From assembly GCA_019634165.1 (NCBI GenBank), contig JAHQVT010000001.1:62001-126000 (forward strand): DNA of 64,000 nucleotides, read 5' to 3'. Shown piece by piece: positions 1 to 64,000 of this stretch. A program made the translations under genes and the position numbers. Below the pieces are notes generated by a model that made no database searches, was not told the origin of the DNA, and saw only the letters and a program-made list of their open reading frames with translations. Each line of letters opens with the position of its first letter. Position 1 is the first letter of the stretch. Origin of the DNA: Rhodospirillales bacterium. GTDB taxonomy: Bacteria > Pseudomonadota > Alphaproteobacteria > Rhodospirillales > Thalassospiraceae.

Positions 1-839
1 ACCGTGACGAAATTGCCCAAGGATTTGGACATTTTCTCGCCTTCGACCATCAAATGGCCGTTATGCATCCAGTATTTGGCATAGCTTGAACCTTGATTGG
101 CACAGCAGCTTTGCGCAAGTTCGTTCTCATGGTGTGGGAACACCAAATCAGAACCGCCACCATGGATGTCAAAATTCTCGCCAAGATAGCGCGTCGACAT
201 CGCCGAGCATTCAATATGCCAGCCCGGACGACCACGGCCCCAAGGGCTATCCCAACCGGGCATGTCATCTTCGGATGGTTTCCAAAGAACAAAATCCGCC
301 GGGTCCTTTTTATAGGGGGCAACCTCAACCCGCGCACCGGCAATCATTTCCTTGCGGTCGCGACGTGACAGTTTGCCATATTCATCGAACTTCTCGACGG
401 CAAACAAAACGTGGCCTTCGGCGGCATAGGCAAAACCCTGTGCAATCAGGCTTTCGCACATAGCGATCATCTCAGGGATATGTTCGGTCGCACGCGGTTC
501 AATATCGGGCTTGGCAGCATTAAGCGCGCCCATGTCTTCAAGATAAGCCTGATGGGTCCGTTTGGTGATTTCGGAAATCGGCTCGCCGCTTTCCTTGGCA
601 CGCGCATTAATCTTGTCATCTACATCGGTGACGTTACGTACATAGGTCACTTTCGGGTAGATGTGGCGCAGAACGCGGACCAATGTATCAAACACGACAA
701 CTGGGCGTGCATTGCCAACATGGGCATAGTCATAAACCGTCGGTCCGCAGACATACAGGCGGACGTGATTAGGGTCGATCGGCTCAAACACCTGCTTTTC
801 GCGGGTGAGCGTGTCAAAGATACGAAGGGTCTTGTTCAT
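1..839 (-). CDS. cysS: cysteinyl-tRNA synthetase, 3' part cut by window edge
   Basis: Class I aminoacyl-tRNA synthetase that charges tRNA-Cys in the cytoplasm. The gene starts at the ATG at 837-839 (reverse) and runs off the window, leaving about 279 N-terminal residues of a usual ~460. The visible part has the zinc/cysteine site and HIGH-type signature ([17 protein letters not shown], residues 29-45), the [10 protein letters not shown] and [15 protein letters not shown] segments of the CysRS catalytic core, and the KMSKSLGN loop near the cut end. It lies 68 bp upstream of gltX on the same strand, a common neighbourhood in alphaproteobacteria. The family call is secure; the anticodon-binding C-terminus is outside the window. 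Confidence 0.97.
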
Positions 840-907
840 GATAACTGTCCGTTTGGCTGTGATATTGGGTCAAATGCAGGCATTTTCGGTGATCAAGGCA
901 TCCCGGC

Positions 908-2260
908 CTAGATCACCGCCCCACACAGCCGCTTACGTGCCTTATCACCACCAATCAAAACCAGCATGGTCGACATTTCCGGACCATGTTCGCGCGCTGT
1001 TAGCGCCTTGCGAAGCGGCATGAAAAGCTGCTTACCCTTGCGACCGGTGGCATCTTTAACCGCCCCGGTCCAGGACTTCCAACTGGTTCCGTCGAAATCA
1101 CCTTCTGGCAACATTTCAGCCGCCTGTTTCAGGAACTCGGCATCTTCGTCGTCAATATCTGGGATCACGGTCTGATGGATCACATTCCACCATTCCAGTG
1201 CCTCGGCGGCGCGCCAGCAATTGCCGCGTACCGCGTTCCAGAACATCTCGTCGGCATCTGCCATGCCTGCTGCAATCAGCTTGGGCTGGGCAGCTTCGAA
1301 CGACATTTCATGAATGACTTTTTCATTCAGGCTGGCAAGCTCTGCCGGATCGAATTTCGGGGTTGATCGGCCATAATGGTCCAGATCAAACTTTGCCAAT
1401 ACATCCGAAAGGCTGGCCGGTTCGATTTTATCAGACGCCCCAAGCCCGGTCAGAAGCCCAACCAATGCTTCGACTTCAAACCCGTCATTGCGCAATTCAC
1501 GCAAAGACAAACTACCCAAACGTTTGGAAAGCTGCGATCCACCCGGACCTGCCAAAAGCGGCATATGGGCAAATTCAAGCGCACCCGGTTTTCCGCCGAG
1601 GGCAAGATACAAAAGAATCTGCGAAACCGTATTGGTCACATGATCTTCGCCGCGGATGATATGGGAAACGCCCATTTCAAGATCATCCACAACCGAGCCC
1701 AGCATATACAGTAGCGAGCCATCTTCACGGATCAGAACCGGATCAGAAACATGTTCCGTATCAAACGAACATACCCCGCGCGAAAGGTCATCCCATTCAA
1801 CCAAACCATCGGTCAAAAGGAAACGCCAATGCGGCTTACGGCCTTCGGCCTCAAGGGCGGCAATTTCATCATTTGAAAGTGTCAGCGCCTTACGGTCATA
1901 GATGAAAGGCTGGTGACGCTGGCGGGCGGCCTTGCGTTTCCAGTTCAATTCACCTTCGGTCTCGTAGCACGGATAAAGCAGTTCACGCTTTTTAAGATCA
2001 GCAATCGCCGCGTCATATTTTTCCTGACGCAAGGACTGACGTTCTTCGCGATCCCAATCAATGCCAAGCCATTCAAGGTCTTCGCGGATGGCATCAACAT
2101 ATTCGTCTTTGGAGCGTACCGGATCGGTATCGTCAAAGCGCAAGATAAACTCGCCACCCGATTTACGGGCATACAGCCAGTTCATCAGGGCCACACGGGC
2201 GTTACCAACGTGAAGAAGCCCGGTCGGGCTGGGCGCAAATCGAAGAACAGGTTTTGTCAT
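908..2260 (-). CDS. gltX: glutamyl-tRNA synthetase
   Basis: Charges tRNA-Glu (and in many alphaproteobacteria also tRNA-Gln, later amidated) in the cytoplasm. The 450-residue protein has the class Ic Rossmann fold signatures FAPSPTGLLHVGNAR (residues 7-21, HIGH site) and SQLSKRLGS near residue 245 (KMSKS equivalent), plus RFDDTDP and HIIRGEDHVTNT, which mark the GluRS catalytic core. The start ATG at 2260 sits 11 bp after the nadE stop, so nadE, gltX and cysS may be co-transcribed. Alphaproteobacteria often hold two GluRS paralogues with different tRNA preference; whether this is the discriminating or the mischarging type cannot be told from the window. Confidence 0.96.
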   Translation of the reverse strand: MTKPVLRFAPSPTGLLHVGNARVALMNWLYARKSGGEFILRFDDTDPVRSKDEYVDAIREDLEWLGIDWDREERQSLRQEKYDAAIADLKKRELLYPCYETEGELNWKRKAARQRHQPFIYDRKALTLSNDEIAALEAEGRKPHWRFLLTDGLVEWDDLSRGVCSFDTEHVSDPVLIREDGSLLYMLGSVVDDLEMGVSHIIRGEDHVTNTVSQILLYLALGGKPGALEFAHMPLLAGPGGSQLSKRLGSLSLRELRNDGFEVEALVGLLTGLGASDKIEPASLSDVLAKFDLDHYGRSTPKFDPAELASLNEKVIHEMSFEAAQPKLIAAGMADADEMFWNAVRGNCWRAAEALEWWNVIHQTVIPDIDDEDAEFLKQAAEMLPEGDFDGTSWKSWTGAVKDATGRKGKQLFMPLRKALTAREHGPEMSTMLVLIGGDKARKRLCGAVI

Positions 2261-2271
2261 ATCTATATTTT

Positions 2272-3948
2272 TCAGGTCACTAAATTCGTGAAGCCATTGG
2301 TAATCGGATAGCGACGGTCACGGCCAAAGGCACGCGGAGTAATCTTTACCCCGGGAGGCGCCTGACGGCGTTTATATTCTGCCCGGTCCAGCAAACGCCA
2401 GACCCGGCGAACCGTGGCCTCATCATGACCACTATCCACTATGTCGCGAACAGACCGCTCACCTTCAATCATCTGATGAAGAATATCATCCAGAACATCA
2501 TAAGGCGGCAGGCTATCTTCGTCTTTTTGATCCGGGCGTAATTCAGCCGATGGCGGCTTGGTGATAATCCGTTCGGGAATCACCATACCATCAGGCCCCA
2601 CCGCACCCGCAGGTTTATGTTCATTGCGCCAATGGCACAAGTTAAACACAGTCGTCTTGTAAAGGTCTTTCAAAACAGAATAGCCACCACACATATCGCC
2701 ATACAGCGTGGCATAGCCAACTGACATTTCCGATTTGTTGCCGGTTGTCAGAACCATGTGACCAAACTTGTTTGAAAGCCCCATCAGGATAATTCCGCGC
2801 GAACGGGCCTGAATGTTTTCTTCGGCAATATCGGCATCGCGACCGGCAAAAGCCGGGGCAAGCATCTGATCAAACGCCGCCATCGCCGGACCAATATCGA
2901 TGCTTTCGATCCCGGTTTTAAGCATATCGGCACAAACCTGCGCATCCTCAAGACTTTCCGCCGAGGTATAAGGCGATGGCATCATCACCAAACGCACGCG
3001 ATCAGAGCCCAGCGCATCAACCGCAACAGCAGCCGACAGTGCGCTATCGATCCCGCCTGACATGCCGATAACAACACCGGGGAAGCCGTTTTTGTTCACA
3101 TAATCGCGCAAACCCAAAACAAGGGCCTGATAGATCGCATCAAGCCCGTTCGGATAATCGACCTTGGGCGCATCAGATGCGCAAATCCATTTACCGCGAT
3201 CATCCTTGGCCCATTTGGTCACAATCACGTCTTCGGCAAAGGCCGACAGGGCCAGGGCAAGTGATCCATCGCCATTCAGGCCAAACGACCCACCATCAAA
3301 GACAAGTTCGTCCTGACCGCCGACTTCATTGCAATAAATCATCGGGGTTTTGCATTCACGCACGCGATCTTCAATCAGCTTGCGGCGCAGAACACCTTTG
3401 TCGGCTTCAAACGGGGATCCATTGGGGACAAGGAAAATCTCGGTCCCGGCCTTGGCAAGATGCGCGACCACATTTGGGGTCCAGACATCTTCACAAATCG
3501 GAACGCCAATCTTCACCCCCTTAAAGGAAATCGGATCGGGTATTGGGCCCGCTGCAAAAACGCGTTTTTCATCAAACACGCCGTAATTTGGCAAATCCTG
3601 CTTGGCGCGAACAGAAACGATCTTGCCTTGATCAATCAAAAGAATCGCATTGTGGCGAATGCCATCGGTTTCCCATGGCGTGGTCAACAGCAAAGCCGGA
3701 CCATTATCGCGTTTGGCGGTGTGCTCACAGATGACTGAAACGGCTTCATGTAGATGGCGCATGAAGGCAGGCTTCATCACAAGGTCTTCTGGCGGATAGC
3801 CAGACAAAACCAGTTCAGAATACAGAACGATATCTGCGCCCTGATCAGCCGCAGATTCCCAGGCTGCCACAACCTTGTCCCGGTTCCCGGTCACATCACC
3901 GACAATCGGGTTAAGCTGGGCAATTGCAATGGCAAGCATTTTTGTCAT
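2272..3948 (-). CDS. nadE: glutamine-dependent NAD+ synthetase
   Basis: Last step of NAD biosynthesis: amidates nicotinic acid adenine dinucleotide using ammonia from glutamine. The 558-residue protein is the two-domain form. An N-terminal nitrilase-type glutaminase (about residues 1-265) carries the Glu45 site (YSELVLSGYPPEDL), the lysine region (AKQDLPNYGVFDEKR) and the nucleophilic cysteine in GVPICEDVW. The C-terminal ATP-pyrophosphatase domain (about 290-540) has the P-loop GMSGGIDSALSAAV and TTGNKSEMSVGY. Start is the ATG at 3948; a second ATG three codons in (3939) is possible because no strong Shine-Dalgarno decides. Only 11 bp separate it from gltX downstream. Confidence 0.97.
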   Translation of the reverse strand: MTKMLAIAIAQLNPIVGDVTGNRDKVVAAWESAADQGADIVLYSELVLSGYPPEDLVMKPAFMRHLHEAVSVICEHTAKRDNGPALLLTTPWETDGIRHNAILLIDQGKIVSVRAKQDLPNYGVFDEKRVFAAGPIPDPISFKGVKIGVPICEDVWTPNVVAHLAKAGTEIFLVPNGSPFEADKGVLRRKLIEDRVRECKTPMIYCNEVGGQDELVFDGGSFGLNGDGSLALALSAFAEDVIVTKWAKDDRGKWICASDAPKVDYPNGLDAIYQALVLGLRDYVNKNGFPGVVIGMSGGIDSALSAAVAVDALGSDRVRLVMMPSPYTSAESLEDAQVCADMLKTGIESIDIGPAMAAFDQMLAPAFAGRDADIAEENIQARSRGIILMGLSNKFGHMVLTTGNKSEMSVGYATLYGDMCGGYSVLKDLYKTTVFNLCHWRNEHKPAGAVGPDGMVIPERIITKPPSAELRPDQKDEDSLPPYDVLDDILHQMIEGERSVRDIVDSGHDEATVRRVWRLLDRAEYKRRQAPPGVKITPRAFGRDRRYPITNGFTNLVT

Positions 3949-4060
3949 GTTGTTGGAATAGGAGCGACCCTGCGCGCTGTCAATTGCCGAATGGGCATTA
4001 CTGCCCTCTGCAGGTAAAATTATATGTGAATTTAGGGGGAAATCTTATCTGCAGGCTGTT

Positions 4061-4546
4061 TTACAGCGCCAATGCAGCGTCGATTTCATTTTGGCTCATG
4101 GTTTTGGCCGAACCATGAATAATACCACTGGCCACATCCATAAACTTTTGCAGCGACACCGTGATGGCATGCGCTGTCTCACGCAAAAGTTCCTCGTTGC
4201 CTTCGGTAATGATCGCTTCAAGCTGGGTATTAGCATGCGCCACGATGGTATTTAGGTGGTTTATGGTTTCTTCAAACGGCTTACGGAATCGATCCGGCAC
4301 ATGTTCATAGGCCTCAATCGCCAAGTCCCGATCAGAAAATGCACTGTCGCGAAAATGCTCTTGATAGGTTTTCGGCGCCCATTCTTTGCAATCTTCGATC
4401 ATGTCAGGCATATCCGGCACCATTTCGAGAAGCATGACGATCTCATTGAAATGGTTCAGGTAATCTGTCGCCAATAGCGTGGTCGAGGAAATATTTGTCC
4501 CCTCTACCTTCTTTTGCCATTCAGAGAAATCGGCTTCGTCCACCAT
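4061..4546 (-). CDS. small all-helical protein with C-terminal CheY-binding-like peptide
   Basis: 161 residues, no signal peptide or membrane segment, predicted from composition to be almost wholly alpha-helical. I do not recognise a named family for the body. The last 12 residues (MSQNEIDAALAL, 150-161) closely resemble the peptide at the FliM N-terminus (consensus SQxEIDALL) and the CheZ C-terminus, both known to bind phosphorylated CheY. This suggests, as inference only, a CheY-type response-regulator partner or phosphatase-like role. The core lacks an obvious CheZ DFQDLTGQ catalytic motif. It stands alone between nadE and aroF; the GGAAG before the ATG at 4546 supports the start. A chemoreceptor gene occurs elsewhere in the window (54.5 kb). 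Confidence 0.8.
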   Translation of the reverse strand: MVDEADFSEWQKKVEGTNISSTTLLATDYLNHFNEIVMLLEMVPDMPDMIEDCKEWAPKTYQEHFRDSAFSDRDLAIEAYEHVPDRFRKPFEETINHLNTIVAHANTQLEAIITEGNEELLRETAHAITVSLQKFMDVASGIIHGSAKTMSQNEIDAALAL

Positions 4547-5036
4547 CCGTCTTCCGACCTCATATCCTTCATATTTACGCGGGAATGCCCTGCAATTCTT
4601 TATACTTAAGAATATTTACCCTCCTTTGGTAGAAGTTTTTTGCATCAACCGGCCTTGAATGTGTTGCAAAATGTCCCTTCAGCGGCCCAAAGATTGCAAA
4701 ATATTGCGATTGAAAATGTCAAAAACCCGCAGTTCCGCAAAGATTTGGTTACGAAACGCGCAGAATCTTCCCTTATCCAACCGTCGTAAAAATTACCTTA
4801 TTTAAACCCAATAAATAGCGGCTTGGCGCAAAAGCATTACGCTGTTTTGCATATTTAAGTATGCACGAACCGGTTTCCAACAAAGATCGGTTACCTGTCA
4901 CGTTTATCCGTCGCCGGAAATCTCATCGCCTCGCAAGACCATACACCCAATCACCCCTGCATCATTGCAACAAACAACAAAGGCGCCCGGGACCCCCGGA
5001 CGCCTTGTCGGCAATTGCGCGCAATCGCAAAGACAA
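4547..5036. other. intergenic region, about 490 bp
   Basis: No convincing gene on either strand. The right end holds the aroF terminator hairpin (4980-5006). The left end is the leader of the 161-residue protein gene. Between them the sequence is AT-rich (about 4560-4870) with short A/T runs, which is compatible with promoters, but I could not assign a confident -35/-10 pair. Confidence 0.6.
4972..5008 (-). terminator. Rho-independent-like terminator of aroF
   Basis: Arms at 4980-4990 and 4996-5006 pair over 11 positions with one G-T pair around a 5-base loop. Read on the minus strand the hairpin is followed by TTTGTTGTTTG. It lies 30 bp past the aroF stop. Confidence 0.75.
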
Positions 5037-6422
5037 TCAAGCAGAAGCAGCCATCTGTTCTGCACGAACACTGTCGCGTTCTTTTTTGATCATTTCCGCC
5101 ATCAGGAAGGCAAGTTCAAGCGCCTGCCCACCATTAAGGCGTGGGTCGCAATGGGTGTGGTAACGATCTGACAACGCATCTTCGGTAACTTCGCGTGCAC
5201 CACCGATGCATTCGGTGACATCCGTACCCGTCATTTCGAAATGCACACCACCGGCATGCGTGCCTTCGGCCTTATGGACATCAAAGAAGGTTTTGACTTC
5301 CGACAGGATGGCATCAAACGGACGGGTTTTATACCCGTTAGTCGCCTTAATTGTGTTGCCATGCATCGGATCACAAGACCAAACCACCTTGCGGCCTTCT
5401 GCCTTAACACGGCGCACCAGACGCGGAAGATGATCCATGACCTTATCCGCACCCATACGGGCGATCAGGGTCAAACGACCTGCTTCGTTGGCCGGGTTCA
5501 GGGCATCGATCAGACGGATCAGATCGTCTTCATCCATGGTCGGACCACATTTCATGCCAATCGGGTTTTTAACCCCGCGCATGAATTCAACATGTGCGCC
5601 GTCCAGATTACGGGTACGGTCGCCAATCCAAAGCATATGCGCCGAACAGTCATACCATTCACCCGTCAAGCTGTCCTGACGGGTCAGGGCCTGCTCATAC
5701 CCCAGCAAAAGAGCCTCGTGCGAGGTATAGAAATCCGTCTCGCGCATTTGCGGTGCGGTTTCAGCGGTAATGCCACAAGCCTGCATGAAGGCAACTGCTT
5801 CATCAATCTGGGTGGTCATTTTGCTGTAACGCTCGCCCGCCGGGCTGCCATCAACAAAGGACAGGTTCCAACGATGGATTTTGCTCAGATCCGCAAAACC
5901 GCCCTGTGCGAACGCGCGCAACAGGTTCAGCGTCGATGCCGACTGGTTATAGGCACGGATTTGGCGCTGTGGGTCTGGAATACGGGCTTCTGGGGTAAAT
6001 TCAATTCCGTTGATGTTGTCCCCGCGATAGCTTGGCAGTTCAACACCATTGATTGTTTCGGTATCAGATGAACGCGGCTTGGCAAACTGGCCAGCCATAC
6101 GGCCAACCTTGACCACCGGGCATGCTGCGCCATAGGTCAGAACCACCGCCATCTGCAACATCACCTTAAAGGTGTCGCGGATGTTGTTTGGGTGAAATTC
6201 CTTAAAGCTTTCAGCGCAATCGCCGCCCTGCAACAGGAATGCGTTGCCTTCTGCAACTTCACCAAGCTTTTCTTTAAGCGCGCGCGCCTCGCCAGCAAAT
6301 ACCAAAGGAGGATAGCTGCCGAGCTCTTGCTCTACGGCCTCTAAGGCCTGTGCATCCGGATAAGTCGGCATCTGCTTTACAGGCAGTTTGCGCCAGCTAT
6401 CAGTGCTCCAGCTCTTGCTCAT
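5037..6422 (-). CDS. aroF: 3-deoxy-7-phosphoheptulonate synthase, class II
   Basis: First committed enzyme of the shikimate pathway: condenses phosphoenolpyruvate and erythrose 4-phosphate to DAHP. The 461-residue length and motifs ([75 protein letters not shown]) identify the class II (plant-type) family, not the E. coli AroFGH type. The ATG at 6422 follows GAGAGGAAG at proper spacing. The gene stands alone. Upstream there is a TATAAT box with a 16-bp palindrome over the -35 position, and downstream a hairpin terminator, so it looks like a single-gene transcript. The symbol aroF is used generically; class II genes are also named aroG or aroH. Confidence 0.96.
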
Positions 6423-6792
6423 TTGCTTCCTCTCAATCCGACATGTTCATCATCATGCCGCCATTATAACATATATCCAGTTCTACGGCGGAATTCCGCC
6501 GCAGTTCCCGTTCATTTAGCCGGGCCAAACTTGATACGGGTTTTACAAACGCATTTCCACCCCTTCTCGACTTATGGATAAGAAAAACCCGCAATTTTTT
6601 GCCAAACCACCCGAAAACCACGCAAAATTCCACCCCGAACAATGGCTCAATGCTTAAGCAAGCCGCGATTTTCCAATCCTCATATAAAATAACCACGTGC
6701 GAATCCGCAACGGCACAATCATCAGACCATTTGCGCATTCCGCCGATTGCAGGCAAACTGCGCCCGCCCACCACCATCTTCCCGGAACCCCG
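6423..6792. other. divergent intergenic region between aroF and TauE-family gene
   Basis: Contains the aroF promoter and leader (6423-6501). The rest (6502-6792) holds only open frames with non-native composition, and I support no gene there. No strong Shine-Dalgarno precedes the plus-strand ATG at 6793. Confidence 0.6.
6463..6501 (-). promoter_or_regulatory. putative aroF promoter with palindromic operator
   Basis: On the minus strand a perfect TATAAT lies at 6468-6463, about 40 bp before the aroF ATG. With a 17-bp spacer the -35 hexamer would fall at 6486-6491. That hexamer is inside a perfect 16-bp palindrome (6486-6501, CGGCGGAATTCCGCCG), a typical placement for a repressor or activator site. 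The binding protein is unknown. Confidence 0.5.
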
Positions 6793-7536
6793 ATGTCGAT
6801 TGAAACCATTGCCATTATCGCCTGCGCCTATTTCGTTGCCGCCTTTGTCAAAGGCGCAACCGGCTTGGGATTTTCCACATCGGCCTTGCCGATCCTTGCC
6901 CTTGGATTGGGCTTAAAGGAAGGCATGCCGCTTGTGATCATTCCGTCATTGGTCAGCAATTCAATCATCATGGCCCAAGCCGGACATTTTCGCGAAACCG
7001 TCAGCCGGTTCTGGCCGATGTTTTTGGCAACCATTCCGGGGCTTCTAATCGGACTTGCCGTATTGAAAATGGTCGACAGCCTTTTGGCCGGTGCCGTTCT
7101 GGGGCTGGTTTTGATGAATTACGGCGCGATCACGCTGTTTCGCCATGGCAAACCGCTATCTGATAAAATTGCACGCCGCTTGGCACCAATTTCAGGCTTT
7201 GCCACCGGGATCATTAACGGCATTACCGGATCGCAAGTCATGCCGGTCCTACCGTTCTTGTTATCGCTTAGGCTTGAACCCAAACGCTTCCTTCAGGCGA
7301 TCAATATCTCGTTTAGCTTATCGAGCATCGTCATGGCCTTTGGCCTGACCCGCATGGGCATGATGACATGGGAAACCGTCTGGATTTCGCTTGCTGGGCT
7401 GGTACCGGTTTATCTGGGCACCAAACTTGGCACCAACATCCGAAACCGCATGGATGCCGAAACCTTCCGCAGGGTGGTCCTGATCATGCTGATTATTTTC
7501 GGTGTGATCCTTGTGGCAAAGTTCGTAGCCCTTTAA
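6793..7536 (+). CDS. TauE/SafE-family membrane permease
   Basis: 247-residue integral membrane protein of the sulfite exporter TauE/SafE (DUF81) family, which moves small anions such as sulfite or sulfoacetate across the inner membrane. About eight hydrophobic segments are visible. The family signature FVKGATGLGFSTSALPILAL lies near residues 17-36 and is echoed in the second half by GFATGIINGITGSQVMPVLPF, as expected for the internal two-repeat fold. The start MSIETIAII at 6793 was preferred over a longer upstream frame because the extra N-terminal residues do not look native. Its substrate cannot be told; the adjacent yigZ-like gene gives no clue. Confidence 0.88.
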   Translation: MSIETIAIIACAYFVAAFVKGATGLGFSTSALPILALGLGLKEGMPLVIIPSLVSNSIIMAQAGHFRETVSRFWPMFLATIPGLLIGLAVLKMVDSLLAGAVLGLVLMNYGAITLFRHGKPLSDKIARRLAPISGFATGIINGITGSQVMPVLPFLLSLRLEPKRFLQAINISFSLSSIVMAFGLTRMGMMTWETVWISLAGLVPVYLGTKLGTNIRNRMDAETFRRVVLIMLIIFGVILVAKFVAL

Positions 7537-7601
7537 ACGCCAGCCTTTGCACAAAGGCCTCCGACCTAGCGTTACAGGCGAAGCTTTGCTATCACCCAGT
7601 G

Positions 7602-8174
7602 ATGAAAACCATCGCCCGCCCCGCATTTGCCGAAACCGAAGAAAAGAAATCGCGTTTTCTTGCCGAGCTTGTCTTTCATGACGATCTGGCAAAACGGATT
7701 GATGAATTGCGCGCCCTTCACCCCAAAGCCAATCATCACGTCAATGCCTATCGCTACCTCAATGAGGAGGAGCAATTAATTGAACATGGCAAGGATGACG
7801 GCGAACCATCCGGCACATCGGGCATCCCGTGCCTGAAAGTTCTTAAAGGCCGTGATCTGATTAATGTTGCGGTGATTGTGACGCGCTATTTTGGTGGCAC
7901 AAAACTGGGAACCGGCGGGCTGGTGCGCGCCTATAGCGGGGCGGCCAATGCGGTCTGCGATGTAGCAGAAATCATCGACTATATCCCGCAAGGTGAAGCC
8001 GATCTATTTGCCGGTTTTTCTGATGCCGGAACGCTTGAACAGGCCTGTGGTCAGGAAAGCATCACCGTTCTTGATCGGCAATTTGACACCGCCGGCACGC
8101 GTATCAAAATCGCCGGACCACGTGAAATCCTTGCCGAGCTTGCAGAACGCTTTCCAGTTCCGCAAATCGACTAG
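7602..8174 (+). CDS. yigZ: YigZ/IMPACT-family protein
   Basis: 190-residue UPF0029 (YigZ/IMPACT) protein. The N-terminal domain carries the family hallmarks EKKSRFLAEL, DDGEPSGTSGIPCLKVL and VIVTRYFGGTKLGTGGLVRAY, all conserved in bacterial YigZ and the eukaryotic translation regulator IMPACT. The C-terminal ~60 residues are the smaller ferredoxin-like DUF1949 part. Bacterial members are thought to bind nucleic acid or ribosome-associated factors, but the function is unsettled. Start is the ATG at 7602; a longer frame reading back into the TauE gene was rejected because the family starts just before EKKSRF. It follows the TauE gene by 65 bp and ends 6 bp from the converging gntR. Confidence 0.93.
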   Translation: MKTIARPAFAETEEKKSRFLAELVFHDDLAKRIDELRALHPKANHHVNAYRYLNEEEQLIEHGKDDGEPSGTSGIPCLKVLKGRDLINVAVIVTRYFGGTKLGTGGLVRAYSGAANAVCDVAEIIDYIPQGEADLFAGFSDAGTLEQACGQESITVLDRQFDTAGTRIKIAGPREILAELAERFPVPQID

Positions 8175-8180
8175 CAGCAC

Positions 8181-9206
8181 TTAACCAACGCGATCCGTGC
8201 TTTCACGTTGCTGAAGCTCAAACCCAACATCGATAATTTTATCGTCGGGGATGTCGCCATCGAGAACCGCACGGATCATTTCAACTGCGCGCTTGCCAAT
8301 CGCATAGCGATCCGTCCGGATCGATGTCAGCGACGGACAAGCCGCCGCCATCATTTCAAGATCATTGAAGCCAATAATCCCCATATCTTCCGGGATAGAA
8401 AGCCCGGCCTTTTGACACCCGAACAATGCACCAAGCGCCATGTCATCATTGTTGCAGAAAACCGCATCCAGATCAGGGCGACGGGCACGCAACTGTCCGA
8501 TCAGCTCGGAACCAAGCGAAACGCTTGAAGACACAGTCGTTGTCATGATCAGATCCGGGTCATAACGACCGCCAGACTGCATCGCCTCTTTGAACCCTTC
8601 AAGGCGGCGATGAGACCGTGGATCCATTCGCGCCCCAAGGAACCCGATGCGTTGATACCCCTTTTGCACCAAATGGTGCCCAGCAGCACGGCCACCGTCG
8701 AAATGTGAAAATCCGACCATCATGTCAATCGGATCATCGCCGATATCCATGATCTGAACCACAGGGCATCCCGCATTTTCAAGCAGTTCACGGGTGGCAT
8801 CAGTTTGATCCGTCCCGGCAACAATCATTGCCGATGGACCCTGCCCCAAGAATGAACGCACCAGACGTTCTTCTTCATCCGCGACATAGCGCGAATTGCC
8901 CAACTGGACCTGAAACGCGCCGTGATCAAAATCGTCATAAATGGCGCGAAGCGTGTCGGCAAACACGTTATTGGTCAATGACGGCACAATCACGCCGACA
9001 ATGTTCGACCGGGTTGATGCCAATGCGCTGGCATGGGAATGGGGCACATAATTAAGCTTGCGCACCGCATTGTTGATCTTGCGGCGCAGGTGGTCGGACA
9101 CCTTGGATGGATCACGCAAAGCACGTGAAACCGTGATGGTACTGACACCGGCCTTATTGGCAACGTCAGCAATAGTCGGCCGCCCGGCCCCTTTGCGTTT
9201 CCTCAT
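8181..9206 (-). CDS. gntR: LacI-family gluconate-type repressor
   Basis: Helix-turn-helix repressor with a periplasmic-binding-protein-like effector domain. The N-terminal HTH (PTIADVANKAGVSTITVSRA, about residues 8-27) and hinge are canonical LacI family; the remainder is the sugar-sensing domain (GVIVPSLTNNVFADTL, GFLGARMDPRSHRRLEGF, NNDDMALGALFGCQ). It is divergent from gluconokinase and TRAP transporter genes, with two perfect 16-bp palindromes in between, so it most likely represses them and itself in answer to gluconate or a phosphorylated derivative. Start taken at the ATG at 9206. A TTG at 9242, preceded by AAGGG at short spacing, would add 12 basic residues. Confidence 0.9.
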   Translation of the reverse strand: MRKRKGAGRPTIADVANKAGVSTITVSRALRDPSKVSDHLRRKINNAVRKLNYVPHSHASALASTRSNIVGVIVPSLTNNVFADTLRAIYDDFDHGAFQVQLGNSRYVADEEERLVRSFLGQGPSAMIVAGTDQTDATRELLENAGCPVVQIMDIGDDPIDMMVGFSHFDGGRAAGHHLVQKGYQRIGFLGARMDPRSHRRLEGFKEAMQSGGRYDPDLIMTTTVSSSVSLGSELIGQLRARRPDLDAVFCNNDDMALGALFGCQKAGLSIPEDMGIIGFNDLEMMAAACPSLTSIRTDRYAIGKRAVEMIRAVLDGDIPDDKIIDVGFELQQRESTDRVG

Positions 9207-9262
9207 GCCTTTACATTTATTACGTCTTTTCCTTACGGACAAGTCCCTTGTGAACTCGGCTG

Positions 9263-9303
9263 TTGACTCGATGTTAGCGCTAACATTATGTTAGCGCTAA
9301 CAT
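9263..9303 (+). promoter_or_regulatory. double GntR-type operator overlapping gntK promoter
   Basis: Two identical perfect palindromes, ATGTTAGCGCTAACAT, occupy 9271-9286 and 9288-9303, one base apart; centre-to-centre distance is 17 bp and the whole block is itself symmetric about 9287. The sequence matches the LacI/GntR-family operator style. A possible plus-strand core promoter, TTGACT (9263-9268) and TATGTT (9287-9292, 18-bp spacer), is covered by the sites, so binding would block RNA polymerase. Confidence 0.85.
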
Positions 9304-9370
9304 CGACAACAACAGGGCAAACCAAAGCGTAAAGCAGCCCTGATAAGAACAGACGGGTGGAAATATCTTT

Positions 9371-9970
9371 ATGAATCGACAGGTCGGATATGTCGTTGTC
9401 ATGGGCGTATCGGGTTCGGGAAAAACCGAAATCGTCCGTGGCGTCGCAGACGCAGCCAACGCCGCGTGGCTTGACGCCGATGATCATCATCCGATTGAGA
9501 ATGTCGAACATATGCGCCGCGGACAGCCGTTAAATGATGACATGCGCTGGCCTTGGCTTGACGCCGTTGCCCACGCCGCACATCAGAAGGCGACAACACT
9601 TGATAGTGACCATGGCGCAGATACCGTTTTCATTGCCTGCTCTGCGTTGAAACGCAGCTATCGCGATTTTCTTTGCCGGAAACTGAATCCGGTGACGTTT
9701 GTATTTCTGGATGGCACGCGCGAGGTGATTCTGTCCCGGCTTGAACGCCGGGTCGGGCATTTCATGCCATCCGCACTGCTAGACAGCCAGCTTGCAGATC
9801 TTGAACCGCCGGGGCCGGACGAGAACTGTGTGACTGTCTCGATAGATGCCCCGATCGACACCGTTGTTGTCTCGACAATAAAAAGCCTGAAATCACGTGA
9901 AAACAGCGGCTCTTCCATCACCAAAGATAACATCGCCGGAAAACCGGCATTCCAGGGAGAAGACAAATGA
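9371..9970 (+). CDS. gntK: gluconokinase
   Basis: Phosphorylates D-gluconate to 6-phosphogluconate for the Entner-Doudoroff or pentose phosphate routes. 199 residues, slightly longer than usual (~170-180) because of a C-terminal tail of about 25 residues (KSLKSRENSGSS onward). The P-loop VVMGVSGSGKTEI (residues 9-21), the gluconate site LDADDHHPIENVEHMRRGQP, the LNDDMRWPWL lid region and SALKRSYRDFL are the GntK family pattern. Its last four bases overlap the start of the TRAP solute-binding gene (ATGA, 9967-9970), indicating translational coupling and tying the transporter to gluconate or a related sugar acid. Confidence 0.95.
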   Translation: MNRQVGYVVVMGVSGSGKTEIVRGVADAANAAWLDADDHHPIENVEHMRRGQPLNDDMRWPWLDAVAHAAHQKATTLDSDHGADTVFIACSALKRSYRDFLCRKLNPVTFVFLDGTREVILSRLERRVGHFMPSALLDSQLADLEPPGPDENCVTVSIDAPIDTVVVSTIKSLKSRENSGSSITKDNIAGKPAFQGEDK

Positions 9971-10995
9971 CCAAGACTTTGAAATCGCTCGCAGGAGCAA
10001 CCTTTATCGCGACCCTGATCGCAGTTGCGCCATTTTCGGCCAATGCACAGGAATTCACCCTTAAAATGCAGTCGAGTGACTCTGCTGGTGTTCCAAATTT
10101 TGAATTGGAACAGGACTGGGCCAAACGTGTTGGCGTTATGACCGGTGGCCGTGTTGAAGTTGAAATGCTTCCGGTCAACTCGATCGTTGAACATGCCGAA
10201 ACACAGGATGCCATTGCAGCAGGCATTCTGGATGGCCACATCACCGACACCAGCTATTTCACCGGCAAAGACCCGGCATTTGGCCTGATTGCCAACCCGG
10301 TCGGTGCATGGTCCGCACCTTCTGAAATGCTGCGTTTTGTTGAATATGGCGGTGGCAAAGAACTGATGAACAGCCTGTTGAACCCACGTGGTTTGCAGTT
10401 CGTTGGTGCGGTTACCCCGGGCCTCGAAGCCTTTGTATCGTCAGTGCCGCTTGATGGCGTTGCCGATCTTAAGGGTCTTAAAATGCGCGCACCAGAAGGC
10501 ATGGTCCAGCAAGTCTTTGCCGCAGCCGGTGCCGCACCGGTCAACATTCCGCAATCTGAAGTCTTTACATCACTTGATAAAAAAGTGATCGATGCCGCAG
10601 ATGCGACCGTGTTCTCGACCAATCAGGCGATGGGCCTGCATGACGTTGCCAAACATCCGGTCTATCCGGGCTTCCATTCCATGCCGATGCTGGAAGTTTC
10701 GATCAACAAGACCAAATGGGATTCCATGCCCGCAGACATCCAGACCATTCTTGAAATGTCGGTCCGTGATCTGGCCCATGACATGGATGCACGTCTTGCG
10801 ATGAAAGACATGGAATCTGTTGCTGCCGCACGTAAAGACGGTGGTGTCACCATCCATAACTGGTCTGCTGAAGAGCGTGCGAAATTCCGTCAGATTGCCA
10901 CCAGCCAGTGGGAAAAAGTGGCGGCACGTTCCAAAGACGCACAGCGCGTTTATGACACCTTGGTCAAATATCTGACCGCACAGGGCTTGATCTGA
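9967..10995 (+). CDS. dctP: TRAP transporter substrate-binding protein, gluconate-type
   Basis: Periplasmic solute receptor of a tripartite ATP-independent periplasmic transporter (DctP family, 342 residues). A Sec signal peptide covers residues 1-27 with cleavage after SANAQ. The body shows the DctP features: N-terminal lobe FTLKMQSSDSAGVPNFELEQ and the arginine-containing carboxylate-binding segment LKGLKMRAPEGMVQQVFAAAGAAPVNIPQSEVFTSL (given here in family terms as the KxR motif region). Coupling to gntK and the GntR operators suggests gluconate or another hexonate as substrate, which is inference from context. A structured 150-bp gap separates it from the permease genes, so this abundant receptor may be expressed at a higher level. 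Confidence 0.93.
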   Translation: MTKTLKSLAGATFIATLIAVAPFSANAQEFTLKMQSSDSAGVPNFELEQDWAKRVGVMTGGRVEVEMLPVNSIVEHAETQDAIAAGILDGHITDTSYFTGKDPAFGLIANPVGAWSAPSEMLRFVEYGGGKELMNSLLNPRGLQFVGAVTPGLEAFVSSVPLDGVADLKGLKMRAPEGMVQQVFAAAGAAPVNIPQSEVFTSLDKKVIDAADATVFSTNQAMGLHDVAKHPVYPGFHSMPMLEVSINKTKWDSMPADIQTILEMSVRDLAHDMDARLAMKDMESVAAARKDGGVTIHNWSAEERAKFRQIATSQWEKVAARSKDAQRVYDTLVKYLTAQGLI

Positions 10996-11015
10996 TCTTA
11001 TGATCGCATGATGGT

Positions 11016-11128
11016 TTACCGGCGGCATGGTTCATGTCCGCCGGTAACGACTTGAATACAATCCGGCCGCACCCGGTATAAGAGACGATACCGGGTGACG
11101 AGGTCCTCCCTGTTGCCGGATTGTATTC
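11016..11128 (+). other. structured RNA region between dctP and dctQ
   Basis: Three hairpins follow the dctP stop. Arms 11016-11025 and 11038-11047 (10 bp, 12-base loop) form the first. The outer arms 11054-11066 and 11116-11128 (13 perfect bp) enclose a second stem, 11070-11079 with 11088-11097 (10 bp, 8-base loop), giving a nested cloverleaf-like shape. No U-run follows either, so these look more like mRNA-stabilising or processing elements than simple terminators. Confidence 0.7.
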
Positions 11129-11152
11129 TTCGCATCGCAAGGAATGCTGAAT

Positions 11153-11758
11153 ATGGCTGTCAGCCCTGTAGACCCGAACCAAAGTGATCTCCCCGCAAGC
11201 ATCGTCCCTGATGCACTTCCCGAACAGGTTCCGGCAGTTTCCGGCCTGATGGGCCGTGCCGTGGATAAGGTCAGTCCGGTTTTTGCCTTTGGCTTTATAT
11301 TTGCCATGGGCATTCTGATTTTTGAAATTTTCATGCGGCATGTTTTCAACAGCCCCACTCTTTGGGTCCATGAAACCACGACATTTCTGTCTGCTGTCGG
11401 CTTTGTGTTTGGCGGGCTTTATTGTGCCGCGCGCGACAAACATATCCGGGTTGTTATTTTCTACGACATTGTCGGGCCGAAAATCCGCAAAGCCCTTGAT
11501 GTCGGCATTTCGATTGTCTGCATGACTGCATCGGGTTTCTTTGCTTGGGCGGCGTGGCTTATGGTCAAACGCGCAACACTCACGCCGACCGGTGACATTC
11601 ACTTTGAAACAACAGGCAGTGCGTTTAACGCACCCTATCCGGGTATCCTGAAACTCTTTCTGCTGGTGATCCTGATCCTGTTGGTGGTGCAGTTTCTGCT
11701 ACAGGCCATCAAGTATGCCCGCAAAGCGCCTGTCATGCCCACAACCGGGAAAGAATGA
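11153..11758 (+). CDS. dctQ: TRAP transporter small permease
   Basis: Four-helix DctQ subunit of the TRAP transporter (201 residues). After a polar N-terminus of about 35 residues, hydrophobic helices appear near 42-60, 80-95, 115-135 and 165-185, with the family segment FMRHVFNSPTLWVHETTTFL between the first two helices. DctQ links the large DctM permease with the periplasmic receptor. Start is the ATG at 11153, eight bases after AAGGAA; an ATG at 11144 overlaps that Shine-Dalgarno and is less likely. It is followed by dctM after 74 bp. Confidence 0.9.
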   Translation: MAVSPVDPNQSDLPASIVPDALPEQVPAVSGLMGRAVDKVSPVFAFGFIFAMGILIFEIFMRHVFNSPTLWVHETTTFLSAVGFVFGGLYCAARDKHIRVVIFYDIVGPKIRKALDVGISIVCMTASGFFAWAAWLMVKRATLTPTGDIHFETTGSAFNAPYPGILKLFLLVILILLVVQFLLQAIKYARKAPVMPTTGKE

Positions 11759-11832
11759 CACCCCGTTTCAAGTTGATACCCCCACAGTCATTGCACGGTC
11801 ACCCATCTGATCGGCGCGACAGGATAGATTAA

Positions 11833-13140
11833 ATGTTTGAATTACAGTCCCTAGGCATTGAATACGGCACACTTGCCATGTTCGTCCTGCTGCTTGGTTT
11901 TCTTCTGACAGGCATGCCGCTTGCGTTCGTCACCCTGCTGATTGCCCTTATTTTCACCCTTGGCTGGTTTGGCCCAATGGCCGTGCCATTGATCACCAGT
12001 CGGGTCTTTTCATTTGTTTCGTCCTTTGTTTTTGTTTCCGTCCCGATGTTCGTCATGATGGCGGCCATTCTGGATCGATCGGGAATTGCCCGCGATCTGT
12101 TTGATGCCATGCGCCTGTTTGGCGGTCGGCTTAAGGGCGGCGTTGCAGTCCAGACGATTTTCGTTGCCGTCATCCTTGCTGCCATGAGCGGCATTATCGG
12201 CGGCGAGATTGTGTTGCTTGGCATGCTGGCCCTGCCCCAGATGTTGCGTCAGGGGTACGATAAGAATTTGGCCATCGGTGTGGTCTGTGCCGGTGGGTCT
12301 CTTGGCACCATGGTCCCACCTTCGATTGTCCTGATCATTTATGGCCTGACGGCAAACGTATCGATTGGCGATCTGTTTACCTCGGCCTTTCTTCCGGGCT
12401 TCATGCTGGCGGGCTTTTATGTCGCCTACATTTTGTTCCGTTCTTATACCGGCAAAAACATTGCCCCACCGCCCCGTACCGAGCATATCCCGCGCGCAGA
12501 AAAACTGCGTTTGCTTAAAGGCTTGTTCCTGCCGATGCTGGTCGTGTTCTGTGTTCTTGGCTCGATCTATGGTGGGATCGCGTCAGTCACCGAGGCATCG
12601 GCTGTTGGTGTTGCCGGGGTTATCGCATCGACCATTGTACGGCGTGAATTTTCGCTCGCGATGCTTAAAAGTGCTGCGCTTCAAACACTTTCGACCTGCG
12701 GCATGATTGTCTGGATCGGGATTGGTGCATCGGCCCTTGTTGGCGTGTTCAACCTGATGGGCGGGATCAAATTTGTATCTGCCCTGATCACGGGCATTTC
12801 GGATGATCCAACCACCATCATCCTGTTCATGATGCTGATCCTGTTTATCCTTGGCATGTTCCTTGACTGGGTCGGCATTGCCCTTCTGACCATGCCGATT
12901 TTTGTCCCGATCGTGAAAGACCTTGGCTTGGACCCGGTCTGGTTTGGCGTTCTGTTTGCCATGAACATGCAGGTAAGCTTCCTGTCCCCACCGTTTGGGC
13001 CTGCGGCCTTCTATTTAAAATCGGTGGCACCGCCGGACATATCACTGGGCGATATCTTCAAGGCCTTACTGCCCTTCATCTGCTTACAGATTCTGGCCGT
13101 CGCCCTTCTGATAATCTTCCCCGGCCTTGCAGGGGGATAA
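11833..13140 (+). CDS. dctM: TRAP transporter large permease
   Basis: Large membrane subunit that carries the sodium-coupled substrate movement in the TRAP transporter. 435 residues with about twelve hydrophobic segments. DctM hallmarks include LLLGFLLTGMPLAFV, VPMFVMMAAILDRSGIARDLFD, the glycine-rich GGSLGTMVPPSIVLIIYG (substrate-site region) and FLSPPFGPAAFYLKSVAP. With dctP and dctQ it completes the transporter. The 74-bp gap after dctQ has no terminator. Ends 113 bp before the convergent AIPR gene. Confidence 0.95.
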   Translation: MFELQSLGIEYGTLAMFVLLLGFLLTGMPLAFVTLLIALIFTLGWFGPMAVPLITSRVFSFVSSFVFVSVPMFVMMAAILDRSGIARDLFDAMRLFGGRLKGGVAVQTIFVAVILAAMSGIIGGEIVLLGMLALPQMLRQGYDKNLAIGVVCAGGSLGTMVPPSIVLIIYGLTANVSIGDLFTSAFLPGFMLAGFYVAYILFRSYTGKNIAPPPRTEHIPRAEKLRLLKGLFLPMLVVFCVLGSIYGGIASVTEASAVGVAGVIASTIVRREFSLAMLKSAALQTLSTCGMIVWIGIGASALVGVFNLMGGIKFVSALITGISDDPTTIILFMMLILFILGMFLDWVGIALLTMPIFVPIVKDLGLDPVWFGVLFAMNMQVSFLSPPFGPAAFYLKSVAPPDISLGDIFKALLPFICLQILAVALLIIFPGLAGG

Positions 13141-13253
13141 GCCCCAGAATAGTGGTGTTTTGCCTGACAAGGGGAAGCTGGGAAATGCTCCCCCTTTGTT
13201 GTCAAATGTTAGTGTAAAGCATCGGTGGTTGAAGAGAAAACAGAACTAACGCT

Positions 13254-14912
13254 TTAGAAAAGGGAGAACTGCTTTATTGCGTTCTTAAGTCTGTCCGCCT
13301 GCTTCGGGTCTCTAAAATAAGAATAGTAAGCAGGCTCTCCCGCTTGTTTTAATGCTTCAGCAATGACCTGAATGGCTTTCTCAATAACCTGCTCCCGCTC
13401 TGAAGTAGGAGCAGCTTTTCCTATCATTCCGCATAACATCAATACGTGGAAAGAGCCGTAAGTAACAAACGTGTCATCCGTTCGCGCCACACCTCGAATA
13501 CGAATTTCATCCTCTATGAACTGCTTTTTTTCCTCGATAAGTTCGAACCATTCGAGGGCTTCAACGATCTGCTCTGCAGTTGCAGAATTGAAGATTTTTT
13601 CATAAGCCTCAGAGAAAATACTATCAGAATCCCTTTTGGCGCGCGCAGGATCATGCAACTTGTATGACATGATCAACTGCCCCGCACGTAAGGCATCCAA
13701 TATGCGCCCGCCTTTTACTGAATAACTTGCTAATAAACCACGCTTTCTTACGTAGGTTACACCTAACTTTGCTAGGTCGCTCTCTAGCTTCAGCTGCCTC
13801 TCATCGTTAACTCGCAAGTCTCTCGATAGGATTCTGTTCTGGGTGTTAGTTGACACTGCAATCTTACTAATAAGCTCTGGATCATCGGTCTCAAATATCC
13901 GAAACAGCACAGATAATTCCTCAAACCCACCAAAATCAGGGAAGTAATCTTTCATTGCATCGAATATTGCGGAACATGTTTGTGCACCATTGACAATCGA
14001 CAGTCTCTTCACTCCGACTTTTGGATTGTCTGTTGCCGTTCTCATCACTTTACACGACGTTCCCACCATCGTTATTCCATTATTGAATGATGCAAAGTGG
14101 CGTTTCTCGCTAGAGGCTGCTGTTTTGAAAATTTCCTTATTCACAGGATTGTTCAACCCTAGGAATCCCCTAACATTCATATCAAACAAAGAATAATCGA
14201 CTTTTCTTTCATCTCTCAGGTCGCGGATCAAATCATACAATTGACGGGCAGAAATATACCCAACGAAGCTCCTAAGCTCAGAGTTTCCAAACTCAACAAC
14301 TCCGGCATCCCTAGCAAAGAACGTGTGACTGGTACGCGCGCTGTGCGCATCCACACAAAACTCAACAAATTCAATCATATGGAACTGCTCGACGTCCACA
14401 TCCTGCGCAGCTAGATTCCGTACCAGAGGCCGAAGTTGGTGTTCTACACACTCGTTGCCATTGCTCAGCAACCACAGCTTAAATGCAGGGAAGTCTCGAT
14501 CCTGCAAATCTCTTATTTCAAGAATTTTTTGTTTAAGTCTCGCATTAACAACCTTATCTAGTTCAGAGTCCCGATCCTTAAGCACCTCGAAGAAGCGTAC
14601 GCTCTTTTCAGCTGCGGAAGCTTTAAAGGCATTCCGTGCTTTGCGTTCACTATCGTGAACCTTCGACTGAAACAAATGAACCACAGGCTGGTCAGATTGG
14701 CGATCTATGTAGATTGCGTCGATTCCGCAGTCATTACCACCATCAGTGTAAGCCTCTTCAATCTCAAATTGTTCTTTGTAGAACCTATGACTGAGAAACA
14801 GAAATATCAGAGCAGAATTCTTGGTTGACACAAGACCATCGTCAACAAGAGCCTCAATTCTACTATTCAGGCGCTCAAAAGATTCTTTGTCAAAGACCTT
14901 AGTCAAAAGCAC
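13254..14912 (-). CDS. AIPR-family (abortive infection / phage resistance) protein
   Basis: About 552 residues. The central and C-terminal part carries the AIPR (PF10592-type) signatures: FDMNVRGFLGLNNPVNKEIF, FASFNNGITMVGTSC, SIVNGAQTCSAIFDAM and TNTQNRILSRDLRVND. The N-terminus shows a PD-(D/E)XK-nuclease-like pattern, DGGNDCGIDAIYIDR then VVHLFQSKVHD (D...QxK as in Mrr-like enzymes), so it may be a DNA/RNA endonuclease. Known relatives are phage-defence genes. No ATG start: a GTG at 14912 with GGGG six bases upstream is preferred; a TTG at 14927 is possible. Base composition is visibly more AT-rich than the neighbours, a sign of recent transfer. It stands alone between dctM and gor. Confidence 0.85.
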   Translation of the reverse strand: MLLTKVFDKESFERLNSRIEALVDDGLVSTKNSALIFLFLSHRFYKEQFEIEEAYTDGGNDCGIDAIYIDRQSDQPVVHLFQSKVHDSERKARNAFKASAAEKSVRFFEVLKDRDSELDKVVNARLKQKILEIRDLQDRDFPAFKLWLLSNGNECVEHQLRPLVRNLAAQDVDVEQFHMIEFVEFCVDAHSARTSHTFFARDAGVVEFGNSELRSFVGYISARQLYDLIRDLRDERKVDYSLFDMNVRGFLGLNNPVNKEIFKTAASSEKRHFASFNNGITMVGTSCKVMRTATDNPKVGVKRLSIVNGAQTCSAIFDAMKDYFPDFGGFEELSVLFRIFETDDPELISKIAVSTNTQNRILSRDLRVNDERQLKLESDLAKLGVTYVRKRGLLASYSVKGGRILDALRAGQLIMSYKLHDPARAKRDSDSIFSEAYEKIFNSATAEQIVEALEWFELIEEKKQFIEDEIRIRGVARTDDTFVTYGSFHVLMLCGMIGKAAPTSEREQVIEKAIQVIAEALKQAGEPAYYSYFRDPKQADRLKNAIKQFSLF

Positions 14913-15056
14913 AACTAACCCCAACAAAACACAACCACAAATATAAGCAAGCAGTATGCTTATCTAGTGGTTTGGTGTCCATTCCAATAGTCTTTGTTCA
15001 ATTAAATTATCAAGACTGAGAAAGGCCGCACTCTCTAATTGAATTCTAGAACTCAA

Positions 15057-15089
15057 CAAAAAACAGGCGGTGTTCGTTGAACACCGCCT
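15057..15089 (-). terminator. terminator of gor
   Basis: Perfect 11-bp stem (15065-15075 with 15079-15089) and 3-base loop; on the minus strand it is followed by TGTTTTTTG. Located 30 bp past the gor stop. Confidence 0.9.
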
Positions 15090-15118
15090 ACTGCCTACTA
15101 ACTGAACGAACTAACTTG

Positions 15119-16480
15119 TCAGCCGCCAACCGGGAACCGCATGGTCACAAATTCTTCGGCTGCGGACGGATGCACCGCAACGGTCTGATCAAACTGGGCC
15201 TTGGTCGCGCCCATGCGGACCGCAATACCAATACCCTGAATGATTTCAGCCGCATCTGGGCCAACCATGTGGGCACCAAGAACCACGTCCGTGGTTTTAT
15301 CGACGATCAGTTTCATCAGCGTTTTTTCATCGCGGCCCGAAAGGGTGTGGCGCATCGGTTTGAAGGTGGATTTGTAAATCACCACTTCACCGCCCTTGGC
15401 ACGGGCTTCTTCTTCGGACAGGCCGACGGTACCTACAGGTGGCTGGCTAAAGACTGCGGTTGGGATGGCCTGATAGGACATTGACCATGGCTTGCCGCCA
15501 AAGACGCTATCGGCGAAGGCCATGCCTTCTTTGATCGCGACCGGGGTTAGTTGAACATGATCGCGCACATCGCCGACGGCATAGATGTTTGGCACACTGG
15601 TTTGAAGTGCGGCATTGGTGATGATGGCACTGTTATTTTTAAGTTCCACCCCAACCTGCTCCAGGCCCATTCCATGGGTTTTTGGCTGCCGACCGGTGGC
15701 AAACATGATGGCATCAACGGTTTGATGACCGCCGCCCGTCAGGGTCAGGGATAAGGTGCCATCATCGTTCTTGGCAATCGCTGTGACATTGGTATGCAGT
15801 TTAAGATCAATGCCCTTTTTGACGATTTCTTCGGCAAGATGGTTGCGGATATCATCATCAAAACCCCGCAGGATTTGCTCCCCGCGATAGAACTGCGTCA
15901 CGTTTGACCCAAGGCCGGCAAAAATCCCGGCGAACTCAACCGCGATATAGCCACCACCAACAACGGCAATCCGTTCTGGCAAGTCTTCAAGGTGGAATGC
16001 TTCGTTCGATGAAATCGCATGTTCGATGCCCGGAATATCGGGCAGGGTCGGCGTACCCCCAACAGCGATCAAGATACGATCCGCCGTTACCGTTTTATCC
16101 CCCACCGCGATGGTATGGGCGTCTTTTAGGACAGCGCGATTTTCAAACAGCTCAATATTTGATCCGGCCAGAAGTTTTTTGTAAATGCCATTAAGACGTT
16201 CAATTTCTTTGTCTTTATTGGCAATCAGGGTTTTCCAGCTAAAGCTTGGTTCGCCCGGAAGGGTCCAGCCATAGGCAGATGCGTCTTCGAAATCTTCGGC
16301 AAAATGTGCGCCATAGACCAGAAGTTTTTTCGGGACACACCCGCGAATAACGCAGGTGCCGCCAACCCGGCTTTCTTCAGCAATGGCGACCTTTGCGCCG
16401 TATCCCGAAGCCACACGGGCCGCACGCACACCACCCGAACCAGCACCAATAACAAATAAATCAAAATCATAATCCGACAT
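15119..16480 (-). CDS. gor: glutathione-disulfide reductase
   Basis: NADPH-dependent flavoenzyme that regenerates reduced glutathione in the cytoplasm. 453 residues, family length. FAD-binding DLFVIGAGSGGVRAARVA (residues 7-24), redox-active disulfide GGTCVIRGCVPKKL (about 41-54), NAD(P) domain IAVVGGGYIAVEFAGIFAGL, the second FAD site NIYAVGDVRDHVQLTPVA and the C-terminal catalytic HPSAAEEFVTMR are all intact. ATG at 16480 is preceded by AAGGA at about seven bases; the frame is open further upstream but that part has no family similarity. gshA, which makes glutathione, lies in the same window at 42.7 kb. Confidence 0.97.
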   Translation of the reverse strand: MSDYDFDLFVIGAGSGGVRAARVASGYGAKVAIAEESRVGGTCVIRGCVPKKLLVYGAHFAEDFEDASAYGWTLPGEPSFSWKTLIANKDKEIERLNGIYKKLLAGSNIELFENRAVLKDAHTIAVGDKTVTADRILIAVGGTPTLPDIPGIEHAISSNEAFHLEDLPERIAVVGGGYIAVEFAGIFAGLGSNVTQFYRGEQILRGFDDDIRNHLAEEIVKKGIDLKLHTNVTAIAKNDDGTLSLTLTGGGHQTVDAIMFATGRQPKTHGMGLEQVGVELKNNSAIITNAALQTSVPNIYAVGDVRDHVQLTPVAIKEGMAFADSVFGGKPWSMSYQAIPTAVFSQPPVGTVGLSEEEARAKGGEVVIYKSTFKPMRHTLSGRDEKTLMKLIVDKTTDVVLGAHMVGPDAAEIIQGIGIAVRMGATKAQFDQTVAVHPSAAEEFVTMRFPVGG

Positions 16481-16709
16481 GCGGAAATCCTTATTTTCGG
16501 TCAATTGACGATATGGCGCCAAATGTAGGGCGATATTTTCAAGAGTCGAGGCAAAACCAAGCAACTTGGGCGTAAAATTCATGTGATCAGGCGTGAAGAT
16601 CACACCTGGGCGCCCACTTGACCAACCAGAGATAGCATTTTTAAACTTTCGCGCTATATGATGGGTCAGACGCGATGGGGATTGCGATAACTTTGATAGG
16701 ATCATGTTT

Positions 16710-17129
16710 ATGAACGACCATATTCACGGTCAGGACGCGTCTTTTGACCCGGCACCGCATCATGCAGATGAACGCGGTGGCAACACAGCACTTGTGTGCT
16801 ATGGCCTTATGATCGCGACCCTGTTTACGGCGTTTGCCACCGGGCTTATTGCGCTGATTGTGTCTTATATTGCGCGTGAAGAAGACAATCACTGGACCAA
16901 CAGCCATTACGTTTTCGTTATCCGAACTTTTTGGATCAGCATCCTGTATGCGATCATTTTCGGGTTCTTTACGTTCATGATCGGCTGGGTGCCGCTTTTG
17001 GGCTGGGCGATTGTCGGCCTGATGGGGCTTTACACCACCGCGTGGTTCATCGGACGCAATGTGATTGGTCTTTTGCGCGCCGTTAATGGCCGCCCGATTG
17101 ATAATCCGCAAAGCTGGTTCTTTGGCTAA
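16710..17129 (+). CDS. DUF4870-like small membrane protein
   Basis: 139 residues with a polar, His/Asp-rich N-terminus (~28 residues) and three hydrophobic helices (about 30-52, 70-92, 95-118). Pattern GGNTALVCYGLMIATLFTAF and EDNHWTNSHYVFVIRTFWIS resembles the DUF4870/Tic20-like family, where small inner-membrane proteins of unknown role are common. Start at the ATG at 16710, nine bases after AGGA; the ATG at 16704 is too close to it. Divergent from gor. An inverted repeat follows the gene. No function is claimed. Confidence 0.8.
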   Translation: MNDHIHGQDASFDPAPHHADERGGNTALVCYGLMIATLFTAFATGLIALIVSYIAREEDNHWTNSHYVFVIRTFWISILYAIIFGFFTFMIGWVPLLGWAIVGLMGLYTTAWFIGRNVIGLLRAVNGRPIDNPQSWFFG

Positions 17130-17155
17130 GCCTTACAAAATCAACTAAATTTAGC

Positions 17156-17193
17156 GGTGCAATCGGCTGGACGTTGTTTTGTCCGATTGCACC
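17156..17193 (+). terminator. inverted repeat after DUF4870-like gene
   Basis: Arms GGTGCAATCGG (17156-17166) and its complement (17183-17193) form an 11-bp stem with a 16-base T-rich loop. No U-run follows, so termination strength is uncertain. Confidence 0.5.
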
Positions 17194-17260
17194 GGACTCC
17201 CCGGACCGTTAAAGTCATCAGCACGTAAAACAAATGACACGGACAGGGAGTCGCACCGCC

Positions 17261-18709
17261 ATGACATTGGCGTCGCAAGCGCCTGGCGATAAAATGCGCT
17301 GGGAAGACCTTCTTTCATCTCATCGGCTTGAATTTAAAGACGGCAAAATCCGCCTGCCCGAAGGTGCGCCCTATCCAACGCCGGATGGCAGAAGCCCGTT
17401 CCAGATTGATGTGGACCGGGTGATTTTTTCATCTTCCTTCCGGCGTTTGCAAAACAAAACCCAAGTTCATCCGCTATCGGAAAATGATCACGTTCATACC
17501 CGCCTGACCCACACGATTGAAGTCGGGTCAGTTGGGCAGTCGCTTGGCCTGATGGCAGGTGCGCATATCGTCAAGAACCTGCCAAAAGGGTCTGAAACGA
17601 CGGTCGCTGATATTGGATATATGGTTCAGGCGGCATGCCTTGCGCATGATATTGGCAACCCGCCCTTTGGTCATTCCGGCGAAGATGCGATCAATGAATG
17701 GTTCACGACATCGAAGCTTGCCAAAGATGAACTGACATCGCGCCTTTCGGGGCCGGAGCTTGAAGACCTGCGCCATTTTGAAGGCAACGCCCAAGGGTTG
17801 CGGATCATAAGCCAGCTTGAAATGAAGCGGTTTGACGGTGGGTTGAACCTGACTTACGGCACGCTTGGAAGCTTCATTAAATATCCGCGCAGCACATCGG
17901 TTCCTGATAACAAACGCGGCGCATATACCGGCCTTAAAAAACCCGGATATTATCAGGCCGAACGCGATATTGCCTATGCAATTGCAAAGGCCTGTGGCCT
18001 ATCCCCGCTTGAAGGATTTGACGGGGCATGGCGCCGTCATCCGCTGGTGTATCTGGTCGAGGCGGCAGACGATATTTGCTATTCCGTGGTCGATCTTGAA
18101 GATGGCTGGGAATTGGGCTGTGTGACGTTTGAAGAAGTCGAACGCGCGCTGGCCCCGATTGCCCGGAACCCTGATAAATATGACGGCGATGCTGATCAAC
18201 GCTGGAACGATTTACGGGCCGAGGGCTGGTACGCCGAGAAATCCGAAAATGACCGGATCGGGTTCCTGCGTGGCAAGGCAATTGGCAATCTGGTCAAGGC
18301 CGCAGTTGATGCATTCATTGAAAATGAAGACGCCCTTTTGACCGGCACCATCCAAGGCGACTTGCTGGCCAATACCCCGCTTGGCTCCGATGCCAAGGCA
18401 TGTAAAAAACTGGCCGTGCAAAAAATTTATAACGCCCCCCATGTCCTGCCGATTGAGATGGCCGGGTTTGAGGTGGTTAACGGCCTGCTCAACAGCTTTG
18501 TCCGGGCGGCAATCGATATTGACGAACATATCAATCACGGCAGACGCCTACCACCTCAGGCAGACCGGATTGATAAACTTCTGTCAGGCAAAATTTCAGA
18601 CGCGCCCGACCTCTATAGCCGCCTGATGCGGGTGATGGATTACATTTCTGGCATGACGGATCGCTATGCGGTGACGCTGTTTAGGAAGCTTCAAGGCATT
18701 ACGATCTAA
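17261..18709 (+). CDS. dgt: deoxyguanosinetriphosphate triphosphohydrolase-like protein
   Basis: HD-domain dNTP triphosphohydrolase (dGTPase-like, type 2 subfamily), which cuts dGTP or other dNTPs to nucleoside and triphosphate and so limits dNTP pools. 482 residues. The metal-binding pattern is clear: RRLQNKTQVHPLSENDHVHTR (family signature), LTHTIEVGSVGQSLG (first His), CLAHDIGNPPFGHSGEDAIN (HD pair plus catalytic His) and a downstream Asp in YLVEAADDICYSVVDLEDGW. ATG at 17261 follows GGGAG; the in-frame ATG at 17234 lacks one. Ends at a bidirectional terminator shared with cysH. Confidence 0.94.
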   Translation: MTLASQAPGDKMRWEDLLSSHRLEFKDGKIRLPEGAPYPTPDGRSPFQIDVDRVIFSSSFRRLQNKTQVHPLSENDHVHTRLTHTIEVGSVGQSLGLMAGAHIVKNLPKGSETTVADIGYMVQAACLAHDIGNPPFGHSGEDAINEWFTTSKLAKDELTSRLSGPELEDLRHFEGNAQGLRIISQLEMKRFDGGLNLTYGTLGSFIKYPRSTSVPDNKRGAYTGLKKPGYYQAERDIAYAIAKACGLSPLEGFDGAWRRHPLVYLVEAADDICYSVVDLEDGWELGCVTFEEVERALAPIARNPDKYDGDADQRWNDLRAEGWYAEKSENDRIGFLRGKAIGNLVKAAVDAFIENEDALLTGTIQGDLLANTPLGSDAKACKKLAVQKIYNAPHVLPIEMAGFEVVNGLLNSFVRAAIDIDEHINHGRRLPPQADRIDKLLSGKISDAPDLYSRLMRVMDYISGMTDRYAVTLFRKLQGITI

Positions 18710-18712
18710 ACC

Positions 18713-18741
18713 AAAAAACCCGGCCAGTTGGCCGGGTTTTT
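18713..18741. terminator. bidirectional terminator between dgt and cysH
   Basis: CCCGGCC (18719-18725) pairs with GGCCGGG (18730-18736) around AGTT, flanked by A6 on the left and T5 on the right, so it can end both converging transcripts. Confidence 0.93.
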
Positions 18742-18760
18742 CGTTAAAGCTGCTTTGAGC

Positions 18761-19504
18761 TTAGATAATATAGTGAATGCCACATTCGGTTTTGTCCTGC
18801 CCGGCCCAACGACCGGCGCGGACGTCCGTCGAATTTGGATCAACCCGATCGGTACAGGGCATGCAGCCAATGGAAAGATATCCTTCGGCCTGCAATGGGT
18901 GGCGCGGCAAGCCGCGATGCTCAAAGATGTCTTCGATGTCTTCGCGCTTATAGCCTGCAAGCGGATTGACCTTGATCCGTGTTCCTGCCGGTTCAATCGC
19001 CGGAAGGGCATCACGTTCCCCACCATGGAACCGCTTACGCCCGGTTAGCCATGCGTCATATCCTTCAAGCGCACGTTGAAGGGGTTCGACCTTACGCAGA
19101 TAGCAGCATTTTGCGGTGTCAGATGCAAACAGCATCCCGTCGGGATCGTCTGCTTTGAGCTTGGCCTCGTCCGGGCGCATGATCCTGATATTGGTCAGGC
19201 CCAACTGATTGACCAACTGTTCACGGTATTTGTGGGTTTCACCAAACAGCTTGCGGGTATCAAGGAAAATGACCGGAAGATTGGCATCAACTTCGGCAAC
19301 CAAGGCAAGCAAAGCTGCGGCCTCGGTCCCAAAGGATGAAGTCATGGTGATCCGACCCTTAAATTCTTCATGCACAAGCGGCTCAATCAGCGACACACCT
19401 TGAAGATGGCCATAACGGCGCATCAAATCGGCGGCGCGATCTGTTGCTTCTTCGACCGACATGGAGCCGCCAGAAACGATATCTTCTTCACGCATTACAT
19501 TCAT
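18761..19504 (-). CDS. cysH: assimilatory APS/PAPS reductase
   Basis: Reduces adenylyl sulfate (or PAPS) to sulfite in sulfate assimilation. 247 residues. TSSFGTEAAALLALVAEV and FLDTRKLFGETHKYREQL form the nucleotide-binding core. The paired cysteines in TAKCCYLRKVEPL and the GCMPCT pair (CC...CxxC) are the iron-sulfur ligands typical of APS-type reductases, pointing to APS as substrate. ECGIH near the C-terminus is the catalytic cysteine motif. The ATG at 19504 overlaps the stop of the upstream siroheme gene (ATGA); alternatives at 19513 and 19495 exist. Confidence 0.95.
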   Translation of the reverse strand: MNVMREEDIVSGGSMSVEEATDRAADLMRRYGHLQGVSLIEPLVHEEFKGRITMTSSFGTEAAALLALVAEVDANLPVIFLDTRKLFGETHKYREQLVNQLGLTNIRIMRPDEAKLKADDPDGMLFASDTAKCCYLRKVEPLQRALEGYDAWLTGRKRFHGGERDALPAIEPAGTRIKVNPLAGYKREDIEDIFEHRGLPRHPLQAEGYLSIGCMPCTDRVDPNSTDVRAGRWAGQDKTECGIHYII

Positions 19505-20100
19505 GGCAACCATCCACGACGATCAATATATTCGTCGGTTTTTTTCAGCAACGTCGGCATATCCGCACCGCTTGCTTTCCATTTCTCACGCTCAATAGAA
19601 AGCTCGCGCAGGCGTTTATCCCATTTCGGATCCAGCCAGCGTTCTATCGCACGGCGAATACGCCCTGCAAGCCTTGGACTATGACCATTGGTCGAAACCG
19701 TGATCATTAAATCCCCGCGCTGCACACGTGCTGGCGAGAAGAAATCACAATATGCCTTGATGTCTTCGACATTAGCGATCGTGCCAACGGCCTTGGCGAT
19801 GGCGGCAAGTTCAGCAGCCTTTTCTTCGTCAAGGTCGACGATAAACATGATGGATGCCGCGTTGACATCTGCGGAATTTGGCAAATAGCGGTGCAGCCGA
19901 TCACCGGCCTGATCGACCAGTTCGGGTATCGGGTTTTCTGAATAGACGGTGACGTACTTTGCCCCATCACCGTCAAACTGGCGCAATCGGTTCAGGGTTG
20001 CCTGACCATTGCCGACCAAAGCGACTGAAAGTCGCGTCAGGTCCAGATTGATGGGAAACATCATCGATCCTTGAGTAGCGGGTTTCTCTCTGTTGTCCAT
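19501..20100 (-). CDS. siroheme synthase N-terminal domain protein (precorrin-2 dehydrogenase/ferrochelatase)
   Basis: 199 residues corresponding to the N-terminal dehydrogenase/ferrochelatase part of CysG (like Met8), which turns precorrin-2 into siroheme, the cofactor of sulfite reductase. The Rossmann glycines are in VALVGNGQATLNRLRQF and the family core continues IANVEDIKAYCDFFSPARVQ, GDLMITVSTNGHSPRLAGRI and RRAIERWLDP. There is no methyltransferase domain, so uroporphyrinogen methylation must be done by another protein. Start at the ATG at 20100 (MDNREK); M31-type internal ATGs are possible. It is translationally coupled to cysH, forming a two-gene sulfur unit; no sulfite reductase gene is next to it. 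Confidence 0.88.
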   Translation of the reverse strand: MDNREKPATQGSMMFPINLDLTRLSVALVGNGQATLNRLRQFDGDGAKYVTVYSENPIPELVDQAGDRLHRYLPNSADVNAASIMFIVDLDEEKAAELAAIAKAVGTIANVEDIKAYCDFFSPARVQRGDLMITVSTNGHSPRLAGRIRRAIERWLDPKWDKRLRELSIEREKWKASGADMPTLLKKTDEYIDRRGWLP

Positions 20101-20273
20101 GACTATGAGTGTGGAAATAAAATTATTCAATACATTTTTTATGTGTTTTAATATCATACAACACTAAATATTGTGTTTTAACTGCGGCACCGCAAAGTGA
20201 TCCACCCGGCTTATCCTTGACGTAAAGCTTTTCCTGCAATTTTTAAAAAATCGCCTTATATTGGGCCAAATTT

Positions 20274-20290
20274 CAGCATTAATAATGCTG
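20274..20290. promoter_or_regulatory. palindrome upstream of ctaA
   Basis: CAGCATT-AAT-AATGCTG, a perfect 7-bp inverted repeat with 3-base centre, ends 28 bp before the ctaA ATG. Its place fits an operator or a leader hairpin over the ribosome site region. No known regulator is assigned. Confidence 0.4.
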
Positions 20291-20318
20291 CTGATCCGAA
20301 CGATGAGAGAGCTTTCAG

Positions 20319-21404
20319 ATGCCAAGCAGTGCCGCCCCTGCCGCCTCAGATCAAACTGCCATTCCCCCCGTTGCCCATAAGCCAGTTGCCCATAAGCCCG
20401 CTGCCCATAAGAATGTCGCGATCTGGCTATTTTCCTGTGCGGCGATGGTGTTCATCATGGTCGTGATTGGCGGATTAACCCGCCTGACGGAATCGGGGCT
20501 TTCAATTGTCGAATGGCGTCCTTTTACCGGCATTATCCCGCCCCTGACCGAAGCAGACTGGAGCGCCCTTTATCAGAAATACAGCCAGTATCCCGAATTC
20601 CAGAAGGTCAATGCCTGGATGTCGGTTGAAGATTTCAAGTCGATTTTCTGGCTGGAATTTATTCATCGCCTTTGGGGGCGCTTGATCGGGATTGTGTTCT
20701 TTGTCCCGTTTGTCTGGTTTCTGGCCAAAAAGTCCATTGATGGTGCAACCAAGTGGAAGCTTTGGTGGCTTTTCATTCTGGGCGGGCTTCAGGGATTGAT
20801 GGGCTGGTATATGGTGATGAGCGGTCTGGTTGATCGCCCCGATGTCAGCCAATATCGCCTGACCGCACATTTTGGTCTGGCACTGGTGATTTTCGTCGCC
20901 CTGATGTGGGTTGGCCTGCAACAACTTTCGCCACGGGCAATTGGCACAACTTCGTCAAAACGCGGTTTGCAGTTGCTGTGCCTAACCATCTTTACCGCCC
21001 TTTCCGGCGGTTTTGTTGCCGGGCTTGATGCCGGTTATGCCTTTAACACCTTCCCCTTGATGGATGGGCAGTTGATCCCCGATGGTCTTTATGCTTTTGA
21101 CCCGGTTTGGCTGGCCCCGTTCGAAGACCATATGACGGTTCAATGGGATCATCGCTGGTTGGCGAAACTGACCTTTGTGATGGTGCTGGTGTTCTGGTGG
21201 CGGGCCGGGAAATGGAACCTGACATCAGATCAACGCATTGCGACACATCTGGTTTTAGCAACGGCTTGCTTACAGGTCGTCTTGGGCATTTCGACGCTTT
21301 TGACCGTGATCTGGTTGCCACTTGGTGTCGCCCATCAGGCCGGTGCTGTTGTGCTGGTTGGTGCGATAACCTATTGCGCATACAAACTACGCAGCGTCGC
21401 GTAA
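20319..21404 (+). CDS. ctaA: heme A synthase (COX15/CtaA)
   Basis: Inner-membrane enzyme that oxidises the heme O methyl group to make heme A for cytochrome aa3 oxidase. 361 residues with eight hydrophobic helices. Signatures: IGGLTRLTESGLSIVEWRP after TM1, FWLEFIHRLWGRLIG (heme-ligand His), QYRLTAHFGLALVIF (His), VQWDHRWLAKLTFV (His) and GVAHQAGAVVLVGAI (His), the conserved histidines of the alphaproteobacterial type. The N-terminus holds three copies of a His-Lys repeat (VAHKPVAHKPAAHK), made by a tandem DNA repeat (about 20373-20412), not usual in the family. ATG at 20319. It ends at a terminator shared with the DUF3422 gene. Confidence 0.96.
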   Translation: MPSSAAPAASDQTAIPPVAHKPVAHKPAAHKNVAIWLFSCAAMVFIMVVIGGLTRLTESGLSIVEWRPFTGIIPPLTEADWSALYQKYSQYPEFQKVNAWMSVEDFKSIFWLEFIHRLWGRLIGIVFFVPFVWFLAKKSIDGATKWKLWWLFILGGLQGLMGWYMVMSGLVDRPDVSQYRLTAHFGLALVIFVALMWVGLQQLSPRAIGTTSSKRGLQLLCLTIFTALSGGFVAGLDAGYAFNTFPLMDGQLIPDGLYAFDPVWLAPFEDHMTVQWDHRWLAKLTFVMVLVFWWRAGKWNLTSDQRIATHLVLATACLQVVLGISTLLTVIWLPLGVAHQAGAVVLVGAITYCAYKLRSVA

Positions 21405-21428
21405 TCACACCACCATCTTAAACCACCT

Positions 21429-21457
21429 AAGGGCAGCCAATGCAGGCTGCCCTTTTT
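21429..21457. terminator. bidirectional terminator after ctaA
   Basis: GGGCAGCC (21431-21438) pairs with GGCTGCCC (21445-21452), 6-base loop, followed by TTTTT on the plus strand and preceded by AA. Lies between converging ctaA and the DUF3422 gene. Confidence 0.9.
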
Positions 21458-21477
21458 AGTGCGCAACGAGAATAAAC

Positions 21478-22746
21478 TTAGTCATCCGCCTTGTGTAGCG
21501 CCTTGCGTATGCGGCGCATGGCAAGCCAGATCGTTGCTAGAACGACCGGCACGGCAATCCCGGTCGCCATCCGGTCATTGATCGGAACACCGGCATCCTT
21601 GATTGCCTTAAACAGATAGCCAAGTAATCCGACCGCATAATAGGTGATGGCGGCAACCGACAATCCTTCGACGGTTTGTTGCAGGCGAAGCTGCAATTTC
21701 ACCCGCCGGTCCATGCTGGCCAACAAATCGCGGTTTTGTGCTTCAAGCAGGATATCGACCCGGGTGCGAAGCAGGTTATTGGCCCGCGCGACACGCTTTG
21801 ACAAAACTTCCAACCGGTCCCCGATATTTTGACAGGTGCGCATGGCGGGCGCCAAACGACGTTCCATAAATTCGGTGATGGTTTGAACCCCTTCGACCCG
21901 TTCTTCGCGAAGTTCGGTCAGACGGGCCTGAACAATGCGGTGATAGGCGCGCGCCGCACTAAACCGATAATTCAAGGATGCTGCCATTTCTTCGGTCTGG
22001 GCGGCAAGATCGGTTAGTTTCGACAGGGTTTCTTCGTCATTGGTGTGGGTTTTACTGGCCATTTCGGCTGTGATGTCCGAAAGACGGGTATCAATTTCTG
22101 AAACCTTGGGTGTTGCACTATGGGCCAGTGGGAACGCCAAAAGCGCCATCATGCGGTAAACTTCAATTTCCTGAAGACGCTGCACAAGACGCCCAGCTTG
22201 GAGTTTTTCCATCCCTTGATCTTTTACCAAGATGCGGCCAAAGCCATCCCCATGCAGGCGAAAATCTGTCCAAACTTGTGCTGATCCTCCCAGAACGCGG
22301 CTGCCTGTCAGGCCATTGTGATCAAACAAGCGGGAAATTTCGTCTTCGCTGCGTTCAGTTTTATCAATCGAAATATGTAAGCCGACCAGCAACTGCCCCG
22401 GTGTATCAGACAACCAATCTTGCGGAACAAGATTAATGATCGGATCTTCGAACGGGTGATCGAATGTTTCCATTCGCTTAAAGACATAGACCGTGAATTC
22501 GGCATGGCGTTCCCAAATCACCGAAAACCCGTCGCAAGAAGCTTCATAATATTTCTGATCAGGCGCCGGTGGGGTCAGGCTATATCGATTACAGAAGGCA
22601 ACAAAATGGTCCCGCACCCCTTTATCAAGCTCTTCACCGGCTTGAAAGGCAATGCAAGAGCATCGCGTTGGACTGATCACGCCGCCAAATGGTCGGGCAT
22701 GGATTTCGTTATGGAGTGCGACGCGCTGGGGATGTTCAACAAACAT
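21478..22746 (-). CDS. DUF3422-family membrane protein
   Basis: 422 residues. The DUF3422 family is widespread in proteobacteria and has no assigned function. Family features: N-terminal HPQRVALHNEIHARPF, a central region with VPQDWLSDTPGQLLVGLHIS, a long helical/coiled stretch (about 215-350, LSKLTDLAAQTEEMAASLNY to RVDILLEAQNRDLLASMDRR) and two C-terminal membrane helices (about 365-385 and 395-412) with a basic tail. This resembles a cytoplasmic domain tethered to the inner membrane by its C-terminus. Start could be the ATG at 22746 or a GTG at 22752; neither has a strong Shine-Dalgarno. Convergent with ctaA, divergent from tldD. Confidence 0.88.
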   Translation of the reverse strand: MFVEHPQRVALHNEIHARPFGGVISPTRCSCIAFQAGEELDKGVRDHFVAFCNRYSLTPPAPDQKYYEASCDGFSVIWERHAEFTVYVFKRMETFDHPFEDPIINLVPQDWLSDTPGQLLVGLHISIDKTERSEDEISRLFDHNGLTGSRVLGGSAQVWTDFRLHGDGFGRILVKDQGMEKLQAGRLVQRLQEIEVYRMMALLAFPLAHSATPKVSEIDTRLSDITAEMASKTHTNDEETLSKLTDLAAQTEEMAASLNYRFSAARAYHRIVQARLTELREERVEGVQTITEFMERRLAPAMRTCQNIGDRLEVLSKRVARANNLLRTRVDILLEAQNRDLLASMDRRVKLQLRLQQTVEGLSVAAITYYAVGLLGYLFKAIKDAGVPINDRMATGIAVPVVLATIWLAMRRIRKALHKADD

Positions 22747-22954
22747 TGCCACGGGCTTTCATAATTGGCCATTGCGGTCTATATAAAACGTTCGGGCCAT
22801 GGTTCCCTGAACCGTGACCCTACAGTACCTGTATAGACGAAAGTCAAAGGTGACAGAAACCCCTGAAAGCATCAGGGAAAATACTGTCATAACTTTCTAC
22901 CTTACGGGGAAAATCATTTGCTTAGGCCGAAAATCCCGGCCCCAAGGAGGTTCC

Positions 22955-24388
22955 ATGACCGATCTTCGCACCACCGACAATCTGTTTTTCGCCAAAGGTG
23001 ATCTTGATCGCGAGCGGCTTGAATCACAGGTCAATGACGCGCTTGGCGCGGCAGAAGACGGGGAACTGTTTCTGGAATACCGCCAATCTGAAAGCCTTGT
23101 TTGGGATGATGGCCGCCTGCGCAGTGCGAATTTTGACACAGCACAGGGATTTGGCCTGCGCGCGGTTGCGGATGAAGCCACCGCCTTTTCGCATTCCAAC
23201 GAACTGTCGAATGACGCAGTTGCCCGTGCGGCTGAAACAGTCAAAGCAGTCGGCTCCGGGCGTTCGGGCAAGGTCGACCTTGGGTCGATTGGCACCAATA
23301 TTTCACTTTATTCCGATATAAATCCGCTGGGTGAAGCCACCTTTGAAGCCAAAGTTGATCTTTTGGCCCAGATTGATGCCTATGCCCGATCCCGCGATCC
23401 GCGTGTCGCACAGGTATCTGCGTCCATTTCCGGCAACTGGCAGGCTGTGCAAATCTGGCGTTCCGGCGGACAGCGGATTGGCGATATTCGCCCGCTTGTG
23501 CGTTTCAATGTATCGGTTGTGGTCAAACAGGGCGACCGTATGGAAACCGGATCACATGGCGAAGGTGGTCGGATTGGCTATGACGGATTCTTTGATGAAA
23601 AGACCTGGAAGAAGGCCGTTGATGAATCTCTCCGTCAGGCGATTGTAAATCTGGATTCCGTCGCCGCACCGGCAGGTGAAATGACTGTGGTGCTTGGACC
23701 GGGCTGGCCAGGTATTCTGTTACACGAAGCCATCGGTCACGGGCTTGAAGGCGATTTCAATCGCAAGGGCACCTCGGCCTTTGCCGGCCTGTTGGGTCAG
23801 CGCATTGCATCACCCGGTGTTACGGTTGTTGATGATGGCACAATCCATGATCGTCGCGGGTCGCTTTCAATTGATGATGAAGGTACACCCACCCAGCAAA
23901 CCGTTTTGATTGAAGACGGCATTCTTAAGGGCTTTATGCAAGACCGCCTGAATGCCCGCCTGACCGGGGTTAAATCCACCGGGAATGGCCGCCGCCAATC
24001 TTATGCCCATGCACCAATGCCGCGTATGACCAACACCTATATGCTGGGTGGCGACAAAGAACCTGAAGAAATCTTGTCCTCTGTCAAAAACGGCATTTAT
24101 GCGGTTAATTTCGGTGGTGGGCAGGTCGATATTACGTCCGGCAAGTTCGTGTTTTCCGCATCAGAAGCCTATTTGATCGAAAATGGCAAACTTGGCGCCC
24201 CGGTCAAGGGTGCAACCCTGATCGGCAATGGTCCAGATAGCCTGACCAAGGTTTCAATGGTCGGCAATGATATGGCGCTTGATAACGGGATTGGCACCTG
24301 TGGCAAAGATGGCCAAGGGGTTCCAGTTGGCGTCGGTCAACCGACCTTGCGCATTGACGGGTTAACCGTAGGCGGCACAGCCGTATAG
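22955..24388 (+). CDS. tldD: metalloprotease TldD
   Basis: Catalytic subunit of the TldD/TldE heterodimeric protease, which trims peptides such as microcin B17 precursor leaders and antitoxins. 477 residues. The zinc motif HEAIGHGLEGD (HExxxH) lies near residue 255 and the modified C-terminal barrel includes GNGRRQSYAHAPMPRMTNTY and NFGGGQVDITSGKFVFSASE. ATG at 22955 stands four bases after an ideal AAGGAGG (22944-22950); the open frame further upstream has no family similarity. The partner gene pmbA/tldE lies 29 kb away, not beside it. Confidence 0.96.
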   Translation: MTDLRTTDNLFFAKGDLDRERLESQVNDALGAAEDGELFLEYRQSESLVWDDGRLRSANFDTAQGFGLRAVADEATAFSHSNELSNDAVARAAETVKAVGSGRSGKVDLGSIGTNISLYSDINPLGEATFEAKVDLLAQIDAYARSRDPRVAQVSASISGNWQAVQIWRSGGQRIGDIRPLVRFNVSVVVKQGDRMETGSHGEGGRIGYDGFFDEKTWKKAVDESLRQAIVNLDSVAAPAGEMTVVLGPGWPGILLHEAIGHGLEGDFNRKGTSAFAGLLGQRIASPGVTVVDDGTIHDRRGSLSIDDEGTPTQQTVLIEDGILKGFMQDRLNARLTGVKSTGNGRRQSYAHAPMPRMTNTYMLGGDKEPEEILSSVKNGIYAVNFGGGQVDITSGKFVFSASEAYLIENGKLGAPVKGATLIGNGPDSLTKVSMVGNDMALDNGIGTCGKDGQGVPVGVGQPTLRIDGLTVGGTAV

Positions 24389-24432
24389 GAAAAACTACCA
24401 TACGGATAGAAAACCCCTGCCCTCTTAAGACA

Positions 24433-24557
24433 TTGACATATCCATACGTATGTAAAACCTATCCGCAAAACGCCGAAGACACCCATCAACTGCATGGCTT
24501 ACATCAATCGGCCAGAGCCCATAATCTGTTTTATAAGATTCAAAACTGATTATGGGC
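24433..24557 (+). promoter_or_regulatory. regulatory region before the barrel/FecR/cyclase operon
   Basis: Two palindromic signals precede the operon. CATACGTATG (24443-24452) follows a TTGACA hexamer (24433-24438). A 10-bp inverted repeat, GCCCATAATC (24517-24526) with GATTATGGGC (24548-24557), has a 21-base loop and no U-run. They could be an operator and a leader hairpin, or the latter a weak tldD terminator. No clear -10 was found. Confidence 0.4.
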
Positions 24558-24631
24558 GTATCTGGTCTGGTTTCACCACCTGATCACCATGCGCCAGACC
24601 GGTTAAAAACACCGCGATGATCTGAGAACGC

Positions 24632-26113
24632 TTGGGGGAAGGCTTGAAAACAAGCAAATGGTGGTACGGTACGACACTAACAGTCGTACTTGGGACACTG
24701 GTGATGGGGATTTCCAGTGTTCAGGCACAGCAAAGTGTGGATGTTCGCACAGACGAAGCACGTCAATTTTCCGAAGATTTTGAACGGCTGGCAGACGTAA
24801 CCGAACGTGCCAACAAATTACTGCAAACCGATGATGGCGGCGGTATCACCTATGCCGATATCCTTTCCAATCCCGATGACATTGTTCTGAATTTCCGCTG
24901 GGCCAAAGCGCAATTATCGCGCGGTGAAGTCCGCGGTGCATCGGCGACTTTGGAACGGATTTTGGTCTTGGACCCTGATCTGGCACCTGTCAGGCTTTAC
25001 TACGCAATCGTTTTGTACCGCCTAGATAGCCTTGATGAAGCCCGTGCGCAGTTTGATCGATTGAGCCAGATGGATGTGTCGCCAGAAGTTTCTGCCGACA
25101 TTGATAAATACATCTCAGCGATTGAACGTCGCCGAAAGCGCCTGAACCAATCTGTGACCCTGACACTGGGTTCACAGATTGACAGCAACCGAAATGTTGC
25201 ACCAAACGACAAACAACAACTTGTCTCGGGCACGCTTACGACCATCACATCAACCACAGATAAGCCGCGCAACGATATCGCCTATATTGGTGCGCTTCGC
25301 TATGATGTCAGCTACGATCTTGGATATCAGGAAGGGCATGAAATATTTGCCAGCGTAACCGGTTACGCCAGTGATCAAGTCCAGCTTGATTCCCTTGATC
25401 TTGGGTCATTTTCAGTCGATGTCGGAAGTCGCATTCGCGGTGGGTACTGGATGTTGACCCCATCCATCAATCAAACCGTCCAATCGCTGAGCAAGGAAAA
25501 GTATCTGACGTCGCGGTCCGGTCAATTGCGCATGGATTGGAACCCGCGCCCGTTCTTTAATCTGAACGGTGCCGTCAGCTATGCCGACGAGCGTTATCAG
25601 AACACCAGCGAGTCCAAGGCCTTGCGGCTGCATTCCGGTCAACGCTATGCCAGCCGTCTGGGTACGAACTACACATGGACGCCCAATAACCGCACCACAT
25701 TCAATGTTACTGCAGGTAAAAAAGAAGCTGCGCGTAATTATTACAGCTATGACAGCTTGAGCGCAGAGTTGATCCATGCTTATCTGTTTGGTGGGGGAAG
25801 TTATATTAGCGGTAGTATCCGCCATGGGATTGATCGTTATCGTGATCCTGACTCATTGGTGACCGGCTCTTCGCCGCAACACCGGATGGATCGCAGCACA
25901 CGGACAAGATTGACCTATGGCGCACCACTTTCGCAAATAATGCCATCAGATTTGTTTGGGGAAAGCACAACGGCAAATCAGATATATGACCTGCTTGCAC
26001 CGATCAACTGGTCGATCACAGGTGAATATCTGAATTCTAAATCGAACATTCCCAACTACGAATATCACAATGCCCGGGCACAGTTTTATCTGACCCGGCG
26101 ATGGGAGTTCTAG
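24632..26113 (+). CDS. outer-membrane barrel with TPR-like N-terminus (Slam/DUF560-like)
   Basis: About 490 residues with three parts: a Sec signal peptide (to about residue 32, cleavage after VQAQ), a soluble TPR-like helical segment (about 60-185, e.g. RWAKAQLSRGEVRGASATLE and LYYAIVLYRLDSLDEARAQF), and a C-terminal barrel of alternating strands ending in RRWEF with the aromatic terminal residue of outer-membrane proteins. This order matches surface lipoprotein assembly modifiers (Slam, DUF560; type XI secretion), which export cargo encoded next door. The cargo candidate is the next gene, whose ATG lies 2 bases after this stop. No ATG is available: start is TTG at 24632 or, closer to GGGGGAAGG, TTG at 24644. 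The Slam assignment is by architecture, not by search. Confidence 0.75.
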   Translation: MGEGLKTSKWWYGTTLTVVLGTLVMGISSVQAQQSVDVRTDEARQFSEDFERLADVTERANKLLQTDDGGGITYADILSNPDDIVLNFRWAKAQLSRGEVRGASATLERILVLDPDLAPVRLYYAIVLYRLDSLDEARAQFDRLSQMDVSPEVSADIDKYISAIERRRKRLNQSVTLTLGSQIDSNRNVAPNDKQQLVSGTLTTITSTTDKPRNDIAYIGALRYDVSYDLGYQEGHEIFASVTGYASDQVQLDSLDLGSFSVDVGSRIRGGYWMLTPSINQTVQSLSKEKYLTSRSGQLRMDWNPRPFFNLNGAVSYADERYQNTSESKALRLHSGQRYASRLGTNYTWTPNNRTTFNVTAGKKEAARNYYSYDSLSAELIHAYLFGGGSYISGSIRHGIDRYRDPDSLVTGSSPQHRMDRSTRTRLTYGAPLSQIMPSDLFGESTTANQIYDLLAPINWSITGEYLNSKSNIPNYEYHNARAQFYLTRRWEF

Positions 26114-26115
26114 TG

Positions 26116-27528
26116 ATGCAGAACGATATAACGACCGCCCGAAAACAGCGAAAAATTAAAGGCCTTTTGCGCAGTTTGATCATCTGCAACGCATTTGCGG
26201 TGCCGGTTATCCATAGCACTTCTGCAACCGCAGAAGTCACGGTCGAAATGGCGGGCGTTTCCGCCGCCGTGACCGGCGAGGTCAAAATGGCCAAGGCAAC
26301 CGGTGAAGTCGGCATTCTGGTTGAAAGCGGCATGCCGGTTTACCTTGGTGATCGCATCACCACGACACCGAATTCAGGCATGCAAATCCTGTTGCTTGAC
26401 GAGACGGTCTTTACCATCGGCCCAAACAGCGACATTGCGATTAACGAGTTCGTTTATGATCCGGCAACCGGCGATGGCCGCATTGTTGCGGATATGGCAC
26501 GCGGAGTGATGCGCTTTGTGACGGGAAAAATCCCGTTGAACAACCCCGAAAGCATGGATATCAGTCTGCCGGTCGGATCGATTGGCATTCGTGGCACCAT
26601 TGGACTGATCCGTTCGGTTTCGGCTGAGCAAGCCAACCAGATCGTCCCCGGTGCATTTGACACCTCCTCACCCGAAAATGCCAATCGACAAGTCTTTATG
26701 GCTGTTAACCAAGGCCCTGGCTTGGCGCGAAATGATACAACATCGCGCCCCGGTGCCTTTGCCGTCACAGATCAAAGCGGCAATAGCCAAAACATCACCG
26801 GCGAGAATTTTGGTGTCTTCGTCAGTGAAAATGTCGTGACAGAACCTGCACGCTTTCCACAAGCTGTTGCCACTTTTGATTTCTCGACCAATCTGGTGCG
26901 TACCGCATTGCGTGGCACCGATGAGAACGGAAGCAGCAGCTTGGGCGGCACACCACAAGCCACAGCGCAACAACCGACCCTGACATCCGGTCAGACCCAA
27001 CAGGCCAATGCGCAAACCGGTGCCACCATGGCAGGAAGTCTTGATGTTGCCTTGGCTCAGATCGGATCGACATCTGCATCTTCCAGTCAGGATGAAGTCA
27101 CATCAATTCTTGGTAACATTGATACAGCAAGTAGCAGTGACGACAGCAGCAATGATCCCTACACCTATGATGCGCTGCGCACAGTAACGAGCGGCACGGC
27201 AACAACCGGCACCTTGAATATCAGTGGCGGTGGTATCTCGTACGATTTCTCCACGACCATTGATTATGCGAACCGTACGATTGGTGTTTCATTTAGCAAC
27301 ATCAATGACGGGACCGGGACGGGTGGCACCGCATCGTTCAGCGGGTATGACTACACTGGAAGTTCAGGTAACGTTGCGTTTGACAATTCCGCGTTCAGCT
27401 ACAACGGCACCTGTAACACGATGAATTGTGATCCATCTGCGACGTTCACATCTGCGACGAATGTCGATTTCAACGTCAAGACCACAAATGTTTCAAATGG
27501 AAACGCGTCATCAGGAACATTGAACTAG
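26116..27528 (+). CDS. exported FecR-domain protein
   Basis: 470 residues. A signal peptide-like N-terminus (basic start, hydrophobic LLRSLIICNAFAVPVI, cleavage near TSATAEV) without a lipobox sends it to the periplasm. Residues about 50-170 form a FecR domain (GILVESGMPVYLGDRITT, LLLDETVFTIGPNSDIAINE, FVTGKIPLNNPESMDISL, GSIGIRGT). A low-complexity Ser/Thr/Gln linker (about 275-350) follows, then a strand-rich Gly/Ser/Asn domain (about 355-470) with one cysteine pair (CNTMNC) that resembles a lipocalin/TbpB-like barrel but ends abruptly at SGTLN. GGGAG inside the end of the previous gene serves as Shine-Dalgarno. Likely cargo or periplasmic partner of the barrel protein, and a likely neighbour in signalling of the cyclase downstream. 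Confidence 0.85.
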   Translation: MQNDITTARKQRKIKGLLRSLIICNAFAVPVIHSTSATAEVTVEMAGVSAAVTGEVKMAKATGEVGILVESGMPVYLGDRITTTPNSGMQILLLDETVFTIGPNSDIAINEFVYDPATGDGRIVADMARGVMRFVTGKIPLNNPESMDISLPVGSIGIRGTIGLIRSVSAEQANQIVPGAFDTSSPENANRQVFMAVNQGPGLARNDTTSRPGAFAVTDQSGNSQNITGENFGVFVSENVVTEPARFPQAVATFDFSTNLVRTALRGTDENGSSSLGGTPQATAQQPTLTSGQTQQANAQTGATMAGSLDVALAQIGSTSASSSQDEVTSILGNIDTASSSDDSSNDPYTYDALRTVTSGTATTGTLNISGGGISYDFSTTIDYANRTIGVSFSNINDGTGTGGTASFSGYDYTGSSGNVAFDNSAFSYNGTCNTMNCDPSATFTSATNVDFNVKTTNVSNGNASSGTLN

Positions 27529-27559
27529 TCCTTTTAATCTCTCGATCAAAAGAACACTC

Positions 27560-29842
27560 ATGCGTCTGAGCAAATCCCGACTGTTGGCGGGTCTGCATTA
27601 TCTGATCCCATTGAGCATCCTGCTGAGCTGCATTTTCTTGCGCTGGCAGGATGTTCCTTTTGTTGATCAGCTACGCCTGAGCGTTTTTGACACCTATCAG
27701 CGCATTTCCCCAAGGCCATACCAAGATGTCGGTGTTCGCATTATCGACATCGACGAAAAAAGTCTTGAAGAAATGGGACAGTGGCCTTGGCCACGAACCC
27801 GACTGGCAGGCCTTATTTATCGATTGCGTTCGGCTGGTGCGCGGGTCGTCGGATTTGATGTGGTTTTTGCCGAACCTGACCGCACATCACCAGCCCGCGT
27901 TGTCAAAGACTGGCCCAAGGGCAATGAAATCGGCGAAATCACCAAGCTTGCTGAAACACTGCCAGACCATGACAACCTGTTTGCCCAGTTTATACGCGGC
28001 ACCGGTCAGATCGTTACCGCCATTCAACTGACCAACAAAAAGGTTGATCGTCCGCCTCGTCAGGTGGGCAATTTCAGCGTATCGGGCGAAGCAGGTCGTA
28101 AGCTTTCCGATTTCATTGCGGTTTTGCCCGGTGCGGCCAAAAATCTTGAAGTTATCGAGAATGCCGCAAGTGGCAATGCCCTTGTCAATGTTGCGCCGGG
28201 ACAGGATGGGATTGTACGGCGCGTGCCGTTGCTTGCGGCATTGGATCATCATCTGCCTGTGATCGGCATGCCGGTTTATCCGACATTATCAATGGAAATG
28301 CTGCGCGTTCTTCAAGACGCGCCGAAAACCATGAATATCCGAATGTCGGGTGCAAGCGGCAGCACTCGATGGACCCAATCCGAAGGCATTGAATCCATCC
28401 GGGTCGGGAATGTGACCATCCCAACCGATCATGCCGGTTATATGTGGGTACATTTTAGCGGCCATCAAAAAGCGCGATATATTTCAGCAGCAGACGTTAT
28501 GAATGACAGTCTGGCCGAGGGCGTTTTACGCGATACATTCGTTTTGATTGGTACCAGTGCTGCGGGGCTTCTTGACCTGCGATCAACCCCACTTGATCCG
28601 GTTCTTCCCGGCGTTGAAGTGCATGCCGAAATGCTTGAACAAATGCTGCTTGAGCATTTCCTGACCCGCCCTTATTGGGCTGCAGAAACAGAGATGCTTG
28701 TTCTGTTGTTGCTTGGAATGTTCTTTGTCATGAGCGTTCCCAAACTAGGTGCCGTTTGGCCCGCCCTGATTGGCGGCACACTTGCATTCGGCGCAGTTGG
28801 CTTTTCTTGGTGGGCCTATGAAACCAAGTTTCTATTGATTGATCCGGCTTATCCGCTGGTCAGCTTGCTTGCGGTCTATCTTGCCACCAGTTCAATTGGT
28901 TTTATGCGCACAGAAGGCGAACGCCGCCAGGTCCGCACCGCTTTTGGCAACTATCTATCCCCGACCTTGGTGAATGAACTCTCACGCCATCCAGAACGGC
29001 TTAAACTTGGCGGTGAAACCCGTGACATGACCTTGATGTTCTGTGACGTGCGTGGATTCACATCAATCTCCGAAGGATTCAAATCCAACCCACAAGGGTT
29101 AACCCGCCTGATCAACCGCCTTCTGACACCACTGACCGAATGCATCCTCGATCGTGAAGGCACGATTGATAAATATATGGGCGACTGCATCATGGCATTT
29201 TGGAATGCCCCACTTGATGTGGCAAACCACGCTCATCATGCCTGTGATAGCGCACTTGCCATGCGAAATGCACTTGATGTGCTTAATACAGAACGGCTGA
29301 TTGAAGCCAAACAGGATGACGTAGCGTTCCTGCCCCTTAATGTCGGGATAGGGATTAATTGCGGTGATTGTCTTGTCGGCAATATGGGATCTGACCAACG
29401 ATTTGATTATTCGGTGCTTGGCGATGCAGTCAATCTGGCCGCCCGACTAGAAGGTCAGTCAAAGAATTACGGTGTTGATATTGTTTTGGGCGAAGAGGTC
29501 GCCAAACGGGTTGAAAACGATTTTGCCATTCTTGAGCTTGATCTGATTGCGGTCAAAGGCAAAAACGAGGCTGTCCACATCTATGCCCTTTTGGGGGATG
29601 GCGCACGTTATGGTTCTGAAGAATTCCAGAACTGCCAAAAGCTGCATAAGGAAATGCTTGCGGCCTATCGTGAAAAGGACTGGGACAGCGCGATTGATCT
29701 TGTCGCGCAATGCCGCGATGCATCGCGCGGTGTTGGGGCGTTGGCAGGCCTGTATGATATGTATCTGGATCGTATTGCGATCTTTAAACAAACACCACCG
29801 CCCGCCGATTGGAACGGCGTGTTTGTTGCGACATCCAAATAG
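27560..29842 (+). CDS. CHASE2-sensor class III adenylate cyclase
   Basis: 760-residue inner-membrane receptor cyclase making cAMP. Order: one N-terminal helix (about 9-26), a periplasmic CHASE2 domain (about 30-370, with VRIIDIDEKSLEEMGQWPWP and the GTSAAGLLDLRSTPLDPVLP end motif), three membrane helices (about 377-447), then a cyclase domain (about 485-650). Catalytic residues are present: metal-binding Asp496 (FCDVRGFTS) and Asp542 (KYMGDCIMAFWN), adenine-selecting Lys538 and Asp616 (FDYSVLGD), and Asn625/Arg629 (NLAARLEG). Hence adenylate rather than guanylate cyclase. Starts 31 bp after the FecR gene and closes the operon. The FecR/CHASE2 proximity suggests the sensor reads a periplasmic state set by the first two proteins; that is inference. 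Confidence 0.94.
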   Translation: MRLSKSRLLAGLHYLIPLSILLSCIFLRWQDVPFVDQLRLSVFDTYQRISPRPYQDVGVRIIDIDEKSLEEMGQWPWPRTRLAGLIYRLRSAGARVVGFDVVFAEPDRTSPARVVKDWPKGNEIGEITKLAETLPDHDNLFAQFIRGTGQIVTAIQLTNKKVDRPPRQVGNFSVSGEAGRKLSDFIAVLPGAAKNLEVIENAASGNALVNVAPGQDGIVRRVPLLAALDHHLPVIGMPVYPTLSMEMLRVLQDAPKTMNIRMSGASGSTRWTQSEGIESIRVGNVTIPTDHAGYMWVHFSGHQKARYISAADVMNDSLAEGVLRDTFVLIGTSAAGLLDLRSTPLDPVLPGVEVHAEMLEQMLLEHFLTRPYWAAETEMLVLLLLGMFFVMSVPKLGAVWPALIGGTLAFGAVGFSWWAYETKFLLIDPAYPLVSLLAVYLATSSIGFMRTEGERRQVRTAFGNYLSPTLVNELSRHPERLKLGGETRDMTLMFCDVRGFTSISEGFKSNPQGLTRLINRLLTPLTECILDREGTIDKYMGDCIMAFWNAPLDVANHAHHACDSALAMRNALDVLNTERLIEAKQDDVAFLPLNVGIGINCGDCLVGNMGSDQRFDYSVLGDAVNLAARLEGQSKNYGVDIVLGEEVAKRVENDFAILELDLIAVKGKNEAVHIYALLGDGARYGSEEFQNCQKLHKEMLAAYREKDWDSAIDLVAQCRDASRGVGALAGLYDMYLDRIAIFKQTPPPADWNGVFVATSK

Positions 29843-29956
29843 CGTCTCTTGCCAAAAGATTTGAATGGCAACACTCTGTAAGTTCCATTCATCACAACCT
29901 TCAAACCAAAATACCCTTGCCAATACAGCCCGCCCCACAGCGATAACGAGGCCCCG

Positions 29957-30979
29957 ATGAATTTTTCATCCGATAATGTTTCGCCAATCTGCCCAGAAAT
30001 CCTGAACGCCATTGCCGCAGAAAGTGATCACGCTGCCCTGCCCTATGGCGCGGATAACCAAAGCCAGCAACTTGATGCTGCCTTTTCCAAACTGTTTGAA
30101 ACCGATGTTTGCGTTGTCCCAGTCGCCACCGGGACTGCGGCCAATCTGATTGGCTTATCGGGGTTGGTTTCACCCTTTGGTGGGGTCGTTTGCCATCACC
30201 ACGCCCACATCAATATGACGGAATCAACTGGGGTCGCGTTTTATGGCGGTGGTGCGAAACTTCTTGGGATTGATGGGCCATCTGCCAAGATTGACGCCCA
30301 CACCTTGGACGCCTTTCTGCGCGCACACAGCCCCAATGGCATGCATTCGGTCGATCCGGAATGTGTTGCGATAACCCAAAGCACGGAATTTGGCACCGTC
30401 TATGACACCCACGAAATTAACGCGATCGGGTCGGTTTGTAAAAATCACGACCTGCGTCTGTTCATGGATGGGGCGCGTTTTGCCAATGCGGTTGCCGCCC
30501 TTAATTGCCATCCGGCCGACATCACCTGGAAAGTAGGTGTTGATGTTTTAAGTTTCGGGGCCACCAAGAACGGTGCGCTGGCCGTGGATGCCATTGTTTT
30601 ATTTGACCGTGAATTACGCCGTCATACAGAAAAAAGCCGTAAGCGCGGTGGGCACCTGTTTTCCAAACACCGTTATCTTGCCGCCCAACTTCTAGCTTAC
30701 CTTAAAGATGATCTTTGGCTGCGTAATGCGCGGCACGCCAATGAAGCTGCCGTCGCTCTTCAACACAGCCTTGAAAGCATCGGGGCCAAGGCGGCCTTCA
30801 CGCCACAAGGGAACGAGCTGTTTATCCACATGACAGACGAACTTGCCCAAAGCTTACGCGATGCTGGCATTGTGTTTCGTCCCTGGGCCTCGATCGGGCC
30901 GGATGCCTATCGGTTTGTTTGCACATGGAACAGCCCGATTGACCTGATCCGAAATATCCCAAAATCAATTCGCACCTAA
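29957..30979 (+). CDS. threonine aldolase-family PLP enzyme, copy 1
   Basis: 340-residue fold-type I PLP enzyme of the low-specificity L-threonine aldolase/beta-eliminating lyase family, which splits threonine or other beta-hydroxy amino acids to glycine and an aldehyde. N-terminal NFSSDNVSPICPEIL, the PLP phosphate region VPVATGTAANLIGLSGL, DLRLFMDGARFANAV (Asp pairing with the PLP ring) and the Schiff-base lysine in VLSFGATKNGALAVD are intact. It is followed 121 bp later by a clear paralogue in the same direction. The 113-bp gap after the cyclase gene suggests its own transcript. Confidence 0.93.
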   Translation: MNFSSDNVSPICPEILNAIAAESDHAALPYGADNQSQQLDAAFSKLFETDVCVVPVATGTAANLIGLSGLVSPFGGVVCHHHAHINMTESTGVAFYGGGAKLLGIDGPSAKIDAHTLDAFLRAHSPNGMHSVDPECVAITQSTEFGTVYDTHEINAIGSVCKNHDLRLFMDGARFANAVAALNCHPADITWKVGVDVLSFGATKNGALAVDAIVLFDRELRRHTEKSRKRGGHLFSKHRYLAAQLLAYLKDDLWLRNARHANEAAVALQHSLESIGAKAAFTPQGNELFIHMTDELAQSLRDAGIVFRPWASIGPDAYRFVCTWNSPIDLIRNIPKSIRT

Positions 30980-31102
30980 ATCAGTTGCGCAAGCCCTTTG
31001 CCTTGATCAAGGATTGCGTGTGATAACGTTCAATTCATGCCAAAACGCCATAGCATTTCGCATCAATTGCTATGCGCCACCAATTTACTCGCGAGATAGA
31101 TG

Positions 31103-32122
31103 ATGAATTTTGCCTCTGACAATGTATCGCCCTTTTGCCCGGAAGTTCTTGAAGCGCTGAGCCATGAAGCTGCCAGCAATGCGCCTGCTTATGGCAGTGA
31201 TGATGTCAGTCAAAAGCTTGATGCGGCCTTTTCCGATCTGTTTGAAACCGATGTTGCCGTCATTCCGGTCGCCACAGGCACAGCGGCAAACTGCATTAGT
31301 CTTTCCGCCCTTGTATCGCCCTATGGCGGCGTGATCTGCCATCACGAAGCCCATATCAACGAAGATGAAAGCACAGGCGTTGCCTTCTTTACCGGTGGGG
31401 CAAAACTGTTGCCGATGGACGGCCCAACCGCCAAGCTTGAAGCCGACAGTCTTGATCGCTTCATTGCCAGTCAGGTAGACCGCGGTGTCCATTCCGTCGC
31501 CCCGGAATGTGTTGCCATTACCCAGGCCACTGAACTTGGAACGGTTTACACCGCAGCGGAGGTCCAAGCGATTGGTGCTATCTGCAAGAAGCATGATCTG
31601 CGTCTGTTCATGGATGGCGCCCGTTTCGCCAATGCGGTTGCCAATCTGGGGTGCAGCCCGGCCGATATCACGTGGAAAGCAGGTGTAGATGCCGTCAGTT
31701 TTGGTGCGACCAAAAACGGTGCCATGGCGGTTGACGCGATTGTCCTGTTTGATACCACACTGAAATCCCGTATCGAGCAAGCCCGCAAACGCAGCGGCCA
31801 TTTACATTCCAAACATCGCTACCTTGCGACCCAGTTACTCGCCTATGTCAAAAATGACGTATGGCTTAAAAATGCAGGCCACGCCAATCAGGCAGCAACC
31901 CTCCTTGGCGAGGTTCTTTGCACGCATGGCGCTTCTCTTGCGCACCCATCTGATGGCAATGAATTGTTTGTAAAGCTGTCTTCTGATCTCGCAGGCAGAT
32001 TGCGCGATGCCGGTGTCATGTTCCATGCATGGCCGTCGCTTGGCGCGGATGTTTATCGATTTGTTGCAGCATGGAATACGGATATCGGGCAAATCACCGA
32101 TATAAATTCTACCTTGGGGTAG
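31103..32122 (+). CDS. threonine aldolase-family PLP enzyme, copy 2
   Basis: 339 residues, paralogue of the preceding gene: more than half of positions agree by eye along the whole length, with all PLP-site motifs kept (VPVATGTAANCISLSALV-like, DLRLFMDGARFANAV, VSFGATKNGAMAVD). Substrate-side segments differ (e.g. CHHEAHINEDESTGVAFFTG against CHHHAHINMTESTGVAFYGG), so the copies may have different amino acid or stereo preference. Start is the second ATG of an ATGATG pair (31103), matching copy 1; the first is at 31100. The DNA of the two copies has drifted, so the duplication is not recent. Confidence 0.93.
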   Translation: MNFASDNVSPFCPEVLEALSHEAASNAPAYGSDDVSQKLDAAFSDLFETDVAVIPVATGTAANCISLSALVSPYGGVICHHEAHINEDESTGVAFFTGGAKLLPMDGPTAKLEADSLDRFIASQVDRGVHSVAPECVAITQATELGTVYTAAEVQAIGAICKKHDLRLFMDGARFANAVANLGCSPADITWKAGVDAVSFGATKNGAMAVDAIVLFDTTLKSRIEQARKRSGHLHSKHRYLATQLLAYVKNDVWLKNAGHANQAATLLGEVLCTHGASLAHPSDGNELFVKLSSDLAGRLRDAGVMFHAWPSLGADVYRFVAAWNTDIGQITDINSTLG

Positions 32123-32528
32123 TATCAGCCTCTCAAATGTGGGATCGAAACAAACGAATCATTAAAATTCAAAGGGATATGAATCGTTTCAAAGCACACT
32201 GACAAGACGTGATATTCCCTGATCACCGCCTAAGCCCCGAAAAAAATGCACACCTCCTATACGCAAATGTGGGGGTGATTTTCATAAAAATAACAAACAC
32301 TTGACATAAATTCATCATTCAAGCGATCAGGGCGGACTACGTAGAACCACGCAGCAAACGTTGACGATACGTAGAAACCCTGATTATTTTCCCTCGTCGA
32401 TTGCCAACATATTTATCTGTTGGATCGGGTAAACCCCGTCCGCTCCAAAAGACGTTGTCAAACATGACCTGTTCAAGATCATGTAGGCAGCGTTGATTTG
32501 TTCGGACCAGCCTTGAGGGAGGCATTTA
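32123..32528 (+). other. leader region of the dpp operon, about 405 bp
   Basis: No gene supported. The region is AT-rich at 32140-32320 with a TTGACA hexamer at 32301-32306 lacking a good -10 partner. A direct repeat TACGTAGAA(A)CC occurs at 32338-32348 and 32368-32379, 30 bp apart. The gene start at 32529 is preceded by GAGGGAGG. The region probably carries promoter and operator of the peptide transporter. Confidence 0.5.
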
Positions 32529-34136
32529 ATGAAAGCGAATTTCGTCAAGGTGGCGATTGGTGCAGGTCTGCTTGCAGCCACAGCACTTGCTGCTCCGACC
32601 GCCGCTTCGGCAAAAACCATGGTATATTGCTCGGAAGGTAGCCCAGAAGGGTTCAACCCGTCGCTCTACACCTCAGGCACGACCTTTGATGCGTCATCGC
32701 GTCAGGTTTTCAACCGTCTGGTACAGTTCAAACGTGGCACCACCACCATCGTTCCGGGTCTTGCGACCAGCTGGGATGTTGCTGCGGATGGCCTGGAATA
32801 TACCTTTAATCTGCGCAAAGGCGTAAAGTTCCACACCACCGGTGACTTTGCCCCGACCCGCGATTTCAATGCTGACGACGTGGTCTTCACCTTCATGCGT
32901 CAGTTTGACAAAAACCACCCGTATCATGGTGTTTCAGGCGGCTCGTACGAGTACTTTAACGGCATGTCGATGCCGGACCTGATTAAAGACATCGTCAAAG
33001 TTGACGATTACACCGTTAAATTCGTTCTGAACCGTCCGGAAGCACCGTTCATCGCCAACATGGCAATGGATTTCGCATCTGTTCTGTCGGCTGAATATGC
33101 TGACAAAATGATGGAAGCAGGAACCCCGGAAACGGTTGACCTTAACCCGGTCGGCACCGGTCCGTTCCAGCTGGTTCAGTATCAGAAAGATGCGGTTATC
33201 CGTTACAAAGCATTCCCGGAATATTGGGAAGGCAAAGCCGCAATTGACAACCTGATCTTTGCGATTACGCCTGACAGCACTGTTCGCTATCAGAAGCTGA
33301 AAGCTGGCGAATGCCATGTCATGCCGTACCCGAACCCGGCTGACCTGACCGCAATGGATGCAGATGCAGACATTAACCTGCTGAGCCAAGAAGGTCTGAA
33401 CGTTGGTTATCTTGGTTACAACACCGAGAAAGAACCATTCACCAATGTGAAAGTGCGTAAAGCACTGAACATGGCGATCAACAAAGACGCCATCATCGAA
33501 GGTGTTTATCAGGGTGCAGGTTCTGCTGCGAAAAACCCGATTCCGCCAACGATCTGGTCGTACAACAACGACACCGTTGATGACAAATACGATCCGGAAG
33601 CTGCCAAAGCAATGCTTGCAGAAGCAGGTTACCCGGAAGGCTTCACCACCGACATCTGGGCCATGCCGGTTCAGCGTCCTTACAACCCGAATGCACGCCG
33701 TATGGCTGAGCTGATTCAGGCTGACTGGGCGAAAATCGGTGTGAATGCCGAAATCGTATCTTACGAATGGGGCGAATACCTTGATCGCACCAAAAAAGGT
33801 GAACAGGGTACCTTCATGCTCGGTTGGACCGGTGATAACGGCGACCCCGACAACTTCCTTGCTGTTCTGCTTGGCTGTGATGGCGTTGGCGGATCGAACC
33901 GCGCTCGTTTCTGTAACGACGAGTTCGAACAGCTGATTCAGCAGGCTAAAACCACTTCGGACGTTCTTGAGCGTACCCGTCTGTACGAAGAAGCACAGGT
34001 TGTCTTCAAACGTGAAGCACCTTGGGCAACCATCGCACACTCGATCGTTTTCGAACCGATCCGTAACGAAGTTGTTGACTACAAGATTGATCCGTTTGGT
34101 GGTCACATCTTCTACGGCGTCGACATCAAAGAATAA
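32529..34136 (+). CDS. dppA: ABC transporter dipeptide-type substrate-binding protein
   Basis: Periplasmic receptor (SBP family 5, 535 residues) for dipeptides or related solutes. Signal peptide residues 1-28 (LLAATALAAPTAASA, cleavage before KTMVYCSEGSPEG). The DppA-like opening CSEGSPEGFNPSLYTSGTTF, FNRLVQFKRGTTTIVPGLA, RKGVKFHTTGDFAPTRDFNADDVVF and the ligand-site region GWTGDNGDPDNFLAVLLGCDG (20-residue core GDNGDPDNFLAVLLGC) are close to E. coli DppA, which also binds heme and aminolaevulinate. A strong GAGGGAGG precedes the ATG. It heads a five-gene operon; the hairpin after it should keep the receptor more abundant than the permeases. Confidence 0.95.
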   Translation: MKANFVKVAIGAGLLAATALAAPTAASAKTMVYCSEGSPEGFNPSLYTSGTTFDASSRQVFNRLVQFKRGTTTIVPGLATSWDVAADGLEYTFNLRKGVKFHTTGDFAPTRDFNADDVVFTFMRQFDKNHPYHGVSGGSYEYFNGMSMPDLIKDIVKVDDYTVKFVLNRPEAPFIANMAMDFASVLSAEYADKMMEAGTPETVDLNPVGTGPFQLVQYQKDAVIRYKAFPEYWEGKAAIDNLIFAITPDSTVRYQKLKAGECHVMPYPNPADLTAMDADADINLLSQEGLNVGYLGYNTEKEPFTNVKVRKALNMAINKDAIIEGVYQGAGSAAKNPIPPTIWSYNNDTVDDKYDPEAAKAMLAEAGYPEGFTTDIWAMPVQRPYNPNARRMAELIQADWAKIGVNAEIVSYEWGEYLDRTKKGEQGTFMLGWTGDNGDPDNFLAVLLGCDGVGGSNRARFCNDEFEQLIQQAKTTSDVLERTRLYEEAQVVFKREAPWATIAHSIVFEPIRNEVVDYKIDPFGGHIFYGVDIKE

Positions 34137-34156
34137 GTCGATTTAAAACCTTGTCG

Positions 34157-34183
34157 AAGAGGCCCGGTCTTCCGGGCCTCTTT
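34157..34183 (+). terminator. hairpin between dppA and dppB
   Basis: GAGGCCCGG (34159-34167) pairs with CCGGGCCTC (34172-34180), loop TCTT, then TTT. The weak U-run suggests partial termination or 3'-end protection of the dppA message. Confidence 0.8.
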
Positions 34184-34256
34184 GCAATTCCGCAAAATAG
34201 AGAGAGACGTCCACCCGTTTCCTACCAACGCGTGGATGCAATAAAGGCCCGATGGC

Positions 34257-35267
34257 ATGCTAGGATTCCTGTTTCGCCGTTTGGGGGACATCATCCCGAC
34301 CTTCTTCGGTGTCACCCTTCTGGTATTCTTCCTGATCCGTCTCATTCCCGGCGACCCAATTTTGATGTTGGCTGGTGAACGTGGTGTTGATCCGGCACGA
34401 TACGCAGAACTTCAGGCACAATACGGCTTCGACCAACCGATTATCGTCCAGTATTTTGATTACCTGATGGGTGTTTTCCAAGGGGATCTGGGCAAATCGT
34501 TTGTCACCAAAAAGCCCGTTCTTGATGAATTTCTGACACTGTTTCCGGCAACAGTAGAACTCAGCATCATGGGGATTTTGTTTGCCATCGGTATTGGCGT
34601 GCCACTTGGTGTGCTTGCCGCGATTAAACGCGGCACATGGGTCGACCATCTGACGATGTCGGTTTCCCTAACCGGGTATTCGATGCCGATTTTCTGGTGG
34701 GCACTTCTTCTGATTATGTTTTTCTCGACATCTCTTGGCTGGACCCCGGTTTCCGGACGGCTATCGGTGTTCTATTTCATCGAGCCAACCACAGGCTTCA
34801 TGTTGATAGACACCCTCATCAGCGGCGAAAAGGGCGCATTTACCAGCGCATTAAGCCACCTGATCCTGCCAACCATCGCATTAGGAACCATTCCCATGGC
34901 CGTGATTGCGCGTATGACGCGCTCCTCCATGCTTGAAGTCCTTGGCGAAGAATATATCCGTGTCGCCCGCGCCAAAGGACTCTCCCCACTTCGGGTTATC
35001 ATGGTTCATGCGCTGCGCAACGCCCTTATCCCTGTGATCACAGTAATCGGCCTTCAGGTCGGTGTGCTGTTGGCCGGTGCGATCCTGACCGAAACAATTT
35101 TCTCTTGGCCGGGTATCGGCAAATGGATCGTCGAAGCCATGAACCGCCGTGATTATCCGACCATTCAGGGTGGCATTCTGATGATTGCCTTCCTTGTCAT
35201 GAGCGTGAACCTGATTGTCGACGTCCTTTACGGGATCATCAATCCGCGCATCCGGCACAAGCGTTAA
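34257..35267 (+). CDS. dppB: dipeptide ABC transporter permease DppB
   Basis: Inner-membrane permease (336 residues, six helices) of the peptide transporter. N-terminal MLGFLFRRLGDIIPTFFGVT begins with the usual first helix; the EAA loop for contact with the ATPases is YIRVARAKGLSPLRVIMVHA, followed by LRNALIPVITVIGLQVG and the family sequence TETIFSWPGIGKWIVEAMNR. Fourteen bp before dppC. ATG at 34257; another ATG at 34252 is out of frame. Confidence 0.95.
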   Translation: MLGFLFRRLGDIIPTFFGVTLLVFFLIRLIPGDPILMLAGERGVDPARYAELQAQYGFDQPIIVQYFDYLMGVFQGDLGKSFVTKKPVLDEFLTLFPATVELSIMGILFAIGIGVPLGVLAAIKRGTWVDHLTMSVSLTGYSMPIFWWALLLIMFFSTSLGWTPVSGRLSVFYFIEPTTGFMLIDTLISGEKGAFTSALSHLILPTIALGTIPMAVIARMTRSSMLEVLGEEYIRVARAKGLSPLRVIMVHALRNALIPVITVIGLQVGVLLAGAILTETIFSWPGIGKWIVEAMNRRDYPTIQGGILMIAFLVMSVNLIVDVLYGIINPRIRHKR

Positions 35268-35281
35268 GGGGACTGCAAAAA

Positions 35282-36217
35282 ATGAGCGAGAACAACACCC
35301 CCTCCGCAGCCCCGGTGACGCAAGTGGCAGATGCCACGGTTGAACCGATGGGCGCACCGCCCAGCCCCCTGCGTGAGACTTGGGACTATTTCAGAAAGAA
35401 CCGTGGTGCTTTTGCCGGTTTGATCGTCATTGCGATCATTCTGTTTTTGGCTGTCACCGCACAATGGATCGCGCCATATGATCCGATTTCACAGGATCGT
35501 AGCGCATTCCTGAAACCACCGATCTGGATGGAAGGCGCTGACCCACGTTACATACTGGGTACCGATGCCGTTGGTCGCGACATATTGTCGCGCCTGATCC
35601 ACGGCGCGCAATTGTCGGTTTCGATTGGGGTTGTCGTCGTGATCCTGTCGATGGTTGCCGGGATCGTTCTTGGCATGGTGGCCGGATATTTCCGCGGCTG
35701 GATTGAAGTCGGCATCATGCGCCTGATGGATATCATGCTGGCCCTTCCCAGCCTGATCATGGCGATGGCGATTGTCGCCATCCTCGGCCCGGGGCTTGAG
35801 AACGCCATGCTGGCAATCGCGATTGTTCAACTCCCCCATTATGTCCGCCTGTCGCGTGCATCGGTGGTGTCTGAACTGAACAAGGAATATGTCATTGCAT
35901 CACAAATTGCCGGTGCCGGACACATGCGCCAAATGTTCGTCAACATCCTGCCCAATTGCATGGCACCGCTGATCGTTCAGGGCACCCTTGGTATTTCAAG
36001 CGCCATCCTTGATGCTGCTGCCCTTGGCTTCCTTGGCCTTGGAGCACAACCGCCGCTACCGGAATGGGGCACCATGCTGGCCGAAGCCCGTGAATTCGTG
36101 GGTTCGGCATGGTGGGTGATCACGTTCCCCGGCCTTAGCATCCTTGTCACCGTGCTTGCCTTCAACCTGATGGGTGATGGTCTGCGCGATGCCCTTGATC
36201 CCAAGATGAAACGGTAA
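35282..36217 (+). CDS. dppC: dipeptide ABC transporter permease DppC
   Basis: Second permease (311 residues, six helices). A 30-residue polar N-terminal extension (SENNTPSAAPVTQVADATVE onward) precedes the OppC-type N-terminal segment SPLRETWDYFRKNRGAFAGL. HILGTDAVGRDILSRL-like motif (YILGTDAVGRDILSRLIHGA) and the EAA loop EYVIASQIAGAGHMRQMFVN identify the DppC/OppC family. Separated from dppD by only 3 bp. Confidence 0.95.
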   Translation: MSENNTPSAAPVTQVADATVEPMGAPPSPLRETWDYFRKNRGAFAGLIVIAIILFLAVTAQWIAPYDPISQDRSAFLKPPIWMEGADPRYILGTDAVGRDILSRLIHGAQLSVSIGVVVVILSMVAGIVLGMVAGYFRGWIEVGIMRLMDIMLALPSLIMAMAIVAILGPGLENAMLAIAIVQLPHYVRLSRASVVSELNKEYVIASQIAGAGHMRQMFVNILPNCMAPLIVQGTLGISSAILDAAALGFLGLGAQPPLPEWGTMLAEAREFVGSAWWVITFPGLSILVTVLAFNLMGDGLRDALDPKMKR

Positions 36218-36220
36218 GTC

Positions 36221-37234
36221 ATGGCTCTTCTCGAAGTAAAAAACCTGACAGTCGAGTTCGGCTCTGAAGACAAGCCGTTTCGTGCTGTTGATTCAGTAAG
36301 TTATTCCGTCGATCGTGGCGAAGTCCTTGGCATTGTCGGTGAATCGGGTTCGGGTAAATCGGTCTCGTCACTCGCCGTTATGGGACTGATCGACTTTCCG
36401 GGTCGTGTCACCGCAGATAGTCTGACCTTTGATGGTCAGGATCTTCTGGGCATGTCAGCGAAAAAACGCCGCCAGATCACGGGCAAAGACATTGCCATGA
36501 TCTTTCAGGATCCGATGTCGGCCCTTAATCCGTGCTTTACAGTCGAAGCCCAAATCATGGAGGCCCTTAAGGTCCATGAAGGGGGCACGAAAAAGCAGCG
36601 CCGTGAACGCACCCTTGATCTTTTGAATCAGGTTGGTATTCCTGATCCAAAATCGCGCATGACCGCCTATCCGCATCAGCTTTCAGGCGGCATGAGCCAG
36701 CGTATCGTCATTGCCATGGCGATTGCCTGTCAGCCGCGCCTTCTGATCGCGGATGAGCCGACCACGGCCCTTGATGTGACCATTCAGGCCCAGATCATTG
36801 ATCTTCTTCTGAAATTGCAGGAAGACAGCGATATGGGGCTTTTGCTGATCACGCATGATCTGGCACTGGTGTCCGAGGCCGCAAACCGCATTCAGGTCAT
36901 GTATGCCGGTCAACTGTTTGAAAGCGGTCCGGCCGATAGCATATTTGCTGCCCCACGCCATCCGTACACGCAGGCACTGCTTGAAGCGCTTCCTGAACGG
37001 TCCGAAGGCCATGATCGCCTGCGCACCATCCCCGGTGTGGTTCCGGGCCAGTATGACCGCCCGGCGGGCTGTCTTCTGGCACCGCGCTGCCGCTATGCCG
37101 ATGACAACTGCATTAAAAACCGCCCGGACGTCACTGATTTCAACGGACGCGATGTGCGCTGCTTCTATCCGCTAAATGACCAAGGCCAGCCGACGGGTCA
37201 AATAGACGGTCAATCAACCGGGGGGACGGTATAA
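36221..37234 (+). CDS. dppD: dipeptide ABC transporter ATPase DppD
   Basis: Cytoplasmic ATPase (337 residues). Walker [21 protein letters not shown]-loop [14 protein letters not shown], signature [16 protein letters not shown], Walker [13 protein letters not shown] and H-loop ITHDLALV are intact. The C-terminal oligopeptide/dipeptide extension ([15 protein letters not shown]) holds the cysteines that bind an iron-sulfur cluster in this family. The stop overlaps the dppF start by one base (37234). Confidence 0.95.
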
Positions 37235-38229
37235 TGAGCTTTTTAGATACCAAACCCGGTATTCCGCTTTTGGAATCCGATGATCTTGTGCGCCACTACG
37301 ATGTAAATCGCGGTTTTGGCAAACCTAATGCAACGGTCAAGGCACTTGACGGGGTATCCTTTACCCTTGAAGCGCAAAAAACATTGGCTGTTGTCGGTGA
37401 GTCCGGTTGCGGTAAATCGACCCTTGGCCGTCAGTTGACCCTGATTGAAAAGCCAAGTGCCGGTGGCCTTAAGATCAATGGCGATGCCGTTGGCAATCTG
37501 AGCGACAAGGAAGCCAAACAGTTCCGCCGCACGGTTCAGATGATTTTCCAGAACCCTTATGGATCACTGAACCCGCGCAAAAAAGTCGGGCAGATTCTGG
37601 CCGAGCCGGTTTTGCTCAACATGGACCAACTGGGTCGCAAGGAACGCGAAGAACGTGTGCGCGACACCATGGCCAAGGTTGGCCTGCGTCCGGAATTCTA
37701 TCAGCGCTATCCCCATATGTTTTCGGGTGGTCAGCGTCAGCGTATTGCCATCGCCCGCGCACTGATCCTAGAGCCCAAAGTCATCGTTGCTGATGAACCG
37801 GTTTCGGCCCTTGATGTGTCGGTTCAGGCACAGGTTCTGAACTTGATGATGGACCTGCAAGAAGAGATGAATGTCGCTTATGTTTTCATCTCTCATGATC
37901 TTTCTGTCGTCAGACATATTGCAGATGACGTCATGGTGATGTATTTGGGGCGCGTCGCGGAAAAAGGACCGACCGAAGAAATATTCATCAAGCCGTTGCA
38001 CCCCTATACGCGGGCGCTTCTGGCATCGGCACCAAAGATCGATCCGACACAACGTGTAAAGGCAGAACCGCTTACCGGCGAGTTGCCTTCACCGATCAAT
38101 CCGCCATCGGGCTGTGCGTTTCATAAACGCTGCCCGTTTGCGACCGAGGAATGCGCAAAAGTTCGCCCAGAACTGCGCAATTTCGAAGGCCGCGAAGTGG
38201 CGTGCCATCGGGTCGAAGAAATCGCCTGA
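37234..38229 (+). CDS. dppF: dipeptide ABC transporter ATPase DppF
   Basis: Second ATPase (331 residues), pairs with DppD to drive peptide import. Walker A AVVGESGCGKSTLGRQL, Q-loop FQNPYGSLNPRKKV (the NPYGSLNPR form is typical of DppF/OppF), signature FSGGQRQRIAIARALI, Walker B VIVADEPVSALD, H-loop FISHDLSVV, and the C-terminal Cys cluster PSGCAFHKRCPFATEEC. Last gene of the dpp operon; about 110 bp separate it from the converging lysE-like gene. Confidence 0.96.
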   Translation: MSFLDTKPGIPLLESDDLVRHYDVNRGFGKPNATVKALDGVSFTLEAQKTLAVVGESGCGKSTLGRQLTLIEKPSAGGLKINGDAVGNLSDKEAKQFRRTVQMIFQNPYGSLNPRKKVGQILAEPVLLNMDQLGRKEREERVRDTMAKVGLRPEFYQRYPHMFSGGQRQRIAIARALILEPKVIVADEPVSALDVSVQAQVLNLMMDLQEEMNVAYVFISHDLSVVRHIADDVMVMYLGRVAEKGPTEEIFIKPLHPYTRALLASAPKIDPTQRVKAEPLTGELPSPINPPSGCAFHKRCPFATEECAKVRPELRNFEGREVACHRVEEIA

Positions 38230-38342
38230 GAACAGGCGATCGCCCGGATTGCCTAATAGGTTTTCCAGGTAGACAAGGGAGCAAGGGGGCGCGCTTTAAT
38301 AAAGCTGCGCCCCTGCGCATTTCAAAACTCACGCAGACAAGA

Positions 38343-38990
38343 TCAGGCCGTCGTGCGCGACCGGTCGGTAAAGGCCAGTAACACGCCTGCTGCGACCAGA
38401 AGTGTTCCAGAAACACGGTTCAGCATCCGCATATGGCGCGCTGACTTGATAAGCCCTTTGACCTGCCCACCCAACAAACCATAAATCAGCAAAATACTGC
38501 TTTCCATCGCAAGGAAGGTGCCCCCCATGACGCTAAATTGCGGGCCATAGGCCACCGCCGGATCAAGGAATTGTGGGAAAAAGGCGGTAAAGATCAAAAT
38601 GGCCTTGGGGTTGCCAATCGCTGTTAAGAACTCTGTCCGCGTAAGGGTAAAGGCGCCAGGATAAGCCATCAGGGCGGTTTGCCCGGTTGCCTCGTCAACG
38701 TCATTTACTTTGGCAAACCAGCTTTTGATGCCCAGCCAAACCAGATAAACCGCACCGACCCATTTAATGATCAGAAACGCCGTTTCACTGGCGGCCAAAA
38801 CCACACCAAGACCGGTCGCGGTAATCGCAATCATGATGGCAAAGGCAACAATCCGGCCAATGCCGCCAACAGCCGCAGACAACACGCCGTATCGCGCACC
38901 ATTAAACATCGCCAGAAGGTTATTGGGACCGGGCACCATCGTCAAAGCGAAAGCCGCCCCGGCAAAAAAGAGCCAGGTATCAAACTGCAT
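38343..38990 (-). CDS. LysE-family amino acid exporter
   Basis: 215-residue inner-membrane exporter of the LysE/RhtB superfamily, which expels excess amino acids such as lysine, threonine or homoserine lactones. Six hydrophobic helices; N-terminal family signature MVPGPNNLLAMFNGARYG (about residues 18-35) and the VWLGIKSWFA and GNPKAILIFTAFFPQFLDP segments fit. ATG at 38990 lies eight bases after AGGA; an in-frame start at 39020 lacks support. Lying beside a peptide importer it may relieve amino acid overload, but that is inference. Confidence 0.92.
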   Translation of the reverse strand: MQFDTWLFFAGAAFALTMVPGPNNLLAMFNGARYGVLSAAVGGIGRIVAFAIMIAITATGLGVVLAASETAFLIIKWVGAVYLVWLGIKSWFAKVNDVDEATGQTALMAYPGAFTLTRTEFLTAIGNPKAILIFTAFFPQFLDPAVAYGPQFSVMGGTFLAMESSILLIYGLLGGQVKGLIKSARHMRMLNRVSGTLLVAAGVLLAFTDRSRTTA

Positions 38991-39072
38991 GGGGCTATTC
39001 CTGTATATCGGGATCGACAAAGCCGCCTAGGCGTCGAACCCAAGTTGGTGACAGGATGATTTCGCCTGAAAA

Positions 39073-39579
39073 TCAGTCGCGCGTCAATGCGCCAATCATG
39101 TCCGATGCAGCGGGCCATTTCGAACTGAGTACTGAACGTTTGCCCATCGAAAAATCGGCAAAGTCAAAACCCGGTGCAACGGTACATCCCAACAGGGAAA
39201 ATTTCCCACCCGGTTTAAGGCGCGCCCCCTGCCAGACATTCTTGGGCACCACCATTTGCGGCCTCTGTCCAGCCAAAAGGTCTGATCCGATTTCAACCAA
39301 TTTGTGGCTGCCATCATCAAACAATTGAAGCTGCTCGACAGCATCGCCCAGATAATGATGGAACACCTCGTCGCTGGTCAGGATATGCATGCCTGAAAAG
39401 GTATCAGGTGTCAGAAGATAATAGATCGCCGTTCCCGTGCTTCGAACCCCAAGATACCGGTGCCCCGGATTACAGGTTTCAAACGCACGGAATGTCTCGG
39501 CATAAAAACCACCTTCTGGGTGGGGCTTTAAGCCAAGTTTTTCGATCAGATCGTCAATCGTGATGTTGTTTTCTGACAT
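39073..39579 (-). CDS. cupin-fold protein, DUF985 family
   Basis: 168 residues of the cupin_5 (DUF985) family. Marker segments: LKPHPEGGFYAETFRA at the N-terminus, STGTAIYYLLTPDTFSGMH, SDEVFHHYLGDAVEQLQLF, VVPKNVWQGARLKPGGKFSL and GCTVAPGFDFADFSM. These map to the double-stranded beta-helix core; family members have been linked to sugar-nucleotide or RmlC-like folds, with enzymatic role mostly unknown. Encoded alone between the LysE gene (82 bp) and the copper chaperone, all on the minus strand. Confidence 0.9.
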   Translation of the reverse strand: MSENNITIDDLIEKLGLKPHPEGGFYAETFRAFETCNPGHRYLGVRSTGTAIYYLLTPDTFSGMHILTSDEVFHHYLGDAVEQLQLFDDGSHKLVEIGSDLLAGQRPQMVVPKNVWQGARLKPGGKFSLLGCTVAPGFDFADFSMGKRSVLSSKWPAASDMIGALTRD

Positions 39580-39626
39580 GACCGGTTCCCTCTGAGCAAC
39601 GGCGATAACACCCGCTCATCATGACG

Positions 39627-39659
39627 AAAAAAGGGAGAAGGCGCAAACCTTCCCCCCTT
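39627..39659 (-). terminator. terminator of the PCuAC copper chaperone gene
   Basis: On the minus strand AAGGGGGGAAGG (39659-39648) pairs with CCTTCTCCCTT (39641-39631) around six bases with one mismatch/bulge, followed by TTTT. Lies 39 bp past the stop. Confidence 0.75.
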
Positions 39660-39697
39660 AAATATCTTGGTCTAAAAGACCGGCCGCCAAAGATCGC

Positions 39698-40246
39698 TTA
39701 TTGCTGTGGCTGCATCATGTTTCCGTGCTGGCCTTGCCCCATATGGCCGGGAACCTGGCCCTGCCCCATATGATCTTGACCCATATGACCATGCCCCGTC
39801 CCTGACGGGCCTTTGCCCATTGGCGCGACAACTTCGATCATAAGCGGGATGTCACCGGCCTTTTCAAATTCCAGCGTTACACTGACCATCTCGCCTTCGA
39901 CCAGCGGCTTTTTCAAACCAATCAGCATGACGTGATAGCTGCCTGGCTGGAACAGAACGCCACCATGCATCGGCACTTCAACACCGCCTTGGACTTCACG
40001 CATCTTCATCACGTTGTTTTCCATGATGTGCGTATGAAGTTCGGTGCGATCGGCCAGATCACTGCGAACGCCAATGATACGATCCGCAGGACCGGAATTG
40101 ATCACTTGGAAAAAGGCAGCGCCATTGCGCACCTGACCGATAGAGGCTTTCGCCCAGGCATCTTTAATTTCGATATCCGCAGCAAAGGCATTGGAAACAG
40201 TAAACAGCGACGCCAGAGTCGCAATAACAGCAAACAGTTTTTTCAT
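39698..40246 (-). CDS. periplasmic PCu(A)C copper chaperone with Met/His-rich tail
   Basis: 182 residues. Signal peptide (KKLFAVIATLASLFTVSNAFA, cleaved before ADIEIKD), then a PCu(A)C domain carrying the Cu(I) ligands of the H(M)x10Mx21HxM type: HTHIMENNVMKMREV and HGGVLFQPGSYHVMLIG. PCuAC proteins deliver copper to the CuA centre of cytochrome oxidase. The last ~35 residues add a repeated Gly-His-Met-Gly-Gln tail (GHGHMGQDHMGQGQ and on) that could hold extra copper; this is coded by near-repeats at about 39728-39795. Start ATG 40246 with GGA eight bases upstream; 40255 is possible. A DUF2946 gene lies directly upstream. Confidence 0.93.
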   Translation of the reverse strand: MKKLFAVIATLASLFTVSNAFAADIEIKDAWAKASIGQVRNGAAFFQVINSGPADRIIGVRSDLADRTELHTHIMENNVMKMREVQGGVEVPMHGGVLFQPGSYHVMLIGLKKPLVEGEMVSVTLEFEKAGDIPLMIEVVAPMGKGPSGTGHGHMGQDHMGQGQVPGHMGQGQHGNMMQPQQ

Positions 40247-40312
40247 AAGTTTCATCCGTCTTTTGGGCCACCCGCAGGCCTGCCCGATTTCATCAATTGG
40301 TTTGGTTTGAAA

Positions 40313-40774
40313 TCAGACGGAATGTGGCGGCGCACGTGGTTGGCGACTGCGCGGAATTTCATGGCCTTTGGCAACGCCAGTCGCAGCGGCAAAGGTAACA
40401 TCGTGGCTTATGCTAACCGGTTCAACATATGGCAGACTGACATCAATCACAGCACCATGATGGGAGGCGCAAAGGGAACAGAAACCATGCCCTGCTGCCT
40501 GTGCCGGATGATCGGTGTTTTCTGAAGTCTCTGGGCCGTCTGGTCCAAGTGCGACGGTTTGAATACCATCGCCCGTACAGATCAGAATAACATTGCTACC
40601 GGGCGCGGCCTGCGCCCCGGAAACACCAACTCCACCGCCCAAAAGCAATGCCGGGATGAAACCCGATTGCGTTACACCGGCCAGCAAAATAACAAATGCC
40701 ATCACCCATGTCTGAACGACACGGCGCATTGAAAGGCGCAAAGGGACGTTTTGTTGGCGTCTGGTTGAAAGCAT
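40313..40774 (-). CDS. DUF2946-family protein
   Basis: 153 residues. A hydrophobic helix (about 24-55, WVMAFVILLAGVTQSGFIPA) follows a basic start, then CTGDGIQTVALGPDG and GHGFCSLCASHHG, the conserved Cys/His pattern of DUF2946. These small membrane or exported proteins often sit beside copper chaperone and TonB receptor genes and are thought to take part in copper handling. Here the PCuAC gene follows after 66 bp in the same direction, agreeing with that role. Biochemical function is not established. Confidence 0.85.
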   Translation of the reverse strand: MLSTRRQQNVPLRLSMRRVVQTWVMAFVILLAGVTQSGFIPALLLGGGVGVSGAQAAPGSNVILICTGDGIQTVALGPDGPETSENTDHPAQAAGHGFCSLCASHHGAVIDVSLPYVEPVSISHDVTFAAATGVAKGHEIPRSRQPRAPPHSV

Positions 40775-40864
40775 GGCACCGATATGCCCGATTTAATCTC
40801 TGCCTGCAATGACATTGATCAATGCCAAATTTACATCATTAGGTATCTCTGCCCCCTGACAGAC

Positions 40865-40896
40865 AAAAGGCCGGACGCATGAACGCCCGGCCTTTG
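40865..40896 (-). terminator. terminator of fumC
   Basis: AAAGGCCGG (40866-40874) pairs with CCGGCCTTT (40887-40895), 12-base loop that can pair further (GCG/CGC-like), followed on the minus strand by TTTTGTC. About 28 bp past the fumC stop. Confidence 0.85.
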
Positions 40897-40922
40897 GCTT
40901 CTGAGGTATCTGATCGTCTTGA

Positions 40923-42314
40923 TCAAATCATATCGCGCGCCTGAACCAGTTCATCGAACTTGTCCCCGTCAAGGAAGCCAAGTGCAATGGTTGCTTCTTT
41001 CAGGCTGGAGCGATCCTTATGCGCCTTTTTGGCAACCGCGGCGGCATTATCATAGCCAATATGGGGCGCCAAGGCCGTTACCAGCATCAAGCTTTGTTCG
41101 ACATAGTGATCAATCTTTTCCTGATCGGCCTCAAGACCGGCCACACAGTTATCAGCAAAGCTGACAGAGGCATCGGCAATCAGACGGATCGATTGCAGCA
41201 AGTTATAGATAATCACTGGCTTGAATACATTCAGATCAAGATGGCCATTGGCCCCGCCGACCGTCACGGCAACGTGGTTTCCCATTACCTGTGCACAAAC
41301 CATGGTAAGGGCTTCGGCCTGTGTTGGGTTCACTTTGCCCGGCATGATCGATGATCCCGGCTCGTTCGCCGGCAGGACAAGTTCGCCCAAGCCACAACGC
41401 GGACCAGAACCAAGCAGGCGAATATCATTGCCGATTTTCATCAAAGAGGTGGCCAGAACATTCATCACACCAGACATTTCAACACAGGCATCATGGGCGG
41501 CCAGTGCTTCAAACTTGTTTTCAGCAGTTTCAAAACCAAGACCGGTGATTTCAGAGACCTGTTTGGCAAATTCAACATCAAAGCCCTTTGGCGCATTCAG
41601 CCCCGTGCCAAGGGCCGTGCCACCCTGTGCCAGCTTGCACAGGCGTTTCATCGCATCATCAATGCGATCCAGCCCCAAGGCAATTTGGGCGGCATATCCG
41701 GAAAATTCCTGTCCCAACGTCAAAGGAACGGCATCCTGCATATGGGTCCGGCCAATTTTGACAATATCGGCAAAGGCCGAAACTTTGGTATCCAATGCCT
41801 TGCGCAAATGGATCAATGCCGGTTTCAGCGTGGTTTCAATTTCAACAACAGCGGCAATGTGCATTGCGGCTGGGAAACTATCATTGGATGACTGCCCACG
41901 GTTGACGTGATCATTTGGATGTACGGGATCACGCAGTCCCATTGGCTTGCCCAAAATTTCACAAGCCCGGTTGGCAATCACTTCGTTGGTATTCATGTTG
42001 GTTTGGGTGCCCGACCCGGTTTGCCAAACAACCAGCGGAAAATGATCAAGCAATTTACCATCGACAACCTCGATCGCAGCCGCCTCAATCGCGCGGGCCA
42101 AATCCCGATCCAGATTGTCCAATGCGGCGTTGGCGCGCGCAGCAGCCAGTTTTTGCACCCCAAATGCCTTGATCAAGGCATCAGGCATCCGCTCGCCACC
42201 AATACGGAAATTCTGTCTGGAACGCTGCGTTTGCGCCCCCCAATACCGGTCTGCTGGCACTTCGATTGCGCCCATGGTGTCGTGTTCGGTACGGGTGGTC
42301 ACTTGATTGGTCAC
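40923..42314 (-). CDS. fumC: fumarate hydratase, class II
   Basis: TCA-cycle enzyme that interconverts fumarate and malate; iron-independent, homotetrameric. 463 residues, standard length. Signatures: [20 protein letters not shown] at the start, [39 protein letters not shown], and the fumarase/aspartase signature [13 protein letters not shown] with the flexible SS loop. Start is GTG at 42314, eight bases after GGAGGA, a clear Shine-Dalgarno; no ATG fits the family N-terminus. Single-gene unit with its own terminator. Confidence 0.97.
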
Positions 42315-42666
42315 GATAAAAGTCCTCCGTGTCAGAATATAAACTGACCGGGGCGGGATACCCGGCGCGACAGCCGTGATGCTGACTGTCGATCAGGAAT
42401 ATGGTTCGGAACTAAGCGGAAGGCAAATGCAAATGCGATTGATTTGCGAATACTGCCACCAATTAAGGCGGCCTGCACCGCAGAAGATGTTTTATGGCGC
42501 AGAACAAAGCTTGGTCTTGGGATGCTGCCTGATCAGATCAATGGCATTCAAAACTGGTTTGCCGCCCAAGCCCGATCTGATCGGGCTGCGCAATAATTCA
42601 AAAGGAAAGGCGATGAAACTTTCACCGCCTTTTGCTTATTAGATTATATGAACCGAACCGATGCCG
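42315..42666. other. intergenic region between gshA and fumC, about 350 bp
   Basis: Holds the gshA terminator hairpin (42607-42631) at one end and the fumC leader with GGAGGA at the other. An 88-codon open frame on the plus strand in between has no ribosome site and ends inside the terminator, so it is not called. Confidence 0.6.
42600..42631 (-). terminator. probable gshA terminator
   Basis: A 25-base near-perfect hairpin (42607-42631, 11 bp including one G-T pair, 3-base loop), followed on the minus strand by TCCTTTTG-like T-rich sequence. About 36 bp past the gshA stop. Confidence 0.65.
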
Positions 42667-44037
42667 TTAATAGGCATATTCCTTGAACAACGGATCAACT
42701 GAGCCGTTCCATTCGGTTTCATATTTATCCAAAAATTCTTCGGCCAAAGTACGTCCGCTTTCTGCGACATCTTCAAGACCGTCAAGGAAGTGGCTTTCAT
42801 CGTCGCCATAGCTGTCCATGCGACCCCGGCTTTTAAGGCCTTGTTTGGAGATCGCGACAACATCTTTTGCCAGATCCTGAACCGTACCGTTCTTGAACTT
42901 GGTCGCAAGGGCGGTGCGCGGAACATCACTTCGCAATGCTTCACGTTCTGCCGGGCTAAGGTCACTGACCAAATCCCAAGCCGCATCAAGGGCAACGTCA
43001 TCATAAAGCAAACCAACCCAAAGGGCCGGTAGCGCACAGATACGACGCCACGGGCCACCATCAGCACCGCGCATTTCAAGAAACGTCTTAAGACGCACTT
43101 CCGGAAACGCGGTGGTCATGTGATCCGACCAGTCATTCATGGTCGGGCGTTCGCCCGGCAACACATCAAGCTTGCCATTCATGAAGTCCCGGAACGACTT
43201 GCCGGCGGCATTAATGTATTTGCCATCGCGATAGACAAAATACATTGGCACATCAAGCATGTAATCGACATAACGCTCGAACCCAAAACCGTCTTCAAAG
43301 ACGAATGGCAGCATGCCGCAACGATCCGGATCGGTATCGGTCCAGACATTCGATCGCGCGGACAAGAACCCGCTTGGTTTGCCATCGACAAACGGGGACG
43401 CGGCAAATAATGCGGTCGCAACCGGCTGCAAGGCCAAGGAGGTTCTGAATTTCTTGACCATGTCGGCTTCGGACGAGAAGTCCAGATTGACCTGAATGGT
43501 CGAAGTCCGCAGCATCATATCCAGACCAAGCTTGCCGACTTTGGGCATATAGTCGCCCATAATCGCGTAGCGGCCTTTTGGCATCCACGGAATATCTTCG
43601 CGCTGCCATTTCGGCTGATGCCCGACGCCAAGCATATCAACGCCAAGATCACCGCAAATTTCGCGAATTTCATGAAGGTGGGTATGCACTTCACCACAGG
43701 TCTGGTGAATGTTTTTAAGTGGGGCACCCGACAATTCGATCTGACCACCCGGTTCAAGCGAAACAGAACATTTGTCTTTGGTAAGGGCAATGACATTGCC
43801 GTTTTCAACAATTGGTTCCCAGTCAAAACGCGCCACAAGCGCGTTCAACAGGGCTTTGACACCACGATCACCTTCATAGGGAATGGGGCGAAGGTCATCG
43901 CGGGTAAAGGCAAATTTTTCGTGTTCGGTGCCGATGGCCCAGTCCTTTTTCGGCTTACAGCCGGACTCAAACCATTCGACAAGCTGACGCCGGCTTTCAA
44001 TTACCGGGCTGTCACCAGTGGAGGCGCTGACAGTCAT
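42667..44037 (-). CDS. gshA: glutamate-cysteine ligase (plant/alphaproteobacterial type)
   Basis: First step of glutathione synthesis, joins glutamate and cysteine with ATP. 456 residues of the GCS2 family found in plants and alphaproteobacteria, unlike the E. coli type. Signatures: [14 protein letters not shown] (metal and substrate site), [45 protein letters not shown] and [22 protein letters not shown] at 44037 with GGGGAAG upstream; the open frame before it has only a TTG. It starts 11 bp after the rsmE stop and is likely co-transcribed with rsmE. gor in this window completes the glutathione cycle. Confidence 0.96.
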
Positions 44038-44048
44038 AAGGGCTTCCC

Positions 44049-44849
44049 CTAATTTCTCGTAACAGGTCGGTGAGACCAATCGCCGATGCGATCTTGAAAT
44101 ACAGTCAATGCAGCAATTGCCGCCGTCTCGGCACGCAGGATGCGCGGGCCAAGGCTTACAGGCGTCGCAAAAGGCTGTTTGCGGATATGTTCAAGTTCGT
44201 CGGCGCTAAAGCCGCCTTCGGGTCCAATTACGATTGCATGGTTAATAACATTGGTATTGTCGATAACCGAGCCAGCGCCCTTTGCCAATAGCTGACTTAA
44301 CACATCACCAATTGGTGACCCGGTTCCTGTTTCATCACAGAACAAAAGATGGTGACTTTCCGCGGCATTTGCGACCCAATCAAGCAACCGCACAGGTTGG
44401 CAAATTTCAGGCACAGTCAGGCGTTCACACTGCTCGGCGGCCTCGATCACCTGTGACCGAAGTCGATCAAGGCGCACCTTGTCGGTGATACCGTGCTGGG
44501 TAATGACCGGCTGTAATCTTTCGACCCCAAGTTCGACCGCCTTTTCAATCAGGAAATCAAGACGTTGCTTTTTGATCGGCGCAAAAACAAGAGTCGGACC
44601 AGCTTCATTGCCCTGTTCGCGCAATTGGCGCTCGGCTGTGATCCGGCCTTTCTTTTTGCGAAGTTCGCTGATCGTCCCTAGCCACTCGCCATCTTGGCCG
44701 TTAAAAATCTTAACTGGCGTTCCGGGCTTGAGCCGCATCACATGTTCAAGGTAATGAGATTGTTCAGGCGCAAGTTCGATCTCGCAACCCGGCGTGATAG
44801 GGTCATGGACGAAAAGGCGCTGACGGGCACGGGTAGCATCTGCAGTCAT
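44049..44849 (-). CDS. rsmE: 16S rRNA (uracil-1498-N3)-methyltransferase
   Basis: SPOUT-fold methyltransferase that methylates U1498 of 16S rRNA. 266 residues. The N-terminal PUA-like domain (RLFVHDPI to AERQLREQG, residues 10-80) is followed by the knotted domain with [32 protein letters not shown], the SAM-site [16 protein letters not shown] and [20 protein letters not shown], all diagnostic of RsmE. ATG at 44849 lies six bases after GGGGA. Divergent from ubiA and upstream of gshA. Confidence 0.96.
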
Positions 44850-44909
44850 GTAGGTCCCCAAAGCCGTTTTACGGCATCTTGAAAAAGTTTTTTGTTAGAT
44901 AGGCCAATT

Positions 44910-45863
44910 ATGACACAGGTCAACCAACCAATACAGAATACCAAGAACGATATGCCTGCGGACGGTTGGATTGATCGGCTCATGCCCCCTTCTGTTCGGC
45001 CCTATCTGAAACTTTTGCGCTTGGACCGCCCGATTGGAACGTGGCTTTTGCTGTTGCCGTGCTGGTGGTCTACCGCCATGGCCGGTGGCCTTAGCCCGGA
45101 TATCACCGCCAAGCAGATCGTCATCATGATGGCGCTGTTTGGAGTTGGCGCAATCATCATGCGCGGGGCTGGTTGTGTCATCAATGATCTGGCTGATCGT
45201 AACTTTGACGGCAAAGTTGAACGCACCACAACGCGCCCGCTGCCCAGTGGGCAGGTCAAAGTATGGCAGGCATTGCTGTTTCTCGGCTTCATGATGCTAC
45301 TCGGTCTGGCCATTTTGGTTCAGTTCCGGGTTGAAGCGATTATTGTCGGCATCTGTTCGATCCCGATCATTATCACCTATCCGTTCATGAAGCGGATCAC
45401 CTATTGGCCACAAGCCTGTCTTGGCCTTGCCTTTAACTGGGGCGCACTTGTTGGATGGGCTGCGGTCACTGGTACGGTCGAACCGGCCGCAATTGCCATG
45501 TATGCCGCAGGCTTTTTCTGGACGCTGGGCTATGACACGATCTATGCCCATCAGGACAAGGTTGATGATGAAAAGATCGGTTTGAAATCTTTGGCCTTAC
45601 GACTGGGCGATGCCACGCCGAAATGGGCCAAGGGTTTCTACACCATGACCACCTTGTTGCTGGGTATTTCCGGAATGCTGGCCGATTTGCACTGGTCGTA
45701 TTTTGTCTTGCTTGGCCTTGCTGGCATTCATTTGGGATGGCAGGTTGCAACGGTTAAACTTGATGATGCGGCCAATTGCCTAAGACGGTTCAAATCAAAC
45801 CGGGACTACGGATTATTGGTTCTTGCTGCAATTGTCATTTCCCATTTGATCGCGATTGCATGA
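44910..45863 (+). CDS. ubiA: 4-hydroxybenzoate polyprenyltransferase
   Basis: Attaches the polyprenyl chain to 4-hydroxybenzoate in ubiquinone biosynthesis; integral inner-membrane enzyme with eight to nine helices, 317 residues. Both aspartate-rich magnesium motifs are present: NDLADRNFDGKVERT (near residue 93) and YDTIYAHQDKVDDEKIGLKS (near 205), with LRLDRPIGTWLLLLPCWWST at the N-terminus. ATG at 44910, with TAGG about seven bases upstream. Another ubiquinone gene, ubiD, is found 5 kb downstream. Confidence 0.96.
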   Translation: MTQVNQPIQNTKNDMPADGWIDRLMPPSVRPYLKLLRLDRPIGTWLLLLPCWWSTAMAGGLSPDITAKQIVIMMALFGVGAIIMRGAGCVINDLADRNFDGKVERTTTRPLPSGQVKVWQALLFLGFMMLLGLAILVQFRVEAIIVGICSIPIIITYPFMKRITYWPQACLGLAFNWGALVGWAAVTGTVEPAAIAMYAAGFFWTLGYDTIYAHQDKVDDEKIGLKSLALRLGDATPKWAKGFYTMTTLLLGISGMLADLHWSYFVLLGLAGIHLGWQVATVKLDDAANCLRRFKSNRDYGLLVLAAIVISHLIAIA

Positions 45864-45940
45864 TAACAGCAAAAATGGGGTTGGGTTTTTGAAATCGCAC
45901 ACCATCTGTCTGTTTTCGCGACATTTATAAGGGCGTGTTT

Positions 45941-47740
45941 ATGACCGCACCACTTGCCTTGATGATTGCCGGCTTAATCCTTGCCGGGGTTGGTGCCCAA
46001 TGGTTCGCTTGGCGTGCCGGTGTGCCTGCTATTGTCCTTCTCTCTGCTCTTGGCTTGATCCTTGGTCCGGGCACAGGGTTGCTTGATCCGGTTGCCGATT
46101 TCGGCCCGTTGCTTCAGCCGTTGATCGCTGTTGCCGTGGCTGTGATTTTGTTTGAAGGCGGTCTTGCGCTTGATTTTCGCGAATTGCGCCACAGTGTCAG
46201 CGGCATCTTACGCCTGACCACGGCCGCCCCGCTTATTGCGTGGCTTTTGGGCGCATTAGCAGCCCATTATTTGGCCGGGTTGGAATGGCCGGTTGCCGCC
46301 TTGTTTGGCGGGATTATGATCGTCACCGGGCCTACCGTGATCGCACCATTGCTGCGCCATGCGCGACTGTCAAAACATCCGGCCACGCTTTTGAAATGGG
46401 AAGGCATCGTCAATGATCCCATTGGTGCGTTGTTTGCCGTTCTGGTCTACGAGATTGTCGTCGCCCTTGAACATGGTAGCGGGCTGAGTGGTGCGATTGG
46501 GCATCTGGCCTTTAACGTCTTTATCGCCATTGCAATTGGTCTTGTTGCCGGTTTTTGCACTGTGCAGGTATTTCGCCGTGGCTGGATTCCCGAATTTCTT
46601 AAGGCGCCGTTGGTTTTGGGCGTCTTGCTGACCAGTTTTTCCGGGGCAAACATTGTTCAGGAAGAAACCGGCCTTTTGGCTGTGACGGTTCTTGGACTGG
46701 TCATTGGCAACGCACATCTGATGGCGATTGATGAAATTCGCCGGTTTAAAGAAACCCTGACGGTTATTCTGGTTTCAAGCGTCTTCATCATTCTGACCGC
46801 AACCTTGAAATGGTCGATGGTCGAAGATTTGACTTGGGGCCATGGCCTGTTTGTCGCTGCAATGTTGTTTGTTGTTCGGCCTGTATCTATTTTGGGTGCG
46901 CTTAGCTTTTCAAAAATTGAATGGCGCGAACGGTTCTTGGTAAGCTGGATTGCGCCACGCGGGATTGTCGCCGTTGCGGTTTCGGGCCTGTTTGGCACCG
47001 AACTTGTTCATCTTGGCTATGCCGATGGGGCACTTTTGATCCCGCTTGCCTTTGCCATGGTGTTTTCAACCGTGGTCCTGCACGGTTTTTCCATCCGCCC
47101 GATGGCGCAATATCTTAATCTGGCGGTCAATGGCCCCCCCGGTGTTTTGATTGTTGGTGCACATCAATGGACGATTGATCTGGCAACCCGCTTAGACGAG
47201 CTTGATATACCTGTTGTGGTCACAGATTCGCGTTGGCACGCATTGCGCCCTGCCCGCGAAGCCGGCCTGACGACATTTTACGGTGAAGTGTTGTCCGAGG
47301 TGTTCGAACACCACCTTGATACCAGCGCCCTTGGCAAGTTGATCGCAGCCACCGACAATGACGCCTATAACACGCTGGTTTGTACCGATTTCGCCCCTGA
47401 ATTTGGCCGTCGATCCGTCTTCCAAACCGGTATTCACCGTTCATCAGAAGACCGCAGCCGCCATAGTGCTAGCCAGACACTCGGCGGATTACCACTGTGT
47501 TCAGCACCTCTGACCACGGATGATATCCGCCTGAACTACCGCAGCGGCGTCTCTGTTCGCCAAACCAGACTGACCGAAAGCTTCGAATGGGATGACTTCA
47601 TCGCACGTCACGAAGAAACGCCGACGGTTCTGGCCATGGTGCGCGGCAATCAGTTGTTTATCGGAAATGACATTCCCAAGGGCAAACCCCGTGATGTGAT
47701 CTTGTATCTCGGCAAGGGCGAAACGGAGAGCCCATCATAA
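45941..47740 (+). CDS. CPA1-family Na+/H+ antiporter
   Basis: Cation:proton antiporter of the CPA1/NhaP type, 599 residues. About twelve to thirteen hydrophobic segments cover residues 1-390, with the ion-binding ND pair in LLKWEGIVNDPIGALFAVLV and FEGGLALDFRELRHSV and VTGPTVIAPLLRHARLSKH typical of the family. From about residue 400 a soluble cytoplasmic region begins with a Rossmann-type TrkA-N/RCK-like unit (PGVLIVGAHQWTIDLATRLD, VVVTDSRWHALRPAREAGLT), suggesting nucleotide regulation. ATG at 45941, eight bases after AAGGG; GTG at 45935 is less likely. Not in an obvious operon. Confidence 0.9.
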   Translation: MTAPLALMIAGLILAGVGAQWFAWRAGVPAIVLLSALGLILGPGTGLLDPVADFGPLLQPLIAVAVAVILFEGGLALDFRELRHSVSGILRLTTAAPLIAWLLGALAAHYLAGLEWPVAALFGGIMIVTGPTVIAPLLRHARLSKHPATLLKWEGIVNDPIGALFAVLVYEIVVALEHGSGLSGAIGHLAFNVFIAIAIGLVAGFCTVQVFRRGWIPEFLKAPLVLGVLLTSFSGANIVQEETGLLAVTVLGLVIGNAHLMAIDEIRRFKETLTVILVSSVFIILTATLKWSMVEDLTWGHGLFVAAMLFVVRPVSILGALSFSKIEWRERFLVSWIAPRGIVAVAVSGLFGTELVHLGYADGALLIPLAFAMVFSTVVLHGFSIRPMAQYLNLAVNGPPGVLIVGAHQWTIDLATRLDELDIPVVVTDSRWHALRPAREAGLTTFYGEVLSEVFEHHLDTSALGKLIAATDNDAYNTLVCTDFAPEFGRRSVFQTGIHRSSEDRSRHSASQTLGGLPLCSAPLTTDDIRLNYRSGVSVRQTRLTESFEWDDFIARHEETPTVLAMVRGNQLFIGNDIPKGKPRDVILYLGKGETESPS

Positions 47741-47810
47741 AGAACCGCTTGCTCATCACCTGCAAAGCCGATACTCCGGCGCGAATGATCATTGTCAAAG
47801 CAACCATGCC

Positions 47811-48524
47811 ATGACCGAGAATGTCTTTGCCGACGCGCTTGTGCCAGATGTCGACGATCCGCAATTTGCCGATCTGATCGAAACCTTTACCGTGCCTGCG
47901 CGTGTGCCGTTGGCGCCAGAAATCGAGATGTATCTGGCAACCCACATCACCCCGCTGTGGCAAGCGACCGAAGATATTCTGGGTGTGCTTGATATCCCGC
48001 CACCTTACTGGGCCTTTGCATGGCCCGGTGGGCAGGCCATCACGCGCTATATTCTCGATCACCCGGAAATGGTGCGCGGCAAGCGCGTTCTTGATTTTGC
48101 CTGCGGTGGGGGCATGCAGGCGATTGCCTGTGTCATGGCCGATGCTGCGGAGATATTGGCAAATGACATTGATCCGGTGGCAATCACAGCAACCCGTTTG
48201 AATGCCACCCATAATGGCGTTGAGTTTGCCACCACGATCGAAAACTTTGTCGGCACAAGTGCACCAAAAAAACGTTGGGATGTGATTTTTGCCGGCGATG
48301 TTTGTTATCAACAGGATATGGCAAATTCTGTCCTGCAATGGTTGATGGCCGAAGCCCGGCTTGGCACACGGGTGATCCTTGCCGATCCGGGCCGCACATA
48401 CGCCCCGACGCACAATATTGATGAACTGGAAACCTATGACGTTCCGGTTGATGTTGCTGTCGAAGATACCGAAACGAAATTCACCCGTATCTGGCAGCTT
48501 TTACCGGACCGTGATCGCCCCTAG
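47811..48524 (+). CDS. class I SAM methyltransferase, ETFB-lysine methyltransferase-like
   Basis: 237 residues. Seven-strand methyltransferase fold: SAM motif I VLDFACGGGMQAIAC (near residue 93), acidic motif AAEILANDIDP, and post-motif FAGDVCYQQDMA. The N-terminal PPYWAFAWPGGQAITRYILD and C-terminal RVILADPGRTYAP (DPxR) are characteristic of the METTL20/ETFB-KMT family, including bacterial members that methylate lysines of electron-transfer flavoprotein beta. Assigning that substrate here is inference. Follows the antiporter gene by 70 bp. Confidence 0.85.
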   Translation: MTENVFADALVPDVDDPQFADLIETFTVPARVPLAPEIEMYLATHITPLWQATEDILGVLDIPPPYWAFAWPGGQAITRYILDHPEMVRGKRVLDFACGGGMQAIACVMADAAEILANDIDPVAITATRLNATHNGVEFATTIENFVGTSAPKKRWDVIFAGDVCYQQDMANSVLQWLMAEARLGTRVILADPGRTYAPTHNIDELETYDVPVDVAVEDTETKFTRIWQLLPDRDRP

Positions 48525-48543
48525 AACCCGCTTCGTATGGATT

Positions 48544-49284
48544 CTAGTCCGGCGACAGGATCGAACGTCGAAACGTTACATCGTCAATCGCCCGCAGGAC
48601 AAAGGCCGGACTATTGGCATATCCAACCAGCTTTCCGACATGCTGGATCATGTCCCACTGGCTTAGCGCCTTGAAACGACGCGCCTTTGCCTTGACTGCC
48701 GATAGGGCAAAGGTTTCACCTGCGCCAAAGACGTGACCGCTAACCGATTGATAGATGCCAACATGATCGGGACTTAGCCCGCAATCAAGGTCGATGTCGC
48801 GCCCATGAAGCTGTTGAAAGCTGTAATGCGCCGGAACAGACTCCGTGACATGCATATGGCCAAGTTGTCGGGGAGTCAGCCAGGTAATCGCGATCCGCAC
48901 CCGTGTTCCTGGCGATGGCGCAAGAGTTGCCGGAAACGCCCCATACCCCGTCATATGGGCGGAATAGACAATATCATGATTGTCGATCCAGCCATGAGTG
49001 ACCGGGATTTCATCGGAAATATTTTGATGGGTAAATTTGCGGGTCAATTGAACCGGCGCACGATTTGACCCGACGGCCAAAACCGGGGTTCGCCCCCGTG
49101 ACAGATGGTGGGCATCCGCCATTTCCATCCGAATGGATTGTCCGGCTTTGAACAAAAAATCATGATCAGGTGCAACGTAGGGATACAAAAACGCGCGCAG
49201 GAGATCCTGCGCGCGTGGATGATGTTCGATCTGTTCGCGCAACACGGGGTCCGTGATCATCTGCGCCTCAGATAACGAAAACAT
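48544..49284 (-). CDS. conserved protein with gamma-glutamylcyclotransferase-like pattern
   Basis: 246 residues, cytoplasmic. The segment VLAVGSNRAPVQLTRKF resembles the YGSNxxPxQL motif of gamma-glutamylcyclotransferase-fold proteins, followed by VTHGWIDNHDIVYSAHMTGY and a later PRQLGHMHVTES that could supply the catalytic Glu. The usual first residue of the motif (Tyr) is Val here, so activity is uncertain. The rest has no family I can name. Starts at ATG 49284, 17 bp after the DUF4170 gene, with which it may share a message. If the fold is right, breakdown of gamma-glutamyl peptides such as glutathione would be one possibility (inference). Confidence 0.65.
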   Translation of the reverse strand: MFSLSEAQMITDPVLREQIEHHPRAQDLLRAFLYPYVAPDHDFLFKAGQSIRMEMADAHHLSRGRTPVLAVGSNRAPVQLTRKFTHQNISDEIPVTHGWIDNHDIVYSAHMTGYGAFPATLAPSPGTRVRIAITWLTPRQLGHMHVTESVPAHYSFQQLHGRDIDLDCGLSPDHVGIYQSVSGHVFGAGETFALSAVKAKARRFKALSQWDMIQHVGKLVGYANSPAFVLRAIDDVTFRRSILSPD

Positions 49285-49301
49285 GGTTCGGTCTTTCTGG
49301 C

Positions 49302-49658
49302 TTAGCCTTCGACAACGCGATAACGGCAATTGCAGTTATCAACATGCTGCCATGCCAATTTGGACCAAGCTTTTTCAGCATCTTCAAAGGTTGCAAACGG
49401 GCCGTGGCGTTCTTCTTCGCCGCCGACCGGTTTTTCAAACTCGGTGGTTTCATATTCACCACCAACAACCCAGTATTCTTCAAGCCGTTCAACACGATAA
49501 CGCGAATTTGCGTCATCAACCGACTGCCAGGCCATTTTCGACCAATGCTTTTCCGCGTCTTCGAAGCTGCCAAACGGACCAATTTTAGTTTCTTCGCCGA
49601 TAGGCTGATCAAAACCGGTATCCTGATAGGTGCCCCCGATAACCCAATATTTGGCCAT
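49302..49658 (-). CDS. duplicated DUF4170 protein
   Basis: 118 residues made of two tandem copies of the DUF4170 unit: AKYWVIGGTYQDTGFDQPIG (from residue 2) and EYWVVGGEYETTEFEKPVGG (from about 61), each followed by a GPFGSFEDAEKHWSKMAWQ or GPFATFEDAEKAWSKLAWQ helix and a SRYRV strand. Single-unit DUF4170 proteins of about 75-80 residues are the usual form in alphaproteobacteria, so this is an internal duplication. ATG at 49658 with AAGGA seven bases before it. Function unknown; soluble, acidic. Confidence 0.85.
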   Translation of the reverse strand: MAKYWVIGGTYQDTGFDQPIGEETKIGPFGSFEDAEKHWSKMAWQSVDDANSRYRVERLEEYWVVGGEYETTEFEKPVGGEEERHGPFATFEDAEKAWSKLAWQHVDNCNCRYRVVEG

Positions 49659-49942
49659 CTGTGCGTCCTTCATGTTTTTGGTAAGTTGCCCAAGCGCGTG
49701 ATGTGGGCCACGCGACTCATAATCTAATCCATGTATAACCAAATGATGCGCCAACCAAAACCGCAAAATTATGCAACGCAGCATCCTGTCTTCATTTGGG
49801 GAGAGGATGGCAAAGTTACAAACCTTTGTTTTTGGGCTCAAACTCATTCACATTATCACAGTGGCAACAGCAAGGTTGTCCCATCGCCCGCCACGGCGTA
49901 TGAAGACAAAGATGTTTTAATGCTTTGCAGATGACAGGTGCC

Positions 49943-51466
49943 ATGCCCTATCAATCCCTTCGTGACTTCATGGATGCGCTGGAAAAGACCGGCCGTCTTG
50001 TCCGGGTCACCGAACCGGTTTCCCCCAACCTTGAAATGACTGAAATTCAAACACGCCTTTTGGCCGAAGGCGGCCCGGCGGTTTTGTTTGAAAATGTTGT
50101 CGGGGATGATGGCAAGAAATATGACATGCCGGTTCTGGTAAACCTGTTTGGCACGGTTGACCGGGTTGCGGCGGGTATGAACCGCAAACCCGAAGAACTG
50201 CGTGAAGTTGGCGAAACGCTGGCCTTCCTTAAACAGCCCGAACCACCTGCAAGCCTTCGCGAAGCTTTTTCGATGCTGCCGCTGGCCAAAACCGTTATGG
50301 CGATGAAGCCCAAAACGGTATCAAAGGCGCCGTGTCAGGAAATCGTGCTTGAAGGCGATGATATTGATCTTGCGAAAATTCCGGTTCAATCGTGCTGGCC
50401 TGGCGAACCCGCCCCGCTGATTACCTGGCCACTGGTTGTTACCCAAGGTCCGACCGCCGGGGAAAAGGGCGGCGATAAGCGCGATGTATTTAACCTTGGC
50501 ATCTATCGCATGCAGGTGTTGGGCAAAAACAAAACCATCATGCGGTGGTTAAAACATCGCGGTGGCGCACAGCATCATGCCCGCTGGAAAAAAGAAAAAC
50601 CTGATCCGCTGCCAGCCGCCATTGTACTTGGCGCCGATCCGGGAACGATTTTGGCCGCCGTCACACCCGTTCCTGACACCCTGTCAGAATATCAGTTTGC
50701 CGGGTTGCTGCGCGGGGAAAAGGTTGAACTGGTCGATTGTAAAACCGTTCCGCTGAAAGTCCCGGCAACAGCCGAAATCGTTCTGGAAGGCTACGTATCG
50801 CTTGATGAATATGCCCCTGAAGGGCCATATGGCGATCACACTGGCTATTATAACTCGGTCGAAGATTTCCCGGTCTTTACCGTCACCGCAATCACCATGC
50901 GCAAAGACCCGATCTATCTTTCGACCTTTACCGGACGTCCGCCAGATGAACCATCCGTTTTGGGCGAAGCCTTAAACGATGTTTTCGTCCCCCTTTTGCA
51001 GCAGCAATTCCCCGAAATCGTCGATTTCTGGTTGCCGCCAGAAGGATGCAGCTATCGCATCGCAGTGGTATCAATGAAGAAGGCCTATGCCGGTCATGCC
51101 AAGCGCGTGATGATGGGGGTTTGGTCGTTCCTACGTCAATTCATGTACACGAAATTTGTCATCGTGGTGGATGACGACATTGATGTGCGCGACTGGAAAG
51201 ACGTCATGTGGGCGATTTCAACCCGGATGGACCCGGTGCGCGACATTACGACCATCACCGATACCCCGATTGATTATCTTGACTTCGCATCCCCCGTCAG
51301 CGGCCTTGGCGGCAAGCTTGGACTTGATGCCACCAACAAACTTCCCGGCGAAACCAACCGCGAATGGGGCGAAAAGATTTACATGGAAGATGACATCATC
51401 AACCGTGTTGATGAAAAATGGGACCGCTATGGCCTGCCCGGGTCGGGTAAGAAAATCTGGAAATAG
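49943..51466 (+). CDS. ubiD: UbiD-family decarboxylase
   Basis: Prenylated-FMN-dependent decarboxylase acting on 3-octaprenyl-4-hydroxybenzoate in ubiquinone synthesis. 507 residues, family size. Motifs: [17 protein letters not shown] at the start, [19 protein letters not shown], the prFMN-site [25 protein letters not shown] (containing catalytic-site Glu/Asp residues), [20 protein letters not shown] and [23 protein letters not shown] at 49943 (MPYQSLRDF) preceded by AGG; ATG at 49931 would add four residues. Followed by an inverted repeat and then the higBA pair. Confidence 0.95.
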
Positions 51467-51475
51467 CAAGGATAG

Positions 51476-51526
51476 CAGCGGTGAAGTGGCTCCGATAATT
51501 GGACGTCAATATCACCGCTGTAATTT
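51476..51526 (+). terminator. possible ubiD terminator
   Basis: CAGCGGTGA (51476-51484) pairs with TCACCGCTG (51512-51520), 27-base loop, followed by TAATTTTT. Could end ubiD; the long loop lowers confidence. Confidence 0.5.
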
Positions 51527-51543
51527 TTCGTTCTGTAGAAGAA

Positions 51544-51831
51544 CTATGCCGCGTGCGGTTCGATATCCGCCTCAATTTTCGTGCCTATGTCATTCTGCGC
51601 CACAGATAGGTCATAAGCAGTCTGTGCATTGAGCCAAAATTGCGCGGAGGTACCGAAGTAACGTGACAACCTTAGTGCCGTGTCCGCGGAGATATCCCGT
51701 CTGCCGCGCACAATGTCATTAATACGGTTGGCCGGCACCTTTAACCGTCGTGCCAGCTCATTCCCGCTCAAAGACAATGGCTTCATGAACTCTTCACTCA
51801 GTATCTCACCAGGCGATGTTCTGATTCGCAT
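51544..51831 (-). CDS. higA: HigA-family antitoxin
   Basis: 95-residue HTH antitoxin of the HigA/VapI (addiction module antidote) family. RTSPGEILSEEFMKPLSLSG at the start and the helix-turn-helix LARRLKVPANRINDIVRGRR, followed by DTALRLSRYFGTSAQFWLNAQ, are typical. It neutralises the toxin encoded just upstream and represses the pair. ATG at 51831 with AAGGA six bases upstream (ATG 51837 overlaps it). Lies 30 bp downstream of the toxin gene, the toxin-first order usual for higBA. Confidence 0.94.
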   Translation of the reverse strand: MRIRTSPGEILSEEFMKPLSLSGNELARRLKVPANRINDIVRGRRDISADTALRLSRYFGTSAQFWLNAQTAYDLSVAQNDIGTKIEADIEPHAA

Positions 51832-51861
51832 AATCATTCCTTCTTGAGGATTCTTTCCTGC

Positions 51862-52143
51862 TTAGTGGTAGTCAACAATCTCAACTTCTTCCGCTGCGTC
51901 CTTGGACCAGTAAAAACAAATCCGCCACTGATCATTTATACGGATACTGTGCTGACCCTTTCGGCTACCTCGAAGCACCTCAAGACGATTCCCCGGCGGC
52001 ACACGCAAATCCTGTATCGCAGTTGCATAATCAAGCATATCCAATTTGCGAAGGGCTGGCTTTTCAATTGGGCGCAGCCATTTTGCAACGCCCGAACCAT
52101 TGAACAAATCTTGCGTTGCCTTGCATTTGAAGCTCTTGATCAT
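51862..52143 (-). CDS. higB: HigB-family toxin
   Basis: 93-residue RelE/HigB-fold mRNA interferase that cuts mRNA on the ribosome when free of HigA. Signatures: IKSFKCKATQDLFNGSGVAK, RKLDMLDYATAIQDLRVPPG, EVLRGSRKGQHSIRINDQWR and ICFYWSKDAAEEVEIVDYH, with the basic/aromatic residues of the family active site. ATG at 52143; a TATAAT sequence ends only two bases before it, so the message may be leaderless if that is the -10. No Shine-Dalgarno. The pair is placed between ubiD and a secreted unknown. Confidence 0.94.
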   Translation of the reverse strand: MIKSFKCKATQDLFNGSGVAKWLRPIEKPALRKLDMLDYATAIQDLRVPPGNRLEVLRGSRKGQHSIRINDQWRICFYWSKDAAEEVEIVDYH

Positions 52144-52174
52144 AAATTATACGTATCACGTACTACATACAACG

Positions 52175-52768
52175 TCAATTCCGGAAAAATAACCAGTGGT
52201 CGTCATTTCCTGCTGTTTTTTCGGAATAGAAGAATTGCGGCGCATCACACATGAAATCATCGACCCGGATGGCAAAGTTACACAGCTTTTCATCGCCAAC
52301 GACTTCCGCCATGAATTCAAGGCTATTTTCTTGCCAGCTCATAACCGGCGGGGCGGTTTCGTCATAAATGCATAAGGCAAACTGTTCGGATTGCTCAAAC
52401 GGGATATAGCGCAGTTCACTTTGCGCCTTGCCGCCGTGGTTCGTGACAAATAGCATCGCAAAAAACGGACCTTCCGGGTTATCAAGATCAACCCATCCGG
52501 CAATCCGGTCAAACACGCCATCACAGGTAAAATCACCTGTTAGCATCTGATGGCGGTAATTTCTGGCCTGCTGCCCACCCTGAATGCGCATCTCGCTATA
52601 GAACTGCGCACTTGATACCGGATCGGCGTTGCCATCTGCGTTCAGTTCCCAAACACCATTTTCATCCCAGCCATGCATCACAGCCTTGCTGTCATCTGCC
52701 GATGCCGGACCGGTAAATCCGATCAGGCAGGCGATACCAAACCCGGAAAGAATTTTTTGCGCTTTCAT
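52175..52768 (-). CDS. exported protein of unknown function
   Basis: 197 residues. Signal peptide (KILSGFGIACLIGFTGPASA, cleavage before DDSKAVMHGW), then a soluble periplasmic domain of about 172 residues with four cysteines (FTCDGVFDRIAG, FALCIYDET, KLCNFAIRV, FMCDAPQFF), probably forming two disulfides. The GDFTCDGVFDRIAGWVDLDN segment, with its Asp pattern, reads like FG-GAP/EF-hand-like calcium repeats often seen as DxxGDGxxD, but only one copy is visible. I recognise no family. Encoded upstream of higB on the same strand with a 31-bp gap. Confidence 0.75.
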   Translation of the reverse strand: MKAQKILSGFGIACLIGFTGPASADDSKAVMHGWDENGVWELNADGNADPVSSAQFYSEMRIQGGQQARNYRHQMLTGDFTCDGVFDRIAGWVDLDNPEGPFFAMLFVTNHGGKAQSELRYIPFEQSEQFALCIYDETAPPVMSWQENSLEFMAEVVGDEKLCNFAIRVDDFMCDAPQFFYSEKTAGNDDHWLFFRN

Positions 52769-52992
52769 TACGTTCCCGCTTATCTGGCGCTTTTAGCGCG
52801 TGTTTGTTCAACTATAACAGAAAGCCATCTGAAATCTTTAATTGTCGGGACCTTGCCAGTCGGCCATTGCCCTGCCACCTCTGAAACACGGCAGGAATTA
52901 AAGACCCAAAGCAGCTTTTTGTTTCGGGTCTATGCGAAAACGTTCATGCCCCCTATAACGTAAGAAATCAATTCTGAGACAAGGGAGCCTCC

Positions 52993-54342
52993 ATGCCCAA
53001 AACCGACATGACACTTGATCGCATCAACGATCTTCTTGCGCGCGCAAAAAAGGCCGGTGCCGATGACGCAGATGCCGTCTATGTCGAAGGAACGTCGCTT
53101 TCAGTTGCCCAGCGCCTTGGCAAAATGGAAAAGCTTGAACGTTCCGAAGGAGCCGACCTTGGCCTACGTGTGCTGATTGGCAAACAACAGGCTGTTGTTT
53201 CGTCATCTGACACCAGCGAGAGTGCCCTTAACGAGCTTGTCGAACGCGCGGTTGCCATGGCGAAAAACGCCCCCGAAGACCCCTATTGCGGGATTGCAGA
53301 CCCGTCTGAACTTGCCGAAACGTTTGATGTTGACGTGCTTGAACTGTGCGAACCGGGCGAAGTTGATCAGGCAAAACTGATCGAGTGGGCCACCGCCTGC
53401 GAAGAAGCCGCACGTTCAGCCGAAGGGATCACCAATTCCGAGGGTTCTGAGGCGGGTTGGGGCCGCCATCAGATTACGCTGGCAGCCACCAACGGCTTTG
53501 CCAATTCCTATGCCGGATCCGGTAGCCATATTTCCGTTTCGGTTATTGCCGGAACCGGCACGGCAATGGAACGCGATTATGATTATGATAGCGCGGTCTT
53601 TTCGACCGATCTTCGCAATCCCGTCGATATCGGCAAAAAAGCTGCTGAAAAGACGCTGCGCCGCCTAAATCCGCGGAAGGTCAAAAGCACACAGGTGCCT
53701 GTGATTTACGACCCACGTGTTTCAGCCTCAATCGTTGGTCATCTTTCTGGTGCGATCAATGGATCGGGCATCGCGCGCGGGACCAGCTTCTTGCTTGATG
53801 CCATGGGCAATGAAATCTTTGCCCCGCATATTAACATCATTGATGATCCGCACCGCAAACGGGGCCTGCGATCCAAACCGTTCGATGCCGAAGGGGTTGC
53901 CAACCAGAAACGCTACCTGATCGAAAATGGCGTTCTGAAAACATGGATCATGGATTTGCGTTCTGCCCGTCAGTTGGGTTTGAAATCGACCGGCAATGCA
54001 TCGCGCGGTGCCGGAAGCCTTCCGGGTCCGTCGACCACCAACTTGTATATGGAACCGGGTACCATTTCCCCCGAAGACATGATCAAGGACATCAAGTCCG
54101 GCCTTTACATCACCGATCTGATCGGCAGCAGTGTGAATGGTGTCACCGGTGACTATTCACGTGGTGCTTCAGGCTATTGGATTGAAAATGGTGAACTGGC
54201 CTATCCGGTCTCGGAAATCACCGTTGCCGGTAACCTCAAAGAAATGTTCAAGACAGTGGTGCCCGCAAGCGATCTTACGTTCAAATACGGCACCAATGCA
54301 CCGACATTGCGCATTGATGGCATGACATTGGCCGGGCAATAA
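52993..54342 (+). CDS. pmbA: metalloprotease-like subunit PmbA/TldE
   Basis: Non-catalytic partner of TldD in the TldD/E protease. 449 residues. It lacks an HExxxH motif, as expected; family segments are SSSDTSESALNELVERAVAM, the region SVSVIAGTGTAMERDYDYDS, PVIYDPRVSASIVGHLSGAI, INIIDDPHRKRGLRSKPFDA and GVTGDYSRGASGYWIENGEL. GGGAG precedes the ATG at 52993. Located far from tldD (22955). Confidence 0.96.
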   Translation: MPKTDMTLDRINDLLARAKKAGADDADAVYVEGTSLSVAQRLGKMEKLERSEGADLGLRVLIGKQQAVVSSSDTSESALNELVERAVAMAKNAPEDPYCGIADPSELAETFDVDVLELCEPGEVDQAKLIEWATACEEAARSAEGITNSEGSEAGWGRHQITLAATNGFANSYAGSGSHISVSVIAGTGTAMERDYDYDSAVFSTDLRNPVDIGKKAAEKTLRRLNPRKVKSTQVPVIYDPRVSASIVGHLSGAINGSGIARGTSFLLDAMGNEIFAPHINIIDDPHRKRGLRSKPFDAEGVANQKRYLIENGVLKTWIMDLRSARQLGLKSTGNASRGAGSLPGPSTTNLYMEPGTISPEDMIKDIKSGLYITDLIGSSVNGVTGDYSRGASGYWIENGELAYPVSEITVAGNLKEMFKTVVPASDLTFKYGTNAPTLRIDGMTLAGQ

Positions 54343-54399
54343 CCCCTCATATGACCTGATCAATCCCTTGATCAATTGCCCAAGGCCAAAAAGGTTTTA

Positions 54400-54441
54400 A
54401 ACAACAACACCCGGTCAAAACCTTGACCGGGTGTTGTTGTT
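54400..54441. terminator. very strong bidirectional hairpin between pmbA and mcp
   Basis: A perfect 19-bp inverted repeat (54400-54418 with 54423-54441) around the loop AACC. The outer part is AAC repeats on one side and GTT repeats on the other, giving weak U-rich tails both ways. It should end both converging genes. Confidence 0.85.
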
Positions 54442-54487
54442 ATTGGGGCTTACTTTCGTGACCTTAGCGCCATTAGCGCCAATTGCA

Positions 54488-56536
54488 CTAGGATGACCGA
54501 ATAGTATTTACAAAATTGCTGGTCGCACCTTTGAGGGTCGTGAAGTTTTTCGACAACATACTGACCGCGGTTAGAACCTCGGCTGAGGCAGAACCTGCTT
54601 CATTCACCGCAGTGCTGACAGTTGCAATATTGGAACTTACAACCGTGGTTCCGGTAGCAGCTTGTTCAACATTGAAAGCAATTTCACGGGTGGCAGCAGT
54701 TTGTTCTTCGATCGCAGCAGAAATGGTTGCGATAATCGCATCCATCTCGCCAACGGTCTTGCCAATTGCGTCAATCTGGCCAACTGCACTGCCGGTCCGT
54801 GACTGCAGGTTTTCGATATAGCTGGCGATTTCTTCGGTGGCTTTTGTCGTTTGCTCGGAAAGGTTTTTGACCTCGTTGGCAACCACGGCAAAACCACGAC
54901 CAGCTTCGCCCGCACGCGCGGCTTCTATCGTCGCGTTAAGTGCCAGCATGTTGGTTTGATCAGCAATCGTTGAAATCATTTCAAGTACCGCGGCAATGCT
55001 TTCAGACGCGCTGACCAGTTCTTTCATTTCATCGCGGGTCTGGCTGACTTGTTCAACGGCATTTCGCGCCACATCCGATGAATGAACCACCTGACGATTG
55101 ATTTCCTCGATCGAGGTATTTAGCTCCTCGGTTGCTGAGGCGACAGAATGCACATTCCCGCTGGCCTGCTCAGTTGCCGAAGCAACCGTAATTGTTTGCT
55201 CAGATGCAGAACTCGCAAGCCGCGACATAGCATCTGCTGTTGCCTGCAGTTCGACAGCGGCCGACGCAACCGTTTCGATGATTTGCCCGACATCGGAATT
55301 AAAAGTATCGGCTGTGTTATTCATGAAAACACGCTGGGCTTCCTTGGCACGTTTTTCATCTTCAATGGCCTTGGCTTCAAGTTCATCATTGCGAATGGCG
55401 TTGACTTTGAACACTTGGACAGCCGATGCCATTTCACCGATTTCGTCCCGGCGTTGCTGACCGGGAACCTCTACTGTCAGGTCATGATCGGCCAGTTTGC
55501 GCATGATTGCAGAAATCGCAATGATCGGTCTGGCAATCCGGTTGCCAAGCCTCCACGCAATCAGCATTCCGACAATCCCCCCCACCAGCGATGCGATCAG
55601 GATTTCCATCTCCGCCAAAAGTATCTCGGCAATCACTTTCTCAAAGATGTTATGCTCAATTGTTGTCAACGCTGACCTTAGGGCTTCGGCGTCGGCTGTA
55701 ATCTCCTCGCCCGCCTTTTTCATTGATCCATTGATCGTTTCTGCAATCGCCAATTCGTCTGCGCGGATCCCCTGAAACACTTCACGGTAATCCTTGAAAA
55801 CTGTCACTGCGTCCCGCAACACACGCTTGTCATCTTCAACCGACATATAAGCATCAAGATCGCTTAGCAGGGTTTCGAGTGCTGAAAACTCGGCATTGGT
55901 CTTGTCACCAAAACTATCATCCTGCCGACCAATCAAAATGTTGGAATATAACCGTGCAAGCAGTGCATGCTCACGCGCAGCCACTGCCTTTTTTAGCATT
56001 TCGATGTCACCACGCTCCCCTGCGTGCGCGACAATCTGGTCCAAATCAGCAACCACTTTGATCCCGTCTGGTTCCATACGTTCAATGATGTCAGCGTGAT
56101 ATCTATCCGAAAGCTTCTTGGCCTCAACAAAACTGACCATAAAGCGATCAAATGCGTCGGCAATATGCTTTATTCGGTCACGATGTTCGTCCGATAGAAA
56201 CCGTGTTTCCGCTTCTACCAATAATGGGGAAATTTCTTTACCAAGGTTAAAAACCTTGTCGGCTTCTTCCTGATGACCGGTATTTGCAAATTCCCGTGCA
56301 TGGGCGCTAAAGCGTAAGAACTTGCTTTCAATTTGCGCGACAAGCGATGCCTCTTCGACATGGATCGCATATTCATCCACATCATGAGAAACTTGAACAA
56401 AACTATAATAGGCAAACGCCAGCGCTGAAATCAGCACGACCAGAACGAAACCAAAGCCAGTGAGTATTTTGGTTCGAACACGTAAATTGGTCCAAAAACC
56501 GGTATCCGGATTAGATGCCAGAACAGCCGCATTCAT
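54488..56536 (-). CDS. methyl-accepting chemotaxis protein
   Basis: Transmembrane chemoreceptor, 682 residues. First helix about residues 23-43, a long all-helical periplasmic sensor (about 44-300, with the size of an HBM or double four-helix module: [20 protein letters not shown] onward), second helix about 300-322 ([20 protein letters not shown]), HAMP ([20 protein letters not shown]) and a cytoplasmic signalling domain with the hairpin tip [20 protein letters not shown] that contacts CheA/CheW. No C-terminal CheR-tethering pentapeptide (ends NTIRSS). ATG 56536 is eight bases after GGAGG. Ligand unknown. Stands alone with a strong terminator. Confidence 0.95.
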
Positions 56537-56939
56537 TATAGTCGCCTCCAAGCCTTCATAAGTTCATCTTGAACTAGTCATCAGCTAAAACTGCCAATGT
56601 CTGCACTTCTTTTACTTGGGTACAGTGACATGCACTAAAAAGGGCAACAACATTGTTTTATTTAAATATAAGTATAAGACCGGTACGAATAGCACTTCCT
56701 ATTCAAAAGAATATAAACTCTCAATACCTATCCTTACGGAAACAAAATACCAATCCTATTGAATAGGCTGTCCCGAAATAAAACATTGATGATAAATCAC
56801 TATTCACGTGACTATTTTTTAACTGATTCACAATGAAAAAATAAAATATGTGATTATTGAAACTGCCTGACGGGCAAGAATAGCATCGCATTTACTGCAA
56901 CAATTTCTAATTCTAGTTCAATACGATGCGAGCAAGTGC
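56537..56939. other. AT-rich intergenic region before mcp, about 400 bp
   Basis: No gene supported. Clearly AT-richer than the surroundings. Contains a 9-bp inverted repeat (CCTATTCAA at 56698-56706 and TTGAATAGG at 56759-56767) and many A/T runs, consistent with promoter sequence for the chemoreceptor. The dgk-like gene ends at 56940 on the same strand and no obvious terminator for it was found here. Confidence 0.5.
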
Positions 56940-57887
56940 TTAGTCGGCAGCAATCTGAAGCGGGGCTGTTATATTTTCAACTTCACCAGCCGCAGCCTTT
57001 GCATATGCTTGGGGTACCATCAGCCGTACCGGATAGGGCGACAGACTGATTTCACATGGAAGTTTACCCGCACTTTCGCCATCAATCTGCAATGGGGCCG
57101 GGCCACAGTGACTGGTGATCGTAATACGTTCGGCCCGCACGACCGAAACATCGCTTTGTTCATGCAAACGATTAAGGGTCAAGGCCAAGCCATAACGTGA
57201 CAGCGCCCCAACGCCATTACCGGGCATCAAAACCACATCAAACCCGTTATCGGTAAGATTGGCGGTTGGCGAGATAATAAATTCCCCGCCGTAATGCTGG
57301 GCATGGGTTACAACAACGCCAGAAACCCGGTAATTTTCCCGTCCAATATTGACTTCAAAATCCCGGTGCCGCGGAAAGATGATATTGCGCAACCCTTCAA
57401 GAACATAAGCGCCTTTGCCAATCATGCGTTTAAGCTTAAGCGACACATTGGCAACTGTATCGGCATCTGCCCCCATACCAACCATCAGGAAGAAGGCTCG
57501 CCCATTAACCAATCCGGGCCGCACCCAAACCATGCCGGGATTATTGATATAGTCGGCAATTGCCTTGGCTTTGCGTTCCAGTCCGACCTCAACGGCCAAA
57601 ACATTGGCCGTGCCAAGCGGAATAACGCCAAGTGGCGGCACCTCATGCCCTTCAATTTGGGCATCAAGCAAACCATTCAAAGCTTCGTTAAGCGACCCAT
57701 CCCCGCCCGCAACGAACAATCGCTGATGGGCGCGGACTTTCCGGGCAAGTTCACGGGCATGTCCCGGATGGGTGGTTTGCAATAACTCCACCTTGACCCC
57801 GGCATGTTGCAGAATCTTGGACAAGAACCGTTGTTTATTACCACCCGCACGCGGATTGAAAATCACAGTCACACCGGCATGGGTCAT
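56940..57887 (-). CDS. diacylglycerol kinase-like lipid kinase
   Basis: 315-residue DAGK catalytic-domain protein (YegS/DgkB type), which phosphorylates diacylglycerol or a similar lipid. FNPRAGGNKQRFL at the start, nucleotide motif FVAGGDGSLNEALNGLLD (GGDGT-type), LGVIPLGTANVLAVEVGL and the C-terminal QIDGESAGKLPCEI are family hallmarks. Divergently transcribed from the LpxH-like/GT4 pair, which supports a role in membrane lipid turnover. ATG at 57887. Confidence 0.92.
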   Translation of the reverse strand: MTHAGVTVIFNPRAGGNKQRFLSKILQHAGVKVELLQTTHPGHARELARKVRAHQRLFVAGGDGSLNEALNGLLDAQIEGHEVPPLGVIPLGTANVLAVEVGLERKAKAIADYINNPGMVWVRPGLVNGRAFFLMVGMGADADTVANVSLKLKRMIGKGAYVLEGLRNIIFPRHRDFEVNIGRENYRVSGVVVTHAQHYGGEFIISPTANLTDNGFDVVLMPGNGVGALSRYGLALTLNRLHEQSDVSVVRAERITITSHCGPAPLQIDGESAGKLPCEISLSPYPVRLMVPQAYAKAAAGEVENITAPLQIAAD

Positions 57888-58106
57888 TCAGAACATACTT
57901 CCGAAATAAAACCGAAATAAATCATACATACGCACTACCATATGAAAGAAAATATGTAACAGTTGCTTTACAGAACTGCGAAATTTCTGTGAACGGGTTA
58001 TATATTCGCGCGTTTTATTTTAAACCGATACTGGTTGGGGACAGTATTCGGCGTTTTAAACCGTCGGGTTCCAGCCATCCTTTTGGCAGGATACGGAGGA
58101 GCGGCA

Positions 58107-59024
58107 ATGACAGCGATGACGCTGCAACCGCATTACCGCACGGTCTGGATTTCAGACGTCCATTTGGGGACACGTGGATGTCAGGCAGATCTTCTTTTGG
58201 ATTTCCTCAATGAAGTAACGGCAGACACTTACTATCTGGTCGGTGACATTATTGATGGCTGGCGGCTTAAGAAAAGCTGGCATTGGCCGGAAAGTCATCA
58301 TGCTGTTATTACCACAATCATGGATAAGGCAAAAAATGGCGCCAAAGTCGTCTTTGTGCCGGGAAACCATGATGAATTTGCCCGTGAGTTCGTTGATATG
58401 ACGTTCGGGCATGTCGAAGTCAAAATGAACGACATCCACGAAACAGCCGATGGTAAACGCCTTTTGGTCATTCACGGCGATGAATTTGACGGCGTTGTCA
58501 AATATGCCAAGTGGTTGGCCTATCTTGGCGATACGGCCTACAACTTCGCCATCATGCTTAACCGCTATTATAACGGCGTTCGCCGTCGCCTTGGTTATGG
58601 ATACTGGTCTTTATCGGCCTATCTGAAGAACCGGGTGAAAAATGCGGTTCAATTCATCTGCAATTTTGAAAATGCCGTCGCCCACGAAGCCGCCAAACGC
58701 AAGGTGGACGGGGTGGTATGCGGGCATATCCATCACGCTGAAAAACGCATGATCGGCGATGTCTTATATTGCAATGACGGTGACTGGGTCGAAAGCTGTA
58801 CTGCCCTTGTCGAAGACATGGATGGCAAGCTCGAACTGCTCCATTGGGCGGAAATGCGCCAGATGGCCATGACCCATTCCACGCCCGGCCGCGATGCTGC
58901 CAGTGCACCGTCACTCGGCCTTGGCAAACTGATTTCCATGTTCCGTATCGCCCATGCTTCGGGCAATTCCGCATCAAATGCATCCCAAAAACGCAATGAT
59001 GCACCGATTGGAAAGACTGCATGA
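58107..59024 (+). CDS. LpxH-like metallophosphoesterase
   Basis: 305-residue calcineurin-like phosphoesterase of the UDP-2,3-diacylglucosamine diphosphatase type (COG2908). All five metal-site motifs are present: ISDVHLGTRG, VGDIIDGWRL, VPGNHDEFA, IHGDEFDGVV and GHIHHAEKR. Many alphaproteobacteria use LpxI for lipid A, so this paralogue may act on another lipid diphosphate. ATG at 58107 lies eight bases after GGAGG. The stop overlaps the start of the next gene (ATGA at 59021-59024), so it is coupled to a GT4 glycosyltransferase. Confidence 0.9.
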   Translation: MTAMTLQPHYRTVWISDVHLGTRGCQADLLLDFLNEVTADTYYLVGDIIDGWRLKKSWHWPESHHAVITTIMDKAKNGAKVVFVPGNHDEFAREFVDMTFGHVEVKMNDIHETADGKRLLVIHGDEFDGVVKYAKWLAYLGDTAYNFAIMLNRYYNGVRRRLGYGYWSLSAYLKNRVKNAVQFICNFENAVAHEAAKRKVDGVVCGHIHHAEKRMIGDVLYCNDGDWVESCTALVEDMDGKLELLHWAEMRQMAMTHSTPGRDAASAPSLGLGKLISMFRIAHASGNSASNASQKRNDAPIGKTA

Positions 59025-60160
59025 AAATACTGATCGTAACCGATGCCTGGTATCCACAGGTCAACGGTGTTGTCCGTACCCTTGAAACCGTACGTGGCGA
59101 GTTGGGCGAGATGGGGCATGACGTTCATGTCATCTCGCCCGATCAGTTTAAAACCATTCCCTGCCCGACCTATCCGGAAATCCGCTTGGCATTGTTTGCC
59201 AAACGCAAGATGGCCAAAATGATCGAGGCATTACATCCGGTCGCGATTCATATTTCGACCGAAGGTCCATTAGGTCAGGCAGCACGTGCCTATTGCCTTA
59301 AAAAAGGCCTGCCGTTTTCGACGGCCTATCACACCCGTTTTCCGGAATATATCCATGCCCGGATGCGCTTGCCGCTTTCGATTTCCTATCGCGGCATGCG
59401 GAAATTCCATTCGAAATCACGATCGGTCATGGTTGCAACCGAAAGCCTGCAGCAGGAACTCTCAGATTGGGGATTTAACAATCTTCATATCTGGTCACGC
59501 GGGGTTGACCTAAACCTGTTTCGTCCAAGACCAGAAGCAAGTTTTGGTGACTTTCCAAAACCGCATTGGCTGTTTGTTGGGCGGGTTGCGGTTGAAAAGA
59601 ATATTGGTCATTTTCTCGACCTTGATTTGCCCGGCACAAAATTCGTCGTCGGCGATGGCCCGCAGCTAAACGAGCTAAAGGGCAAATACCCCAACACGCA
59701 GTTTCTCGGCAAAAAAATCGGCGAAGAACTGGCAACCGCCTTTGCGTCTGCTGATGTGTTTGTTTTCCCCAGCAAGACCGACACGTTTGGCCTTGTCATC
59801 CTAGAAGCACTTGCATCAGGCACCCCTGTTGCCGTTTTCCCGGTTCAGGGGCCAGCCGACATTGTCCGCAACACAAAGGCAGGTGCCATTGATGCCGACC
59901 TTCGTGAAGCTGCGATGGCCGCGCTGGAGCTTAAAAGCGAAGATGCCCGTGCTTTGGCCGAACAATATAGCTGGCATAATTCCGCCAGCCAGTTCCTGCA
60001 CAATCTGGCACCATTTTCCGGTGGGTTCGACGGCGTTGAAGCCACCCCAATCTCGGTTGATGATGCAACACAACACATTAGCGCAGGGGCCAAAAGCCAA
60101 ACTGATGATGAAACATCAGAACCAGCCAACACGCAGCCAATTGGTCAGCCAGCACAATAA
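59021..60160 (+). CDS. GT4-family glycosyltransferase
   Basis: 379-residue GT-B glycosyltransferase. N-terminal ILIVTDAWYPQVNGVVRTLE is the acceptor-side motif of the MgtA/GT4 group, which links mannose, glucose or similar sugars to diacylglycerol or lipid acceptors. The donor domain has VGRVAVEKNIGHFLDLDL, VVGDGPQLNELKGKYP and FPSKTDTFGLVILEALASGT (EX7E motif). The C-terminal ~40 residues are low-complexity (AGAKSQTDDETSEPANTQP). Coupled to the LpxH-like gene and opposite the DAG kinase-like gene, it may form a glycolipid pathway. Sugar and acceptor are unknown. Confidence 0.9.
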   Translation: MKILIVTDAWYPQVNGVVRTLETVRGELGEMGHDVHVISPDQFKTIPCPTYPEIRLALFAKRKMAKMIEALHPVAIHISTEGPLGQAARAYCLKKGLPFSTAYHTRFPEYIHARMRLPLSISYRGMRKFHSKSRSVMVATESLQQELSDWGFNNLHIWSRGVDLNLFRPRPEASFGDFPKPHWLFVGRVAVEKNIGHFLDLDLPGTKFVVGDGPQLNELKGKYPNTQFLGKKIGEELATAFASADVFVFPSKTDTFGLVILEALASGTPVAVFPVQGPADIVRNTKAGAIDADLREAAMAALELKSEDARALAEQYSWHNSASQFLHNLAPFSGGFDGVEATPISVDDATQHISAGAKSQTDDETSEPANTQPIGQPAQ

Positions 60161-60190
60161 CGTGCTGGCGATCAGCGGTGCCTGGCCGCC

Positions 60191-60991
60191 CTACTGCGGG
60201 CGGAGGCTGTTGCTTAACGTCCGATATGCCAATAGACCATTTAGCGCATCTGTTCCCAACCATTGACGGAATGGTCTTAGCATCACATAAACCGGTCGCA
60301 ATATCCCGATCACTTTGCCAAGCGGCACAAGCTGCGGCGCATCGTTGCTTACAGCGCTGACATAGGCGCGCCACCCTGTCCGCAGCAATTCGGGATGGTT
60401 TTTCAATTCACGCTGAATTGAAAAAATGAACAGCAATATGTCACGGGCCTGTGCATCAATTAGGGGCATACGCGCTGTTGGGTCTTCTTCGAAATCGATA
60501 AAACCGATCTGACCATCTTCGCGAATGGTCATATTGCGAAGCAACGGTGCCCCATGCGCCATTCCTATCTGATGCAAACCTGCCAACGCCATCGCAGCAG
60601 CACCGACAAGCATTTCGACTGATGCTCCATTCTGAACACGCAAGTCTTCTTCGATGCGTGTTTGTAAAATGCCGCCATTATCACCAATAGCAAGCCAGTT
60701 CGGTCCGACATCAACAATATCTGGAACAAGAACCCCTTGGCTTGCAAGTTTCTGCAGTGCCTTAGCCTCGTCTTCAAGGCCGACCTGCCCACCGGCCGAC
60801 ACCGTTGGGCGCAACAGGGCAATGCCTGTAATATTGGCGAGAAATCGCTGTATTCGATGCCAGACTTTTTGCTTTGCTGGAATAGCCTGTTTGACCCAGA
60901 TACGGCGATTTTCCCAACGCAATGCAAAAACGCGCGCGCTGACACCTTGGGCTATTGTATATTCGACAAGTGCGTGGAGTTGCTCGTTCAT
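60191..60991 (-). CDS. kinase-fold protein, Kdo/WaaP-like, possibly inactive
   Basis: 266 residues. The pattern VPDIVDVGPNWLAIGDNGG (hinge region), LAGLHQIGMAHGAPLLRNMT and IGFIDFEEDPTARMPL resembles the catalytic loop and DFG-like segment of the BUD32/RIO/Kdo-kinase fold. The usual loop is HxD....N or HGD..LRN; here the Asp is Ala (HGAPLLRN), while the Asn and a metal-site Asp (IDFEED) remain. Could be a lipopolysaccharide-core kinase or a pseudokinase. Converges with the GT4 gene (30 bp gap) and is divergent from msbA. ATG at 60991. Confidence 0.7.
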   Translation of the reverse strand: MNEQLHALVEYTIAQGVSARVFALRWENRRIWVKQAIPAKQKVWHRIQRFLANITGIALLRPTVSAGGQVGLEDEAKALQKLASQGVLVPDIVDVGPNWLAIGDNGGILQTRIEEDLRVQNGASVEMLVGAAAMALAGLHQIGMAHGAPLLRNMTIREDGQIGFIDFEEDPTARMPLIDAQARDILLFIFSIQRELKNHPELLRTGWRAYVSAVSNDAPQLVPLGKVIGILRPVYVMLRPFRQWLGTDALNGLLAYRTLSNSLRPQ

Positions 60992-61168
60992 TTATTTGTC
61001 TTATATGTCGCTCTTCGTCATCTGCGGACCAGCAGACCGATTTTGTGTCCGTCACACGTCTCCTCTGGCTTGCCGCCTATGTCCGGGCATGTTAGCAACA
61101 GCGCGTGATTATGAATCTAATTTTGAAACCATATCCATATAGATAGTATCAATCCGATACAATCGGAA

Positions 61169-62977
61169 ATGGCACGAACGACCAGGAAGAAATCATTGCG
61201 AAACAATCCGATGGACCACACGACTGAACACTGGCGGACTTGGCCGATGGTCAAACGCATTGTTCAGGACGCAGTAGCCCCCTATCTCGGCAAAATTGTT
61301 CTCGCATTGATTTGTATGGCCCTGATGGCAGGTGCGACGGGCGGATATGCGTATTTGATGGATCCTGTCATCAACGAGGTCTTTGTCAAAAAGAACTCTG
61401 CAATGCTCATCCCGGTTGGTGCTGCGGTTCTGTTCTCTTTTGCCCTTAAAGGCTTTGCCAATTACGGCCAGTCCGTTTTGATGAGCTATGTCGGCGGTCG
61501 CATCCTTGCCGATATTCAAAACAAGCTTTACGCCCATGTAATCCGTCTCGACATTGGATTTTTCCATAGCACCAATACCGGCAAGCTAATCACGCGCTTC
61601 ACCAGCGACATCTCATCCATGCGCGCTGCTGTTTCTGTTGCGCTAACCGGGTTTGGTAAGGATTTACTCACCGCGATCGTCCTGATCGGCGTTATGTTTT
61701 ATCAAGACTGGCAGCTCGGCATCATCGCCTTTACGGTTTTTCCTGCGGCCATTTTGCCGATTGCGCGACTGGGCAAGCGCATGCGCAAGGTTTCGGCCAA
61801 TACCCAACAACAAATTGGTGAATTTGCCACCCTGCTTGAACAGACTTTCCAAGGTGTCCGCCATGTAAAAGCCTATGGCATGGAACCATACGAATGTTCC
61901 CGCATGGAAAAACTCGTTGAGACGGTTTTCAATCTGAGCTTCAAGGCACAAAAGGTCAGTGCGCGTTCATCCCCCATCATGGAAACTTTGGGCGGTGCGG
62001 CCATCACCAGCATCATCATTTACGGCGGGAGCCGCGTAATTGATGGCGCAAGCGACCCGGGCAGCTTCTTTTCGTTCATCACAGCCCTTCTTTTGGCCTA
62101 TGAGCCGGTTAAGCGCCTTGCAAATATCAATATGAGCTTGCAATCGGGTCTTGCGGCATCCCAGCGCGTCTTTATGGTTCTCGATCTTGAACCGGAAATT
62201 AAAGATGCGCCGGACGCAAAAGCGCTGAACATTTCGGGTGGGAACATTAATTTCAACAATGTGTCCTTTGCCTATAACCCGGAAATCACAGCCCTTCGCG
62301 ACATTGACCTTGAAATCAAAGCGGGTGAAACCGTTGCCCTTGTCGGGCCATCAGGTGCGGGTAAATCCACCATCCTGAACTTGATCCCGCGGTTCTATGA
62401 CATTGATAACGGTGCGATCACTGTTGATGGTCAGGACATTCGTAATGTGACGCTTGATAGCCTGCGTAAATCCACCGCATTGGTCAGTCAGGAAATCACC
62501 CTGTTTGACGATACGGTCCGGGCCAATATCGCCTATGGCCGCGCAGGCGCGACCGATGCCGAAATCGAAGACGCCGCCCGCCATGCAGCCGCCCATGACT
62601 TTATCCTGCAACTTGAACAGGGCTATGACACCATTGTTGGTGAAAACGGTGTCAAACTCTCAGGTGGCCAACGCCAGCGTATTGCCATTGCCCGTGCAAT
62701 GTTGAAAAATGCGCCAATCTTGCTGCTTGATGAGGCAACATCTGCCCTTGATACAGAATCGGAACGTCATATTCAGGGTGCATTGGCCGAGTTGATGAAA
62801 GGTCGTACAACCCTTGTCATCGCACACCGCCTGTCGACCATTATTGACGCAGACAAAATCTGTGTGGTCAATAATGGCCGGGTAACGGAGCAAGGCAAAC
62901 ACGAAGAATTGCTTGCACTTGGGGGGGCTTATGCGAACCTCTATAATCTGCAATTCTCAGACGAAAACGAAAACTGA
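61169..62977 (+). CDS. msbA: lipid A exporter MsbA-type ABC transporter
   Basis: 602-residue half-transporter: six helices in residues about 40-330, then an ATPase domain. Nucleotide-site motifs: Walker A LVGPSGAGKSTILNLIPRFY, Q-loop LVSQEITLFDDTV, signature LSGGQRQRIAIARAML, Walker B ILLLDEATSALD and H-loop VIAHRLSTI. Flipping of lipid A-core across the inner membrane is the usual role; the next genes are a DUF374 acyltransferase and waaA, which agrees. ATG at 61169; a second ATG at 61211 (MDHTTEH) is possible and neither has a strong Shine-Dalgarno. Confidence 0.94.
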   Translation: MARTTRKKSLRNNPMDHTTEHWRTWPMVKRIVQDAVAPYLGKIVLALICMALMAGATGGYAYLMDPVINEVFVKKNSAMLIPVGAAVLFSFALKGFANYGQSVLMSYVGGRILADIQNKLYAHVIRLDIGFFHSTNTGKLITRFTSDISSMRAAVSVALTGFGKDLLTAIVLIGVMFYQDWQLGIIAFTVFPAAILPIARLGKRMRKVSANTQQQIGEFATLLEQTFQGVRHVKAYGMEPYECSRMEKLVETVFNLSFKAQKVSARSSPIMETLGGAAITSIIIYGGSRVIDGASDPGSFFSFITALLLAYEPVKRLANINMSLQSGLAASQRVFMVLDLEPEIKDAPDAKALNISGGNINFNNVSFAYNPEITALRDIDLEIKAGETVALVGPSGAGKSTILNLIPRFYDIDNGAITVDGQDIRNVTLDSLRKSTALVSQEITLFDDTVRANIAYGRAGATDAEIEDAARHAAAHDFILQLEQGYDTIVGENGVKLSGGQRQRIAIARAMLKNAPILLLDEATSALDTESERHIQGALAELMKGRTTLVIAHRLSTIIDADKICVVNNGRVTEQGKHEELLALGGAYANLYNLQFSDENEN

Positions 62978-63003
62978 TCCGGGTAATTTCAGGGTTTACG
63001 GGC

Positions 63004-63768
63004 GTGCAGTGGCATAAACGCATCATCAAAAGCGAAACCATGCGTAGCACATTGTGCTGGCTTGCAGCCGGCTATATGCGTCTGGTTCGCTTGACCGGTC
63101 GTTGGCAGACGGAAGGCGGCGAAAACCCGTCGCGATATCTTGCCGAAGGCAAACCGTTTATCATCGCCTTTTGGCATCAACGGTTATTGATGCTGCCTTA
63201 TACGTGGCGTGCGGTTGCCGGGGATCGGCCAATGAATATGCTGATTTCATCGCACCGGGATGGTGAAATCATTTCACGCACGATTACCCATTTCGGCATC
63301 AGCACCATTGCCGGGTCCACCGGCAAAGGCAAAGGCGGTGCCGCGGCCTTGCGCCGGATTCTCAAAACATTAAAAGCAGGTCACGTGGTCGGCATGACCC
63401 CGGATGGTCCCCGTGGTCCGCGTATGCGCGCATCTGACGGGACCATTCAGGCCGCACGTATGGCCGAAGTACCAATTTTCCCGCTGACCTATTCCGCAAG
63501 CCGCCGCAAAGTATATAACAGTTGGGACCGATTTATTCTGCCCTTGCCATTTACGCGCGGCGTTTTTCGCTGGGGTGAGCCGATTTTTGTCGACCGCACA
63601 CTTGATGATGCCGGGATTGAGGCCAAACGTCTTGAACTTGAAAATGCTTTGACCAAATTAACCCAGGAAACTGATCTTACCCTTGGTCTTGAGGCAATCC
63701 CACCAGCAGGTCTGGATGAACTTCCCAAACAAAAAAGATCCGCAATCGCCGCGGGGGAAAACGGATAG
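63004..63768 (+). CDS. lysophospholipid acyltransferase family protein (DUF374)
   Basis: 254 residues of the DUF374 group in the LPLAT superfamily, thought to acylate lipid A or lysophospholipid on the inner membrane. Family segments: LAAGYMRLVRLTGRWQTEGG, IIAFWHQRLLMLPYTWRA (acyltransferase His region), ISSHRDGEIISRTITHFGI (HxD-like HRDGE motif), GMTPDGPRGPRMRASDGTIQ. Start is GTG at 63004, which agrees with family N-termini (a KR..KS segment before the first helix); ATG at 63040 would be shorter. Starts 26 bp after msbA and its TAG is directly followed by the waaA ATG. Confidence 0.92.
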   Translation: MQWHKRIIKSETMRSTLCWLAAGYMRLVRLTGRWQTEGGENPSRYLAEGKPFIIAFWHQRLLMLPYTWRAVAGDRPMNMLISSHRDGEIISRTITHFGISTIAGSTGKGKGGAAALRRILKTLKAGHVVGMTPDGPRGPRMRASDGTIQAARMAEVPIFPLTYSASRRKVYNSWDRFILPLPFTRGVFRWGEPIFVDRTLDDAGIEAKRLELENALTKLTQETDLTLGLEAIPPAGLDELPKQKRSAIAAGENG

Positions 63769-64000
63769 ATGAGCCTGTTTTACGCCTATCGTGCGGCGAC
63801 ACGCCTGCTTGGCCCGGCTCTTTACCTGTATCTCAACCGTCGGAAGAACCGCGGCAAAGAGGACCCGGGTCGGATTGGCGAACGGTTCGGCCATCCCAGT
63901 GCACTGCGTCCAAAAGGCAAACTTGTCTGGATACACGGTGCAAGTGTCGGTGAGTCCTTATCAGCCCTGCCGGTAATTGATGAACTTAGACAACGTTATC
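63769..64000 (+). CDS. waaA: 3-deoxy-D-manno-octulosonic acid transferase, cut by window edge
   Basis: N-terminal 77 residues of Kdo transferase (KdtA/WaaA), which adds Kdo to lipid IVA. LFYAYRAATRLLGPALYLYL is the membrane-anchor helix, then NRRKNRGKEDPGRIGERFGH and the GT30 motif KLVWIHGASVGESLSALPVI, in which the HGASVGE sequence is diagnostic. The stop of the acyltransferase touches this ATG, so msbA, DUF374 and waaA are one operon. The C-terminal ~350 residues lie outside the window. Confidence 0.95.
   Translation, partial: MSLFYAYRAATRLLGPALYLYLNRRKNRGKEDPGRIGERFGHPSALRPKGKLVWIHGASVGESLSALPVIDELRQRY

What the first reader, a model, noticed from the sequence alone, without database searches (positions are those of the whole stretch)
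24632..29842. Operon joining an outer-membrane barrel, an exported FecR protein and a CHASE2 adenylate cyclase
Seen: three genes with 2 and 31 bp gaps encode (1) a signal peptide, TPR-like segment and barrel ending in an aromatic residue, like Slam/DUF560 (type XI) exporters; (2) a FecR-domain protein with a signal peptide, Ser/Thr/Gln linker and strand-rich tail; (3) an intact class III cyclase with a large CHASE2 sensor. Known: Slam exporters handle cargo encoded next to them; FecR domains relay outer-membrane signals to partners in iron uptake; CHASE2 is a periplasmic sensor. Inference: cargo status or ligand at the surface is read in the periplasm by FecR and passed to cAMP, giving an outer-membrane-to-cAMP pathway without a TonB receptor or ECF sigma factor.
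Basis: partly seen in the sequence, partly recalled or inferred. Interest (0 to 1): 0.78.

Follow-up and report, generated by a model that had tools for sequence, protein, structure and literature searches.

The report
Swappable surface cargo wired to cAMP
In a Thalassospira bacterium, three adjoining genes encode a relative of the Slam outer-membrane exporters, a FecR protein whose C-terminal domain has apparently been swapped between strains and is predicted to be that exporter's cargo, and an enzyme predicted to make cAMP; together they would likely pass a signal from the cell surface to the cell interior.

Summary
The three-gene operon is real (24632-29842; gaps 2 and 31 bp) and is no chance neighbourhood. 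Gene 1 models as periplasmic TPR helices plus a 14-stranded barrel, the Slam/DUF560 layout; its own DUF560 scores are below cut-off, but its family grades into clear Slam-type exporters. Of 69 exporter-family loci examined across Alphaproteobacteria, 43 contain a FecR gene, 23 of them with CHASE2 too. Its modelled fold matches fHbp, NHBA, hemophilin, TbpB, LbpB and HpuA barrels, and six equivalent FecR proteins match that fold by sequence (25 of 25 PDB hits). Within Thalassospira the tail behaves as an exchangeable cassette: operons otherwise 97-100% identical (linker 84%) carry tails 43% identical. Best reading: the tail is exported through gene 1, the FecR module stays in the periplasm (it resembles the retention domain of RTX adhesins) and tells the CHASE2 cyclase. 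An outer-membrane-to-cAMP route is already published (NsrA-CyaK); this is a split, secretion-coupled version. Export, topology and cAMP output are untested, and 31 of 47 exporter-linked FecR proteins show no recognised tail barrel.

The parts
24632..26113 (+). Gene 1: Slam/DUF560-like predicted outer-membrane protein, 489-493 aa (possible start TTG 24644)
24737..25135 (+). Gene 1 periplasmic TPR helices (aa 36-168)
   Evidence: model m6296bef2ed86; TPR_19
25136..26110 (+). Gene 1 barrel, 14 strands in the model (aa 169-493), ends in Phe
   Evidence: strand count is my reading of the DSSP line
26116..27528 (+). Gene 2: FecR-domain protein with signal-like N-terminus, 470 aa (ORF open from 26101)
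26236..26892 (+). Gene 2 FecR module (about aa 46-264 counted from 26101; Pfam FecR 84-168)
26890..27150 (+). Gene 2 low-confidence Ser/Thr/Gln-rich linker (aa 264-350, pLDDT under 50)
27151..27525 (+). Gene 2 strain-variable C-terminal domain, 8 strands by my count, Slam-cargo fold (aa 351-475, pLDDT 83-97)
   Evidence: fold; exchange
27560..29842 (+). Gene 3: CHASE2 class III nucleotide cyclase, 760 aa
27620..28720 (+). Gene 3 CHASE2 sensor domain (aa 21-387)
   Evidence: PF05226, 206.6 bits
29021..29590 (+). Gene 3 cyclase domain (aa 488-677)
   Evidence: PF00211, 74.0 bits, profile positions 7-181 of 183

Best explanation
Gene 1 is predicted to be a Slam-family-like (type 11 secretion) outer-membrane barrel that likely exports the C-terminal barrel of the FecR protein encoded next to it, while the FecR module likely stays in the periplasm and would report to the CHASE2 domain of the predicted adenylate cyclase encoded third. 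Step 1 (inferred): Sec moves the products of genes 1 and 2 to the periplasm. Step 2 (inferred from fold, neighbourhood and family): gene 1 recognises the 8-stranded tail and passes it to the surface. Step 3 (inferred): the roughly 90-residue linker lies in or near the barrel, and the FecR module, whose modelled fold resembles both the PupR signalling domain and the anchoring domain of an RTX-type antifreeze adhesin, is held back below the outer membrane. Step 4 (inferred): the retained FecR module touches CHASE2, so that loading, ligand binding or release of the surface tail changes cAMP. Shown here by sequence: the operon and its conservation, the FecR, CHASE2 and cyclase domains, and tails that vary independently of the rest of the operon. 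Shown by model only: the TPR-barrel of gene 1 and the cargo-type fold of the tail.
Confidence: 0.5

Rival explanations
1. Split NsrA: gene 1 is the surface receptor, not an exporter; FecR is a periplasmic relay that docks on its TPR domain; the tail is a periplasmic or barrel-plugging domain.
For: The ORF before cyaK (taken to be NsrA) has FecR and TPR in one chain, and the authors place the NsrA barrel at residues 600-1200; several exporter-linked FecR proteins have no recognised tail barrel, as expected if gene 1 alone senses.
Against: The tail fold and, in other genera, the tail sequence are those of Slam-type cargo; the tail varies freely while gene 1 does not, which points to the tail as the variable surface part.
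Confidence: 0.25
2. Export-status gauge: the whole FecR protein is exported; only material waiting in the periplasm touches CHASE2, so cAMP reports exporter occupancy or failure, not a ligand.
For: Same anatomy; exporter and FecR are adjacent with CHASE2 optional; predicted T11SS cargo includes soluble secreted proteins (PMC12282271 section 15).
Against: The FecR module models like signalling and anchoring domains, which suggests that it stays; the long linker would have no clear role.
Confidence: 0.13
3. Regulatory neighbours only: the exporter and its FecR cargo make a surface protein, and the cyclase sits in the operon for co-expression without contact.
For: 20 of 43 exporter-FecR loci lack CHASE2, and the cyclase is on the opposite strand in 6 of 23 trios (read).
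Against: CHASE2 goes with FecR whatever the delivery route: exporter type, T1SS RTX type, fused NsrA type; FecR is about 17 times over expectation near CHASE2.
Confidence: 0.12

Closest known systems
NsrA-CyaK of Sinorhizobium meliloti (outer-membrane receptor with a CHASE2 cyclase)
   Same: FecR, TPR and a published C-terminal outer-membrane barrel next to a CHASE2 cyclase gene; published outer-membrane-to-cAMP signalling (PMC7529298 passages; FecR 57.2 bits and TPR). The record carries no annotation there; that the 1219-aa ORF directly before cyaK is NsrA rests on position and size.
   Different: NsrA carries all parts in one chain; here the exporter-like barrel and the FecR protein are separate, and the FecR protein has a cargo-type, strain-variable tail.
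Type 11 secretion systems (Slam/DUF560 outer-membrane proteins and TbpB/fHbp/hemophilin-type cargo)
   Same: TPR plus 14-strand barrel; adjacent gene whose product ends in a predicted 8-stranded barrel of the cargo fold.
   Different: The cargo carries a FecR module at its N-terminus, and the unit contains a cyclase. FecR and cyclase do not occur in the main texts of PMC12282271 and PMC8406197 (term searches).
CHASE2 adenylate cyclase cluster of Campylobacterota
   Different: Includes a phosphodiesterase; no Slam-type exporter or cargo barrel is reported in the section read.
FecR-LysM plus CHASE2 histidine kinase (BiofilmReg operon)
   Same: FecR protein encoded beside a CHASE2 sensor (PMC5192318 passages).
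   Different: Histidine kinase output; LysM on the FecR protein in most cases; no exporter mentioned in the passages seen.
LapA-type RTX adhesins with a periplasmic retention module
   Same: An N-terminal domain kept in the periplasm below a surface protein (PMC6890996 passages); FecR fold match to 5ix9; FecR-RTX genes beside CHASE2 cyclases, with T1SS genes, in L041 and L058.
   Different: Secreted by type 1 secretion and controlled through c-di-GMP and LapG proteolysis; gene 2 has no retention_LapA match of its own.

Membership tests
T11SS outer-membrane protein (Slam/DUF560) | Periplasmic TPR domain followed by a 14-stranded barrel | tested here: met
   Predicted model, pLDDT 87.6; layout as in PMC5449769 and PMC8406197 passages
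T11SS outer-membrane protein (Slam/DUF560) | Sequence homology to SlipAM (PF04575) and TPR_Slam (PF24575) | tested here: inconclusive
   Gene 1: TPR_Slam 22.6 bits, below 35.2; no SlipAM hit. Alignment members: SlipAM in 18 of 59, TPR_Slam in 47 of 59 at E up to 0.1; three distant relatives found with its profile score 77-119 bits for SlipAM. So described as Slam-family-like, not filed as a formal member
T11SS outer-membrane protein (Slam/DUF560) | Exports a partner protein | not testable with these tools
   needs an export assay
T11SS cargo | C-terminal 8-stranded TbpB/fHbp-type barrel | tested here: met
   Fold of the predicted model; by sequence only in related loci, not for the window's own tail
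T11SS cargo | Encoded next to a T11SS outer-membrane protein | tested here: met
   2-bp gap to gene 1; FecR within 160 bp of the exporter in 46 of 47 related loci
T11SS cargo | Exporter-dependent surface display or release | not testable with these tools
   needs an experiment
FecR anti-sigma factor of cell-surface signalling | FecR domain | tested here: met
   PF04773 29.0 bits; fold match to PupR
FecR anti-sigma factor of cell-surface signalling | Cytoplasmic anti-sigma N-terminus and a transmembrane helix before FecR | tested here: not met
   Only a signal-like stretch of about 46 residues precedes the FecR module, with no other Pfam match at E up to 1; so not an anti-sigma factor
NsrA-type receptor with CHASE2 cyclase | FecR, TPR and outer-membrane barrel next to a CHASE2 cyclase | tested here: met
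NsrA-type receptor with CHASE2 cyclase | FecR and barrel in one polypeptide | tested here: not met
   separate genes 1 and 2; so works like NsrA at most, and is not an NsrA
LapA-type retention module | Match to NCBIfam retention_LapA | tested here: inconclusive
CHASE2 class III cyclase | CHASE2 domain plus class III catalytic domain | tested here: met
   206.6 and 74.0 bits; activity and product not tested

The most novel reading that the evidence does not exclude
A new kind of outer-membrane receptor: a type 11 cargo protein held half-exported, its exchangeable surface barrel outside and its FecR module acting as periplasmic stop and relay, wired to a CHASE2 adenylate cyclase. The same FecR stop-and-relay module would serve type 1-secreted RTX adhesins and fused NsrA receptors, so FecR plus CHASE2 would be a general device by which bacteria sense the state of their own surface proteins, and strains of Thalassospira would change what they sense by swapping the tail cassette.
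Probability: 0.33. Interest if true: 0.87.

Novelty: new variant of a known kind. Interest (0 to 1): 0.7.

Why it matters
How cues at the outer surface reach cyclases in the inner membrane is known for very few systems. If right, this joins a protein-export machine to second-messenger signalling, gives T11SS exporters a role in sensing as well as display, suggests one periplasmic module (FecR) shared by three delivery routes, and offers a naturally exchanged surface domain whose ligand or antagonist can be hunted by comparing strains that are otherwise nearly identical in the operon.

Tried and rejected
Plain porin for gene 1: rejected as the whole answer. The best solved matches are the porins CymA and OmpG (14 strands each by recollection), but the TPR domain, the family link to SlipAM and the FecR neighbour argue for the Slam-like class. 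No solved Slam chain appeared among the listed rows, which excludes nothing.

FecR anti-sigma factor with TonB receptor and ECF sigma: gene 2 lacks the cytoplasmic part. The wider neighbourhood was not scanned by profile except 21478-24388.

Classical cargo lipoprotein: no lipobox Cys seen by eye in the N-terminus, so soluble cargo if cargo at all; no signal-peptide predictor was at hand.

Cargo-profile contrast: 14 of 47 exporter-linked against 1 of 23 other FecR ORFs; that one (L126) is the same gene as L206, whose exporter lay just outside the first stretch, so 0 of 22 are independent. Fisher p 0.003, but the profile was seeded with six such proteins and iterated, so this is partly circular. 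The Pfam version is weaker: TbpB_B_D or FHBP_C, below cut-off, in 4 of 21 exporter-type proteins and 0 of 10 others. The cargo profile also hit nine non-FecR ORFs, mostly beside SlipAM-like relatives (L190, L194, L197, L198).

Rows dropped: of the 101 best CHASE2 matches other than the window, I fetched 100 and left out one with an in-frame stop. Among the 100 the script found exporter plus FecR in 17; one (L078) is an overlapping-frame artefact on inspection, and L126 should be added.

Tail outside FecR proteins: a search with the tail alone found 15 proteins, all already listed as relatives of gene 2.

cAMP-receptor site in about 260 bases upstream of gene 1: none with fewer than 3 mismatches in the window.

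The A2 profile against the PDB gave nothing useful. Passages of PMC8277102 and PMC9090332 were looked at and not used.

Full report
What is there. Three same-strand genes at 24632-29842 with gaps of 2 and 31 bp. Gene 1 (489-493 aa) has a TPR match over cut-off and a TPR_Slam match below cut-off; gene 2 has a FecR domain; gene 3 has CHASE2 and a class III cyclase domain, both far above cut-off. The genome has one CHASE2 match, nine PF00211 matches and nine FecR matches, these genes included. The genus is taken as Thalassospira from its close named relatives.

The tail is exchanged. Among the first 33 rows of alignment A2, 72 pairs are at least 93% identical in FecR; 57 of these have tails only 36-51% identical, 15 have 58-100%. 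In 19 Thalassospira loci (171 pairs, not independent), tail identity has no correlation with FecR, mid region, linker, TPR, barrel, CHASE2 or cyclase identity (Spearman -0.06 to 0.06), while barrel against FecR gives 0.77. L131 and L148 are 97-100% identical in FecR, the adjoining mid region, TPR, barrel, CHASE2 and cyclase (linker 84%), with tails 43% identical; L135 and L144 share an 86% identical tail while the other parts are 73-87% identical and the linker 41%. At the DNA level the L131/L148 difference is concentrated from about 450 bases before to about 100 after the gene 2 stop codon. An exposed, diversifying domain is the simplest reading (inference).

How far the unit reaches. The gene 1 profile matches 62 of 289 alphaproteobacterial genomes. 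I examined 69 of the 71 listed rows (the window itself and a second row for one gene left out): 23 loci have FecR and CHASE2, 20 FecR only, 2 CHASE2 only, 24 neither. At 200 bits or more, 42 of 55 have FecR and 25 CHASE2; below that, 1 and 0 of 14. Reading, the order exporter-FecR-cyclase on one strand holds in 9 of 23 trios, cyclase-exporter-FecR in 7, FecR-exporter-cyclase in 1, and the cyclase is on the other strand in 6; in 22 of 23 the CHASE2 ORF also matches my cyclase profile (not L084). Paracoccus aminophilus and a Shinella plasmid show the window's order. From the other side, 100 of the best 101 CHASE2 matches other than the window contain FecR in 37 loci, against 2.2 expected at the own-genome density. 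Of 19 exporter-linked or nearly so FecR ORFs checked with Pfam, 16 pass the FecR cut-off, and all 10 of the comparison set do.

Against. 31 of 47 exporter-linked FecR ORFs match neither tail profile, and some end shortly after FecR; CHASE2 is optional; the tail call for the window rests on a predicted fold; a FecR protein encoded near cyaD1 in S. meliloti was not required for signal perception (PMC5498481 passages); nothing was measured.

Literature. CHASE2 with FecR: three papers, of which PMC9239204 (section 9) reports a CHASE2 cyclase, FecR outer-membrane protein and TPR protein cluster in Campylobacterota, PMC5192318 (passages) a FecR-LysM protein with a CHASE2 kinase, and PMC5498481 (passages) a FecR protein, SMc02177, among Clr targets. 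'Type 11 secretion' with 'adenylate cyclase': none. FecR with 'RTX adhesin': none. The NsrA 2018 paper is not held, so what it says of FecR is unknown to me. A T11SS cargo with a FecR module wired to a cyclase was not found in these searches, which cover only the held open-licence library.

Noticed in passing
window 24517-24557: Inverted repeat (16-nt arms, 94% complementary, 9 nt apart) upstream of gene 1; 8 of 20 other Thalassospira loci have an 8-nt inverted repeat (GACCATAA) at about the same place. Possible operator or hairpin; no good cAMP-receptor site in the window.
   Followed up: partly
L041 3297-12045, L058 3319-12033, L038 374-9083: CHASE2 cyclase genes inside type 1 secretion clusters with an N-terminally FecR-bearing RTX protein; nine more of the 100 CHASE2 loci have T1SS parts but no FecR in the fetched stretch.
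   Followed up: partly
L027 9089-15919, L025 1-5773: In Shinella and Ensifer the unit or its remnants lie beside NHLP bacteriocin-export genes and a cyclic-nucleotide-binding protein (record annotation).
   Followed up: no
L205 9607-10449: An ORF between the FecR gene and the cyclase looks like a Crp/Fnr-type regulator by eye, which would be a local cAMP effector (no profile run).
   Followed up: no
L151 4626-6884 and L155 8914-11262: Signs of tandem FecR genes (a tail-bearing ORF directly before another FecR gene) and of tandem tail domains in one protein.
   Followed up: partly
window 29957-30979 and 31100-32122: Two adjacent, look-alike 340-aa genes (threonine-aldolase-like by recollection only) directly downstream of the operon.
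   Followed up: no
L177, L180, L184, L186: Exporter-family genes followed by short FecR ORFs (288-316 aa) without a recognised barrel and without CHASE2 in the fetched stretch: perhaps a different use of the same pair.
   Followed up: partly
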